Assembly (NCBI GenBank): GCA_010093485.1 | Contig: MU001515.1 | Coordinates: 205,518-269,517 of the forward strand | From: Karstenula rhodostoma CBS 690.94 | Taxonomy: Eukaryota > Ascomycota > Dothideomycetes > Pleosporales > Didymosphaeriaceae | Direction of reading: 5' to 3' | Length of the DNA stretch: 64,000 nt | Shown: positions 1 to 64,000 of the stretch, piece by piece | How positions within the stretch are numbered: the stretch's first letter is position 1 | How the letters are laid out: every line of letters begins with the position of its first letter | Program-made: the position numbers and the translations under genes | Notes under the pieces: generated by a model | The model's input: the letters and a program-made list of their open reading frames with translations, nothing else | Databases searched by the model: none | Told to the model about the DNA's origin: nothing

Positions 1-1248
1 ATGAACACGTCGCTCAAGACAGCGCTCTGAGCATCTGGGTCTCTGTCGGGTTGTGATGATGGAACCAACAAGAGCAAGCCCCCCTCCTCCTTCGCCAGCG
101 GAGCCACTGGTCCCGGAGCCCCTTGTTCCTTGTCGTTTCTAACCTTCAGGGAAGCTATGTGACCAGGAAGTACCGCCTTCAGGTAGTCTTCGAAAGAAGT
201 CTGCTGAACCGACACATTGTACCTTCCCATAGCCTCATTGATGGAAGCGGGAGTGAAGACATTTCCGTCGTACAGAACTGAGCCTGGCGGGTCTGGGAGA
301 AGGTCCGACGCAAGATTCTTTCCCAGTCCCTCCATTTCGTCTACCGTGTACTGCCGATAGCTGCATGGGATCCCGGATATCTTGGATATGAGAGCGCATA
401 TGTTTTCGCCAGATACACGGTCCGAGTAAGCCGCGACTGCCAAGGAAGCAACCGGGAGTTTGAGGATAATGGTACGGACGAAGATGCCTGCAAGTCATCA
501 GCAATGGTATAGTAAGGTGAATCTCTGTGGAAAAAGCTTACCGAAGTCCTCCTTCATGTTGATCCAATGCAAAGGCACGTGAGCTGGTGCCGTTGTTCCA
601 AACGACAAGGTTCCATCCTCGCTCTACAAACGTTATCAGCGTTCTTTCTCTTTCCACGATTGCAGAGAAGCTTCAACTGACCATTCGCAGCGTTGCTTGA
701 TAATCCTCCATGCGCATGCACGGCTTCACCAACACCGTCTTGGCCGCCAACCCGGGCAGACAGGCTCGCATGTAGTTGATATGTTCCCGTTTGGCGAGAT
801 AGGTGGCCCCGGCTGTGTGCGACGCGTATCTGGCGCCAGAATTAGTGACTGGAAGTGTGGACATCACCAGCCGTTGTAGTCGGGGAGTGGCTGCAGCGGC
901 ATCGAGAAGTATGCGTCCCACGAAGACCTCTCGACGCATGGCAGCAAACTGTGCGCTGGGCCTCAATCCGACCTCGACTGCCAGTTTCAGTCGCCGGTCC
1001 TCGAGCAACCTGTGGTAGCTGGTCAGTGCAAAGATGACGTCCGCTCCCGCGAAGCTCTCCTTGATGTGCTCCTCATCGTCGAACGTCTCATCTCGTATCT
1101 CGACCCCCATCTTCTTCCAGCGTTCGCTCGCGGGGCAATTTGGTGAAGACGTCAAGCCCCGGATCCGGATACCAGGTGCATCGATGAAGGCCTCTGCGAC
1201 TGAGGTGCCTTGCCGTCCGTTGATGCCCACAATGACGATAATAGCCAT
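1..1248 (-). CDS. NmrA-like NAD(P)-binding oxidoreductase/regulator, 3' end outside window
   Basis: Exons read as complement(<1..487, 542..623, 682..1248). The N-terminus has a Rossmann glycine motif (GINGRQG, residues about 8-14) followed by an NmrA-type pattern (VIFALTSYH). The joins RM|SEDG and F|GIFVRT are in phase, with donors GTCAGT and GTAAGC and acceptors TTTGTAG and TTGCAG, giving introns of 58 and 54 nt. The frame is still open at base 1, so the C-terminus lies outside. NmrA-family proteins are atypical short-chain dehydrogenases: some, like NmrA itself, sense NAD(P) and repress nitrogen genes, and others are isoflavone-reductase-like enzymes. Nothing here tells these apart. The start ATG at 1248 is the only good one before the Gly motif. 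Family is confident, specific role is not. Confidence 0.85.
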
Positions 1249-1900
1249 GTTGCGAGGCGTCGTATAGATACGCTGTTCGGGAACTGAGGGAAGGCGTAGA
1301 CCAAGCGGAGAGGCAAAGAGTCGTTGATGAAGTGCGCGGCAGTACCTATACCGAACGCGTTAGATATGTCGTGGTTTGGTTGAAAACAAGGTGAAAGGAC
1401 GTGCCGCGCGCAAATTGTTGGCGCGGGCGATTATGACCCGAAAGATCTGAACTACGGGGTGGCAGGATTGATACGTGAAATCTCAAGACGAACCGGGCAG
1501 GGACCGAGCTTGATGTGTCCAAGCAATCGCGTTTGAACAATCTGAAGCAAGTATCGTAGGTATGGAATTTGCCTTAGTTACTCACGTCACATATCATACA
1601 CCATCGTGGCTACACAAGTTTCCTTCTTCCTGGCTTGCCGTCAATTCATCTGCAGCACTTCCATGAGGTCCTGCAATGTTTATCACAGCAACGGTTCGCA
1701 CCAGCGCGCGCCTGCTTGGACTCGTTGTCACAGTAACGAGTGAATGGCTCCCGTGGCGTCCTTTGCAACGCTCGACTCTCGCGACAAAACCGCGCCCTCG
1801 CCTCGTAACTTCGGATTCAAGATAGAATCACCAGCATTGCTCAGTCTGCCGTCGCAATCTGTCCCTACTACGCCTCGTACATCTACAAATTAGCAACGCA
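1249..1900. other. Divergent intergenic region
   Basis: 652 bp between the NmrA-like gene (minus) and the following plus-strand gene. It should hold both promoters. I see no conserved ORF, repeat or RNA gene. Confidence 0.6.
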
Positions 1901-3183
1901 ATGGCTCGGTCGATCCGCCACAAGAACGACGGCGTCGCTCCCAAAGCACGTGGAGCGGCGACTACCCAGACGAAGTGGGGACGTCGCAAGACCACCGAGC
2001 AAGCTCGCAAACCTGCCGTCAAAAGAGTGCCTCGCTTCGTTCAAAAGCGCGCTTCCAGATCCAAAGCCGGCATCCAGAACGTCGGCGGACGCGGGCAAGA
2101 GGCGGACGCAGAACCTGCAAAGCTCGTAGACAACACATTGCCCAAGGACGACAAAGACCGCGAGGCATGGGCTAGGAAGCTATACTACGCACTGCTCAAT
2201 GGCCCGAACCTCTTCCCGGAGGCTGGAGCGACAGCCTGGCAGGTCTCGGTACGTACATGTTCTCGCGGCGTTCAGCTCAGTTTCTGGACTAGAAGTAGAC
2301 GGTCTGACTAACACGCGACAGAGATCGACCGAGAAGCTCTTCCGCGAGGGTCCCTCGGCCGCTTTTCTCAAGGCCAACACCGCCCCGGCAATCGTGCAGC
2401 AGTTGAAGAGCGTGACATTCTCGCAGCACTTTGAAGATCTGGTGTCCTTCGTCGAAGAGCAAGGTGTGAAGAGCGCAGTGATTGCATGCAGCGCTGAAGA
2501 GCTGTTGATGAAGGTTGCAAGCGCGAAGAAGAGCACCAAGGCACCGACAGCTACTGAGCTCGACGCTAATTCGGAATTGACCAGGGCTATGGAGACAACG
2601 GCGGACTGCATCGATCTGACTGTAGAGCTTTCGGAGGTCGACACAGACGAGGATAGCTCAGACGAGGATAGCTCAGACGAGGATAGCTCCGACGACGATA
2701 GGTCAGACGGCGATGGCTCAGACGGCAATGGCCCAGACAAGGATAGCTCAGACGAGGATAGCTCATACGACGATAGCTCATACGACGATAGCTGTGCTGA
2801 GGCGGATGAGGCAGGTTCTGTTGGACAAGGATGGGAGAATGGCGGTAAGACTCTCACAACTCTCCTCATGAACAGTAAAACTAACCAATGCAGATACCAT
2901 GATGCTGGATTATGTCTCACCGCGCGAGGACGCCGCCACCGCGCTGCCTATCCGCACCGCTTCCCGCAACGCCGTCATCGAGCATCTGGCCGAGAGATCT
3001 CAGCGCAAGGGAGGTGCTGCTGTGAGCTCCACCAGTGCCGCCTATAAGCGCACGGATGCGAGGGTTCCAGCTGACCAAGTGACAGTTGATCGCGCTTCGT
3101 ACTTCGACCCTGATCCCTTCTGGATGGTGCACTTGGAGACCATGAAGAACAAGCGACGCTCGGCGGTGATGAGGAGGTACTAG
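1901..3183 (+). CDS. Hypothetical basic/acidic bipartite protein (386 aa)
   Basis: Exons 1901..2248, 2322..2844, 2894..3183. The first intron has donor GTACGT and branch CTGAC/CTAAC; the second has donor GTAAGA and acceptor ATGCAG. Phases join as QVS|RST and G|DTMM. The first ~60 residues are strongly basic (KRVPRF, KRASRSK), suggesting nuclear or nucleic-acid contact. Residues about 220-280 are an Asp/Ser repeat built on DEDSS units. The C-terminal ~100 residues look globular (ending FWMVHLETMKNKRRSAVMRRY). I do not recognise a domain. The acidic Ser repeat is a plausible CK2 phosphorylation tract, and a nuclear role is only an inference. Confidence 0.8.
2641..2790 (+). repeat. In-frame acidic DEDSS-type tandem repeat
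   Basis: Roughly twelve 12-nt units of the form GAYGABGATAGCTCA encode (D/S/Y)(D/E/G)D(S/R)S-type repeats inside the preceding gene. Units are near-identical in their GATAGCTC core, indicating recent slippage. Confidence 0.85.
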
Positions 3184-3680
3184 GCTGTGTTTCTAAGCGT
3201 GAATCGGGTACCACACTTGTTCACTGGATTTTCTGCGTGGATGTGGAGATGCTGCACAGCAATTCATGGATGTTGAATTGAACGATCACGTGGTTCGAAT
3301 GAAATTTCCGACCTCGAAGTAGATAAGCAAGCATGGAAATGGCTGTTACCAACAATTTGCTGAGCGCTTGAAGTGATTTAATAAACTACTTCGCCGCGAA
3401 CCTTGGATTGTGATGGGGCAGTCCTATCGTATCTTGTTGGGCGGTAGAGCCGCCCACACCTGAGCCATGGAGACTTTGCTTCAACGAAAAAATGAAAAAT
3501 TCATCTTATCGATACCAGAGCACCTGCAAGCGATGATTCTGCGGAGCTGGCCACGTATAGCCCATGTGAGTACCGTCACCCTCGTGCGTTCACCTCCGCC
3601 GTCTTGGCGACCACGACCAAAACGCCGACTGCGCGCAGTCGACTCCTTCAACCCAGCAGACACTCCTCGCCTTCTACAGC
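3184..3680. other. Intergenic region with a 16-bp perfect palindrome
   Basis: About 500 bp between two plus-strand genes. Positions 3626-3641 read CGACTGCGCGCAGTCG, a perfect inverted repeat 40 bp upstream of the next start codon. No other feature was seen. Confidence 0.6.
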
Positions 3681-5153
3681 ATGAGCGGTCCCTCTCGTTA
3701 CCCCAACCACGCAATGGCGCGCGCTGGTGCTACACCACCGCAGCCCTCAGGGAAGCAACCTTCCATCAACATGCAGCAATACAGAGATCATCTTACCGCG
3801 CAACAAGCCACCCAGCCGGACATGCACGCCCACAAGAAGCCACGCCTTGAGCCGACCCAGGATGCGGTGAGCAGCTGAAAAAAAAAAAACCCCCCGCCCT
3901 CCGTGCCGCAACACTGACGACGACACAGAGCAGAGAACCCCAAGCCGCCTCCCGCGCCGCACACAGCAGCAGCTCCCAAACACCCGCCATAGCCCACGTG
4001 TCCTCCAGCCACGCTTCCTCGTCACGCCCAGCTCCGCACCCGCCATCCTCCCAGCTCACCCGCGTCCCCCCTTTGCGCTACCCCTCGGCCATCGCAGCGC
4101 AAATCGCGCACCAATGGCAACCCTGCTGGCTCCCTTCCTCGGGCAACCGGGGCGTCCCCCTCACCAGCGACGACTCCATCCCGCACGTGACGCGCCTCGT
4201 CGCCGCCTTCCTCGACACGACCCTCGTCTTCGACAGCCTCGAAGCCGCCGCCCAGTTCGCCCCCGGCGGCACGTGGACGGAGCATCCCTCGGACATTGAG
4301 CTCGTGTGCTGGAATCTCGTGCAGGCCTGCGTGAGCTTGCATACGGTTGGGGCGGTGGAGCTGAAGATGCGGCGGATGCCGGAGATGCGGCCTGAGGCGG
4401 GGAGTGCGGATAGCAAGATGTCGTTTGCGGGGCGGGTGTATTTTTTGGAGTTGATGGCGAGGCACTTCAAGGTGTTTGCACACGGGGTTATGATGGGTTC
4501 GGGGGGGATGGAAGAGCTTGTGATGCGGATTCATACGAATCTGTTTCAGAAGAGTCGCTTTAAGGAGGTGATGGTGAAGAAAATGACGCAGGAGCAGCGG
4601 TGGAAGGTGACGGAGGAGTTCCAGCGGCGGGAGGCCGAGGGAAATGCCTTGGCTGAAAATTACGAAGCCGATGGGTGGAGTGCAGAACCGATACAGCCTG
4701 TCCCGGAGGAGGCGAATCATCTCCCGAGGCAACAAGCAGGTGCTAAGGTAAGTCCAGACTGCCTATCTCACCCCATGTACTCCCAGCTAACCCCACCCCC
4801 AGACAGCTACAGCACCCGCACCATCCATCGCCCCCTCCCCCGGCACCGTGCATGCCGCTGGGAAGAGCGTGCAAACTATGCAGCCCCCGCTGGCGGGGGC
4901 GAGTCACCCCCAGAGACAACAAGCAAGCTCCAAGGCAAGTCCCTGACAATATCCACTCCCCCAGATTTTCCCCCGCTAACCCCACCAGACAGCCCCCGCC
5001 CCCTCCCCCCGCCCCCTCCGCACCCTCGCCCCCACTCCTCGCCCTCCACCTCCTCCCACAGCCCAACGACGCTCCATCCCGATCATCGAAGTATCCGACG
5101 ACCTCGTCGACGGCTTCCCCTGGGACGAATGGGTAGACCCAGCTGCGAAATAA
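3681..5153 (+). CDS. Conserved hypothetical protein with Pro-rich tail (434 aa)
   Basis: Exons 3681..3866, 3929..4747, 4803..4934, 4989..5153, all phase 0. Intron 1 carries an A12C6 run; intron 3 uses a GC donor (AAG|GCAAGT). The N-terminus is low-complexity Pro/Ser/Ala. Residues ~95-260 form the likely folded part, with an aromatic-rich helical pattern (VTRLVAAFLDTTLVF, VCWNLVQACVSLH, YFLELMARHFKVF). Next is a charged helix (QRWKVTEEFQRREAEG), then a duplicated RQQA..K|TA.APAP segment and a conserved acidic end (IIEVSDDLVDGFPWDEWVDP). The strong ending shows that the two downstream introns are real. I do not recognise the family. Coding-strand composition flips from C-rich to G-rich near 4330 and back after 4750. 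Confidence 0.75.
4720..5000 (+). repeat. Duplicated intron-exon unit
   Basis: Two consecutive units share exon ending RQQA(G/S)(A/S)K, a 54-55 nt intron starting G(T/C)AAGTCC and ending GCTAACCCCACC(CCC)AG, and next exon starting TA(TA)PAP. The second copy has a GC donor. It looks like a tandem duplication including the intron. Confidence 0.6.
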
Positions 5154-5969
5154 CAGTCTGGTGTCGATGACTTCCGGGCACAGGATTCGGAAAACTAGCT
5201 AGTAGTGAGTGAGCGACTGGTTGGTGTGCGTAGGAAATTGGATATGGGATACGAGATGGACCGGTGCAAGGCTGTGAAAGATCCGGGCTAGGGACGGGTA
5301 GGAATATCCTTATCATGAATGGGACAGACAGGGAAGGATAGTATAACGAGATGAATGGAGGTATTTCTCGACGTTGGATCCGAGTCTCTTTATTTTGGTG
5401 AGTCGAGTACGTGTAGGTGGGAGACAGGGGGGTTGGACGTCCGTCACGGATGGGTGGTAGTTGGAAGATTGCGATCTAGTCTGGTCTGGTCTTTGAAGGA
5501 TACCATTCGTGTTCCATGTACCCTAGCATAGGCTTCAGCGCCTCGAACGCGTTGATCGTTCGTGAATCTATCCAAAACCCGCCTTCCGTGAATAGTACGC
5601 AAAACTCCTGTAATCAAGTGGGCGCTACGCCACACGTTTTGTCAACAAACAAACCAAGATCGTAATGTCGCTCGTACGGTTCAACGAGTGAGAGTATGCA
5701 TCGCAGAGATGCATGTCGCAGCCGTTGTCGTCGTCATCGCTTCCCTACCTGGCCCGTTATGCCATGATCGTTCCCATTCCCATTTCCGAAACCATTCCCG
5801 TTGTCATAACCCTCGTTTCCAAGGCCGTTCATCCATGTCGTAATCATCCCCAATGCCATTAGTCCGTCCCTAAACAAAGAGAACCGCAACACCGTTTTCC
5901 CAGCCCCCTTTCCCCCCGCTAACTCTCCTCCACCGTCACCGCCTACCCTTGATATCGGCAAACCCCCAA
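5154..5969. other. Long convergent intergenic region
   Basis: 816 bp between two genes facing each other, unusually long for a 3'-to-3' gap. A Gly-rich minus ORF (5734-5970) adjoins the stop of the next gene but has no homology I recognise. There is no clear RNA gene. Confidence 0.5.
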
Positions 5970-7904
5970 TCACATACCACGAGCCTCCCTAACCATCGTC
6001 TCCGTCAAGCGCCTAGCCTGCCTATCAAAGAGTTCGCTCTGACTATGGAAGATTCGGCGCTGGCCGCGGGTGAACTGCGTCTCGCTGATATCCTCATCCA
6101 CGAACAGCTCAACAAGCTCGAGGAACTCTTTCCAATTCGGCTCGCCGATGGCCTTGCGAAGGCCTAGGAGAGTGTTGGAATAGACGTATGCTGGAGCTGC
6201 TGCGGGTGCCTGGGTTTGGCCTTGGGCCTGGCCTTGAGCAAGAACGGTAGAGGCTTCTGCTTCGGCCCGTCGGCGAGCTGCGCGCGTTCGGACGGGACTT
6301 TCACCACCGCCTTCGACGCTCGGGAGGGGCGTGTCCCGGGTGGGTGCCGTGTCCTGTTCGGGCTCCTCCTCGCGATACGTCTCATCGTGCTCTTCCGAGG
6401 TCTCGCGGCTGGGGATGATTCGGACTTTGCGCGTGGGAGCGGGCACATATTTACCAGATGCTGGCGTCGTCGCAGATGGATTGTTCGACTTGCTGATTCG
6501 CTTCTTGAACGCAAGTGTGGGCTCGACCGCGGCAGGAGGCGAGTAGTTCTCTTTGTCGCTCTCGTCGAAGCCATCTGCGGAACGCTTAATTCCGATCATG
6601 GACCGTCCTACTGGCTCGGAGTGGCGCGCTTGTGCAATCAATGTGTCGTCTGTGCCGTCAGTAGAATAAGGGCTCTGGTCTGCAACTGAAAAGAGCCCGT
6701 TGAGTTCCGGCGGGGGATCGCGCATTCTAGCCTGGCCTGGACAATTTTGTTGAGGAGACGGCGGTGGGTGAGGCGAGGGGGAGGCGAGTGGCCTCCGTTC
6801 ATAGTCGGGCCTGTAGCCGGCAGCTTCATATGCGTTTGTAGGAATTTCGACATCTTGGCTAGGATGGTATGAGGCTAGAGGGTCTGCGGGTAGTCGAGGA
6901 GGATCCTGAAGGACTGCCGGGGTGGCCAACGATGGAAAACGGGTGTAGAAATTGAACGGATTAGGTCCAATATCTTTGCAGCTAACGGTCCCGCTCGGAT
7001 GCAGTGCCGGACCTCTATCTCCCGAGACGTGATGTTCTTCGGTGGTCTGTTCTGGGGTGGACTGGCGGGCGACTGGACGAGGTTCGGCCGGTCGAGCCTC
7101 GCTCGGACGATATCGATAGTGCGAAGTACCTATGTATGAGAAAGCCGAATGGAAGCCGTACGGGCCGCGTGCGAAATCCTGTGGTGTGGCAATGTCCTGT
7201 CCGCTCCCTTGTCCGCCTCGCGCATCAGAGGTGTTGCTCTGCTCAGGTGGGTTCACGGGCTGCGCTGGGACGTTCCGCTCCGACATGTCGCCTCCTTGAT
7301 GTCCCGGGGCAGCAGTAAACCGCCAGCTCTCATATCCAACTCGCGCATTAGAGGTGTTGCTCTGCTCATGTGGATTCACGGGCTGCTTTGGGACGTCCCG
7401 TTCCGACGTGTTGACCGGGGCAGCAGTAAACTGTCCGCTATCCTGTCTGCCTCGTGCAGTAGACGTGTTGCTCTGCTCAGGCGGGTTCACGGGCTGCGCT
7501 GGTACCTTCCGCTGCGCCATGGTACGATAATAATACTCCCCGTTACCACCGTACTCTGCAACGCGCTGTTAGCTTCGCCCAACAGTCGTCTTGCCCAGGC
7601 CCGCAGGCGGCGCTGGGGCGAGAGCCCCAGGATGCTGAACGTGCAAGGGCGGCGGGAAAGCTGAAAAATAACGCTCGGGCGGTGTCGAATACGTCAGAAC
7701 GCTCCGAGCAGGCGGTGCCGAATGAATCGGGGTGTGTTGAGCGGGCACGGACTGTGTGATGGGGAGCTGCGATCGCAGTTGCTGGGCCTGCAGTGCGAGA
7801 TTCAAGTGCATACGCCCAAAGGGAAGTCGCGGGTGTGGAGGAGCGGGTGGGGGAGCTGCAGCAGAATTTATATAGACCTGGGGTAGAGTCGGCGGGATAT
7901 CCAT
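5970..7904 (-). CDS. Hypothetical Pro-rich repeat protein (about 631 aa)
   Basis: The long exon 5970..7555 is secure. An upstream exon 7595..7904 begins MDIPPTLPQVY and is Pro-rich. It joins in phase (L|E..YGG) if a 39-nt GC-AG intron (7556-7594, branch CTAAC) is used; the alternative is a ~240-nt intron from the GTATGC donor near 7808, or translation starting at 7520. The product has three copies of a PVNPxEQSNTS motif near its N-terminus, a long disordered middle with a KR-rich patch and a conserved C-terminal helical region (GLRKAIGEPNWKEFLELVEL). A perfect donor GTATGT overlaps the stop, so a further 3' exon cannot be excluded. Function unknown; probably nuclear or cytosolic and unstructured. 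Confidence 0.65.
7200..7520 (-). repeat. Three imperfect coding tandem repeats
   Basis: Three copies, spaced about 115-125 nt, each encode a V(P)(A/K)QPVNPxEQSNTSxAR core followed by a variable G/S-rich spacer. They differ by scattered substitutions and spacer length. Confidence 0.75.
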
Positions 7905-8342
7905 GATGACTAACTATGTGCTTGGTACGTGCACGGTTGGTGTGAAGGTGAAGGTGGGTGGAGGCGGGGATGGAGTGGTCAGTGCTGCGATCGCCGTGTG
8001 TCGAGTCTTTATAGTCGGTATTGAACATTCGCGGTAGGCGCGAGGGCTCTGGGCAGGTCCTCGAGTCGACTTCGCCCAACATGGTGAGAATGCCTGTGAA
8101 AGAAGCGCTGAGGCCGTGGCTTGGTTAGCAACACTTGCGGAGTGCCAAAGACACAAACGAGATGGAATGGTGCTACATTGTTTTCGACGGACTGATAGCA
8201 TTCGCGACGTCAAAATTCGTGTATACCATGCAGTGAGTTGCACCGTGTTGGACTTCCATCCCGCAATGTCTGGTTTGGGTAAGCAGCGAGATTGACGAGA
8301 CAACTGCAAGCAACTCACCATGCCCGGTGCGCATGTCGTACG
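7905..8342. other. 5' region of the Pro-rich gene
   Basis: About 440 bp between two minus-strand genes. Short ORFs on the minus strand here show no conservation I recognise. Presumed promoter and leader. Confidence 0.5.
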
Positions 8343-10184
8343 CTAGCACCCCCCAATCTTTCCCTTCAAAATACTGACCTCCAGTGAGGCCGTCCCGTCT
8401 TTCGATATCGTCGTACCGTCTGCAGTCCACTCAGCACCAAAAAGCACCTCCAAGCCCGTCACACTCCTCCCTCCCGTCGGCAGCTCGAGAGCAGCGCCAC
8501 CGCCCACCTCATACTCCGGCCACACAATCACAGCCAGTATCTCATCCCCACGAACCCACGCCGCCACATCCAGGCTCGAGCCCTCCTCTGGCGCAGTCGG
8601 CGTGACATGCAGCCCCGTCCCATCCACCAACAACCTCGCGACGTCCTCCCGCGCAAGCACCTTCGCCAGATCCGTCGTCGCGCTCTCAACCTCCGGCGAT
8701 GTAGGAAACAACCACCCGACAATCCCCATCGCGCCGTGGTTGATCCTTAGCAGCGCCAGCACAATAGCTTCCTCGCGCGTCGCCCACCGGCCCCAGAAGC
8801 TGTCTGCGTCGTAGAACCACTGCGGCACGCCCCACACGGGCTTGGTCTCTTTTTTCCCGAGCCAGCGCTGGTACTGGTACATTCTGCGCGTGCGCTCGAC
8901 GACGTCTTCGAACGGCCGGTCCACGAAGAGGGGGTACGCCGTGTCGTTTACGTGGCAGTAGTCGCAGCCGCAGTCGCCGTAGGTGCGGTTGCAGGCTGTG
9001 TTGTAGACCGGTGAGAAAGTGGAGGATTTGATCAGATTGTAGGTGTCTTCAAGGATGATGTCGGCGCCGGAGGTGTATTCTTTAAAGTAGAAGTTGTAGC
9101 AATTAAGCACGAGGGAGACGGGGTGGTAGGGGTCTATGGATTTGATGTGGTCGTAGGCGAGGAGCGTACCGTTGAGGGGGTCTGTCCAGCCGTCGGGCTC
9201 GTCGCCGGTGTAGTAGAGGAGGACGCTGGGATGCGACTGCAGCCGTGGGAGCTGGTAGGAGATGGAGGAGAGGTTGAGGTAGGTGTGTCGCATGTCGTAC
9301 ATGACGTAGAGTTCTAGCTCATCGCAGATGGTGAGGAATTTCTCGAAGATGGCCGTATCGAAGGAGGCCCAGCCGCCGGGTGGGACCGGGTGGACTAGGT
9401 TGTATCCTCGGTCTTTGTATTCTTGGAGGCTTTTGGTTTCGTTGCTGGCCAAGTTCGGCGGCTCGGTGTTGTTGTCTGGGTCCACGAGCCAGGAGATCCA
9501 GTCCCATCGCGTATAGAATCCCATTGGCAAGATCGATTTCCAGGCTCCGTTGGTGAGAGAGGAAGAAACGTGAATGCCGCCATTCAGACGATCAAGGCGT
9601 GCCATGCTGCCACCATCTGAACGCTCTGGCAGCACAACGATGTGTGTCAGATCTTGGTACGTCTGCTTTCCGTCGGTACTGCTCCCTCGTACTTCGAAAA
9701 CGCCCGTTCCGGCCTCATCTGTAAGTTTCGCCAGGCTCAGATCGAATGGGACTTCGATGCCCGTCGTGTTCACCGGAACGCTTAGGTTATCCACAACAAC
9801 GGTATCCCCAATCCAGATCTTCAGCAACAACTCCGTGAATCCCACCGTGCCATTTCCCTCTCCCCTCGTCTCATTCACGTACACCCCACCATATACCTCT
9901 TGATCCGAAACCCTCGTATCCACAACAAACGACCCCTCCTCTTCGTCCTCAACATAGAAATTATATCTCGGATACACATTCAACCGGAGGCGAAGAGGAT
10001 TCGACCCGTTGATCTGTGCCGGTGGTTCCAGCCAGCCCCCGGGGTCAAACGACGAATCTGTCTCGCGGTACGCCTTCCCGCACCAGACGTCCACATCGGG
10101 TGGGTTGTTGAAAGGTGGGTCACATCTCGCAAGGCTTGCAAATGCCAGGAAGGTTGCGAAGGGAACTACATGATTGATGCTCAT
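8343..10184 (-). CDS. Secreted glycoside-hydrolase-like protein (613 aa)
   Basis: A single exon with start ATG at 10184 and stop at 8343. The first 21 residues form a signal peptide (hydrophobic core PFATFLAFASLA, cleavage near RC-DPP). An N-terminal beta-rich region (to ~200) is followed by a TIM-barrel-like part. That part has segments typical of GH2/GH39-like clan-A folds: MGFYTRWDW, YNLVHPVPPGGWASFD, LELYVMYDMRHTY, SVLLYYTGDEPDGW (candidate acid), VWGVPQWFY. A small beta C-terminal domain ends near residue 613. Many N-x-S/T sites fit secretion. Substrate unknown; I assign a glycosidase fold with moderate certainty and no activity. Composition flips strand skew near 8850. Confidence 0.8.
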   Translation of the reverse strand: MSINHVVPFATFLAFASLARCDPPFNNPPDVDVWCGKAYRETDSSFDPGGWLEPPAQINGSNPLRLRLNVYPRYNFYVEDEEEGSFVVDTRVSDQEVYGGVYVNETRGEGNGTVGFTELLLKIWIGDTVVVDNLSVPVNTTGIEVPFDLSLAKLTDEAGTGVFEVRGSSTDGKQTYQDLTHIVVLPERSDGGSMARLDRLNGGIHVSSSLTNGAWKSILPMGFYTRWDWISWLVDPDNNTEPPNLASNETKSLQEYKDRGYNLVHPVPPGGWASFDTAIFEKFLTICDELELYVMYDMRHTYLNLSSISYQLPRLQSHPSVLLYYTGDEPDGWTDPLNGTLLAYDHIKSIDPYHPVSLVLNCYNFYFKEYTSGADIILEDTYNLIKSSTFSPVYNTACNRTYGDCGCDYCHVNDTAYPLFVDRPFEDVVERTRRMYQYQRWLGKKETKPVWGVPQWFYDADSFWGRWATREEAIVLALLRINHGAMGIVGWLFPTSPEVESATTDLAKVLAREDVARLLVDGTGLHVTPTAPEEGSSLDVAAWVRGDEILAVIVWPEYEVGGGAALELPTGGRSVTGLEVLFGAEWTADGTTISKDGTASLEVSILKGKIGGC

Positions 10185-10804
10185 CGTGGGAGTGGGAGAT
10201 TTGACTGCCGCTGGTAATGTCGACTTTGATGGAGTTTTGTGTGGGGGGGTTCGGAGGCATCGGCACTGGAGCGCACTCGTATGCGGGCGGGAGCGGGAAG
10301 GTACATGTTAAATATATGCAGAGACACTAATATACACAGTCTGGGTGTTGGAGGTATGACGATCGTGGTAGAGTGTGCAAGGTTGAGGTTGCAGGCGGAG
10401 CGTTTGATTGCAACGTTCGATGCGGGGTAGATCTGCGCAGCCTTATCGGCCGGGATAGACAGGCGACACCTGCTTTGTTAGTACAAGAGTATACGGGAAG
10501 TGCATAGTTAGAGATGCAATCACGGTAGGATCTGCGCCTCACTTTCTACAGCCGTTGGAACTTGTGATTTCACGTGATGTTTTCGTATTGAGTACGGCTG
10601 CAAATGCAGCCAGATCTACCATAGGTATCCAACCACACCGCCGTACTCGGGTATCCAGAGATGCAGATGCAAAAACTTCGGGGCGAGACAGAAGCCCGTC
10701 TTGCCCCAGGATACACAATCGCTCCAAACGTTGACGACGCAAAACGAGCGCCATCGCATGCCTTGACCGTTTCGTCCGCCCATGTCACTTTGCCGTTCCT
10801 CAAT
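10185..10804. other. Promoter region of the secreted glycosidase-like gene
   Basis: 620 bp between two minus-strand genes. No ORF or repeat that I can support. Confidence 0.5.
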
Positions 10805-13154
10805 CTAACCATAGAGCGTTCCCCTTGTGCGATCCGTCACCTGACTCTCGTTGTGCAGGTGCTGCGTCACCTCCAAAGTCGTCATGATGTGCTGACGATC
10901 GAGCTTGGCATCTTGACGCGTAGCGAGCAGGCGCGCGATCTTGAGGATGTTCTTGATCTGGCGACCGTTCATGCTCAAGCGCGACAGCTCATCCAGCTCT
11001 TTGGTGGTGATGACGTGATCCTGCGGAGAATTGTCCAGGAAGTTCTTCCACACAGTGCGGCGCGATGCGATCGAGAGCTCCTTGTAGTTGATACTGATGT
11101 GGATGCGCGAGGCAAAGGCGGGGTCGAAGGTGTTGACGCGGTTCGTGGTAAGGAACATGGTGCCTTCGAAGTACTCGAGAACTAGATGGTGTCAGGTTAG
11201 CCAGCGTGCCCATACGGATCATGGGTGGTGCGTACCTCGCAGGAAGATGGACACGAGCTTGTTCCGCTCTAGCTCGTGTAGCGAGCGCTCTTCCAGGAAC
11301 ACATCCGCCTCGTCAAGCAGCAAGACGCTGTGCCACCGCGTACACATCTCTAAGATGTCGTGGAGCTTGGACTCGATGCGTCGCGGATCAAGGCCCAAGT
11401 CGCCGGCGCTCATCATGTAGAGTGGCACCTTCATCTCTTCGGCGACGGACTCCGCGGTAAGTGTCTTACCCACGCCTGGAGGACCACACAGCAGAATGAT
11501 CATGCCGCGGCCCTTGCCCTCGATGACGTCGTCGAAAGCCGCTCGGTGCTTCTGCTGCGACTCCGTGAATCCAAGAATAAGCTCTTTCTGGTTCTTGGGC
11601 AACACCAGGCGCTCGAACGCATCTTTCTGCCAATCAATCTCCTTTACACAATTGACGAAGAAGTTCAACCACATCTTGGTCTTCAGACTGTAACCTCGTA
11701 GAAGGGGTGTGCAGATCAGCTTCTGCTGGAGTGTCAGCGGAGGTCGCTTGGCAGCATCTTCCTCGTCCGCGAAGTGACCGTCCAGAGGCATGCCGTCGCT
11801 ATAGCCGGGTTCAATGAAGTCGTCGTCATCCGTAGCATCTGGCTCTGAGTCTGCGTTGGATGAATCGTCGAGATCCGGGTCTTCGTCATCGTCATCATCA
11901 CTATCCGAGTCGACTGCGTTTTTGTTCGAAAAGCGCGTGGTGTAGATGGCGTGACCGGGGTCAAAGCGGTTCCAGCCATAAGTGTCGATCACGATCTGAG
12001 AATTGTTAGCATTTGGACACAGCAAGTGTGGGACTGAGACTTACTCGGCCTTTGACGTGGTACTTGTCCTTATTTCCGAACTCGCCAAAATGCCAGGCCA
12101 GACCATCATAGGCTTTGTAATTGACGCCAGCCAGCTCTTCAACCTTGGCTCCCCGCTCGATGAGCCTCTCCCTGACTTCATCCACCTTGGGGTGGTACTC
12201 AAGAGGGAAGGCTCGTAGTTGAGTGATAGGCCGTGTTCCGCTGTAGCAAGGAAGAGATACGTTGAGTACGCCGGTTCCAAAAGAGGTTCCGTCCCAGTCG
12301 ACGTACTTGCCGACTACCCAGAACACAGGATTTCCTCCAGCATCCTGACCATATCGTGTGCTCTGCAACTGCACCGCCGTCTCCTGTCCATCTTGGCGCG
12401 TGAAGAGATTTTGGCCCGGCTGAAAGAGGGTCCAGAGATGCTGGTAAGTCATGACGTGCTTGTTAATCATGTCCTGCGAAGTGTCAATCAAATCTTTGAA
12501 CTCTTTCACCACGACGTCCAACAGAAGGTTGGCGTGCTCCTTGGTCGTGCGCTCCTCTTCAGTGGCATCGCCAACCTTGGAGATGGCAGTCTGAAGCTCG
12601 GCCCATCGGTGAATGAGCGGCTCGAACTTGCCGGAGAACTCCAGACGATTCAGATCAGCGGTGATGCCGGGGTAGCCTTTCAGGACGCTGCCAAGCAGCT
12701 TCTTGAGGAGGGGACTCTGCACAACTATGGAGTGCACAGCAAGGACCTTTGAGGCGTCACCATAGACCTTGACATGGCGAACCAACAGCGCCCCTAACAA
12801 AGTCAGTAAGAGTCAAGGCAGGATGTAAATTGCCTCGTGGAAATGTCCCAGTTCAGCGACAACTACGAGGAGTTACTTGCATTTGGCAGTCTTGTTGTTC
12901 TCGACGGCGACACCCAGATCGTTGGGGATGGTGTCCTGCCACTGATAGCGGCCCTTTTTATCTTCCTTGCCGGAGTAGAGGTCTTTGATGCCCGTCTTCA
13001 TTCCGGGATCACATGGGTCCTCGGGCTCCTCGGGTTTTTCGCTCACGGCGTCTGGAGTGGGCTCGACGCCATTCTCCTTGACTGGCTTCTCCGCCGTCGC
13101 CGAACCGTCAGCTGACGACGACGAGGCTGAGGAGGATCTCGCCCGTGCAGGCAT
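10805..13154 (-). CDS. AAA+ ATPase with DUF7025-type N-terminal region (719 aa)
   Basis: Exons complement(10805..11181, 11236..11995, 12045..12793, 12881..13154). The start is ATG 13154; an upstream in-frame TTG is not a eukaryotic start. Walker A GPPGVGKT is at 512-519, Walker B LLLDEAD with D569/E570, then sensor-1 FLTTN and an arginine-finger region DPAFASRIHISI. The N-terminal half carries the family pattern LLVRHVKVYGD...SIVVQSPLLKKLLG, followed by a WxRFDPGHAIY stretch and an acidic tract (370-406). Intron 1 fits only as a GC-AG intron (AAAT|GCAAGT ... GTTAG|GG), giving TAKWALLVR; a GT donor breaks the frame. These fungal AAA proteins are widespread but poorly characterised. The catalytic residues look intact. 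Confidence 0.9.
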
Positions 13155-14031
13155 GTTCTGGGATCTGGTTAGGAAAGTGCTCAACCACGAGCGCGAGACG
13201 GATGGGGAATGTGTTGTTTTGGTGGAGGTGGGAGAGGGAGAAGCAGCTGGGTTGGGAGAAGGCGCGGTATTTGACTGGGCTGAGCAGCAAACGCTCGGTT
13301 GTCTAGGTGAAGCGACTTTGGTCGAGACAGGCTACCACAGGTGAAGGAGGATTATTTTATGCTCTGCCTGCCTTGCTGCCTGGTGCGAAGCAGTGACACC
13401 TGGGAACGAGGTAGGATGTACCTCCGGACCAGAGCACGTGCTATGTCCATGGATGAGGCTGTGGCGTCCATACGGCTCAGATGCTCGTGTTGCACAGCGT
13501 GGGGCTGTCATCCGGAACAGGCAACCGCCGCGGCTTGCACCTTGGTCATCACTTTGGCTCAGACATGATGCTTTGGTAGCTGTTGATGCTCCCTTTCGAT
13601 GCGCTAATGCGCAAGGCATCAGCTGGTCGTGGGGTCGACCTTGGGATGGGCAGGGTCGTGCTGCAGGTAGCGATCCATGGTACCGACGACGTCTGACAGC
13701 CGCCCTTTGGCGGAGAGGGCGGAGGGCCAGCATCCTCTTGCGCTGTCTTCCATGGGACGTTATCCGGGCAGTATCCACTCCCTACCATGTTGACGTGTGA
13801 GGTTCCATTCGGCGCCCGGAAGAGATGGAATGGGGCGTTGTGGCGTTGTGGCGTATGTTCGCTGTGGCGGTGCAGCACCCCGCGGCTGGGCGATGTCGGT
13901 CCGCTGCCCCGCTAAGAAAAACATTGGGGGGCTTTTTGCACAAACTCTGAGCAGCCCGTTCTGCTCAAGAGGATCACTGCTACCCTCCACGCAGTCGCTG
14001 GACCACACACCGAGGACAGCCCCGCACCACC
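13155..14031. other. Divergent promoter region
   Basis: 877 bp between the AAA ATPase (minus) and the fused threonine/purine gene (plus). Several short ORFs cross it but none has supporting structure. I found no TGACTC/GAGTCA box here. Confidence 0.55.
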
Positions 14032-16179
14032 ATGGCTACCATCATCAGAGTCCCCTGCTCGTCGGCCAACATTGGCCCGGGCTTCGACGTCATCGGCCTC
14101 GCGCTTTCCATGTACCTCGAGGTGCACCTCACCGTCACCAAGCAGGAGTCATCGTCGCATTCGCTCAACTGCCGCATCACCTACGAGGGCGTCAACCCCG
14201 AGTCGGTGCCCCTGGTTGCCGAAGACAACCTCATCACGCGCACCGCCGTATACGTCCTGCGCTGCCATGGCATCCGCGCATTCCCCGCCGAGACCCACGT
14301 CCACGTCAAGAACCCCATCCCGCTGGGTCGAGGGCTGGGCTCGTCTGCCGCTGCCATTGTCGCCGGCGTCAGCCTCGCCAATGAAGTCGGCAACCTCCAG
14401 CTGTCCAAGGCGCGCATGCTCGACTTCTGCCTCATGGAGGAGCGCCATCCGGACAACGTAGCCGCAGCCCTGTATGGCGGCTTCGTGGGCACCTACCTCA
14501 ACGAGCTGTCCCCCGAGGACCTCGATCGCATGGAGATCCCTCTCAGCGAGGTGCTCCCAGAGCCCGCAGGCGGCAAAGACACAGGACTGCAGCCACCCCA
14601 ACCGCCCAAGGACATTGGTCATTACACAAAGTTCAAGTGGTCGTCGGAGATAAAGTGCATATGCGTGATACCACAGTTCGAGGTGTCCACTGCCAAGGCG
14701 CGTGAGGTGCTCCCCGGCAGCTACTCGCGCAAGGACATTGTCTTCAACATGCAAAGATTAGCGGTTCTGACCACGGCTCTCGGACAGTCGCCTCCCGATC
14801 CCAGCATGATCTACACAGCCATGCAGGACAAGATCCACCAGCCGTACCGAAGAGGCCTCATCCCTGGTCTTACCGAGATCCTGCAGTCCGTGACCCCCCA
14901 CTCTCACCCTGGCCTGCTGGGTATTTGTTTGTCGGGCGCAGGTCCTACCATACTGGCACTGGCCACGAGCAACTTCGACTCGATAGCCGACCACCTGCTT
15001 GCTGAGTTCAAGAAGGAGGGCATCACTTGCGACTGGAAGCTGCTCGAGCTTGCCGAAGGAGGAACGACAGTGGAGAGGCCATCGACAGGCCCGTCTGCAC
15101 AAGCACCTGCGCAGGTTGAAGAAGCGCTTACCTATGCGTCATCTGGCGTCAGCATAGATGCCGGCAACGACCTCGTCAAGGGAATCAAGGCCCTGACCGC
15201 TGCTACCAGGCGTCCCGGCGCGGACGGCAAGATCGGTGGCTTCGGCGGCCTCCTTGATCTGGAGGCTGCTGGTTACACCGAACCGCCGATCCTAGTCGGA
15301 GCCATTGATGGCATCGGCACCAAAGTCAAAATTGCCTTTGAGATGGGCAAGCACGACACCGTCGGCATCGATCTTGTCGCCATGAACGTCAATGACCTGG
15401 TCGTGCAAGGCGCCGAGCCGCTGATGTTCCTCGACTACTACGCATGCAGCAAGCTCAGCGTCGAGAGCGCGGTCAAGTTTGTAGAGGGCGTAGCAAACGG
15501 CTGCCGACTCTCCGGCGCAGCCCTGGTCGGCGGCGAAACCGCAGAGATGCCCGGGATCTACCAGCAGGGCGAATACGACGCGGGAGGGTGCGCAATCGGC
15601 GCTATCAAGAAGGGCGCTACCATTCTACCCGACACTGCTGCGATGGCGCCGGGCGATGTCCTCTTGGGTCTCGCATCTAGCGGCGTGCACTCCAACGGAT
15701 TCTCTCTGGTCCGCAAGATCATCGAGAAGAAGGGCCTCTCGTTCCACGACACTGCACCTTGGAGCGCGAACGAGACGGTTGGAGGCAGTCTCCTCACACC
15801 AACCCGCATTTATGTTAAGCCTTTGCTGGCGGCCACTCGGAGGGGCCTCGTCAAGGGCATGGCCCACATCACTGGCGGGGGTCTCCTGGAGAACATCCCT
15901 CGCATGCTGCCTGACACGCTTGCCGCGGAGCTCGACGCGAAAACCTGGCCCGTTCTCGACGTGTTCAAATGGCTCAAAGAAGCCGGGCGGCTTGAAGACG
16001 CAGAGTTCTGCCGCACGTTCAACACTGGCCTGGGCATGGTGCTCGTCGTGGGCGAAGACAAGGTCCGCCTGGCGACGGAGATTCTGCAGGAGCACGGCGA
16101 GCAGGTGTACAGGATAGGGACGCTGACCAAGAGGGCCGACGAGGAGTGCGTTGTACAGAACATGGATGTCTGGCGATGA
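14032..16179 (+). CDS. Fused homoserine kinase - AIR synthetase (PurM), 715 aa
   Basis: An uninterrupted ORF starting in a good context (CACCATGG). Residues 1 to ~341 are a complete GHMP-family homoserine kinase: SANIGPGFDVIGLAL, the ATP loop PIPLGRGLGSSAAA (~93-107), ERHPDNVAAALYGGF and the C-terminal CLSGAGPT. It phosphorylates homoserine for threonine synthesis. A ~20-residue Pro/Ser/Ala linker leads to residues ~362-715, a full-length phosphoribosylformylglycinamidine cyclo-ligase: YASSGVSIDAGN, IDGIGTK, VGIDLVAMNVNDLVVQGAEP, LVGGETAEMPG, SSGVHSNGFSLVRK, ITGGGLLENIPR, FNTGLGMV. This enzyme makes aminoimidazole ribotide in purine synthesis. In most fungi AIR synthetase is the second half of ADE5,7, so this copy may be a paralogue. 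No stop, intron or composition break separates the halves. Next genes downstream are APRT and RidA. Confidence 0.95.
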   Translation: MATIIRVPCSSANIGPGFDVIGLALSMYLEVHLTVTKQESSSHSLNCRITYEGVNPESVPLVAEDNLITRTAVYVLRCHGIRAFPAETHVHVKNPIPLGRGLGSSAAAIVAGVSLANEVGNLQLSKARMLDFCLMEERHPDNVAAALYGGFVGTYLNELSPEDLDRMEIPLSEVLPEPAGGKDTGLQPPQPPKDIGHYTKFKWSSEIKCICVIPQFEVSTAKAREVLPGSYSRKDIVFNMQRLAVLTTALGQSPPDPSMIYTAMQDKIHQPYRRGLIPGLTEILQSVTPHSHPGLLGICLSGAGPTILALATSNFDSIADHLLAEFKKEGITCDWKLLELAEGGTTVERPSTGPSAQAPAQVEEALTYASSGVSIDAGNDLVKGIKALTAATRRPGADGKIGGFGGLLDLEAAGYTEPPILVGAIDGIGTKVKIAFEMGKHDTVGIDLVAMNVNDLVVQGAEPLMFLDYYACSKLSVESAVKFVEGVANGCRLSGAALVGGETAEMPGIYQQGEYDAGGCAIGAIKKGATILPDTAAMAPGDVLLGLASSGVHSNGFSLVRKIIEKKGLSFHDTAPWSANETVGGSLLTPTRIYVKPLLAATRRGLVKGMAHITGGGLLENIPRMLPDTLAAELDAKTWPVLDVFKWLKEAGRLEDAEFCRTFNTGLGMVLVVGEDKVRLATEILQEHGEQVYRIGTLTKRADEECVVQNMDVWR

Positions 16180-17470
16180 ACGTTAGAGTCGGCCGGGCCG
16201 CTGTCACAGCTGGAGGTTCCCCGCGGAGTGAAGCCGCTGGTGGATGCGGCGGATCAGCGAAACGAAGAGGCGTGTGAAGGAATCGGTGGGGCGGTGGAGC
16301 GCAAGGTCTGAGAGGTAAAGCTGGCGCGAGCAGGTCGGTCTCGACCGTGGGGGGAGTGCGGAGTATCCAGCTTTTTGCAGCGGGTTCGACGGTACAACGG
16401 CAGGCAGGACACAAGACAGATGTTTCACGAGATTCCTGCGGCGTGTAGGTGACGATGGGTCGAGGGACTCTTCTCTTGCATGCGTACCCACCTAGCTGCG
16501 GGCGTTAGCTGCACCAGCGCGGTTGTGTCGCCAGGGAGTGCATGGTGTGGGTGGGATGGCGCGAGCGTGGCAGCATCCAATCTGAATAGCCAACGTCGTC
16601 GTCGGGCTTGCCCGATCGGGTAGCTCCAATATCCATATGAATGCCAACCGCATGCAAGTCCATCCACGCACCTCACCGATGCAGACGGTGGGTGCCAATT
16701 GCGTGTGAGAGCGAGGCTAGCGGGGCGGTCTGACAGAGGCAGCTCCGCAGCGATTGGAGGCGGGCGGTGAGCAGACTCAAGGAGGCATGCAAGGCGAGCT
16801 GGGAGGTCGAGCGAGGCATGACATGGTGGTGTGGCTGCAGCGGCGGGCTGGTGGCGTGCTGATTGTGGAGCGCGCGCAGGGCAGCCGGCGACTTGGAGGC
16901 TGAGGAGGAGGCAGACGTTGACGGCGACGGTTGGATGCAGCATGGTAGCATGGTAGCGCCAGCAGCGCCAGCGGCCGGCGATAAGCTGGGTGGTGCTGCC
17001 TCTGCGGCTCGAGTCGCGACGACGCACCGTGCGGCGGTTTGGCAATTGGCATGTGGATATGGCCTCCCAACAAATGCGCGCGCAGAGAGGGCGGCCGCAG
17101 TGATTCGCGGGCGTGATTAGGCGCTGCGACGCGCCCCGGGCTGAATCACGTCCAGGGAGCCAGGGAGTCAGCGTTGTCATCGACGGTCGCAGGCCTTCGA
17201 CCTTCTAGAAGCCCGGGTGCGAGGAGTCAGAGAGGCCAGCGAGAACGCAGAGGTGGTGGAGCAGCGCGCGGGCGCTACGCTAGGCTGTGATTGGCGCAGC
17301 GCTAGCACCGGCCCGTTTCCAGCCTCTTTTTCTGTTCGCACTGTGCAGGGCCTGAAGCCTGAAGCAGTGTTACGGTCGAGCCGTATCCGAAGCTCTCACG
17401 CCTTGCATCCTCCCCACCGACGTGCCCTGTATCTTGCCTCCGCGCGCTCCTCCTCCTCTTCTTCTTCACC
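16180..17470. other. Intergenic region upstream of APRT
   Basis: 1.29 kb between two plus-strand genes. A 251-codon minus ORF (16425-17180) has no recognisable domain and odd composition. Two GAGTCA boxes and a pyrimidine tract sit near the APRT start. Confidence 0.5.
17165..17229. promoter_or_regulatory. Two GAGTCA (TGACTC) boxes upstream of APRT
   Basis: GAGTCA occurs at 17165-17170 and 17224-17229, about 240-300 bp before the APRT start. In yeast this core is bound by Gcn4 and by the purine regulator Bas1. Function here is inferred only. Confidence 0.35.
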
Positions 17471-18256
17471 ATGTCCGGCGTCCCCCCCGACAGCACGCCC
17501 GTCCCCGCCAACGCCAGCACCGCAGAGCACCCCGCACCGCCGCACAAGGCCTCGACGTCGTCACACCCGCCCGCCAGCGACCCCGACCCCACGCTCACCA
17601 GCAACCACCATGCCTCCCAAAGAGGACAGCCCGCCACCGGTGCCGCCGCCGCCGCCGAACTCTCCAGTCTTACGCTAAGGCTCAAGAGCTCGCTGCGCCA
17701 GTTCCCCGACTTCCCCAGCCCGGGCATCCTGTTCGAGGACATCATGCCCCTCTTCGCCGACCCGCAGCTGCACGAGGACCTCATCCGCGCCCTCGTGCTG
17801 CACGTCTCGCAAAACTACGAGAAGCCCGACGTCGTCGTCGGCCTGGACGCCCGCGGCTTCCTGTTCGGCCCCAGCCTGGCGCTGCGCCTGGGCGCCGGCT
17901 TTGCGCCCGTCAGGAAGCAGGGCAAGCTGCCAGGCCCGTGTGAGACGGCCTCGTATGACAAGGAGTACGGAAGCGACTTCTTCCAGATGCAGGCCGACGC
18001 CATCAAGCCGGGCCGCAAGGTGCTCGTGGTGGACGACATCATCGCTACTGGTATGTGCACGTCTGCAGCACGGTGAAGTGGATTTGGATGTGGCTAACGA
18101 CACGACACAGGCGGCTCCGCAGCTGCGGCAGGCTCCCTCGTTAAGAAGCTCGGCGGCACGCTCCTGGGCTACGTCTTCATCCTCGAGCTCGACTTCCTCA
18201 AGGGCCGCGACAAGCTCGACGCCCCCGTCTACACGCTCCTCCACGGCCAGGAGTAG
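17471..18256 (+). CDS. APT1: Adenine phosphoribosyltransferase (241 aa)
   Basis: Exons 17471..18050 and 18111..18256 (donor GTATGT, acceptor ACACAG, join ATG|GGS). It converts adenine plus PRPP to AMP in purine salvage. Visible signatures are [18 protein letters not shown] near residue 75, [13 protein letters not shown], and the PRPP loop [12 protein letters not shown] (184-195). The intron splits the PRPP loop. The core is of normal length, but an N-terminal Pro/Ser/Thr extension of about 60 residues precedes it. No downstream in-frame ATG precedes the core, so the extension is probably translated. A C/T-rich tract lies directly before the ATG. It follows the AIR-synthetase fusion on the same strand and precedes RidA. 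Confidence 0.95.
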
Positions 18257-18871
18257 TTCACAGACCCCTCCAGCCCGCCGACCACGCTTCTACGCCGTCC
18301 GGCGGGACCAAACACAGGCCTACTGCGCCGCCCACAAAAGTATACGTTCACACTTCAACACCACCGATAGAAGACCTCATGCATGGACAAGGCGTCGGTT
18401 GGCTTTTTCCTTGTTGCTGCGCTGGTTGAATAACACCACATAATAGTCAGGATGCACATCCTCTCCGCTGACAGACAAAGCCGAGGCGAGGCGGGCGGCT
18501 GCATCTTCGTTCATGTTTCCGATTCACGATTCTGCAAATGATTTCCACGCGGTAGATAGACGGCGGAGCGATATATGAACATCACATCGAGACTTGGGAG
18601 ACGAATTGAACCGAGCACTGTGCTCATCACGGTGCTCTCTTCCCGTTGCGTTCAGCGCCGCGACGCGAAAAATTCGGCTTGCGTGATTGCTGCTGCGGGG
18701 CTGCCGTCGGCCCACCCCCACCTTCCCTTTTCGCTCATCTCTGGCTGGCGCTAGCGCGTCGGTGCGAGAACGGAGTGCGTGCACAGTCATCACCACGTCT
18801 CCCTCCGCCTTCGCCGACGGACGGCCGCCGATAGCCACGTCTTTCCCGAATCAAAGCTTCAACCCAGACAC
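18257..18871. other. Intergenic region upstream of the RidA gene
   Basis: 615 bp with the APRT 3' end and RidA promoter. No supported ORF or repeat. Confidence 0.5.
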
Positions 18872-19664
18872 ATGCGTGCTTTGCAACACCTCTCCCGCTC
18901 TTCGTTCTCTTTACTAAAGCGTCCTGCTGCTCAGTTGTTCAACACCAGACTCAGCACCATCCCAGCGAGACCGCTCAGCAACAGCACAGCAGCCATGTCC
19001 GACATTAAGAAGATCTTCGCCAAGGATGCGATGCCCCGTATGTTACTCTGACGTTCCCGCTGAGATGAGGTGGATGACGGATGATGGATGCTGATGTGAA
19101 TTACAGCTGCGGGACCCTACGTATGTCCTTCCCCGTCTCAACGACTCTATCCCCATCCCAATTCCACGTCTCCAGTCCCCATGCGTTCCCCTCAGTGTCT
19201 TCCCCGATGCCAACGGAAAAGTCACATGACCCTTCCTCCCCCTTCCACCTGCTTGTCCCCACGCCACCACGTCCACCCACATCCAACGCAAGAAGACATG
19301 CTACGATACTAACCACCCCAAGTCCCACGCCGTGGTCGCCGGCCCCAACATCTTCGTCTCGGGCTGCATCCCCGCCGACGCCTCGGGCAACCTCGTCACC
19401 GGCTCCATCGCCACGCAAACCCAAGCCTGCATCGACAACATCAAAGCCATCCTCGCTGAGGCCGGAGTCGGCATCGAGCGCGTCGTCAAGGTCAACGTCT
19501 TCCTCACCGACATGGCCGACTTCGCCGAGATGAACGGCGTCTACGCCGAGGCGTTTGCCCACAAGCCCGCCCGCAGCTGCGTCGCCGTCAAGCAGCTGCC
19601 CAAGGGCGTGCCTGTGGAGATTGAGTGCGTCGCGTATACCGGTACGAAATATGCTAGGCTGTGA
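18872..19664 (+). CDS. RidA/YjgF/Hmf1-family enamine/imine deaminase, mitochondrial-type presequence (173 aa)
   Basis: Exons 18872..19037, 19107..19120 (14 nt) and 19323..19664. The micro-exon supplies the A-G-P-Y of the conserved PAGPYSHAV start; its flanks are TTACAG and GTATGT. RidA signatures are FVSGCIPAD, TQTQACIDNIKAILAEAG, VVKVNVFLTDMADFAEMN and the catalytic-site region PARSCVAVKQLPKGVPVEIECVA. The family hydrolyses reactive enamines from PLP enzymes such as threonine dehydratase. The first 41 residues are rich in Arg, Ser and Leu without acids, resembling a mitochondrial presequence. A second ATG (MSDIKKIF) in the same exon would give a cytosolic form, like yeast Mmf1 and Hmf1. Confidence 0.93.
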
Positions 19665-20098
19665 GGCGCTGGGGGCGTGTGTCGTGGTAAGACTGACGGT
19701 TTTGTGTACAGGTTGAGTGTGCGGGTTTGGCTGGGAGATGTGCAGAGCGAGCGGGGGAAGGAAGGCAGGGAGGGCTTGTATGGTCCGAGAGAAGGCTTTG
19801 TGTACCAGAGACAGGTATCAAGATAACGACATGTGGTTTTGGCCTTTGTACGGGAAAAGTTATACAGAATTCGAATGCAAATTACTCTCAATCGGCAAGT
19901 CTCACCTCGAACGCCAAAGAAAGTCACTAAATGAATAACGTCTCGCCCGCACAGATGCGCTATTGAAAGCGTGCTGATCATGTTAGTATGTCTCCATTGC
20001 TTGCTAACCAAGCCATAGCCTCGGAACTATCCACCCAACCACATATATGCATGCAAAAACATCCATCGAAAACTTCCCATCCAACTACAATCCCCTCC
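19665..20098. other. Convergent 3' region
   Basis: 434 bp between RidA (plus) and the transporter (minus). Expected to hold two terminators. No supported ORF. Confidence 0.55.
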
Positions 20099-22367
20099 TC
20101 AGGCGTTCCCACGTTTCCCTTCCCTTGCCTCCTCATACACCCCACCCCTAGGATCCACCTCCTCCCCCCTCAAATCATACACCTCCTCAGGAAATTTCCT
20201 CTGCAAAAACGGGCCAGGCTTCCTCATCCCCTTCCGCATCAGCACCCACCTCCCGACCAACCACCTCAACTCGGCCATCCCATAATGCACATAATCCGCG
20301 GTCCCATGCTCAAAGACCTGATCCAGCTCCTCGAGGGTCAAATCCTTAGTCTCGGGCACAAAAAACAACACCATGAAAAACCCGCCCACGCACCACGCCG
20401 CATACCACCCGAACGCGCCGGAGGTCCCAAACGCCGCGCTGAACTTGGGCCACGTAATCCCAATGAAGAAATTCCAGAACCAGTTCACGCTCGTCACGAT
20501 GCCCATGCCGAAGTCGCGGTTGTACAGCGGCATGCTCTCTGCGCTGTAGACGAAGGGGACGGGGCCTTCACCCGGGGAGTAGGCGATGCCGAAGGCGTAC
20601 ATGCCGAGGATGACGAGGACGTGCTGCGCGGAGGACCGGGGCGGCAGGGCAAAGGCGACGACCATTATTAGTTGGGAGAGCGCCATGAAGGGGATGGTGG
20701 TTAGGAGGAGGTTGCGGCGGCCGAAGGAGTCGATGGTCCAGAGGGCGGGGAGCGCGAAGAGGAAGTTTATTATGCCGAAGCCCATGGAGATGAGGAGGGC
20801 GGCGCGCGCGGGGTACGAGGCGTGTTGCGGGTCGGAGAGGATGGTGCTGGAGTAGTAGGCCTAGGTGGGGTGGTTAGTGGGCTTTTTGAATAGGGGACGC
20901 GCTGCGTACCGTGACGTTGACGCCGCAGAATTGCTGGAGGAACATGGTGATGACGGACGCGGTCAGCGCTCTGCGGTTCCGGCCGCGCGTGAAGAGCTCC
21001 GAGAAGGGCTTCTCCTGCTGCATGATGCGCTCTTCGGCTTCGAGGAGGTGGTCGATGAGGAAGAGATCGCGGCCCGCCTGCAGCTTGGTGTAGCGCAGCT
21101 TGCACAGGGACGCGAACGCTTCCTCGTACTTCCTGCGGTTGCCCTGTCTGGCGCGCATGAGGAGCCAGCGCGGGGATTCCGGCAGCGTGTAGACGTAGGC
21201 GACTACGAAGAGGGGACTGGGTGGGTGTTAGCTGGTGGTGCTGGGGGCTGGACTAGAGAGCACTCACAGGATCATTGGGCTTGCGAGCATCAGGCGCCAG
21301 TTCAGGCTGCACTGGGATGATAGGAGGTTGTTCGCTGCTGCGTTGCAGATGGTTGGATTACTGCCGTCTCGAACGCCAGCTAATGCCACACCGGCGATGT
21401 AGCCTGCAGGTGTGAGCAAAGACGCGTGAACGACATTCAAGGTCACAACCTACCGCACATGATACCAAAGGCAGTCCACATCTGCCACATCATGACCAGA
21501 GCACCTCGGATGTTCGCAGGGGCAGCCTCGGCGGCATAGATCGGAATCGTTGCGCTCTTCGGGCCAATGCCCAGCCCTAGTAGGAATCTTGCTGCGAAGA
21601 GTTGCTGCCACGTCTGCGGGAACGCCTGGCCCAAGCAGGTGAGGGAGCTGATAAGGCAGGTGACGAAGATGACGCCGCGTCGGTCCAGCAGCCTGTTGAG
21701 CGGGTAGTTCAGCCAGCACGAGAAGGCACAACACATGTACGGCGCCGAGTTGACAAGCCCTAGCCATCCGGGAGAATCCCTCAGGCCCAGCGCATCTTGG
21801 TAGTAGACCTGGGCTGTAGAAAATCAGTCAGAGCAGCTGTCCGAACATCGAGTTCAACGTCACATACCTCCATTGACTGCAGTCTCGTCCCTACTTTGCT
21901 GTCAGCGTATCTCTGTACATTGTGACCAGATGCTTACCAGCCTTGTACGGCAGCGCCCAGCGAACACACGCCGACAAGTGCGTACAGGCGCCACGGTTGC
22001 TTGAATTTGTCGATACGCCGTGGACTGTCCTCCAAGTCGAGGTAGTAGCGTTCCTCATCTTTCAACGCAAGGCCGTCGCGTCGCTGACGTCCAACGGGAA
22101 ATGCTGCCTTGGACTGCGCGAGGAAAGCACCTCTACGGATGTACTTGTCATAGTCCTCGAGACCTGACACGGCAATGAACTTGTCAATGCTCTCTGTCAT
22201 CCTGGAGGGAGAAGACGATTAGCGAACAGCAAGCGGGAGCTGTACCCTGCATGTACTCACTGCTGGTGGTTGTGGCCTGAGAAGGGCTGGGCGAGGCGAC
22301 GATCGGGCTGATCCGCATCTCGTTTAGATGTGCCAGGGGGAGCTGGTTCGCGCTTCATCGTGCTCAT
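20099..22367 (-). CDS. MFS sugar/polyol transporter (652 aa)
   Basis: Exons complement(20099..20860, 20910..21216, 21268..21403, 21454..21813, 21868..21890, 21938..22201, 22261..22367). All six introns join in phase, and the third exon is only 23 nt. Sugar-porter motifs are present: LLDRRG in loop 2-3, GLGIGPKSATIPIYAAEAAP, PESPRWLL, LQQFCGVN, DSFGRRNLL, GEGPVPFVYSAESMP and PETKDLTLEELD. About 12 membrane helices are evident. The N-terminal ~110-residue tail includes DKYIRRGAFLAQ, a pattern I associate with fungal inositol/polyol-type porters, so substrate is a guess. The first exon (start 22367) is inferred from a GTGAGT donor and in-phase join QQ|MTES; a start at 22200 is the alternative. 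Confidence 0.9.
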
Positions 22368-22942
22368 ATTTGGAGGAGTGCGCTGGAAGGTTTTTCCATG
22401 CGAGGAGGGCTGCTCATATTCGCGTCATACATGCATTCAGGCATCCCGGCGGCCACACCAGGGCGCATGCGTTTGGACGCTCGTCTCGCACAAGCAAGGC
22501 AACGAGGCGCAGATGGCTGGCCTCTCATAGCTCGAGGAGGGTTGGATGGATACGAGGACAGGGCAGGCACAACTGCGAGCACAGCCTCCACTGCCGTGTC
22601 AAATGTTTGCCAGAGTGCTCGTGCCACATAAGCATGGCGCCGAGAACATTGTGAAGCTGCCGATAATGGTTCGCTATCGCTCCAGCTGCCGTTCACCGGG
22701 TCGGTGGTCGGAGGATGGGGGCGGAGTGTGGGTGTGGCGGAGGCGGAGGCGGGGAGGCCTGCACTCTTACCTCATACCGCGCCGACAGCCCGTCTTGCCC
22801 CAGACACTCAGCCTGCTGCCAACCGTGTCAAGTTCAAACAGGCTGCACTTTTGATGCTGTTTCTCAAACCATGGGAAGTTAGCATCGCCATCGTTCTTCC
22901 GTTGCTCCATGTCGTCGAAGCCGCTTAAGTGGGGCAGCCACC
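22368..22942. other. Divergent promoter region
   Basis: 575 bp between the transporter (minus) and the kinase (plus). Nothing beyond the expected promoters seen. Confidence 0.55.
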
Positions 22943-25900
22943 ATGGACGCCTCTCGCGAAGAGCTCGAAGACGCCATCGCCCACATCGTCCCTGACAAAC
23001 CCTTTCCCAAACACGTCGACGAGACCGTCTTCCTCGAGTTACGAACTTTGCTTAGCCAGCATCCCGATCCAGTATTCTCAGTATGGGCTCGCGAAAATCC
23101 GCGCCTCTTTCTCCTCCTATGCATGCTAGGCTGTGACGACGACGCACTCTATCAGCGACTCGACAGCGAAAACATCGGCGACTTCTGGCTTCCGTTGGGA
23201 TCTGCCACCCTCAACCAGCTTTCTTCCTACACCAACATATCCCCACAGGACTGGCGCCGGGCACAGCTTCATGTCCTATCGCAATCTGACCAGATGAGCG
23301 AGCACAAGCTTACTTCGCCCATCCACGCCCACCGACACATACAGCATGGCGAAGCGCATTTTGACGAGCTGGAAAAGATAGGCAAAGGCGGCTCGGCCGA
23401 GGTGGCTCGCGTACGGCACAAGCTATCGGCGAGAGAATACGCATGTAAACGCATCAAGAGAGCTGCCGAGGTCAAGATACAACGGACCCAGCTCATCGAG
23501 TTCAAAGCCGAAGTCGGCGTGTTGAAGCGCGTCAGCCACCACCATCTCGTCAGTTTCGTCGCAAGCTACACCGATCTGTCCTCGTTCTCGCTAATCCTCA
23601 ACCCCGTGGCAGAAGACGTACTGAAGAGCATGCTGGAGCGTCAGTCGCGGGAGCAGCCCCTCATCGAGCAAGATCTTTCTTCCTTGCGCCGTTCGTTCGG
23701 GTGCCTCGCGACCGCCCTTGCCTACCTACATGAAGAAGGCGTGCGACATAAAGATATCAAGCCGGGAAACATCCTGCTCAGCCATGGACTCGTCTACCTA
23801 TGTGACTTCGGCATATCGCGTGACTGGTCCAAGGCCGAACACTCCACAACAGAAGATGAAGTCTTGAAGCTGACACCTCGATACTGCGCACCGGAAGTAT
23901 TCGGGCGTGAACCTCGCAACACGAAAAGTGATGTCTGGAGTTTGGGCTGCGTGTTCTTCGAGATCATCAGTGTAGTCAAGGGCTATCCAATAGAAGAATT
24001 GAACAGCTTCTTGCTTGAAGTCAGCGACGACCAAAGCAGCAGAGGACTCTGGTGTGCTTTAGATGCCATGACTGCCTGGATGGAAAAGATCAGAAGCGAG
24101 AAGAATGACTCTGCAGACGATATCCCATTGGGGTGGATCACTACCATGATTCGATCCGAAAAGGAGCATCGTGTTAAAGCAAGTGAGTTGGTCGAGATGA
24201 TAATCAAGGCTTCCAGCGAACTCGAGAGTCCCGACTCGTACATTGGTCCTTGTTGTACACGAAACAACAGCTTGGCCCTGCCAAACACAATAAACAGTCC
24301 TACGTTACATAACCCTGGGTTCCCAGGCTTAGGTGGGTCGGCCCCCAATGCATCGTTGATGGCGAAATCGACTGATGACTGTCGTAAATCAGGTATACAG
24401 AATGCACTCCCGCATAGTCCCAGCACCACCTCATCAAGAGAACATTCTAGCATCACACCATCGAGTCGACATGGTTCTGAAGATCGCACGCGGTCCGTCT
24501 CACCTCGCACGAAAAGCATTGGGCCGAGGGACAGCACAGAGAGTGCCCCCTTCGAGTCCGATTCTCTTCACTCTCGTTCGAGAGACCCATCTCTTAGCAA
24601 GCCGCTCCAGCATATAGCCTCGCGCACCGACAGCGTCCGGACTTCGAGCCACTTCAGTCCGCCTCGTCCTGAGTCAGAAGCAGCTTCTTCTTCTACCTTT
24701 CGACCGCGCACCCCAGTGGCCCCTCCAGCTCAATATGAAGTCAAGTGTAGTTGTGCTGCGCAGCCTCAGGAAAGACATATCTTCAACATACCATATGCTC
24801 CGACACCCGAAAACATGCCTTTCGACCCGGGGGTTCCAACTGTACAAACGTGTGCGAAGTGTGAAATTGGCGAAGACAGAATCCAAGTTTACGAAACCTA
24901 TCGTGCCAGGCCCGAGAATCCAAACACCTCCGCGATGCCCATGCTGTGGTGGACAACTCGCCGCTTGGTGGTCAGCTACGTCTCGGGACAACCCAGGATG
25001 CGACACTGCAGTTCCTTCTGGCTCCCATTCGCCGACCTGCAGTTCAGATTAAGGGACAGCACCGTGACACTGAAATGGTCTGACTGTAACCACATGACCG
25101 AGAGAATGACCGGTAACTACTCCACGCACTACGACTGGGTGTACGATCCCAACAATGCGAACAACTCTTTCCAAGCGCGCTTCCACACACCCGACCAAGC
25201 GCAGAAGTTCATCGACATAGTGAGGCTCCCCTACGAAGACGGCGAGACCATCACCAACGCCCACCGCATTGACGTCTCGGACAACACCGAACTCAACATC
25301 TTCGACGTCGGAAGACCTGGCGTCCGCAACTACCGCGCTGCGACACTCACCATTGTGAACGAATCCTTGGCGACGTCGAAACTGTATATCCAATGGCCCG
25401 AGGCTGACCTAGATATTCATGTTCGTGATTCATTTGATGCCCGCTCAGCAGCTACGACCGGGTACGAGATGGTAGTAGAAATGAAGAACGTGACAACGCC
25501 GACGTACCACAGCGACACCCGCGGCGAGCCAGCCGCGGATTACGAAAGAGTTGCACGCTTCAGCAAGGCACATCAGTTGAAAACAAGCCTGGCAGTTGCG
25601 TTTCAGATCGGTATTAGACACGGGCTCCCTCGGCCGCCAGATGGTATTCCTCCTCCTTCTCACTGACCTGTAGCGTGCTAATGCATTGCAGATGTAACAG
25701 ACATGCTGCAAGGCCTGACGGGTTGGTCGCTCCGCTACTTCGCCATCGTGACACAGTTCAAGTCGAAGAACAAGCGCTTCGGCTCCAAGCGGTACGGTGC
25801 CGCCGACGTGATGCTCTGGGAGAAGGAAATCGACGACACGGCTGCCGGCATCAAACGGCGTGGTGCCCGGGTCATCTTCCGACTGCACGAAGGCGAGTTA

Positions 25901-26348
25901 TTGTGGGTTAGTGGTAGCGTCACAGCTTCAACAAGCATCTCAACGTCTACAGGGCAGGATTCCACAGTGTCTGTGTCAAGCAAGAGCCGAGGCCAGCTGC
26001 TGGATGTTAGTAAGATGGTTGCCATTGCATCTGAGACGGCGAGAGATTCGGGAATAGGCCATTCAAGAGGAAACTCGGATGCGCACGAGGAGCTGTCCGA
26101 TTTGGTGCTCACGTTTGAAAATGAGCAGTGTACGTGCGATTCCAACTTGGTTCTCTCTCTGTGCCTAGGATACTAATGCTCCGTCTCTAGACCGTCTCGA
26201 TTTCGTCAATCTCGTCACACGCTTCAAAGCATCCGCCGCCACTGCAGCCCCGCTTTCTCGCACGGCGACGGGTGTCGAGTTCATGCGACGTGTGAGTAGC
26301 CTCGCTTCAACCGATTTGCACATGAGTCCGCCGATGCGCGGAGTATGA
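22943..26348 (+). CDS. Large Ser/Thr protein kinase of the non-RD type with unknown C-terminal domain (1098 aa)
   Basis: Exons 22943..25643, 25692..26129, 26191..26348, joined PPD|DVTD and EQ|YRLDF. The kinase domain has Gly loop GKGGSAEV (G147), the Lys of ACKRIKR, catalytic loop HKDIKPGN (269-276), DFG (288-290) and CAPEVFG. The catalytic loop reads HKD, so the Arg of HRD kinases is absent. An N-terminal ~140 residues resemble a fungal helical lead region. Residues ~430-600 are a Ser/Pro-rich linker. The last ~480 residues form a second conserved region (MLWWTTRRLVVSYVSG, LTGWSLRYFAIVTQF, YRLDFVNLVTRFKA) that I cannot name. Substrate and pathway unknown. Confidence 0.9.
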
Positions 26349-26676
26349 TACCCCAACAGTTTATCTTGCTTTGTGGTTGGAATTACACATTCGGTCTTGT
26401 TATTTCAATATTGTTGTACCACCCAGGGGTCTTTGGAAGGTTAGACGGGGCAGTGAGTAATGCGCTTCGATGTGTAATATAGGTCAAGGATTTGTAAAGG
26501 GCGACATAAATCAACTCATAATAATCACTAGCTGCACCCATACCGTGATTGACCTTGAGAAATGACATATACCGCTCCAATTACAACCATTCGAATCCCA
26601 AACGCCGGGTACAGAACTCCTCTCGTACATCCAACAACATCTGCTCCCTACCACCACGCCTGTCGCTTCGCACCCT
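26349..26676. other. Convergent 3' region
   Basis: 328 bp between the kinase (plus) and the bestrophin-like gene (minus). No feature seen. Confidence 0.55.
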
Positions 26677-28390
26677 CTACACATTATCGCTCGCCTTCGC
26701 AACCTCCCCTTCCTCAGGCTGCGTATGCCTATACCTCACGCTCGGCTTCTGCGCCAACTTCTCCCTAATCTCCTCGACGCTCTGCTCCGCCCAGGCCCTG
26801 CCGCCAAGGTTGCTGAGCGGATACAGCATCTCGTTGGCATCGTTCATGATGAACTCGTCCACCGTGGGCGCAGGCTTCGACATGATGAGGTCGACGTCTG
26901 CGCGGATCTGCCCGCAGAAGGCGTCGAGCGGGAGGTCGTTGACGTCGGAGCCGAAGGGGTTCTCGATCTCGCGGCCTGGTTGATCGCCCACCCTGTTAGT
27001 CACATGTATCTTCGAAATACCCTCACTCCGCTTTTTGTTTGAACAGGAACGAAAGGGAGCGGGGAAAACATACCAATAAGCGCAATCCCCAGGATAATAT
27101 ACGCAGCAAACACGCTCGCCGGAATCGTTACCCAGCCCAGGGCATTGTACAGCTGGAATGGCAGCAGGAGGATATACACCCACGTGATCTGGCTGATGGC
27201 GATGGTATATGCGATGGGCAGCGGGGTGTTGAGGATGCGGTCGGTGCCGGAGAGCACGTCGTTCATTGTTTGCAGGGCGGCGAGGGACTGCGTTTGGTAG
27301 ACGGAGACTTTGAGCGTTTCGTTGTCGTAGATGGATTTCATGTAGGCGGAGAGGTGGGTCAAGATTTCGAGGGGGAGGTTGCCCTGGGTGTGGTTAGGGT
27401 TTGGCTGGGATGTGAGGGGGGGATTGGGGGGATTTTATGAAGATGGGATGGGAATGGGGACTGGAAGCTTGGGGGGGTAGTCTTGGGGTTGCTTACGAGT
27501 GGGACGGAGGATTTCTTGAGGAGCTTCCGCGGATTGGACTCGGCGAAGGGGAGGCCGAGGAATTCGCCCGCTGTCTTGAAGATGCTCTGCTTGCGTTTGG
27601 GCGTCGGCTGGTCGGCCTGCAAAAGAATGTCAGCCGGGGTCCAGAATCTTGAAATAGCTTGATGACAGTGAATGCCCGCTACGTACCGCCTTCGCATACG
27701 TATCCAAGTGTCCAACAATGTGCTGCAGGTCCTCGTAGTGCGCGTACGGCTCGAAACGCAGCTTGTGCTTCAGCGCCATGGCGAACGCAACGACCATGTT
27801 GAGGCAGCTGATCTTGGCCAGCAGATCCTTCTTGCCCACCACCGGGTCCGCGTGCCGCTCGTCGGCATGCACCCAGATCAGGCGCGCGAGGTGCTGCGAC
27901 ACGAAGGCGAGCTGCGCCCAGTACTTGCGGCCCTCGTTGTAGCGCTCGTAGGCGGTCGACGAGCGGAAACTGAGCGCGAGACCGACGACGAAACCGAGGA
28001 CTGTGAGGAGGAGCTGGTTGATGCCGACTTTTGTTGTTAGTATGCGTGGGTATGTACGAGTACGAGGAAGACTCACGGTCGTGCACCCATTTACTGATAC
28101 AGGTGATCATCGTCGACCATCCGGCTACGAACAGCAGTGGGAGAATCATCTCGGGCGTGATACTCCCGTGGAGGCGCATGAACATGGGCCATTTCGAATG
28201 ATGGTCAAGATCACGAGGGCCGATCTGGTGTTGTTAGCCATGCATATTTCAGTGTTCGAATGCTTCATACAAAGTAATCGTCAAAGTCCGTGTCGTCGCT
28301 TTCCGTCCTCTTTAATGGTGGCGGCACTGCCGTGTGTCTCGCACGAGGCAGCGTCTGCGAACTTTCCGCGCTGGTCGTCTTTTCCGCCAT
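26677..28390 (-). CDS. Bestrophin-like (RFP-TM/UPF0187) membrane channel protein (445 aa)
   Basis: Exons complement(26677..26975, 27074..27383, 27497..27616, 27687..28027, 28077..28224, 28271..28390), five in-phase introns. Family hallmarks: DDYF|IGPRDLDHHSKWPMF near the start, ALSFRSSTAYERYNEGRKYW, LPIAYTIAISQITWVYILLLPFQL and IG|REIENPFGSDVNDLPLD. Four or so membrane helices. Fungal members are presumed anion channels of the plasma or vacuolar membrane by homology to animal bestrophins and plant VCCN channels. A decoy acceptor (CTAACAG) lies 18 nt upstream of the one used for the last exon, but it breaks the EIENPFG motif. Length and order are normal. Confidence 0.9.
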
Positions 28391-29072
28391 AGCAGCAACT
28401 CTGTCGTATTCTTGCAAAAGTATGAATTATCCCCAGAGACGCGCGTGGGAGGGACGGACAATGGTATAAGGAGCACGCGAGCAAGTTCTAGACCCCAGGT
28501 ATCTTTACCCCTGGCAATGACGTCCAGCTGTGCACAGGGGTCTTTTGTTTCCTTTATCTCACTCATCTCTCGGCGCTGTGCGTCTCATTGTTGCGATTCG
28601 CGGTGCAACGCTTTGATGTTTGTCTGGGGTTAGCCGAGGCCAATTGCGTCTTGCGTCGTAGCGAGGACATGCTCAATCTGAATACCAAGATGTTTGGATC
28701 GGCCCGATTGGGTTCCTGGGCGTTTGCGAATTAAGGAGAGGCGAGATGTGTTGGCAACGCTTGATTGCAACTAACCTGTCGGACTTCTTTTCGACGGCCT
28801 CGCATCAGTCCCCAGGAAAGAGGAATACATACAGGACGACTCTGCCTTGTGCACAAACTATACCAGCCAGACCAATTATGCACCGCCGTCGGAGCAGTGT
28901 GCATCATCGGTCAGTCGACTGCATTCTGTTGAACAACTAGTATCATTGACTTTCCCAGACCTGCTTCCCGTTCCAAGATCTCTCACTGTCTGCAATCCCT
29001 TCAGTAAAGGTTCTTCGAACTTCGCTGTCGCGGTCGACGCGTAAGATTATTCCAGAATACTGTGCACTGTTT
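28391..29072. other. Intergenic region
   Basis: About 680 bp upstream of the bestrophin-like gene and downstream of the nuclease-like gene. No supported gene. Confidence 0.5.
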
Positions 29073-30569
29073 TCATCCAGGACGGGCTGCCTTCTCGCCA
29101 GCCAGCCGATCCAGAGTTTTGCCTAGCACACTGCTCCAGTAGCCTTTCTCGCCCTCATTCGCCCCATACCTCAGCACGTTTCCATAAAGCCTCAACAGGC
29201 GGAAGATGCCCCGCACCGAGTCTGTGCTCAAGCGCTCAAAGCGGAAAAAGTCAGGCCCTAGTACGCGCACGCCCTTGCGGCCGGCGGCGAGGTTGTCGCA
29301 GGGATAGCAATAGTATACATGGTGTTCGTGGCCGACAATGGTGAACATGGGCTCGACGAGGGCGGCGGGATCAAGGGACAGCTGCGCACTGCAGGCAAGC
29401 TCCTGCTTCTTGCGGATTGAGGCGGCGGACCAGATACTGATTTGTAGCTCGGCCTCCGCTGAGACGCCGGACGCGGGCTTAATCTCAAAGCCGGAGAAGA
29501 GAGCGGTGCGCTTGGTGAAGGCATCCATAGTGTGCCCAATCTCCCCCCTATTTGCAGCCTCTAGGCGCTTGTAAAGAGCGGCGGTTGGTGGGTGGCGGTG
29601 AGAGTAGGAGAGGACGTAGTCGGTCTTGCGGTCGATGACTTTGCGGCGGGCGGGGTCGGTGGGCGTTGGAGCAGCGACGGTCGAAAGATAGCGGGGGTCG
29701 ATGGATTGTGATTGTCTGTGGCCGTATCTGCATTAGCCGTGGCCTATGCCTGAGGTCTACAGTCTCTCCACTTACACGCTCTGGAGCCACCAGCGGTCGT
29801 CGCCGTACAGCTCCATGGCCAAGGCAATCAGCGGGCGGAACACGTCGTCGCACCAGGCGTTCTCGTCGCGGCCGCCGTCTTTGCACTCGCGCGCGTTGAG
29901 GAAGATGGCCTTCACTTTGCCCCATATGGCAGCCAGCTCGGCAGGCGTTTGGGCGTCTGCGGGCGCAAAGTCGGCAGGCTTGGTGGCCTGGTAGCCCACA
30001 TCAATGTCGTCTTTGATGGTCTGCTTGAGGCCTGGAGGAATGAAATGCGCCTCGGTATCAGTATACAGGTAGTCGCCGAGGTCCTGGAGCAAAGTGGGCG
30101 GGGCCGTCTCGATGCCGTTAGAGCTCTCGGTCAGGACGGGTGGCGAGGCGTTCTTGAGGATGATGGGCGTCTCGCGCGTGGGGCTCCGGACGCGCAAGTT
30201 GCTGGATGAGGCGCGTCTTGTCGGCGGGGCAAAAGTGCTGTGCTCCGAGAGCGGCAGGACTGACTCGCTCCCAATCTGCGATGCGCTCTGGGTAGGCTCG
30301 ACCTCGTCGTCGTCAACGTCGACGACTCGGCGGCGCTTGGGGCTGCCGCTGCGATGGGACGGTGCTTGTGCAGACGACATATCCGCGGGGAACGACGACG
30401 CGTTGGTGGGTAGGGACATGGCACGCTTGCGCTTGCGCTCGGGCGGGTGTGGGTGCTTGTCAGGCAGCTGCTCTGGCGGAGGCGTGAGGGGCAGGCTCGA
30501 ATCTTGCGTGGAGGCGAGCCACTTTTGCACCGTCTCGACGAGCTTCTCGGGATGGATTGTCGTAGCCAT
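29073..30569 (-). CDS. Fungal PD-(D/E)XK nuclease-like protein (482 aa)
   Basis: Exons complement(29073..29727, 29776..30569). The join V|YGH uses donor GTAAGT and acceptor AATGCAG. The first ~170 residues are Pro/Ser-rich with basic patches (ERKRKRAM, SPKRRRVVDVDDDE), likely nuclear signals. The core begins near DENAWCDDVFRPLIALAM and continues through KTDYVLSYS, a candidate E-x-K motif FSGFEIKP, the Q/W helix AELQISIWSAASIRKKQEL, and a strand pair around VYYCYPC. This order matches the fungal PD-(D/E)XK nuclease-like family, whose members are often found near accessory or NLR-type genes. Whether it cuts nucleic acid is unknown. An 8-nt minisatellite sits 37 bp upstream. Confidence 0.82.
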
Positions 30570-31045
30570 GTGTTGGACACGCGTGGTCGGCGTTACCCCA
30601 TGTCATATTGATGTATTGATGTGTTGATGTGCTGGTGTGTTGGTGTTGACGGCCATCGCCCAAGCAACTTCGGCGTCAGGTTTCGCACGGACCTCTTTGC
30701 CAAGACCGCGCATCGAGTACTCCACGAAGCCACTATCCCGCTGTCCGTCCGCGGCGAGGGCATGGAACCTATCGCATCGAGTACCATCAAATGGAGTACT
30801 TCAAAATCCGATAACTTAGGTTTCGTCGGAAGCTTTCTCGCCCCTGCTGATCTCGATCGGACAAGATCCACATGTTGAGCCTACCTCGCGTGGGGCTGCC
30901 TGGTATTAGGTAGTATTGCGCTTTGGATCGCGGATCCGCCCCATGCGCACAAGTCCCGGCTAATCCAGCTCGACTTGGTTTGCTTCCAGTCGACATGCCC
31001 TGACGGAACGGCAGCGCGCATGATGAAGGTGGTCAAGGCTGCGTC
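30570..31045. other. Promoter region of the nuclease-like gene
   Basis: About 475 bp containing the minisatellite at 30606-30645 and otherwise no supported feature. Confidence 0.5.
30606..30645. repeat. 8-nt minisatellite, five units
   Basis: Five head-to-tail units of TRYTGRTG (TATTGATG x2, TGTTGATG, TGCTGGTG, TGTTGGTG) lie just upstream of the nuclease-like gene. Confidence 0.85.
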
Positions 31046-31540
31046 ATGGTGGTGCTGCAAGGGAACATAACGAATCGCAGACTATTGAGGCCGCGACACG
31101 ATGTGGAACGTCGCCTGTTGGTCCTTTTTGGGTTATTTTCATCGTACTGTTCGGAGGAACACTGCAGGATGGATCTAGGTTTCGAGATTGAGTTCATTCG
31201 AGTCTTGGCAGAGACAAAGTTGGCGATCCTGTCCGTGGACACGTACGAAGAGCCCTATGCCGTTCCATCGCCGCAACATGGGGAATGGGGCACTCCAACC
31301 AATGAAAATCCCGCGCTACAGGACATTGAAGGATTGGATGACTCGACATCTCCGCTGTCTTGGCTCGGTCCGATTCGAATATGTGGCGTTTGGTGGAACG
31401 CAAAAGGGGACATGCGTTGGCACAAAGTGACTGAAGTGCGCAGCAGTGCGACAGTCTGGGTGACGTTGCAGAACCATCTATCGTACGAAAGTGAACAGTG
31501 CATTATCAGTCTTCACGCACCGGTTTCCACATGGCAATAG
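31046..31540 (+). CDS. Possible hypothetical protein (164 aa or 123 aa)
   Basis: A single open frame from ATG 31046, or from ATG 31169 (MDLGFEIEF). The second part has ordinary protein composition (CGVWWNAKGDMRWHKV, ATVWVTLQNHLSYES), but I recognise no domain and no intron supports it. It stands alone in an otherwise empty stretch. Confidence 0.3.
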   Translation: MVVLQGNITNRRLLRPRHDVERRLLVLFGLFSSYCSEEHCRMDLGFEIEFIRVLAETKLAILSVDTYEEPYAVPSPQHGEWGTPTNENPALQDIEGLDDSTSPLSWLGPIRICGVWWNAKGDMRWHKVTEVRSSATVWVTLQNHLSYESEQCIISLHAPVSTWQ

Positions 31541-32228
31541 CCGCGCGGGTGCATCATGTCATGGAGCGACCGACTATTAATGAATTACCCAAAATCGAAG
31601 TCTTTCAGTCCCACAGGAAGAGAGATAGACATGTTAAGGGGCAGGAGCACATCTGATTCCTGGAAAAGCAATTATGCGAAACACGGAATAGGATTTGAAA
31701 TCGACTGTTGACTCTTCACGCGCTTTTGCAAGCCGCGGCAAAACGCAGTAAAGGAACTCGATGGTGGGGGTTGAGATCAGAATACACAGCTACATACCAG
31801 TATTGAAAGAAAAAGTACCTACGCCATATCGCTTGGGCGTCCGATTGAGTTGCCAAACAACGTTAATACGATTGCGTATGTTCGCCCCCACTCGAGCGCT
31901 TGGTGTTAGGCCATATCTATGCCGAGTCCGGCGGAACACGCTGTTGCCAAACTCATTTGTGTGCTTGGAAATGTAGAATGACGCTACATTCGCGGGAGTT
32001 AGTTGAACCTGGAAATGGTCACCGTGATGTGACACCATTGTGATGCAACGTCTAAAATGTGTCGCCTAAACTGGACCCTGTTCACAAGGAATTGGTGCAA
32101 TTCGAGAAGTAGCTGAATATCGACCTGCTGGATATCGACCTACTTAATATCGATCAAAATAGTATGTGCATGCATAGATACAGTGCCTCAGTGCGTGAAG
32201 GATCATTGCATGGTGCAGGCGGCTCCAC
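31541..32228. other. Intergenic, AT-richer
   Basis: About 690 bp. It includes a short direct-repeat patch of TATCGACCT/TATCGATC near 32110-32160. No gene seen. Confidence 0.5.
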
Positions 32229-32795
32229 CTATCGTCTCCTTCTCCAGACCTCTCTCAACGCGCGGAGAGCCTCTATCATATCCTTTCCCTCGGCCCTTGC
32301 AAGTTCCATGAACTCTTCCCCATCTCTGACGTACATGACCGCATCTGCTCTCTCCCCAACCACACGCTTGTCGACGCGAACATAGAAGTCCGCCGGCAGA
32401 TTTGCATTGGTCACTTTTACATCTAGACACTTCAGCATTGCATACTCGACACTCATAATTACATACTCACATAAGTCAACTGCAAACTGTGCATGCCTTC
32501 CCAGTGAGCCCATGACCTCCGCCTCATGGCGGCCAGGGATCCGATCGCCTCTTTCTTTTGCGCCCGCAATGGCGCGAAGTCCGATGTCAATCTCCGTCTC
32601 GGTGCCCCAGAGACGCCTATAGTAACTTTCGCGTGAGGAGCGACTTCGCAATAAGTCGATAATGGAGGGGCGAGGATTTGAAGGTGCATCTTCTGCGCGC
32701 ACATCAATGGAGTACTCGTTGTGCTGGGCGCCTGGTGACCCGGAGAGAGAAATATGATAGGTGGGTGCTCTGAGTTCTATGACGTTCGATGACAT
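32229..32795 (-). CDS. Hypothetical protein (188 aa)
   Basis: One exon with ATG at 32795 and a TATA-like element 76 bp upstream. Features are a short beta-like N-terminus, a Ser/Arg stretch (LLRSRSSRESYYRRLW), a central helical part (RHAQFAVDLCEYVIMSVEYAML) and an Arg-rich end. Similar in size to the divergent neighbour at 33320. Unknown family; no signal peptide. Confidence 0.6.
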   Translation of the reverse strand: MSSNVIELRAPTYHISLSGSPGAQHNEYSIDVRAEDAPSNPRPSIIDLLRSRSSRESYYRRLWGTETEIDIGLRAIAGAKERGDRIPGRHEAEVMGSLGRHAQFAVDLCEYVIMSVEYAMLKCLDVKVTNANLPADFYVRVDKRVVGERADAVMYVRDGEEFMELARAEGKDMIEALRALREVWRRRR

Positions 32796-32870
32796 AGTTC
32801 TGACCGTGTTCTGAGAAGGTTGTTGGTAGCTTTGGGTGTGGTAATGGAGGCAGAGTTTGCGGACCTGAGT

Positions 32871-32877
32871 TATATAG
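32871..32877 (-). promoter_or_regulatory. TATA box
   Basis: TATATAA on the minus strand, 76 bp before the start at 32795. Confidence 0.5.
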
Positions 32878-33319
32878 TGCCAGACCTGAATCTCTCCACG
32901 TAGTCCACTTCATCTATGTATCTCCAACAACTACGAAAGTGTGAATAAGAAGACATTAATTTCACGCTTGATGGAATATGAGCAATCACAGTTCAAAGGG
33001 CAATGCGTCCTCGGGTCGTAACATTTGTCCGCACACATGTGCAGCCACTCCTTACGACGTGACTTGGCTATCTACTAATTCAACTTCAATATTATGTGAG
33101 TGCTGTCCATGACTAAGAGGGTCACGCAGGTCATTGAATTTGGACAATTCAACAGTCGGCATCTCCGGCATTCACATTCCATCAAGATTGCTGTTCATAA
33201 AAGAGCCCTGGAGCCACACTCTAAACCTCATCATCAGAGCCTCCACAACTAACAGCCTCGTGATCTATTACCTACTTGCCTCACTTACTATCAGCAAGGT
33301 CTCCAAGACAGAATCAACA

Positions 33320-33869
33320 ATGTCTGGCCTTACCTGGCACATCACGATGCCACTCAACAAGGCACCGAAACCAACTGCAGCCAACTCGGCGCAATCATCG
33401 GGCCAGGAAGTCAAGTATTATTTCGGCGACGGCGCGGACCTCGCCCTGTCCCTCGAGCCTCGTATTCAGTTCCAAGACGGGGCAGGGCTTCGGGATCGAA
33501 CGAACGAAGAAATCAGCCTTGGTGAGGTAGAGATGAAAAAAGTCTTATTATACGCCAAGGAAGCCGCGGGTAAGTGCCTGATAGCCAAAGCAGTTGATTT
33601 GCGACGCTGACAGACGCTCAGCGTTTGAAAGCTGGAGGGCCGACGAGTTCCAAACAGAAAAGACGTTCTTTGTCCTCATCAAACCAATCAACAATGGAGC
33701 CTCGTACGTTGGAACACTGCATCGAGATTCAGTGGGTGGCCCTCTCATTAGGAGGTCGATTGCGCGGACTAGGCCGAGAGTAGCTGAGCTGCTAGGCACT
33801 CAAGAGAACAACGAACCAGGTCCTACTTCGATCTTGGAGATGCCGATTGTGAGCGGGGAAGTGGACTGA
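33320..33869 (+). CDS. Hypothetical protein (165 aa)
   Basis: Exons 33320..33569 and 33622..33869, intron with GTAAGT donor and GCTCAG acceptor, joined EAA|AFESW. Start chosen at MSGLTWHITMPLN; an in-frame upstream ATG (33134) would add a hydrophobic lead that overlaps a TATA-like ATAAAAG. The second exon encodes KTFFVLIKPINNGASYVGTL and an Arg-rich helix. No family recognised. It is divergent from the 32229-32795 gene. Confidence 0.6.
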
Positions 33870-37146
<3,277 letters not shown>

Positions 37147-37596
37147 TGTAGATGCTTATGTAGTATGACTTCCACTGCGGAATACGACTAAAATGAAATA
37201 CAGTTCCACTCAAAACAAATATTACATTGCTATGTGTATGTACTACCTCGTGGCCTATCCTTCGTGAAGACATGAATGCTGGGTCTGGACTAGGGCAGCT
37301 TCAGTCAATCTGTCGCATCTGGCGAGACGATACTGCAAAGGCGTCTATTTATGAAGATATAAGGAGGCATGTTCATATTAAACTGCATCACTGCAACAAT
37401 TGGACACGACTTTGTAATGAAGTTAAGGATGGAGGAGGTAGGCCTACTCCAACCAATCAGCGGGCGCTCTGCTCGCACCCCACTAATGCGGGGTGGGATC
37501 GGCACCTCTCTGTTGCCTACACAGCATAACAGATGTTTCACAGCTACTCCGTTCTACAACGCTGCCCCCCAAGCCCTCTATCTCCCCACTCCCCTA
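37147..37596. other. Intergenic region
   Basis: 450 bp between two plus-strand genes; nothing supported. Confidence 0.5.
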
Positions 37597-39153
37597 ATGG
37601 CCCCACCACCATCCCCCCTCTTCTCCCTCCCCACCGAACTCCTCACCCTCATAGTCTCCTCCCTCCCCCACCGCTCCGACCTCATCGCCCTTGCCCAAAC
37701 ATGCCAAAAACTCCAACCATTCGCCGAAGCCCAACTCTTCAAGAAAATCTTCATCCGCGATGGGCCCTCGGTCACGCGGCTGGCCCAGATCCTAGAGCAG
37801 CCCCCCTCACGCGTCCTTGCAGTGGAGCATCTGGAGGCCACGCCGGGGACGTATGGGTGGAGGGGGATCGAGCGGATGCCGGAGTTGGCGGGCAGGATGG
37901 TGAGGTTGAGGGGGTTGAAAGTGGAGAGTCCGCTGGTTAATACGGGGAGGAGGCATGTGTGGTGGACGGAGGGGTGTATGGGGGAGTATATGAAGCTTTT
38001 CGAGCAGGGGACATGGGGGTGTTTGACGTCTTGTAAGTTGGCTGGGCAGAGGTTTTGAGTAGAGTGAGTGTACGTCTGCGGTGAGTGCTGCGCTGACTAT
38101 TGCGTCTTGAACGCAGTTACACTCCATTCTCACGGCACCCACGGTCGGTATTACAACATCAGATCCATCCTGCCGGTGTTTTTATCGCCGACGCTCAAGT
38201 ATCTGCATCTCTCTTGTGTCGACATATCCTGCGCCAACGAAACCTTCGCAGCGCTCGGCACTCGTTCCATCCGCACTCCGCTCGAGACCTTAATCCTGGA
38301 GAGATGCACCGAGCCATCGTCGCGCCTGTGCGAGCTCCACGCCATTCTCTTACGTCCCCGAGCCCTCCGCTCGCTCACGTTGCTCCTCGACGTTGATTTC
38401 ATCCAACCCAACAGCCCACTCGACGCACAGAGCCTATCCCGCGCGCAGCTATCCGACCTCCTTACCGCCCTCCACCAACAAAGCGATTCCCTCGAATACC
38501 TACGCTACACGCACCACCCAACCACCACTACCATCCCCGGCTCCCCCTCCTACTTCACCCCCGCCCTCACCTCCACCCTCCGCCACTCTTCCCCCGGCCT
38601 CTCCCCCTTCACCAACCTCCACACCCTAGCCACAGGCTACACTACTAACCTCGCCGACATCCTCCTCGCGGCTCCTCTCGCCCCACCCCACCTCCACACC
38701 CTCCACCTCACCAACATCCCCCTCGACGGCCGCTGGGGCGCCACATGGCCCCACCTCACCACCACCTATATCCCCGCCATCGCAGCCGCAACCCCCTTCG
38801 CCCACCTCACCCTCCACACCAAACCCGTCCCCACTAGCCACCTCGATCTCATATCCGACCAGTTCACGTATAACACGCACACCGGCGGCCGTCCGCGCAG
38901 CGGGGAGGCGTTGCTAGAGCTTGTAGCGCACCTCCGGGGGAGGGCGAGCGTGCAGCTCGTGGGTGCGAGGTGTTGGGCTGGTGTGGGGCCGCCGTTGTTA
39001 TGGGGGGAGGGGTTGCGCGATGAGGGGGTTGTGTTTGATAGTCGGAAAGAAGGGGGGGATGGGGGGTTCGCGAGAGAGGCGTATAAGGAGGGTGGGGCGG
39101 GGGGTTGGGGTGGAAGGTTCTTAGGGCTGGGGAATGAGGGGTGGAGGGGGTGA
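37597..39153 (+). CDS. F-box protein with LRR-like C-terminus (490 aa)
   Basis: Exons 37597..38032 and 38117..39153 joined TS|FTLHS (donor GTAAGT, acceptor AACGCAG). An F-box is visible at residues ~8-50: FSLPTELLTLIVSSLPHRSDLIALAQTC. Leucine-rich segments follow (LKYLHLSCVDIS, LETLILERC, LRSLTLLLD, LHTLHLTNIPLDGRW), typical of fungal F-box/LRR adaptors that would link substrates to an SCF ubiquitin ligase through Skp1. Substrate unknown. The coding strand alternates twice between C-rich and G-rich blocks, most sharply near 37800 and 38870. An alternative is a degenerating family member, but no stop interrupts it. Confidence 0.78.
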
Positions 39154-40060
39154 GGGGGGGGATAGGGGAGGAAAAGAAAACTACCATCTACCATCTTCTC
39201 CGCTCCAAGGGATCTGCCATAATAGCTTCCCGTTCGCCCCCACCGCATCGTCTTCACCGTTAGGTGCTGCTCATCCTGTAGCCATGGCTTGGATGGGCGA
39301 TCCTAGGTACAGCTAGTCTCCCTCTGCGATGTTTCCATCGGTGGATGTAGATGTATAGTTTCTCCCATGAACGATTCACACATTGTGCAGGCATTCGCTT
39401 TGGAATCGGCGTTCGTGGCGGGGCGTATGAGATGCCCACCCTCAAGCGGTGAAGCCGCCCGGAAGGTGAAATATATTCCCCTCAATCCGTTTCATGAGGC
39501 TGCGGGGGGCGAAGATGCGCCAGTAGTGGATCCCTGGGTGTGGCGATGGTTTGGTCTCTGCTACTATGGAAGAAGGTCATGTTGAGCGGATCTTATCATA
39601 CAGCGCGCGTTGGTAAGAGCGCGTGGTTCTTTGCAATTGGAGGTCGTTGACTATAGTGTCACATAGCTAGAAGGGTATGCGAGATGAAGCATACACATAG
39701 TACGACTATGGCTTACTCTCCTGGGATGTACTGGGTTTAATTTATTGTTGTAACGGGTTTGGATTCCTGACAACGTGCAGTATTCGGGATATGGATATAT
39801 CGTTGATTCAAACACAGGAGAGCTCGACTTTGTGCACATGAATCCCGTCCCTTGCAGTCTCGCAAATAACACGAATCTTACTTCAGTGCTCGCAACAGGT
39901 ACCTCACTTTAAATCCCCTGTATCCGGATACCTAGGTGTTTTGTTTACAGTCACCCAGGAGGTTCGGGAGACTCGTGCGCCACTCTCTGTACCGCAGCAC
40001 CTCCCTCCATTTATATACTACGTCTATAACTTATCTTACTCTATTAGCCCTTAGATTTAT
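39154..40060. other. Intergenic region grading into AT-rich DNA
   Basis: About 900 bp with no supported gene. The last part becomes strongly AT-rich ahead of the RIP-degraded repeat. Confidence 0.5.
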
Positions 40061-40232
40061 TCTATTTCCTAGTAATTAAGTATTAAAATAGTTAAGGTAA
40101 TAATAATCTTAGAGCTATAATTATATATAATTTACCTTATTAATTACCCTAATACTCCCTCCTCCTTACAGGCACTTACTAGTACCTATAAGCGCCTCCC
40201 TATTATCTTCTATAAATCTAGGATCCCCACAT
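40040..40232 (+). repeat. RIP-degraded copy of a dispersed repeat
   Basis: Aligns with 40463-40595 and 63061-63226. Differences are almost all C-to-T or G-to-A: GGCGACGATAATCCCAG in the intact copies reads GGTAATAATAATCTTAG here, and CACACGTGACTCACCCC reads TATATATAATTTACCTT. All three copies share the same right end, GGATCCCCACATG. Confidence 0.8.
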
Positions 40233-40462
40233 GCTACTCTCTGTAGGGGACAATCTGATTATAAAATGCCACTCGAGGGCTTTGCAAACCTAGACGCGCT
40301 AGTCTGCTGGGTGAATGTGCGTATGCGCTCCCTCTCTCACCCACAGACCCCGACCCGGCTAGCGCACAGACACGCACGAGGCACTCTGCTATCGATTATA
40401 ATCCGCGCGCTCGGTTCCAGTGCTCAATACTTCCCCTCAACACCAACACATGACTGGGATGC

Positions 40463-40595
40463 TGTTGAGATGGTTGAGGCGACGATAATCCCAGAGCCAC
40501 GGTCACACGTGACTCACCCCACCGATCACCCCAACACTCCCCCCTCCTCGCGGGCGCCTCCCTATTGTCTTTCACGACTCCGGGATCCCCACATG
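40463..40595 (+). repeat. Intact copy of the dispersed repeat
   Basis: Nearly identical to 63102-63226, and the template for the degraded copy 230 bp to its left. It sits directly upstream of a truncated 2EXR-like pseudogene. Possibly a solo LTR or other transposon remnant; ends not defined. Confidence 0.8.
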
Positions 40596-40656
40596 TCAAC
40601 CCAGTCGGCCCAGTCTATTTCGACTGCAATGGGGGATTTACGAAGATCGATACACC

Positions 40657-41141
40657 ATGACGAAGACAGCTTCAGACTTTCTCTCCACGGGTATGGGACA
40701 AGGAATCTGCCGTCAGATCCGTCACGAAAGCCTCCAGGTCCACTTCAGCAAAAACGTCTTTAAGCTGGATAGGCTAAACACCCCCTGGATCTGTTGGCGG
40801 TCCTATCAGTGGCTCAACGTGAAGCGGTCCGCGAAATTACACTCGGCGAGCACTATTTGCGCTGGGTCGAACGATTCTCGCTCGAAGCGGATACCATCTC
40901 CTTCAACCATCACAGCTTGCTTGCTTGGACCAAGATATCGGAAGCGTTCCCGAGGTTGCGGCGCATCTACATCTCCCCCAAGTACTTTGAGAACTCCTAT
41001 CTCATCCACCAAAAGACTCTAGCAGAACTAGCTACAGCCCTGACGTGCGTTGGTCGCACTGGCGTCAAGGTCGTCTTTCTCGACGTTTTCGACCCTACTG
41101 CAAGTATGCAGGGATGCGAAGACCTTGCAGCTCTAAGGTAG
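40657..41141 (+). pseudogene. Truncated, frameshifted 2EXR-like gene
   Basis: Starts in one frame with GMGQGICRQIRHES..VFKLDR and continues, after a shift near 40770-40790, in another frame (LLAVLSVAQREAVREITLGEHYLRW...FPRLRRIYISPKY) to a TAG at 41139. It parallels the intact relative at 42466-43173 (GICRQIRHES, AQFASIREIAIG, LPNLKRIFIHPN). The N-terminal 2EXR/F-box-like half is missing, replaced by the dispersed repeat, and the splice acceptor used by the relative is mutated here. Confidence 0.65.
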
Positions 41142-42465
41142 CATGCAGGTCTATTTTGATAAGCTCCGTGTTTCCGGCGCCGCATGGCAGAACCAATGGC
41201 GAGCAAGGCCTCGCGTCAGTATGTGTGGGTACGGCAAGACAACTCGTGCGATGGGGGACTGGGAATAAAGACGGATCTGTGTCTAGATTCTATTAGAAGC
41301 ATCTGGTTGACGTAACTTGACGATCCAGTGGAATATCCACCTGAGACATTGTCCTGCATGTAGCTCAAGGAGGAGCCTTGTTTGGTCAATATAACGGTTA
41401 TAAAGGATGACTTTGTGCGTGCACGATACCTCCCTCCAGCAGTCTGCGTGCCAAAGGTTCCCTTTGTTAAGTCTCGATCCAGTAAAGGATTCTACAAAGT
41501 GATCACTATCGTCAAGACATAACCTTGAAGACTCTGTCAGCCGCAGTGAACGATGAGGCTCAAAGAGGTCGTTTTGTGGGATGATGCTACAGGGCTAACT
41601 TGTAGGCTACGAGTGTGTGATGCGGAGATGTGTAGGATGCCTCCATGCTGATTGGTAAACTAATACGCTTGTCAGATTGGTGGTTCGATTAGTCCGGGGA
41701 GCTGCTGGGGGTTAAGATGCACGTCTAAAGGATAAAGTTGATAATGTACGGTGCCGAGCGCGATGAATCTAGAGCGACTGCATGGTATAGGATGAGGTGG
41801 ATCTGGGGAAGGTGCAAGAACGGGATCGCACTTCGCATGGTTGAGATGTCCGGGTTCCCACTCTTTCACCTACGCGCTGGCGTTGATCGAGGTATCAAGG
41901 CGTTGAAGAGCGTTGATGAAGAAAGAAGAGACTGTAATACTTCTTGAATTCTTATGTATGCGCCGCTCCTCCACAGAACCGGCTACCCGGGCTACCCATC
42001 CTAGTAGACTCTCATTTCTTTTTACCCATGCTACTGCCTATGGTATGCTACGTGCACTGCCCAAGCGGAAAGCTCAAGCCTTGCAGACGCTTCAAGTTCG
42101 ACACGCCCTCTATAAAACACACGCATGCCCGCTCTGGTTTGTCTCACTCAACAGGATTGGTACAATCCGGATAGCCAGTACGTAGAAGAGCTTGTCATGG
42201 CTTCGGAAGACCGGAAGCCCACGTCCACGGGTACCACCATCTCCGAAGAGAAGGACAGGCAGGTCAGGTAAGCTGACTTTACGTGAACATGTAAGACCTG
42301 AAATTAACAAGCAACAGCTCATCGCACTGCTGTCGAGCGGACAGAAGCCTCAGCCAACGCGAGCGATACGGGCGTCACCATCGATGAGAAGGACAGAATG
42401 TAAGTCGACCATGGAGAAATGTTAGATAGTCTTGCTGATCGATTTTCAGTACTCAACGTAATGCA
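41142..42465. other. Intergenic with possible duplicated exon-like blocks
   Basis: About 1.3 kb. Two related blocks near 42198-42262 and 42340-42403 both encode a T(I)(S/D)EEKDR-like peptide followed by GTAAG; they could be 5' exons of the next gene, but I found no in-phase chain. The rest shows nothing. Confidence 0.4.
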
Positions 42466-43173
42466 ATGGAGTCCGCGTTCCTGCGACTTCCTACGGATAT
42501 CCGCTTGTGTATATACGAATTCGCAGTTGGTGGGCATATCGTAGAAGCGGATTCCATTTGCCATACTGAGACTGAAAGCCGAAGTGACGAGCGGGCCAGA
42601 CTCGACGACTGGACTATACGTTACGAATGGGTTCTACGTTCACCCTGGGGGTTTGAACCAGCCAATCTCACAGACAAATGCATAACCGAGCCGTAACACC
42701 AACCCTGGGCGCATTGTCGCTTCTTCAGGGAGGGCCTCCCTCCCAAGTTCTTCTCTGCAGGTCTTCCGACAGGCATCTGTCGTCAGATCCGTCATGAAAG
42801 CGCCCACTGCCTGTTCAAGATAGATATATTTGTCTTCCAGAATCCACACCAGTTCTCGTACCTCCATCGCGACCTTTCCGAAGCCCAGTTTGCATCTATT
42901 CGAGAAATCGCGATTGGCTCACAATGGGTTCAATGGCTGTGCGAGGAGGACCAAGAAGACCCCTCCCTAGAGGGGGAGAGTACGGCGAAATATCTTCCGA
43001 ATCTGAAGCGCATTTTCATCCATCCAAACATGCTCTCCCGTGCCTGGGAGCATGTGGTTAACTCTCTGGACGACATAGGAATTGATCAGGGTCTCCAAGG
43101 TGTCGAGGCGGTGTTTATGGATTCTTTGGACGGTACGAACAATATACATAATGCGAAGGCCCCCATGGTCTGA
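42466..43173 (+). CDS. 2EXR/F-box-like fungal protein (about 209 aa)
   Basis: Starts MESAFLRLPTDIRLCIYEFAVGG, the LPxxIRxxIYxxA core of the 2EXR domain, and ends near residue 209 after LPNLKRIFIHPNMLSRAW. An in-frame TAA at 42694 lies between the two conserved parts. It is removed if the intron 42651-42728 (weak donor GTTTGA, acceptor TTCAG) is spliced, which joins WG|EGLPPKF in phase. The alternative is a CAA-to-TAA nonsense mutation in a RIP-active neighbourhood. Function of 2EXR proteins is unknown; they resemble F-box-like adaptors. Confidence 0.6.
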
Positions 43174-43690
43174 TACCGTGGCAGTCAGTCTCGCACCTTT
43201 CGTAGGATCGGGCCTGTTTACATGAGCGTTTTAAAGAGGATGGTCAGGATGGATAGCTCGTTTCCAGATGATTGCATCCTCTCTCGATAGCACTAGCAAG
43301 ATTTACGTTCATCTTCTTCATTGAAGAGCATGTCGTACCTTTGCAAATCGGGCAAAGAGAGTGGAAGGAACTTAACCAAGATGATATTACGCTCCAGAAT
43401 AAAAATCCACTTACAAATTCTGTTTTCTTTACTTATCGGATCTTGCTGTATGAGATGGCAAAACGGGCGCGCCTTCACCTTATCAGCGTATACAGACGGC
43501 GGTGAACAGCGCTTGCAACCCAATATAGTTAGCGCTGTATCATAACTAACACAGTCAAAGCAATTTCAAGCTTCCTTCTGCAATTCTTCTTCTCTACATC
43601 ATCTCGCTTCACTCTTCGTCGTCGTTCGCGGACCTCTTGAGCCGTTGACTGACTATGACGTAGACTCTTCCATTCCGAAGCAGGCCCTCA
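43174..43690. other. Intergenic region
   Basis: About 520 bp, AT-richer, nothing supported. Confidence 0.5.
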
Positions 43691-44363
43691 ACTCTCAGAA
43701 TGGGCACCGCAAATGAACTTCCAGGAATTGGTCACACCGACGCCATGGAGGTGTTCTTATGCCCCTAAAACCTGAACTCCCAGATCAGCCAATAGCCTCG
43801 CGCGTAATGCGACCGAATTGCCCCTCCAAATCTACAACTATGCATCCCCCGGGCTCTTCGTCACAGCGCGAGGCTTCTACCACCAGAGGACCACATATAT
43901 TTGGAGTCTCACTCAACTCGGGAACAGCGAAGACGGACTTGGCCTGATCAACGGAATATGTCGGCCGAAGCCCTGGCCAGCCTCTGGAAGAACTTACCAA
44001 TTCTCTTCCTGAATCTGTTGAGTCTTCACACCTGCCTGTGGAAAACGCCCGTGGAGTACCTCATACCCATGGAGCTCATCGTCTTGACTGCTAAGTTCCT
44101 CCGCGAACCCTACATTCCAGCCCTCTAGCGTGATCGCGAGCATGGTCTCCCAAATGCCCAACACGAAGTGGATATTTTCTGTAATTCCAGGCGGCGATGA
44201 AGTTTGGCTCGATCGAAACATCTGGGGAGAACGCGGCGAGAGGAACCGGCACACGCTACACGTTCTTCGAGAAGTGGAGTTTGACTTTCTGGGCATCGAG
44301 ATAGGTCATGCTTGTGAGGCATTGTCGTTTCGTGAGACAGAATTTGTGATCTTCTGGGACTGA
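43690..44363 (+). pseudogene. Decayed 2EXR/F-box-like gene (tentative)
   Basis: Three plus-strand frames carry plausible protein pieces in order: ELPLQIYNYASPG...FYHQRTTYIWSL, then WKNLPILFLNLLSLHTCLWKTPVEYLI, then MVSQMPNTKWIFSVIPGGDEVWLDRN to a TGA at 44361. A 40-nt intron could join the last two, but no intron joins the first. It reads as a broken family member. Confidence 0.35.
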
Positions 44364-44848
44364 TATGGTTCAGGAACACGTCAGCTTCATGGTGGGGGTT
44401 TCTTCGCGGTCAAGCTTATGAACGACGACTACGTTTGGGAGACAGATAGCTCTTCGTGGCGCGGGTAGACCGTTGAGCTGAGATATATGATGAGTTTGAG
44501 GAACTTATGGAACGGTTCCTCCATCGTCTGGTCATCGACAAGAAAGAATGTAAGGGTTTGGAGTTCGTGTGACGCTTGGTACTTTCCAACGGAGAAGTTT
44601 CCATGCTACAGGTTTTAAGGTCAAAATGTTGTGTGGGCCTCTCAGTAGCTTTCCCTGGCTTGATCGTGTCTTTACAATACAGTCGAAGGCACTTTCCATG
44701 CTGGGAGCATCGTCTTGTCATTCACAGCGATCCTTTCAACGGCGGTTCAACCGTTGGAATCTGAGATCAAAATCAATTGAGCTTCATAATTATCTACATG
44801 CCTGTACCATCTTGATCTCCTCCGCCTTGCATTAGCTCCTCCGACACT
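44364..44848. other. Intergenic region
   Basis: About 485 bp downstream of the CFEM-like gene. No supported feature. Confidence 0.5.
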
Positions 44849-45425
44849 TTACTTCGTTGTCACAACCGTAACTTCATCCGCGATAATCGCCAACGTCTTC
44901 GAGACGCTCAACCGCACCTTGCAGTGCCTCCCGGCATACGCCGCATATACTGTCGCATTGAAGAAGTTGCCCGCGTCCGCGACCTTGGGCCGGACCGCGC
45001 CCAGCTCCGCCAGGGTGCATGTGCCGTTGCCTCCGAGCTGCGGAGGAAATGCGCAGGGCTCGATGATCTGTGGCGTATCAGTCCCAAGCTCGAGCTGCGA
45101 TTACAAGGCCGGAGAGCTCACATCGGAGTACACCTGGTAGTTAATGTTGTGGCATGCGAAGTCGTTGTAGGCACAGCCGTCTTTTTTGTTGGCATTGCGG
45201 GTGCATTCGTGCAGGCACTCGGGGATGCCGAAGTTTTTAAGCCATTTCTCGGTGGTCCTGGAGGTGCATGTTAGCAGTTGTATCAGCCATGGCGTACATG
45301 ATAGCTACGCACAAGCACTTGTACTTCTCAAGCTGGCCTGGTGCGAGCGCGGAAGTGACATTGTATGTTCGCTGTGCCACAGTGAGAGCAGCAGTTGCGA
45401 GGACGGCAGCGAGGGAGAATTTCAT
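44849..45425 (-). CDS. CFEM-like small secreted protein (153 aa)
   Basis: Exons complement(44849..45067, 45122..45257, 45319..45425). The introns have CTAAC and CTGAT branch sites; the second, GTGAGC to CCACAG, removes an in-frame stop and joins YSD|IIEPC. Signal peptide MKFSLAAVLATAALTVAQ. The core PECLHEC..DGCAYNDFAC matches the first half of the CFEM cysteine pattern (PxCx3Cx9Cx6C), then EPCAFPP, GTC and HC. The usual CxC reads CHN and one more expected Cys is replaced (DAGNFF), leaving seven cysteines. CFEM proteins are extracellular or wall proteins, some binding heme; the changes make heme binding uncertain. A second CFEM-like exon lies 530 bp upstream on the other strand. Confidence 0.7.
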
Positions 45426-45951
45426 GGTGGCTTCGGATTCAAGATGTTGCAAAAGTTTTTGCAGAAAGAACAATGTGTAAGTTTCAGTCAAAAGGTATGT
45501 TTTCTGGGGGACAGAGGCATGAGTGCTCTATACCGACTTTATACCCGCATCTCTACCTCCAAAACACCAAGCAAGCCACAATTGAAGCATTTCGGCTCCT
45601 CATCGTCCTGCCTACATAAGGTTGTCCTAGCAGCCCTAGCGGTTGCTTCCTCGGCCATGGAAGCGTCCAGGCTGCCTGGACAGCGACGCCGTAAGGATCC
45701 ATCATTGATGCATCCGCCCAATGGGGAATGGCAAGTGCCTGAAGCGCAGTGTTCCTGCATGAGTGTTATCGATTTTTGCCAGCTGTAGTCTTCGGAGCAG
45801 ACATGCGGTTCTAATCAGTTGGCTTAGATGATTTTTAGCGTAAGGACGTGTTGAGGGGTTGCGTTAGCTCGACGGGGGCGGGGGCCCGGTGGCTTGGTGC
45901 TCACTTCGAACTAGTGCGCGAGTGTAGAGGTCACGGCGGAGGGTCCGGCCC
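45426..45951. other. Divergent intergenic region
   Basis: 526 bp between the CFEM-like gene and the orphan CFEM-like exon. Nothing else supported. Confidence 0.45.
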
Positions 45952-46158
45952 ATGGATCTGATTGGCGTGGAGAAGCTGGTTGCTGTGGCTGCAGGTACTA
46001 CATCTGCAGTCTGCGAGAAGACTATTTCAGGAACATGCTACTGCGCTGCTGAATCGGGATTCCATGATGCAGAGATGAGCAGTACATGCGTGCGGTCGGC
46101 GCTATTGGAGAGAAAGCGCGTTTTTTCATACGAGAAGGGAAGCGCTATGCTTAATTGA
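45952..46158 (+). pseudogene. Orphan CFEM-like exon/fragment
   Basis: The frame encodes AVCEKTISGTCYCAAESG and SSTCVRSALLE. The spacing Cx7CxCx14C fits the second half of a CFEM domain, complementing the half that is best kept in the neighbour. No signal peptide or upstream exon could be joined. Probably a relic of a CFEM gene; an unrecognised small gene is the alternative. Confidence 0.4.
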
Positions 46159-46897
46159 ACAATATCGGGCTATTGAGGCACGTGGAAGGCGCGCTCAAAG
46201 CGAGGGCATGGGTACTTAAACTACTACCGCAGATATGGATAATCAAGATGAGTAAGACAGTTTTCCTTTCTAAGAATCTTCTGGGATCCTCTCATACCTA
46301 GCAGGGTGGCGGATTTGAAACCTTGGAATCACTACGGTCACGTGATCTACTGGTGATTTCCATCGAGCATGGAAGCCCGGATATCCACGAGCTCCAAGGC
46401 AAAAAACAAACTTCGTCTACCACACGCCACACACAGTTTTTGTTCCACGCCAACACAATTATGCGCTCTAAGCACGATTTTCCAATCGTTGACCCGAAAC
46501 ACATCGTCTTCAAACGGCACGACCATCTTGAATAGACAAGTTTCCCAGTCCAGCATTTCAGGTATCGCGTGCTTAAGCAACCTTCCTCCTTCCTACAGTG
46601 CGCCATTCATGAATAAGACAGGGTATATATCAAGCTACACGCCGACAGTTCTGCCCTCCACAACTATTTAATCATGGTCGGGGCTCCGGGCTTGATTCCA
46701 AGTATTCGCGAAAGGGATTCGTGCCAGCTCTATATAAACAATACATGAAATCGGCATATAAACTTCTAGGCTTACTTGTTCCTTTGTATCGCAGTCCCAA
46801 TGATTGTATAGAAGGAGAGGAGGTTGGTGTATCAGAAGACCGGGTTCGTAAGGACACAAGTCGCAACAGCTTCTAGGTAAAATAGTTAGACGAGCCA
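46159..46897. other. Intergenic region
   Basis: About 740 bp of lower GC downstream of the DUF6536 gene. A 70-codon minus ORF (46347-46556) is not convincing. Confidence 0.5.
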
Positions 46898-49064
46898 TCA
46901 TTGATACATTGCTCCAACCACCAGTGGTTTCACCGGTTTGCGAGACATCCCGCAATGCTCGAACCCATTTCTGTTACGACGGCCCATCACCCCCCATCTC
47001 AATCTCCCTTTGGCATCAGTCGTATCAATATGACCGATAGGATGACAAGCGGCTGCAATAGCTGCACTACAGCTCCCCACGACAGGCGTCGTTGTTTTGA
47101 GAGGCGTTAACCCCATCCCACAAATAACAACTAGGACAATTCCTGCCGTTTCTAGAAAAATCAACAGAGGAAGCAAGGAGTATCCACATGAGAGTTTGGT
47201 TGCAGGGTTGTCTGCGAGCATTTCCCAGCTGCCTTTGGCGGCATCGGAACCATGGAGCTGTACACTAACCAAGAAGAGCGACTGGGATACAAGCCAGTGA
47301 ATGAATGCGGAAAGTACTGTAAACGGGATGGCGATCCTATAGGGTAGTTGTAGAAAGTATGTGGATCGTTGTTTTCTTTCTCGACCGCTAGATACCTTAA
47401 GACCTTTCCTTTGGAGTGTGTATAATTCCCATTCTCTCGCCAAGCTCCTCAGGGTGAGCAAGCCGTTACAGGAGAAGTAAATCCATGATAGAATGACTTG
47501 GGGCGCGTTTGCTATGATGGCGTTGGTAATAAGTTTCGTAGATGGAATGCGAAGCGTTGTGCGGGTATCGACCTTTCCGAAGCCCAGGGATTGAATCAAT
47601 TTGAATCCTGTTGGTCCCTCGCTCGCTGTCAAAATCTCCTTTGTTGTAGCCTTGAGTCCGCTCACGAACAGCCAAACAACGAACGAAATTACAGAAAGGT
47701 ACCTGTATACCAAAGTTAGCTGATGCAACCCTCAATCCATAGTTGTAAGCCGAGACGTACAGCAAGAGGTATAGTAGCCACCGTGTTCGGCTAGCTGCAC
47801 GGAATCGGTAACGGCAAACTTCCGCGTGTTTTCTCGGCTTATTATACCAAATTCTACTCACTGTACTCTCTCGAAGTTCGTCTATCGAAACCAGGCACCT
47901 ATTCTTGGTATGTTCGTCAGGCCTTATCATGTACGAGGCGATCAAGTCCCCAATACTCATTATTGGGGACCATTCTGCCCAAAGACCAGACTTGTAAAGC
48001 ATACTGAGCATGCACCCGAGTTTAACAGTACTGGCTATAATAACACTGCCAGCTAAAGGCAAACTGAACTGCACCTTGCACCTTTTTAGTTGCCGTTCGC
48101 TGAGACAATAAGTCACTGAAGAATAACCCGTATGTCCAAATTTCCATTCCAGGTTCTTTTTGGACCATTTAGAGCTTTTATCACATCTCATTGAGCCACA
48201 CATCCAATCCTGTGTAGCCCAAGGTCCACCCAATGTTGACACATAGTTCGGCGGGTAACGAGGGTTTGTGCTTGCCAAGAAGAGATTGCCTTTAATTTGA
48301 AACTGAGTGGCGTACGTCTTCAGACACTCCTGGGGATAGAGATCATCGAGTTTGCCATCAGTATACAAATCCCGCATACGACCAATCTCGGCAAGGTCAG
48401 CGGTGGAATTGCCGTGAGCGTCTGGGCTTAAGCTATAGCTCCCGTGGAGGCCGACTTCAATTTCCTCGGAAACCCCCAAGTCAAGGAATGAATCGTGGAT
48501 TAAGAAGGGATAGTAGAGATTTGTACCAATTGACGTGAAGATAACGGAGTTGTAGCTGGCAACGAATTAGCGCTATCAACCTGTTGCCTATATGTTAGAC
48601 GTTGCGTACAAAAGATGAAGAGGGATTGTTGAGACCCCCAACAGCAGGAAGCGCACCTTTCGGCTCTTCGATATCGCCTTGAGATTCCGGTAACTAAGCA
48701 CCCCAACATCTAACCAGGAATGTTTCGCGTGGGCACGATCCAACTCTTCTCTCGTTGGAGCTGACAAACATTGTATACAATAGCTACTTCCACACAGAAG
48801 TATCGTGCTCATAGCATTAATGAATAAATAAGAAATAGTGCTTAACTTGCTCACTGTATCGCATCGACCTTGGTAAAGGATGGGTTGCCAATCCTTCCCC
48901 CAGTTGCCCTGTGAAACCGCCCAAACTCCCAGAATTAGGTTCAGCACGAGGACGACCGCTGATGATATTGTCCAGCACAAAACGGCGAATCTCAATCCTT
49001 GATATTTTCTTCGTATTTTTGTTGGTTTCCGATTCAGCGCGGGGTGTTCTGGGTGCGTTCCCAT
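46898..49064 (-). CDS. DUF6536-family fungal membrane protein (684 aa)
   Basis: Exons complement(46898..47702, 47761..48555, 48610..49064), introns with GTACGC and GTACGT donors joined HLF|YNSV and LLL|YLSV. Family hallmarks: GLRFAVLCWTISSAVVLVLNLIL, INAMSTILLCGSSYCIQCLSAPTREELDRAHA, WLDVGVLSYRNLK, IPLHLLY, PIMSIGDLIASYM, RASRTRW-like segment, SLGFGKVDTRT, KQRSTYFLQLPYR and HWLVSQSLF. Six to eight membrane helices; a long extracellular-type loop with Cys lies between. Role unknown. The start at 49064 follows a minus TATA box (49261-49267); an in-frame ATG further upstream (MECVSSIP) is possible. Composition here is less GC-rich than the flanks. Confidence 0.85.
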
Positions 49065-49260
49065 GTTGAATATTGCGTTGAGTAATATGACAAGCGCACG
49101 GTCAGATCTAGTCTGGAATGGAATCGAGGAAACGCACTCCATATAGAGCAGAAAATAAAGGTATTGGCCGCGTAAGCACTCAGCATAGCCCCACACTTGC
49201 CAATATATGCACTGCAGAATACGAAGCGACATGTACATGCAGCAAGGGGGATTTCAGGGT

Positions 49261-49267
49261 ATTTATA
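49261..49267 (-). promoter_or_regulatory. TATA box of the DUF6536 gene
   Basis: TATAAAT on the minus strand, about 200 bp before the chosen start at 49064. Confidence 0.45.
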
Positions 49268-50115
49268 CATGCGCATGCGGGTTTACGTAGTCATCTTCTG
49301 CAAGAGGCAGGTAACAAACCTAAAGGGGACGAGTCTCTAGGGTCGTTTTTCAGATTGGGCATCGCTGAGCAGTACGAGGCTAGAGAGCAGCACCAGTATA
49401 GTTCGGCCTCGCCTAAATATCCATGCTACACAACTGCATATTCCACAGCGATTCGGGTGAGCCTATCGCATTTCAGATCCATGATTTGCCAGCTTAGAGC
49501 TCTGACGAGGCAATAACATCAGCCTCAATAAGGCAACAGCCCCCACGTTTCACGTCATATTCACATCTGCATATGCTCTATCAATTGATTATGAGCATGC
49601 GAGATTATATCAGTCCATCATGATAGCCTAGATCACGATATGTAACTTAAGATTTCCTTCGCGGTTGTCCCACACGGTTGGGCTAGTCGGCGCCAGAAGC
49701 ACAAACACCTAGGCGTCGACCTTAGAAAGCTCACCTGATCAGATATGACATCCATATCCACTGCATCAAGTTAACCGACCAGTCCAGCCCGTTGTAGTGT
49801 ACCATCATAGGCGGTGAGACGTTCTTTGTTCTTTGACTAGATCGTGCATGTGAAACATGACGTAATCTGATGACTACTCATCTTGATACTTGGATAGCAT
49901 GGTACGAGTCTCTGATCAGCCAGTGACTTCTCAGCTGGGCATTCAGTTTGTGGCTCACTAGCTTTTTTTACGTCTGCAGAACCAATTCACGTTCACATGA
50001 AGGGTAACCGGTCGCTGTTTCCCCTCTCGCACGAATGGCCCGCATCCGTCTTCCGTCGTGCGTGGTCAGAGCTAAGCCTTAGGTAGACTTCTGCGGACGG
50101 GTCCGCGGCTTGGTG

Positions 50116-50122
50116 TATATAG
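50116..50122 (+). promoter_or_regulatory. TATA box of the MARVEL-like gene
   Basis: TATATAG, 98-104 bp before the ATG at 50220. Confidence 0.5.
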
Positions 50123-50219
50123 AGCCTGTGACTTGCTCTCAGATCATGTCCACACCATCTTAACACCATATCCACCCTTCAAATATTAATCAATCCTACG
50201 CCGATTCTATCACACAGCG

Positions 50220-50970
50220 ATGGGAACCGGTTCTAAAGTCATATCTGTCATTCTTCGCCTGGGTGCATTTTGCAGTTCCGTTATTGTCGTGGCCTGCCTA
50301 AGCCGCTTTTTCTACTTGCTCAATCTCGCAAACGCACATGCGAACGGCCGTCTTATCTATGCCGAAGTCATATCCATTCTAGGAGTTATATGTTCCCTAC
50401 TTCTGATTGTGCCTATGAAATACTCATTCTACGCTTTCCCCCTTGATGTTGTATTTTTCATCTGCTCGATCGTAGCGTTTGCGCTTTTAGCAAACGTAAG
50501 TGCTGGCACAATATTACAAGTGCTTGGCTGAATTGCTCCACAGGTAAACAGCTCCTGCTCCTCTGCATGGTACTACGGTTACTGGGGCTTCTATTGGGGT
50601 CGGTTCTGGACGGTCCCCAATGTGACCGTTGCCACCATTGGAACTGCGGGATGTCGAACCTGGCGGGCTATCCTCGCTTTTCTGTTCATTGGTGCCATGT
50701 TTTGGATGTTGAGTGCCATCCTCGTCAGTTCCGCATGGTGCTTGACAAGCGTTCATTATGCTGATACGATGGGTACAGGGAGCCTTTGTTGTTACTGAAC
50801 TCCGCAAGGGACGAAACGTCAGTGACTCTTACAGGACAACGTAAGCAGCACCGACACTACGGTTTGCTCGCACCACATCTCTGACAAACAGCAGAGCCAT
50901 GAAAGAGAAGATTCTTCACAAGAGGTATAACTCGACAAGCACCGATCCTGAGTCTCAGCCCCAGCAGTGA
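50220..50970 (+). CDS. MARVEL-like four-helix membrane protein (197 aa)
   Basis: Exons 50220..50495, 50544..50723, 50779..50840, 50895..50970, all in phase (AN|VNSS, IL|GAFVV, RT|TAMK). Four hydrophobic helices are clear: GAFCSSVIVVACLSRFFYLL, AEVISILGVICSLLLIV, VVFFICSIVAFALL and AILAFLFIGAMFWMLSAIL. The loop before the last has SSCSSAWYYGYWGFYWGRFW, typical of fungal MARVEL proteins, and the tail is a short charged cytosolic end. Such proteins organise plasma-membrane domains in yeast (Nce102/Sur7 neighbours); exact role here unknown. Confidence 0.8.
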
Positions 50971-51762
50971 TGAGACATCAAGTATACCCACCCCAACCAC
51001 CGAAGAGGGTACTCAAGAACAATGTGTGGGATGTTTAGGCGCGTGTTAAGCAAGAGAAAGCGTTTCTTTGACCGGATCCCAGCCTACTTATGATAATCCT
51101 TTATTTGTGCTACATGTTTTTTGGTTTTTGAACCTGTACCTAATACAATGTACTCAGTTTCTAATACGAACGGCTATAAAGCCCTACCCTACAATCTTCG
51201 ATGTTAAGATGTTCGCTGTTAAAAGGTATTTTGACATTTATTAGAATTGCAGGATGAGCGGCCTTGTAGAAGTGACTGTCACTAATTGGCCAGCTTGCGC
51301 AACTCTACGTGGGGTGACATCCCATCGCTCCGGCCTTCGACCACCTGTCGTTAGCAAAAAGATATTGACAGTGGGAAGCCAAGCTGGTCCCTTGACACTT
51401 GACGGTCAATTTACCAACCTCCAACATGAGTTGTAGGGCAGACCAATGAGATCTTCTCGGACACATTCATGTGCGCTGCCGGAATTTCTGGACCGTCTTC
51501 CACATCATTTCATATAATCAAGCATGTTTGCGAACGGAAAGGCGGTCGACGGAAAAGGTTCCGATCTTCTTTTCTGGATCGCATATCTATATACTCAGCC
51601 CCGAAGTGGCGTAGCGGCTAAACCCCGACCCAACCACTTGTCCTGGAGATCAAGCGACCACTATTCATTGTCAAAGGAACCGCATGGTTAGCGCTACAAA
51701 TCTCGCAATCCGGAGCGACAGGCTACCTTTCTATAAAAGCGAGTCGCAACCACGAAGAGCAC
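50971..51762. other. Intergenic, AT-richer
   Basis: About 790 bp, no supported gene. A tRNA A-box-like TGGCGTAGCGG near 51608 lacks a matching B box and acceptor stem. Confidence 0.5.
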
Positions 51763-52376
51763 TTGCGTGTCTACTATGACGGCCTCACTGTGCACGGAGC
51801 CGAAGAGATTCTGACGATGGATTCCTACCGCAATGCATTGGTACATGATATTGGTTCAAATCGCTATGGATGCAGGTTTCGCGCTTTTTCCAGCTATGTC
51901 TCTCCATGGACGCGTTCGAGGTGCGACACCGAGCACAGGTACAACACTAAGCAACCCGTCTGGGCTCCTATGCTATGGTTCTACCCTTCGGCCCTCGCCG
52001 CAGCCTTCGGTCTCCGGATCACCCTTGAATAATAAAGTCATCAAGATTCGGTAGCGATGGTCGCTCCCGGTGTGCTACTGTTAATCTTCGGCTTAGGGCG
52101 CCTCCTCTTCATACCTGCGTTGTTGCGGCATATTATAACCAAGAAGGACACGATCTTCTGGTCCACCCTGTGTACTCTCTCATAGTTCTACCTGCTTCTC
52201 TTTACATATCGAAAAGCGTACGACCATTCATGATATATCTGCTGACAGCAGCAATCACTGTCGCTGCACGTAATCTCCTCGTCGAGTGCAGTGCTTGGAA
52301 CTATGGGAATGATAAAACCGGTGTTGATAAGCTTCCATCTCCAGACTATATGAATCAGATAACCTTTGGTGCTTAG
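51763..52376 (+). pseudogene. Relic of a hydrophobic membrane protein (tentative)
   Basis: Consecutive plus-strand frames encode membrane-like pieces: ILVQIAMDAGFALFPAMSL, then VAPGVLLLIFGLGRLLFIPALLRHII, then YSLIVLPASLYI and FMIYLLTAAITVAARNLLVEC. Stops and frame changes separate them and I found no intron chain. Family unknown. Confidence 0.3.
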
Positions 52377-52898
52377 TATCTAGCAATGGGTATTATATGT
52401 TTAGTGTGTGGTGTATGGTGTCTGTGTTTGAAGTGTGGACCGAGATGATCTCAAAGAGCTGAAGCTGTCGAAGCAGCAACGTTCGAGCGTCCGCGGGATC
52501 TACACGGTAGTTCTAGGTAAGCACGGTATAAGGAGTCACCATGCTGAGTAAAGGCGCAGATGAGCAGATGATTCTCCTCATGTTCATCGAGTGCAACTGA
52601 AACACCGTTAAGATTGACCTGGAATAGCAATGTCAAATTTCAGACATATTCATTTTTCTCGCGTGGCGATGTGATCTCAGAACTCAATGAAGCCAACACT
52701 CACGCGATTCCCAACACACATTCTCCGAAGACATCTTGTACACTGAATTCACCATGACATGTACCCACCAGTCACCTTCTCTCAACGCAACATAACATAC
52801 GTACAAAGCCCCAACAGCAGCTCCCAACCCCCCAACGTGCTGCAATCCAACCACTTTTCCAAACCACCCAAAACGCCACCAAAAAGCGACAAAACCCC
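52377..52898. other. Intergenic region
   Basis: About 520 bp, nothing supported. Confidence 0.5.
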
Positions 52899-53690
52899 AT
52901 GACCAACTCTCCCACAACCCGAGCCACCAACCCCCTCTCCCCCCTCCCCCCCGAAATCCGCCACCTAATCTACGCCGCAGCCTACACCCCCACCCCCCAC
53001 CACCACGTCCCCCTTACCCCTAACCCCCCAACCCCACCCCCCTGGCTCCCCCCCATCTGCGCTCTCAACCGCGCAACCCACCTCGACGCAGCCCTCTGGT
53101 TCATCACCGCCACCCGCTTCACCATCGCCCTCCCCTCCGCCTCCCAAACCCTCACGCACTTCTCCGCCTTCCTGGCCACCTTCCCGGGCACCTCCGCCTT
53201 CGACGCCATCCGCCGTCTCAAAGTCGCGTATTTCGACGTCGACATCCGGGCGCAGGAGCGTGCCGCGCTGTGGGATTTTCTGGGTATTTGTGCTGGGGTG
53301 AGGGAGTTGGCGGTGGAGTTTCGGGTGATGAATTTGCTGGGGAAGGGGGTGAGTTGTTGGGATGTTGTCGGGAGTGATCTTAGTCAGGGGGAGGTGGATG
53401 GTATGGAGTATTTGCGGGCGCTGGGGGATGTGGTTGAGGCGTGTGGGGTGGATAGGTTGTTTGAGGTTGGGGTGGGTAGTTTGAGGACTGTGTATTTGGA
53501 TGTTTGGCCGATGATGATGGGGGATGGGGAGGGAGAAGGGACGCGTAGGGATGTGGTTAGGTTGACGGCGATGCCGTTGGTTGAGGAGTTGGCGGGGTAT
53601 TTGAGGGAGGGGTTTGGGGCTAGGGGACGGGAGGTGGATGTTGTGATTAGGGAGTTGTTTGTGTCGGGGATGAGGTTGAGGGAAAATTGA
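52899..53690 (+). CDS. 2EXR/F-box-like fungal protein (263 aa)
   Basis: A single exon. The N-terminal LSPLPPEIRHLIYAAAY is the 2EXR core, followed by ICALNRATHLDAALWFITATRF, the region that in relatives reads as a residue-poor LRVSRQIRxE segment. The rest is helical with conserved-looking blocks (FDAIRRLKVAYFDVD, WDFLGICAGVRELAVEFRV). The coding strand is extremely C-rich to about 53240 and then switches to G/T-rich for the rest of the ORF, with no stop or frame change. Function unknown. Confidence 0.7.
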   Translation: MTNSPTTRATNPLSPLPPEIRHLIYAAAYTPTPHHHVPLTPNPPTPPPWLPPICALNRATHLDAALWFITATRFTIALPSASQTLTHFSAFLATFPGTSAFDAIRRLKVAYFDVDIRAQERAALWDFLGICAGVRELAVEFRVMNLLGKGVSCWDVVGSDLSQGEVDGMEYLRALGDVVEACGVDRLFEVGVGSLRTVYLDVWPMMMGDGEGEGTRRDVVRLTAMPLVEELAGYLREGFGARGREVDVVIRELFVSGMRLREN

Positions 53691-53803
53691 GCAGTCGACC
53701 CGGGATTAATGTCACGGTCTGGTTGGGTTGGTCGTTTAGGGTTGCTCAGTAAGCGCACGTCACTTATTTCAGAAGTTCACATATTCTTTCTTGGGATATT
53801 TCA

Positions 53804-54448
53804 TTACTTTGCTCCTCGGAACCAACTGCGAACACCGGCAAAACACCCAACGCTGCTGAGATCTTCACTCCCCCCGGATCCAGAAGCATTGTCGCGCTCT
53901 CCCGGATCCTCGCCCCCATGTGAAATTGTTCGGGTCGCTCGTGGTCGCCCTAAGCGACATGCATCGCACCGCGATACCCTTTTGTCCACGGGAGTCCCAT
54001 CAGGAAAACAAAGCTGGCCCAAGCTGTCATCGCCAATGGTGTTGTTGGTATGCCGAACGCCGATTCGTTGGTACCGTATCGGCTTTCCAGTAAGAGAAGT
54101 CTCGCAGTACTTTCCCTCTTGGACGATGGGGCAAGGAGCGATATGGGACCAGGCTCTATGCGGACAGTCTGGCCACTTGACGTATCGTAAAGTACACATT
54201 GAAAATTGGTTTTTGTGAGCGGAAACAGGGCGAGATATACGGTACCAAGCTGTGGACACCGCGTGTTCAGGTCGGTGTATTGTCGCTTTCGATGCGTGTC
54301 AAAGTCGGGTTGTTGGTAAGCCTCAAAGTCGTGCTCCAGCCCAAGAGCAGAAGCACAGTACAACAACCCTAGAATACAATGCTACGTGGCGGTCAGTTTG
54401 CAGTACCCCTCCAAAGAATACAGTCAACGCACCTAGAACACACAACAT
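53804..54448 (-). CDS. Candidate small secreted protein, model uncertain
   Basis: A 16-nt first exon (54433..54448, MLCVL) with donor GTGCGT can join acceptor TTCTAG at 54369 to give MLCVLGLLYCASALG, a signal-peptide-like start. The frame then runs EHDFEAYQQPDFDT...RCPQL. Downstream, either the same frame continues to 53950 or an intron (donor GTATAT near 54236) shifts to a Cys-richer frame ending at 53804 (KYCETSLTGKP, GQLCFPDGTPVDKR, CDACRLGR). The start is only 20 bp from the stop of the next gene, which weakens the case. Confidence 0.3.
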
Positions 54449-54467
54449 AGAGAACAAGCAGTATCGG

Positions 54468-54710
54468 TCACTTCAGCCAGTCCGGCCTCTCCTTCACCTT
54501 GCCCCCGCCCCACGTCTTCTTCTCCTGCTTCTTGTCCCTCTCTTGGCACCAATGGCACTTGCCGGGGAACTTCAAATCGTTCCAGTAGATCTCCACATCC
54601 TCGCACACCGCGTTGACGTCCGGGTGGAGCGCTCGCTCACAGAATTCGATGTCACCGTCAGCGTACACGTGTGGGCAATCGGTGTACCCGGTCTTTGCTT
54701 GTTTGCACAT
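54468..54710 (-). CDS. Small cysteine-containing protein (80 aa)
   Basis: A single exon, ATG at 54710. Cysteines in MCKQ, TDCPH, EFCER, AVCED and KCHWCQE, with a His nearby, resemble small fungal proteins with paired zinc-binding positions. The Lys-rich end (RDKKQEKKTWGGGK) argues against secretion. No named family. Confidence 0.5.
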   Translation of the reverse strand: MCKQAKTGYTDCPHVYADGDIEFCERALHPDVNAVCEDVEIYWNDLKFPGKCHWCQERDKKQEKKTWGGGKVKERPDWLK

Positions 54711-55659
54711 TGTTGACGGCTTAGTCTTGTTTGTGTGCTTCGGGTTGTTTGATTTGGTGTGCGGTGCTGTTTTGGTGACGCGGATATCGTGTTGACGATA
54801 AGACTGTCGCCCACGAAATGGCGCTCCACGCGTGACGGTATGCGTGTTTGTCTACTGCTGCTGCTCTGGGAATTGATCACTCATGTGCTCACTGTGATCT
54901 TTCTGACGGGCAATATCGATCGCACGGTAGAAGCGCGCAGACCCGTGACTTGTTGACGCTCGTGGTTGAAGAACCAACGAGTATGTCCGAAACAGGAAGG
55001 CACGATGTTTGGACCCAGGTGAAGACAGAGCATACCATCATGGTACCCACAACCTCTTCCGATCGCCCTTCTGGCGATTCATTGAATTGTTTGCATACTC
55101 GTTCGGCGACAGCAGCAGTTCCAGCGCATGTGCGACCCCGGACGAGAGGTTGGTGGCCACCTTTGTTCGTAGCATCACAAAGCGAAGGGCGTTCGATCCG
55201 CGCCTTGGGGTCTCTGTCTTTCGAAGAGGTCTGCCTTTCTTGCCGTACCTCCAGACCAACCGTTGGTAAACCACTCACTTCCGAGTGCCTCCTGGCGGGA
55301 CCGGAACGCGAAACGTGAACTTTCCCCGAACATCCTCAGGGTCGTTCTCCAAACATTCCTTGCAGAGGGACGATGGTGATTCACTGCGACATTTTTCATC
55401 GATTAGATCTTAGCCACGTGCGACCTCGTGCGTCGTCCACGCGGGTTCCGCAAACGGCATCGCATTCTCGTTTCCCTTGCGTATCGATAACGCATCTCAC
55501 CATCCCGTTCTGACACGTCTTTCAATTCCAACCCTTGACACCCTCCACATACCAGCAGTCTCTCAGGCGACAAGCGACCCTCGACGCTTCGCATACATTG
55601 CGGCAGTGATCTAGATCGTAAGATAGCCAGAGTGTGTTCAGGGATTCCGCCTATCAGCG
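54711..55659. other. Intergenic region
   Basis: About 950 bp with several overlapping ORFs on both strands and no conserved pattern. One minus ORF (55403-55666) could be a second exon of the next feature, but the phase does not join cleanly. Confidence 0.4.
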
Positions 55660-55887
55660 TTAGCAAATCTCCTCACACATCCCACGACGGAACGAAAGGA
55701 AACGTACAATCTTCTGCGGACTCGGCTTCTCCGGATCATCGCTCATAGGATGCGGTGCAAAGTTGCCCTGTTGCGCATCTTCCGCCAACCGCAAGAAACT
55801 CCAGTACAGCAGACGGAGGAGGGTGTAGATGAGCGAGAGCACAAGGAGGACGTGCAGGACACGGCCGAGAAGATGTCTGCCCTTCAT
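55660..55887 (-). CDS. Possible small single-pass membrane protein
   Basis: From ATG 55887 the frame begins MKGRHLLGRVLHVLLVLSLI with one clear membrane helix, followed by a polar tail (SDDPEKPSPQKI). A GTACGT donor after PQKI suggests splicing, but the downstream frame (GGIPEHTLAILRSR) is out of phase with the nearest acceptor. Tentative. Confidence 0.3.
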   Translation of the reverse strand: MKGRHLLGRVLHVLLVLSLIYTLLRLLYWSFLRLAEDAQQGNFAPHPMSDDPEKPSPQKIVRFLSFRRGMCEEIC

Positions 55888-56567
55888 TGCGCTCGAGATG
55901 GCGACTGTCACTGAGATGGAAATGGAAAACGTTGCCGACGCTGACGCGTTCGACGCCTGCTGAGGCTGCTGCCAAGATGTGGGTACGGGGTCGTGCTTGC
56001 CTTCGGACCGTTAGGATGCGAGAAGTCATCATTGCCGCTGTTATCGACGGCATATGTGCACTTTTGTCTATGCTCTGGGTCTGTATCTGCATCATGCGCG
56101 TTGAGATTGGCGGATGTGACACAGGCGTGCAGATACTCCAAGGCTTGTGGTATGTCACGTGATGTTGATATACCCGTCTATGGACCCGATTTGCACATCG
56201 CAGAGGGCTTGCATGGTGATATGCAGCGTGTTAGGAGCAGATGAGCGCCTATAATTATTTACAAACTACGTCACGAAATCCCAGAGATACCCTCCCCATC
56301 CAACCACCGAACTCCCTACACCTCCACATCTAGCCCTTCTCCGCAGCAGTCCAGACCAAAGCACGGTACGTCACAGATGGGATCAAAGGGATTTGCTTCA
56401 TGCTCGGGATGGGATAGTAGGCTCTAGGACTGGGAATTGAGACTAGATGACATGCGGGGATAGAGGCGAATCGATTGTCTAGGAATAGTGTACCAATGGG
56501 TGCAAGAATTCAAGGCCCAAACGCGTCCTCGAATGCTTGAAGCGACAATAAGACAGTCGACGACCGA
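55888..56567. other. Intergenic region
   Basis: About 680 bp, no supported feature. Confidence 0.5.
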
Positions 56568-57350
56568 CTACCCGGAGACGGCTGCGGCGATCATCATGAA
56601 CTGCACCGTTCTCCTGCGATCAATCTCCTTCTTCAGCATCAGCAGTACCGTCGCAATGACGAGCTCTTCGCTAATGCCCTCCTTACCACCAACATGCTGC
56701 CCCACCACGAGCTCGCCACCATTGCCCGCGCTGCCGCTCTTGCTCCCGGGCGTCCCTGTCTCTCCGTTCCTGATCAGCACCGCTAACCTCGTGCCATTCA
56801 TGGTCAGCACCAGCGCCGTCCCCCTCTTCCCGTGCTCCCCGAATCCCATCTCCTTCTTGTACTCCCACTCGAAGGTGCGGCCGTCGTGAAGCAAGAACAT
56901 CTGCGCCCGCGACGTCCACTTCGACACCGTCTTGATTATGTTATGCTCGCCTTCCCCTGCATCCACGCGTCGGAGGACGGGATCCTTGCCCGGGCCGAAG
57001 AAGTACTGCGTCGCGATGCTCAGGTGGCCCTCGGCATCGGTCAGCACGCAGTTGCCGGAGCTGCGCCGCTCGCGTGCAGACTGGTATGCGATGCTGCCAT
57101 CCAAGTTGTTGATGCTGGTGACGAGCTCGGAGGATGGGGCGGGCAGGCGCAGGACGGGCAGGCCTTTTGCGTGGACGTGGTACGATTTGGCCGGCGTGAA
57201 GGCAGGCTCGGCGCCGTCGATTGTGGTGCCGCTGACGATGGACGCGGTATCGGCGGCAACGAGCTCTTTCTTGTCTTGGTCGCTCAACCGAGCAATGTCG
57301 ACAGGTGGCTTCTCGTCCAGCTGCTGCGCTGTGAGGGTCGTGGTGCTCAT
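56568..57350 (-). CDS. Conserved fungal protein, possible tubby/LURP-one-like fold (260 aa)
   Basis: A single exon, ATG at 57350. After a ~50-residue polar lead come strand-rich segments arranged as in tubby C-terminal-like proteins: SYHVHAKGLPVLRLP, LSIATQYFFGPGKDPVLRRV, KWTSRAQMFLLHDGRTFEWEYKKE, TALVLTMNGTRLAVLIRNGE. A final hydrophobic helix follows (ELVIATVLLMLKKEIDRRR). Such proteins bind phospholipid in other kingdoms; no direct evidence here. Fold call is moderate, function unknown. Confidence 0.75.
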   Translation of the reverse strand: MSTTTLTAQQLDEKPPVDIARLSDQDKKELVAADTASIVSGTTIDGAEPAFTPAKSYHVHAKGLPVLRLPAPSSELVTSINNLDGSIAYQSARERRSSGNCVLTDAEGHLSIATQYFFGPGKDPVLRRVDAGEGEHNIIKTVSKWTSRAQMFLLHDGRTFEWEYKKEMGFGEHGKRGTALVLTMNGTRLAVLIRNGETGTPGSKSGSAGNGGELVVGQHVGGKEGISEELVIATVLLMLKKEIDRRRTVQFMMIAAAVSG

Positions 57351-58276
57351 TGCGCTTCAAGCAACGATTTCGGGACTGTTGCCTTCGGATCTGCGATGCG
57401 TAAGTGCTGTAGGTCAGTGCGGATCATCTCCATGGCGGCATCATGCGCATCTTTGTACGCGTCTTCAAGACAATAAAAGCACCGTAGAATCGCCATGTCG
57501 CGCTCACTTGTACAATGCGGAGGCGGGCGGGAGGCGCGTGTGAGGTTGACTTGGCGGCACTGACGTAGTAAGCCCTCGTATTCGTCGCATTCGCTGTTTC
57601 AAACTCGTCTCATTGGCTGCCGGTCAGCGCACAACACGGCGCGTCTCGCAGGTGGAGGCAGTGTCGCCCATCTCACCACTTGGACACCAAGCGTCGCCGA
57701 CAAGTTACGCCATCTCGGATTTGTAGGTGGCTGAGTGTTGAGCTGCTATGACGCTGGCTTCCGTGGCCCTCGCGGGTAGCAGGAAAAGGAGGAAGGGAAA
57801 GAGCAAGGGAAGATGCACAGCGACGTGAAGAGCAAAATGGTCACGTCTCCTTACTCCGCAGTGCGATCACTTGCCCACTGAAGTATGTGAATCAGAATCG
57901 CGATAGAACAACGCAGAGCCTCCACACGAGTGCGAGGATGCAGGAACCATACCATACCGGGACAACAGGTGCGCCTTCAAAGCAGTTCGAAAGAGCACAT
58001 GACCATCATGTGTGCACGTCGATTGGGCGTGACTTCCCTACCCGCGCGCGGTAGTACTTTCCTTCAGCAGAGAAGCCAGCTCAACACTTTCGCCGACCGC
58101 ACGCCTCTCCCCTCACCCACACTCACCTCGAGCTCCATCTCCTCGCTCGTGAGTCCTGCGACATGGGCGGTGGTAAGAACGCCACTCGTGCGAAGGCACT
58201 CATTCGCCCACAATATCTGCACAGCGCTTCCCTTATCCCTTCACCGCCCTCCACAATACTCCAATTGCCTAACAAG
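57351..58276. other. Divergent promoter region
   Basis: About 925 bp between the tubby-like gene and the MYND gene. An in-frame ATG at 58163 could extend the MYND gene upstream. Confidence 0.5.
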
Positions 58277-59372
58277 ATGGATGACAAGAATCAAGCACTC
58301 ATTCTCGACCCCAACGACTCCAGCGAAGAGGCAGTGCCGATGACTGCGAAACACGCGCCTACAGCCCGAGATTGTTCGTTACCACCGCATCCACGAGCAC
58401 CTTCGGCCCGGAATCCAGGTGAAGTAATTAACCCAGGCAATGTGCGCTTAATCCGATCGGCCTCGCAACCGCCCTTGTCCAGCAAGCCAGCATTCCTTCA
58501 GACCAAGACCGATGCACCTCCAGCTCGGCTGTGTTCGATGTGCCCCGGTAATGGGTCAACCAGCTGCGACAAGTGCCAGATGGTCCTCTACTGCTCCGAG
58601 GCCTGTAGGAATCTTGATTCACAACATGACACTCTGTGCGGCGATTCGACCGCTACCAGGTGAGGCCAGGACCTGACTATCACCGCGCAATCTTCTTTCC
58701 GGGACACGAGGGCGGCAAGCCTAGATTTGTCTGGGTCCACTTCTGGCCCAACAAGACACGAGATGGAATCGATTACAAGATGCCGCTCTTGTCTGAGTGG
58801 TTCGGCCCCTTTGGGTATCAGGGGGCGACCACGATCTTTGACCGTGAATCGTCCGATCATAGCGGCCCGGCGCAAGAAACGTGATGCGAACTGATCCCAG
58901 GTCTGGCCGCTTTACAGAGAGCCGCCTTCTTTGTCGACCTCTCCAGCACCCTATTCGAGTTGTCTCACATTCGAATGGGACTTCCAGTAATCAGGTCAAC
59001 CATACCATATCTGATCTCGTGAAATCGAGATTCGCGAAGAAATATGAGGGGCCTATCATTGCGTTCGGGACGAAGGATTCTGAAGAGCCACCTCGTGAAG
59101 CTGTCGATCTGAACCTCGAAGATTTCCGACATCTTATTCACTACTTTGGAATGTGTGAAAGCACGGCCCTTGTTGGCGATATGGATCGTTATTCTGGGGA
59201 AAGCATTCGTGGCGTGCGTGTCAACTGCGACGGAGATCGGATGAATGATCTCCCATGCGGCACATTCAACCCGGATATACCACGCTTCGATGACGTTCGT
59301 GTGCCTGTCACGCATCCACTTCTGCAACTAGCCTTGGCGAGTGAGGCGCAGCGCCGACGACACCGCAATTAA
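58277..59372 (+). pseudogene. MYND zinc-finger protein gene with a single-base frameshift
   Basis: Frame 1 starts MDDKNQALILDPN (or at 58163) and contains a full MYND finger: CSMC..CDKC..YCSEAC..HDTLC. Immediately after HDTLC the conserved continuation (FDRYQVRPGPDYHRAIFFPG) is in another frame; one missing base near 58637 explains it and no intron can. A later intron, 58844-58917 (donor GTGAAT, acceptor TTTACAG), correctly joins IFD|QSRLLCRP and restores the rest (GPIIAFGTKDSEEPP) to the stop at 59372. Either a young pseudogene or an assembly error. Fungal MYND proteins of this type are uncharacterised. Confidence 0.65.
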
Positions 59373-59954
59373 CGCCTGTACGTGTCTGTCTGGCTAAATT
59401 ACCCAAGCTCTCGCAGTGGCCTTTCAGGCGGACGCGCTTGTGGTGTGTCATCCAATAGTGCTGGTGGACAAGTTACAGGCTCGGGTAAGCGGGTTTCTAG
59501 TCGTCTGAAGTCGGTCTAGCTTGACTCTGGGCCAACGCGCGGTGCCGTTGGCCCCCACAATATCAAGACATCGTTACGTTGCCAGTGCCTTTGCGCCCAT
59601 CAGACGGATCATGATCACATGCTGTGCAATGCTGATGAAGCACAGGAAGCCCTCCAAATTGGCGAAACGGTACCCGGTGCACTATTGCTATGAGGCACGG
59701 CACTATCGTGTGATCGGTCCAGAAACGCAATACTCCTCGCATCACCTTCGTTTTAGGATCCCACCGTCCGTGCACTTAAACTCCGACGATCCCTTATTGC
59801 GGCTCATTTAGCGGGCGCAGCTCAGATACAAAAGATGAACACCGCCCCAGGCGTGGGGAGGTTCCGAAATTCGTCCCTCCTATCCTACAGTGGCACCGAT
59901 CGATAGGAGTTGACAATGCGCTGGCGACATCGACGGCTTTACGACCGATAGATT
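59373..59954. other. Intergenic region
   Basis: About 580 bp. A 97-codon ORF (59521-59811) has no support. Confidence 0.5.
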
Positions 59955-61226
59955 ATGCTCCCGCGCCTCGGCAGCCACCGATGGCGCTCTCCAAAGCTCC
60001 AATTACTGGGGCTAATCCTCCTCGGCCTTGTTCTTGAAGTGCTACTCCACCAATATTACTACCATGTCCCACGACCGTCGGAGGACCTGGACGCAGTCTT
60101 CCAAGTAGGATGCGCAGAGCCGGACACCCGCGCCCCGCGCGAGAACGCCGCAATCATCATGCTGGCCCGCAACGAAGACCTCGAAAGCGCCCTCACGTCC
60201 CTGCAGTCCCTCGAGGACCACTTCAACCGCTGGTTCAACTACCCCGTCGTCTTCATGAACAACGAGCCCTTCAGCGCCGACTTCAAAGCCCGCGTCAGCG
60301 CCGTCGTAAGCGGCGAGACGGTCTTCGAGCAGCTTTCCAGCGATTCCTTCGGCTTCCCCTCTTGGATGGACAACGCACAGGGCAGGGAGCTGGTCCGCGC
60401 GAACGGCGCGCTGGGCGTCCACAAGGGCGACATGGAGTCCTACCACCACATGTGCCGCTTCTACTCGGGCAAGTTCTACGACGTGCCCGCGCTGCAGCGC
60501 TACAAGTGGTACTGGCGCGTCGAGCCGCACGTCCAGTTCTCGTGCGCCATCACATACGACCCGTTCCGGCTGATGCGCGAGCGCGGGAAGAAATACGGAT
60601 ACACGGTCTCGCTGTGGGAGCTCGGCAACACGGTGCCGGAGCTGTTCCGCGCAGTCAGCGAGTTCAAGGCCATGAAGCGCATCGCGACGAGCAACCTGTG
60701 GAAGGGCTTCGTCCGCCCGACGTGGATGCCGTGGGGCCTGCGCTGGATCAAGGCCACGCAGCCGCTGCACGACGCCGCGGGCGACTCGTGGAACCTGTGC
60801 CACTTCTGGAGCAACTTTGAGATTGGCGACTTGGACTTCTTCCGCAGCGAGGCGCACCGCGAGTTCTTCGAGTTCCTGGATCATAAGGGAGGCTTCTACG
60901 CTGAGCGCTGGGGTGACGCCTCCGTCCATGCGTTGGCGGCCGCGCTACTCCTCAAGCCAGAAGAACTCCACCATTTCGAGGACTTTGGGTATTTCCACGA
61001 TCCGTGGGTCGTGGCGCCGGCGAATGCGGCGGGGAAGCAGCTCCCGGACAGCGAGGTGCTGGGGCCGGTTGGGAAGAACGTGGTAGAGGGGGAAGAGGGT
61101 GGGAGTGGGTGCAGGTGCGAGAGGAAGCAGATTCGAAATTTTCAGAATTGGTGTATGAATCGGGTGCAGAGACCGGTGAGGCCGACGGCGTGGCCGAATA
61201 GGATGTGGGGGGATTGGAAAGGGTGA
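59955..61226 (+). CDS. GT15 (Kre2/Mnt1/Ktr) alpha-1,2-mannosyltransferase-like protein (423 aa)
   Basis: A single exon encoding a type II Golgi protein: short basic tail, membrane anchor LLGLILLGLVLEVLLH (~17-33), then the GT15 catalytic domain. Motifs: IIMLARNEDLESALTSLQSLEDHFN, YPVVFMNNEPFS, MCRFYSGKFYDVPALQRYKWYWRVEP, FSCAITYDPF, HFWSNFEIGDLDFFRSEAHREFF, GGFYAERWGDASVHA and HHFEDFGYFHDP. The family adds mannose to O- and N-glycans from GDP-mannose. The metal-binding EPD motif of Kre2 reads EPH here (E190-P191-H192). C-terminal Cys pair and basic end are normal. Activity may be altered. Confidence 0.9.
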   Translation: MLPRLGSHRWRSPKLQLLGLILLGLVLEVLLHQYYYHVPRPSEDLDAVFQVGCAEPDTRAPRENAAIIMLARNEDLESALTSLQSLEDHFNRWFNYPVVFMNNEPFSADFKARVSAVVSGETVFEQLSSDSFGFPSWMDNAQGRELVRANGALGVHKGDMESYHHMCRFYSGKFYDVPALQRYKWYWRVEPHVQFSCAITYDPFRLMRERGKKYGYTVSLWELGNTVPELFRAVSEFKAMKRIATSNLWKGFVRPTWMPWGLRWIKATQPLHDAAGDSWNLCHFWSNFEIGDLDFFRSEAHREFFEFLDHKGGFYAERWGDASVHALAAALLLKPEELHHFEDFGYFHDPWVVAPANAAGKQLPDSEVLGPVGKNVVEGEEGGSGCRCERKQIRNFQNWCMNRVQRPVRPTAWPNRMWGDWKG

Positions 61227-61804
61227 TAGTGGGAGAAAAGACGAAATGCATCACGTGGTTATGAAGGTTCTGTTGAGGAATGGAGTGACTTGAGCTGCTG
61301 AGCGAGATGCTTTACAATGGGTCGATGTCCCGCGTGGATGCGGGTGCGACTGGGGACCGTTGGGTGATGTGGGCGAGCGACAAAAAAATTCCCAGGATAA
61401 GACTCATCCAGAATAGTAAAGGGCTTTTCGACACATAGATACAGAAGGGAAATAAAAAGATCAGCGTGAGCGTATGATTTCACGGCAACTGAAGAAGGTG
61501 TAGTCATTCAGTGACCAGTATGATGATAGAACATATGTATTCATTGGATGCTTGAGCTTCTGCTAACAACCATCTCTGGGAGTCATGCTCCATGTACGAA
61601 TGCCGGGCTGAAAATTTGCACCGGAAGACAACTATCCAGAAAGCTGGTGTCAAATCAATCGAGGAACACCACGAACTTGTGAATTGGATGCACAGAAACA
61701 TCTTTGAACCGGTGTAACAATCTGTAAACCACCAATGGGTCCGTCACTGTGCCAGCACAGTGATAATATGATATGCAACTGACATTCCCCGCAGCAGGAT
61801 GAGC
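61227..61804. other. Convergent 3' region
   Basis: 578 bp between the GT15 gene and the next minus-strand gene. No feature seen. Confidence 0.55.
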
Positions 61805-62737
61805 CTACAAAGGCTCACCCTCGTCCCAGCCGCCACGGAAGGCGCCGTACCGAGGGTGAAGGGTCACCAGGACCTTCTGCCCCTCGGGCTTCTTCTCCGC
61901 GAACGACTCACGCAACCACGCGCCGAAGTCCCTCAGCGTCTGCAGCGGGTCGCCATCCTGAGCCATGTGCCCACTGTGCCACATGATGCCGCCGATGTAG
62001 ACGTGCTTCAGGTTGTCACAGCCAAGCATCGGGCGCAACTTCCACCAGGACAAGAAGCGGTTCAGCGCCATCGGGTTCCACTCGTCGTAGGGGTGGAAGA
62101 AGGCGATGCGCTTGAAGTGGAACGTCATGCCGATACGCTCCAGGTTGGGGCATTGTAGCATGAGTTCCACGTCTGGGTTGGGGGCGAGAGTCATCCCGTC
62201 ATCATTGTAGTTGTACCAATGGATATGGGGGAAGTTCAAGTTCCGCACGGCTTCGAAACCCTCGTTCGCGGGGAAGGTGGCTAGGAACTTGCTGAACCAG
62301 GGTGCGATCTTGACAGGAAGGTCCTTGTCGTACTTGAGGGTTACGCAGTCGGTCGTCTTCAGCATGTGGACTAGGACTTCGCCGCGCATCTGGTGGTTCG
62401 TGAGTGCGAGGTGAGGCAGCCACTTCGGGAACATGGTGTTGGGGAGGTCGGACTCCTTCTCCTTGTCGCAGATGATCAGTTGGTCGGGCCAGTTCCAGAC
62501 GCAGCACGGGTTGCTGAAGTCGTCGTGGTGCATGGCCTTCTCCAAGGTCCCCGAATCGAGGTCGCCGAGGAGGCTGTAGTCGATGATCTTGCTGCGGATC
62601 TCAGGGGGAAACTCCAGGAAGTTGATGCGGGTAGCAGGGGCGTCGAACTTGGGATCAAAGGTGTGCGTGATTGCGTCGAAGAGGTGGGAGAGTGCATGAA
62701 CTCCCTTGTCGGTGGTGATCATGCTGTTGCTCGCCAT
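61805..62737 (-). CDS. 2EXR/F-box-like fungal protein (310 aa)
   Basis: A single exon; start at ATG 62737 (MASNSMITTDKG). The open frame continues upstream to 62917, but that stretch contains the TATA box. Core INFLEFPPEIRSKIIDYSLL is the 2EXR signature, then LPHLALTNHQMRGEVLVHML and FLATFPANEGFEAVRNLNFP, and a conserved C-terminal GAWLRESFAEKK. No membrane helix or signal. The same family occurs at 42466 and 52899, and decayed copies at 40657 and 43690. Function unknown. Confidence 0.8.
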   Translation of the reverse strand: MASNSMITTDKGVHALSHLFDAITHTFDPKFDAPATRINFLEFPPEIRSKIIDYSLLGDLDSGTLEKAMHHDDFSNPCCVWNWPDQLIICDKEKESDLPNTMFPKWLPHLALTNHQMRGEVLVHMLKTTDCVTLKYDKDLPVKIAPWFSKFLATFPANEGFEAVRNLNFPHIHWYNYNDDGMTLAPNPDVELMLQCPNLERIGMTFHFKRIAFFHPYDEWNPMALNRFLSWWKLRPMLGCDNLKHVYIGGIMWHSGHMAQDGDPLQTLRDFGAWLRESFAEKKPEGQKVLVTLHPRYGAFRGGWDEGEPL

Positions 62738-62891
62738 TTGATCGGCAAGGAAAGGTACTGATAAAAGTTCGGGTAAAGTCGACGAGAATTGGTCTGAGGA
62801 TTGTCGAAATCGGAGAGATTGATTCGAGTAGACTTTGTGCAATGGAGTGGTTCTGGGCCAGTTTGGAGTGATCTGGGGGAGGGTGTAGTGT

Positions 62892-62898
62892 TTATATA
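62892..62898 (-). promoter_or_regulatory. TATA box of the 2EXR-like gene
   Basis: A TATATAA element on the minus strand about 155 bp upstream of the start at 62737. Confidence 0.5.
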
Positions 62899-63060
62899 CT
62901 CTCGAGTGCGGAAGCATTGTGCGCTAGGTCAGCTATGACCCAGGTTATGTGAATGCACGATGCACGTCTCGAGTTGGAAGGCGATAGGACCTCGGTCAGT
63001 TAGCGCTGTGCTTTTCCACTCGGACGCAAATCTACCTTTCTCGGTTGATTTATACGACCG

Positions 63061-63226
63061 CCCCTTGGATTTGTTCTGTTCCATGGTGGTTGAGCAGTGT
63101 TGAGATGGTTGAGGCGACGATAATCCCAGAGCCACGGTCATACGTGACTCACCCCACCGATCACCCTAACACTCCCCCTCGCGGGCGCCTCCCTGTTGTC
63201 TTTCACGGCTCCGGGATCCCCACATG
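63061..63226 (+). repeat. Third copy of the dispersed repeat
   Basis: Matches 40463-40595 with few differences and extends further left, where it still aligns with the degraded copy (GGATTTGTTCTGTTCC versus AGATTTATTCTATTTC). Ends with GGATCCCCACATG. Lies 320 bp upstream of the 2EXR-like gene start. Confidence 0.8.
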
Positions 63227-63477
63227 TTATGCGACCGCATGTCTTTCACTCGGCTTAAGCCGTCAGAGCTTTGAGTAGATATATATGGGATGGAAAGAGG
63301 TAGTTGTTTCATTGTAAACCTGGTCTTGCAGGACTTTCATCAAGTATTTAAATAACGGTATATGATTGCTGTTTATCATTTGTTGTGAGATGTAAGACAG
63401 CAATCGAGAAGCGCAGCCAAATGCCTATCTTCGTTTTCCATCCGATTGAGGTGGCAACCATTGAAGGTTAACAAGGC

Positions 63478-64000
63478 TCAATCATCCTCGTTTTGCTCTT
63501 CGCTCGCGACCTGCTTGCAGAAATCCGCAAAATACTGCAGCACCTGTGGATCCAAGTCCAATTCATCAACTAGCGGCTTGGTCTTCAGCGGTGAGAGAAT
63601 CAAGACGACCTTCAGATGGATGTAGTGCAAAAGCGCAATTATCTGATCGTATGTTGTTGCCTTATTGAAAGGGTATCTAATACCGATGTGTGGAGAGCGG
63701 GGAAACTGGGGAATTTGTCGCATAATGTATTCTCCGAGCTCGCTATCGGGATACTGGGCGTAGAAGATGTCTTCGCAGTAAGGGAGTTTGCCCCCATCTA
63801 CGAAGGCCCAGATATTGCCGCCGACGCCAACGCAGAACTTTTCAACGGTTGTACCATCGAGTAGCGATACATCATGGTTATTGGCAACATATTTAACCTT
63901 GGAGATGATTCGAAGACCCTGGGAGCTGCCAGCGCGTCCGTGAATTTCGAAGTCTTGCAGGGTTAGGCGTTGAGTGGGACGCTGCACATCTTTTGGGGCA
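63478..64000 (-). CDS. Hypothetical protein, 5' end outside window
   Basis: The frame is open from the right edge to a TGA at 63478. Visible 173 residues include RLTLQDFEIHGRAGSSQGL, TTVEKFCVGVGGNIWAFVDGG, HIGIRYPFNKATTYDQIIALLHYIHLK and an acidic end (ASEEQNEDD). No ATG precedes RLTLQDF within the window, so the start lies beyond it. No family recognised. Confidence 0.55.
   Translation of the reverse strand, partial: APKDVQRPTQRLTLQDFEIHGRAGSSQGLRIISKVKYVANNHDVSLLDGTTVEKFCVGVGGNIWAFVDGGKLPYCEDIFYAQYPDSELGEYIMRQIPQFPRSPHIGIRYPFNKATTYDQIIALLHYIHLKVVLILSPLKTKPLVDELDLDPQVLQYFADFCKQVASEEQNEDD

Follow-up and report, generated by a model that had tools for sequence, protein, structure and literature searches.

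In Karstenula rhodostoma CBS 690.94, a single open reading frame encodes a homoserine kinase (THR1/ThrB) followed by an AIR synthetase (PurM, FGAM cyclo-ligase). The frame lies in a window of 64,000 nucleotides, which is the whole stretch of DNA that was analysed. Both domains score above curated cut-offs in the single frame, and its product is therefore read as a working bifunctional enzyme. Taken together, the evidence makes it very probable that this is a housekeeping enzyme, the sole gene found for both steps, that arose when ADE5,7 was split and its AIRS half was joined to THR1.

The features of the gene are collected in Table 1. The kinase half matches Pfam GHMP_kinases_N at residues 66-150 (61.7 bits) and GHMP_kinases_C at residues 265-324 (21.6 bits, barely above the 21-bit cut-off). 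The second half matches AIRS at residues 421-524 (73 bits) and AIRS_C at residues 540-708 (130 bits). The Pfam scan finds no GARS match in the frame, which thus differs from ADE5,7, where GARS is N-terminal to AIRS in one chain. An earlier note on this DNA had described two complete enzymes in one frame, and the ATG-to-stop frame with both equivalog models above cut-off bears this out. The note had also called the pairing of kinase and cyclo-ligase unexpected, and that view is upheld.

Table 1. Features of the fusion gene. Positions are those of the window; homologue counts refer to the 120 matches listed.
Feature	Residues	Position	Strand	Basis or remark
Fusion ORF: homoserine kinase, linker, AIR synthetase		14032..16179	+	ATG start, 715 aa and stop; no in-frame stop
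Homoserine kinase (THR1/ThrB) module	5-348	14044..15075	+	NCBIfam thrB (TIGR00191), 342 bits, curated equivalog cut-off 168.25; PDB homoserine kinases
GHMP phosphate-binding loop PLGRGLGSSA	97-106	14320..14349	+	P97 and G101-S105 same in 118/120 homologues, gap in 2; binding role presumed from the GHMP family
E-R-H-P-D-N motif	137-142	14440..14457	+	E137, H139, D141, N142 same in 120/120 homologues; letters as in aligned M. jannaschii 1fwk
Inter-domain linker	349-363	15076..15120	+	Length and sequence variable
AIR synthetase module (PurM; AIRS half of fungal ADE5,7)	366-700	15127..16131	+	NCBIfam purM (TIGR00878), 414 bits, curated equivalog cut-off 236.35; tree; fold
AIRS motif DGIGTK	426-431	15307..15324	+	D426, G427, T430, K431 same in 120/120 homologues and in E. 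coli PurM
AIRS motif HITGGGLLEN	612-621	15865..15894	+	H612, T614, G615-617, N621 same in 120/120 homologues

The predicted structure is composed of two well-folded modules (mean pLDDT 91.2, pTM 0.54). A first model, built from 46 fusion sequences alone, was poor in the N-terminal part of AIRS (mean pLDDT 72.2), and the addition of bacterial PurM and stand-alone THR1 sequences repaired this part. In the predicted model, the kinase module has the fold of homoserine kinases (5wat, 6cyz, 4p52, 4rpf, 1fwk, and 3hul; TMt 0.81-0.87), and the AIRS module has the fold of PurM (1cli, 5vk4, 9jzw_C, and human 2v9y; TMt 0.94-0.97). The short disordered linker proposed earlier is confirmed: pLDDT is below 50 at residues 353-364, and none of the 14 columns at 349-362 is invariant among 46 aligned sequences. 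Mean identity is 26% in the linker (42 rows), whereas it is 82% in the kinase half and 78% in the AIRS half (45 rows).

Both active sites look intact, judging from their motifs. Across the 120 homologues listed, 49 motif positions show a single substitution (R224, in one homologue) and are otherwise the same or a gap. The 19 kinase positions cover the phosphate-binding loop, H-x-D-N, and a conserved T, R, and R, residues whose roles, including those of the last three, we presume. The 30 AIRS positions, located in DGxGTK, GxDxVAMxxND, GGETAEMPG, HSNG, and HxTGGG, are the same in 119 or all 120 homologues, the rest being gaps. The 49 positions were selected on an alignment of 46 of these sequences in which their columns did not vary, so the independent evidence is the match to two other enzymes. 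E. coli PurM has all 30 AIRS residues, and the M. jannaschii homoserine kinase (1fwk) has 18 of the 19 kinase residues, P97 being the exception.

Genome searches were made in six frames on a 44.3 Mb assembly that may be incomplete, and "only copy" here means the only copy found. The fusion is the sole thrB match and the sole purM match, and no second copy of homoserine kinase or AIR synthetase was found in this search. AIRS_C has two further matches, both within one 1390-aa frame on contig C4 that is read as FGAM synthase. The earlier note had asked whether the genome also has ADE5,7; six-frame profile searches of the contigs found none, and GAR synthetase (GARS) is a stand-alone 430-aa gene on C7, a contig other than that of the fusion. 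GARS_A has one match in the genome, and purD has one above cut-off and four weak ones below it. The C7 gene contains a 66-base intron (GT...TACTAAT...CAG) and ends in RKDIAGRALKK-stop, at the point where ADE5,7 runs on as RKDIAHRAFK...EALTYAS. A separate GARS is a finding for this genome only, because the ADE5,7 search had a length limit that stand-alone GARS proteins do not exceed. ADE2 (purK-type) is located on C8, above cut-off, and threonine synthase on C5 is represented by three exon matches, each below the whole-gene cut-off. These results bear on the suggestion that the fusion had created a pseudo-enzyme, with one half dead or regulatory. No evidence in its favor was found; the motif residues are kept in the 120 homologues and are common to the solved enzymes, no second THR1 or AIRS turned up in the genome, and the downstream purine enzyme ADE2 and the threonine synthase exons are present. 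A dead or regulatory half is thus very unlikely.

A search for proteins with both GHMP_kinases and AIRS, proposed in the earlier note, is positive. GHMP_N, AIRS, and AIRS_C occur together in 118 of the 120 homologues listed (the best 120 of 4832 passing), the two without a GHMP_N match being P0111 and P0116 (582 aa). Homologues are 705-720 aa long in 101 of the 120 (582-870 overall) and share 68-96% identity with the window protein; the junction pattern, kinase end then AIRS start, is caught in 116. Eight source genera were checked. Every one belongs to the Dothideomycetes, with both subclasses and Botryosphaeriales represented, and Mycosphaerellales represented by Oleoguttula only. By these matches, the fusion is not private to the K. 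rhodostoma genome and recurs widely in Dothideomycetes. A search seeded with the fusion ranks fusions first, and dothideomycetes with separate genes may therefore be absent among the matches listed. Because the architecture recurs at 68-96% identity, chance or mis-assembly is excluded. An assembly or annotation artefact, including the joining of two genes by assembly error that had been considered earlier, has only its a priori chance in its favor; the identical architecture in 118 of the 120 matches, from several data sources, contradicts it and leaves it a negligible probability. Many database records among the matches listed label the protein by one half, e.g., Homoserine kinase, cyclo-ligase-like, and one ADE1.

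The AIRS tree is made up of 97 rows: the window, 38 of the 120 fusions, 45 ADE5,7 proteins, 6 animal GARTs, and 7 bacterial sequences. The fusions fall together on one side of a branch (support 91/86), and fusions and ADE5,7 form a fungal clade (100/99) apart from animals and bacteria. The C7 GARS groups with 36 ADE5,7 GARS halves (100/100 vs 6 animal GARTs), with identity of up to 71%. On these trees, both the AIRS half and the C7 GARS are descendants of fungal ADE5,7, and the link between AIRS and ADE5,7 drawn in the earlier note holds. Horizontal transfer of the AIRS half from bacteria could be suspected from the top PDB sequence match, the bacterial PurM 5vk4 (363.9 bits), which outscores 7lvp from Cryptococcus (358.2) and human 2v9y (333). 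However, the 17 bacterial loci found have an identity of just 36-49%, and the AIRS half is within the clade with fungal ADE5,7. A bacterial source is extremely unlikely and was rejected.

Since no ADE5,7 was found, GARS is separate, and AIRS is of ADE5,7 descent, we infer that the GARS-AIRS enzyme was split and that AIRS was joined to THR1. The fusion junction reads ...WKLLEPAEEGTTV-linker-EALTYASSGVSIDAGN. Stand-alone THR1 terminates near WKLLEPAEEGTTV, and EALTYAS is contributed by ADE5,7; as aligned, the junction is at domain boundaries. The partners were probably neighbours before fusion, because THR1 and ADE5,7 are on contigs of identical size in 6 of the 8 species common to both lists (the best 120 of 7981 ADE5,7 and 7990 THR1 matches). 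Outside this genome, linkage is judged from contig sizes and locus tags. The species are Chaenotheca (197,642), Glutinoglossum (27,399), and, on Mb contigs, Phlyctema, Xylogone, Venustampulla, and Diplocarpon. In Diplocarpon coronariae, the two genes are PZA11_002542 and PZA11_002543. Linkage fails in Xylona and Sarea.

The event would date to the common ancestor of the Dothideomycetes sampled, or earlier. ADE5,7 would have been broken within its linker, the AIRS half attached in frame at the 3' end of THR1, probably the adjoining gene, and the GARS half kept as an independent gene. ADE5,7 may first have been duplicated, the copies then losing complementary parts, or GARS may have been cut out of a stretch that had THR1 on one side and AIRS on the other. 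Both activities, predicted from sequence, are taken to be real, and the fusion is taken to have a single origin. The consequence would be two tethered modules on a flexible linker, with shared expression at a 1:1 ratio and without substrate channelling.

Repeated origin of the fusion in Dothideomycetes, or recombination, is the reading of the THR1-half trees that include Aulographum (P0107). One tree rejects a single fusion clade with a p-AU of 0.0006 or 4.6e-38, depending on the treatment of P0241 and P0244, and a second, 52-row tree rejects it at p 0.0022. P0241 and P0244 are stand-alone THR1 proteins nested in the group with fusions; each may be the first exon of a fusion whose linker contains an intron, or the pair may reflect a true secondary split. 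The 52-row tree, however, also breaks Eurotiomycetes (p 0.0032) and marginally Leotiomycetes (0.048), and keeps Sordariomycetes, Pezizomycetes, Lecanoromycetes, and Geoglossomycetes each together. When P0107 is removed, a single clade is not rejected (p 0.68), a check made post hoc on a tree already seen and not an independent test. The THR1-half trees suggested several origins until the control classes were tested and Aulographum omitted. The AIRS half forms one group (91/86), and the junction position is similar across the fusions. Repeated origin or recombination is accordingly judged decidedly unlikely.

As for why the fusion persists, a deletion or rearrangement between neighbours probably gave a harmless fusion that was kept as the sole gene for two enzymes that the cell needs. 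The contigs of identical size are consistent with such a frozen accident, as are the join at domain ends and the freely drifting linker. Less in keeping with it is how widely the fusion is conserved, with no more than one putative secondary split observed, and sequence alone cannot separate an adaptive from a neutral reading. The earlier note had suggested that the fusion would couple homoserine phosphorylation to purine synthesis; the two enzymes do share one frame, and kinetic or regulatory coupling may exist. Selection for pathway coupling is unlikely. Threonine yields glycine via the threonine aldolase route, and the threonine branch could thus supply glycine for purines; one transcript would fix the ratio, or the modules, both homodimeric, could cross-link into a larger co-regulated assembly. 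Coupling would fit the presence of the fusion in both subclasses, with no confirmed loss among the matches listed, and the apparent linkage of THR1 and ADE5,7 already in other classes. It would also fit a PF00156 phosphoribosyltransferase gene, probably of purine salvage, at 17471 downstream; the Bipolaris gene model P0087 extends into this domain. Against it are a linker without conserved sequence, a domain arrangement loosely defined in the model (pTM 0.54), and the lack of a Gcn4-type TGASTCA upstream of the frame within the window. To our knowledge, the two reactions are not consecutive and share no intermediate, which also counts against coupling. An amino-acid-control promoter motif was dropped: TGASTCA occurs 3 times in the 64-kb window (9.2 expected) and TGACTC 18 times (40.8 expected), with the nearest upstream TGACTC at 12810. 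A selected physical and regulatory link, in which the dimeric modules form a larger assembly and the state or ligand of one tunes the other, would explain why GARS-AIRS was taken apart and its AIRS half has kept the new partner class-wide, but is quite improbable.

A full-text search of open-licence literature, with subscription journals mostly outside its scope, found no earlier description of a THR1-AIRS fusion. GARS-AIRS is common to animals and fungi, by the domains in the ADE5,7 homologue list. Here it was dismantled and its AIRS half gained a new partner from an unrelated pathway, the split being seen in this genome and the join across the dothideomycetes found. The fusion may serve as a shared derived character of Dothideomycetes, and it matters for annotation where records are named after one half only. 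An excerpt of PMC9925542 lays out the alternatives that fused enzymes must cooperate or that neighbourhood alone explains fusion. The THR1-AIRS protein is a clean case for this question and is directly testable in yeast.

In basidiomycetes, a lineage-wide chimera joins spermidine synthase and saccharopine reductase, two enzymes whose genes are separate in the other fungi examined (PMC10051792, in part). It resembles the present fusion as a lineage-wide join of enzymes from different pathways; it involves other enzymes in another phylum, and the excerpt does not mention an older enzyme fusion being split to make way for it. Stand-alone homoserine kinases, e.g., yeast THR1 and bacterial ThrB, are complete modules with the same checked motifs but lack the C-terminal AIR synthetase. 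The kinase half is 63-75% identical to stand-alone fungal THR1 among the matches listed and 66-74% in the alignment. In animals, AIRS is likewise part of a multifunctional chain, the trifunctional GART (GARS-AIRS-GART), but every GART module belongs to the purine pathway, and the fusion AIRS falls outside the animal group. A further relative is fungal ADE5,7 (S. pombe Ade1), which joins non-consecutive reactions. As in the fusion, AIRS is attached by a short linker to another ATP-using enzyme, and the fusion AIRS descends from ADE5,7. In the fusion, homoserine kinase from another pathway replaces GARS, which stands alone on a different contig.

The homoserine kinase and AIR synthetase proposed in the earlier note are indeed encoded by one ORF, a single frame of 715 aa from ATG to stop on contig C24 of a 44.3-Mb genome assembled as 29 contigs. 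The homoserine kinase profile TIGR00191 covers residues 5-348 (342 bits; cut-off 168.25), and the AIR synthetase profile TIGR00878 covers residues 366-700 (414 bits; cut-off 236.35). The Pfam domains are consistent with both calls.

Features of the window, with strand and basis
Feature	Coordinates	Strand	Basis or reading
Homoserine kinase-AIR synthetase fusion	14032-16179	+	TIGR00191, TIGR00878, Pfam
AAA ATPase frame and adjoining DUF7025 frame	11219-12800	-	PF00004, PF22942; probably exons of one gene
Adenine-phosphoribosyltransferase-like gene, start	17471-18076	+	PF00156, 45.7 bits; 1.3 kb downstream of fusion
813-aa frame	34705-37146	+	Recognised from sequence alone; looks like a bifunctional catalase-peroxidase (KatG)

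Profile searches of the contigs gave one thrB match and one purM match, both the fusion ORF, and the whole fusion protein matched only itself. Outside the fusion, AIRS_C has only two matches, both in one 1390-aa frame on contig C4 that is read as FGAM synthase from its two-AIRS_C layout. The single GARS_A match is in a separate gene on contig C7, and purD has one match over cut-off and four weak ones far below it. This GARS is a 430-aa protein of two exons, with a 66-base intron carrying GT, TACTAAT, and CAG signals, and ends in RKDIAGRALKK-stop. Because GARS is a single separate gene and purM matches only the fusion, the search of the 44.3-Mb genome for ADE5,7, suggested in the earlier note, found none. 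Matches to a purK-type ADE2 and to PurN both exceed their cut-offs, the PurN match running across one stop, and threonine synthase has three exon matches on contig C5 (none over the whole-gene cut-off), so both pathways appear to continue past the fused steps.

A regulatory pseudo-enzyme, the other possibility raised at the outset, found no support in the motif, alignment, model, and fold comparisons. Mean identity to the window in 45 relatives is 82% for the kinase half and 78% for the AIRS half, and none of the 14 linker columns is invariant among the relatives aligned. Across 120 homologues, 49 motif positions (19 kinase, 30 AIRS), with functional roles taken from the enzyme families, show one substitution and are otherwise identical or gaps, a count that is partly by construction, as the positions were chosen from columns invariant in 46 of the 120. 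As an independent check against solved enzymes, E. coli PurM has the same residue at all 30 AIRS positions, and M. jannaschii homoserine kinase does so at 18 of the 19 kinase positions (P97 differs). The structure model (mixed alignment, 71 sequences) has a mean pLDDT of 91.2, with linker residues 353-364 under 50, and a pTM of 0.54, and predicts two good modules without a fixed mutual arrangement. Foldseek matched it to PurM (1cli, 5vk4, human 2v9y) at TMt 0.94-0.97 and to homoserine kinases at 0.81-0.87. Motifs and modelled folds suggest that both enzymes are active.

The architecture recurs. Among the best 120 of 4832 matches, 118 have a GHMP kinase domain and both AIRS domains, which excludes the assembly error considered earlier, a joining of two genes. 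The GHMP_N match is absent from two proteins of 582 aa. Lengths run from 582 to 870 aa, and 101 of the 120 fall at 705-720 aa. The closest named relative among the matches listed is the pleosporalean dothideomycete Paraphaeosphaeria sporulosa (96% identity). All eight source genera checked in taxonomy are Dothideomycetes (Paraphaeosphaeria, Oleoguttula, Aulographum, Glonium, Lasiodiplodia, Aureobasidium, Mytilinidion, and Lepidopterella), spanning Pleosporomycetidae, Dothideomycetidae (Dothideales and Mycosphaerellales), and Botryosphaeriales; the remaining named organisms presumably belong there also. A fusion-seeded search favours fusions, and universality among dothideomycetes does not follow from these best 120 of 4832 alone.

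The AIRS half is derived from fungal ADE5,7. In a 97-row AIRS tree built from the window's own copy, 38 of the 120 fusions, 45 ADE5,7, 6 animal GART, and 7 bacterial sequences, all fusions fall to one side of a branch (91/86) and within a clade with fungal ADE5,7 (100/99), away from animals and bacteria; the forks that separate fusions from their nearest ADE5,7 groups have weak support. The C7 GARS groups with the GARS halves of 36 ADE5,7 (100/100 vs 6 animal GARTs), at no more than 71% identity to them. When this GARS was joined to the fusion's AIRS half as a query, all of the best 120 of 7981 matches had GARS and AIRS domains. No dothideomycete is recognised among their fungal names (13 checked in taxonomy; the others presumably lie outside the class too). 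Junctions were compared with a pattern that caught 116 of the 120 listed fusions and in an inspected sample of the THR1 and ADE5,7 lists. Stand-alone THR1 stops a few residues beyond approximately ...WKLLEPAEEGTTV; in ADE5,7 the junction is ...RKDIAHRAFK-(few residues)-EALTYASAGVNIDAGN, and in fusions it is ...WKLLEPAEEGTTV-(roughly 7-25 residues)-EALTYASSGVSIDAGN. This places one breakpoint within the ADE5,7 linker and the other at the extreme end of THR1.

Among the best 120 of 7990 matches to the kinase half, 118 have GHMP domains alone and two have AIRS domains too (P0255, P0272). P0301, a 336-aa Aureobasidium protein, is a fragment of a fusion, since its partial record bears a cyclo-ligase name; some other short entries may also be fragments. 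Many fungal homoserine kinases in this list are recorded as 'Trihydroxynaphthalene reductase', probably, at a guess, because the symbol THR1 was confused between genes. Eight species are named in both this list and that of ADE5,7 (best 120 of 7981). In six (Chaenotheca, Glutinoglossum, Phlyctema, Xylogone, Venustampulla, and Diplocarpon coronariae; Leotiomycetes, Geoglossomycetes, and Coniocybomycetes by taxonomy) the two genes are on contigs of equal size, among them contigs as short as 27,399 and 197,642 bases, and the D. coronariae pair is PZA11_002542 and PZA11_002543. The contigs differ in size in Xylona and Sarea. From contig sizes and locus tags, we infer that THR1 and ADE5,7 were adjacent in an ancestor. 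Loss of GARS from between them would leave the fusion and a free GARS; alternatively, duplication of ADE5,7 and complementary loss could give the same products.

A single origin of the fusion is preferred. More than one origin, or recombination, is very unlikely, even though kinase-half trees that include Aulographum reject a fusion clade (27 vs 52 rows, p-AU 0.0006, or 4.6e-38 with P0241 and P0244 counted as unfused; 19 vs 33 rows, p-AU 0.0022). As a control, the second of these trees (52 rows, 19 vs 33) was tested for other classes: it rejects a clade of Eurotiomycetes (p 0.0032) and, marginally, one of Leotiomycetes (p 0.048), and splits the two Coniocybomycetes, while Sordariomycetes, Pezizomycetes, Lecanoromycetes, and Geoglossomycetes each stay intact. 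The kinase half is an uncertain marker at such depth because established classes break up in the same tree. Without Aulographum, dropped after the tree was seen, a single clade is not rejected (p 0.68) and has slightly higher likelihood. The Aulographum hederae protein (P0107) has its kinase half with Xylona, Sarea, and Pseudogymnoascus (99/93) and its AIRS half with Dothideomycetes, nested among fusions in a 31-row group (100/97), either by model error or by replacement of one half. The stand-alone kinases P0241 and P0244 group with the fusion P0112 and have similar tails (SLGITDTNR, SLGTTDTNR); they are either exon 1 of a fusion gene, read on into an intron of the linker, or fusions that were split again.

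Homoserine kinase converts homoserine to O-phosphohomoserine and AIR synthetase converts FGAM to AIR, both ATP-dependent, and each module would run its own reaction. Channelling is not expected because the two share no intermediate. The fusion would place both enzymes under one promoter and on one transcript, in equal amounts. As both families are homodimers, the chain could form larger assemblies. The fusion was likely kept by accident and fixed through the need for both enzymes; selected coupling of the pathways is the less favoured account and rather unlikely.

Downstream, the phosphoribosyltransferase neighbour is probably conserved and the Bipolaris maydis model P0087 wrongly joined, because that model begins its join in a truncated AIRS half and continues as a phosphoribosyltransferase domain. 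In the whole window, TGASTCA (3 vs 9.2) and TGACTC (18 vs 40.8) occur clearly less often than shuffled sequence would give.

In full-text searches of open-licence literature, none of the titles and opening abstract lines listed described a THR1-AIRS fusion, and an earlier account elsewhere is possible; in public databases the proteins are mostly named by one half (best 120 of 4832). Two known enzymes are joined in a combination not found described, and the GARS-AIRS fusion common to animals and fungi is broken up. The closest precedent found is a chimera of spermidine synthase and saccharopine reductase in basidiomycetes (PMC10051792).
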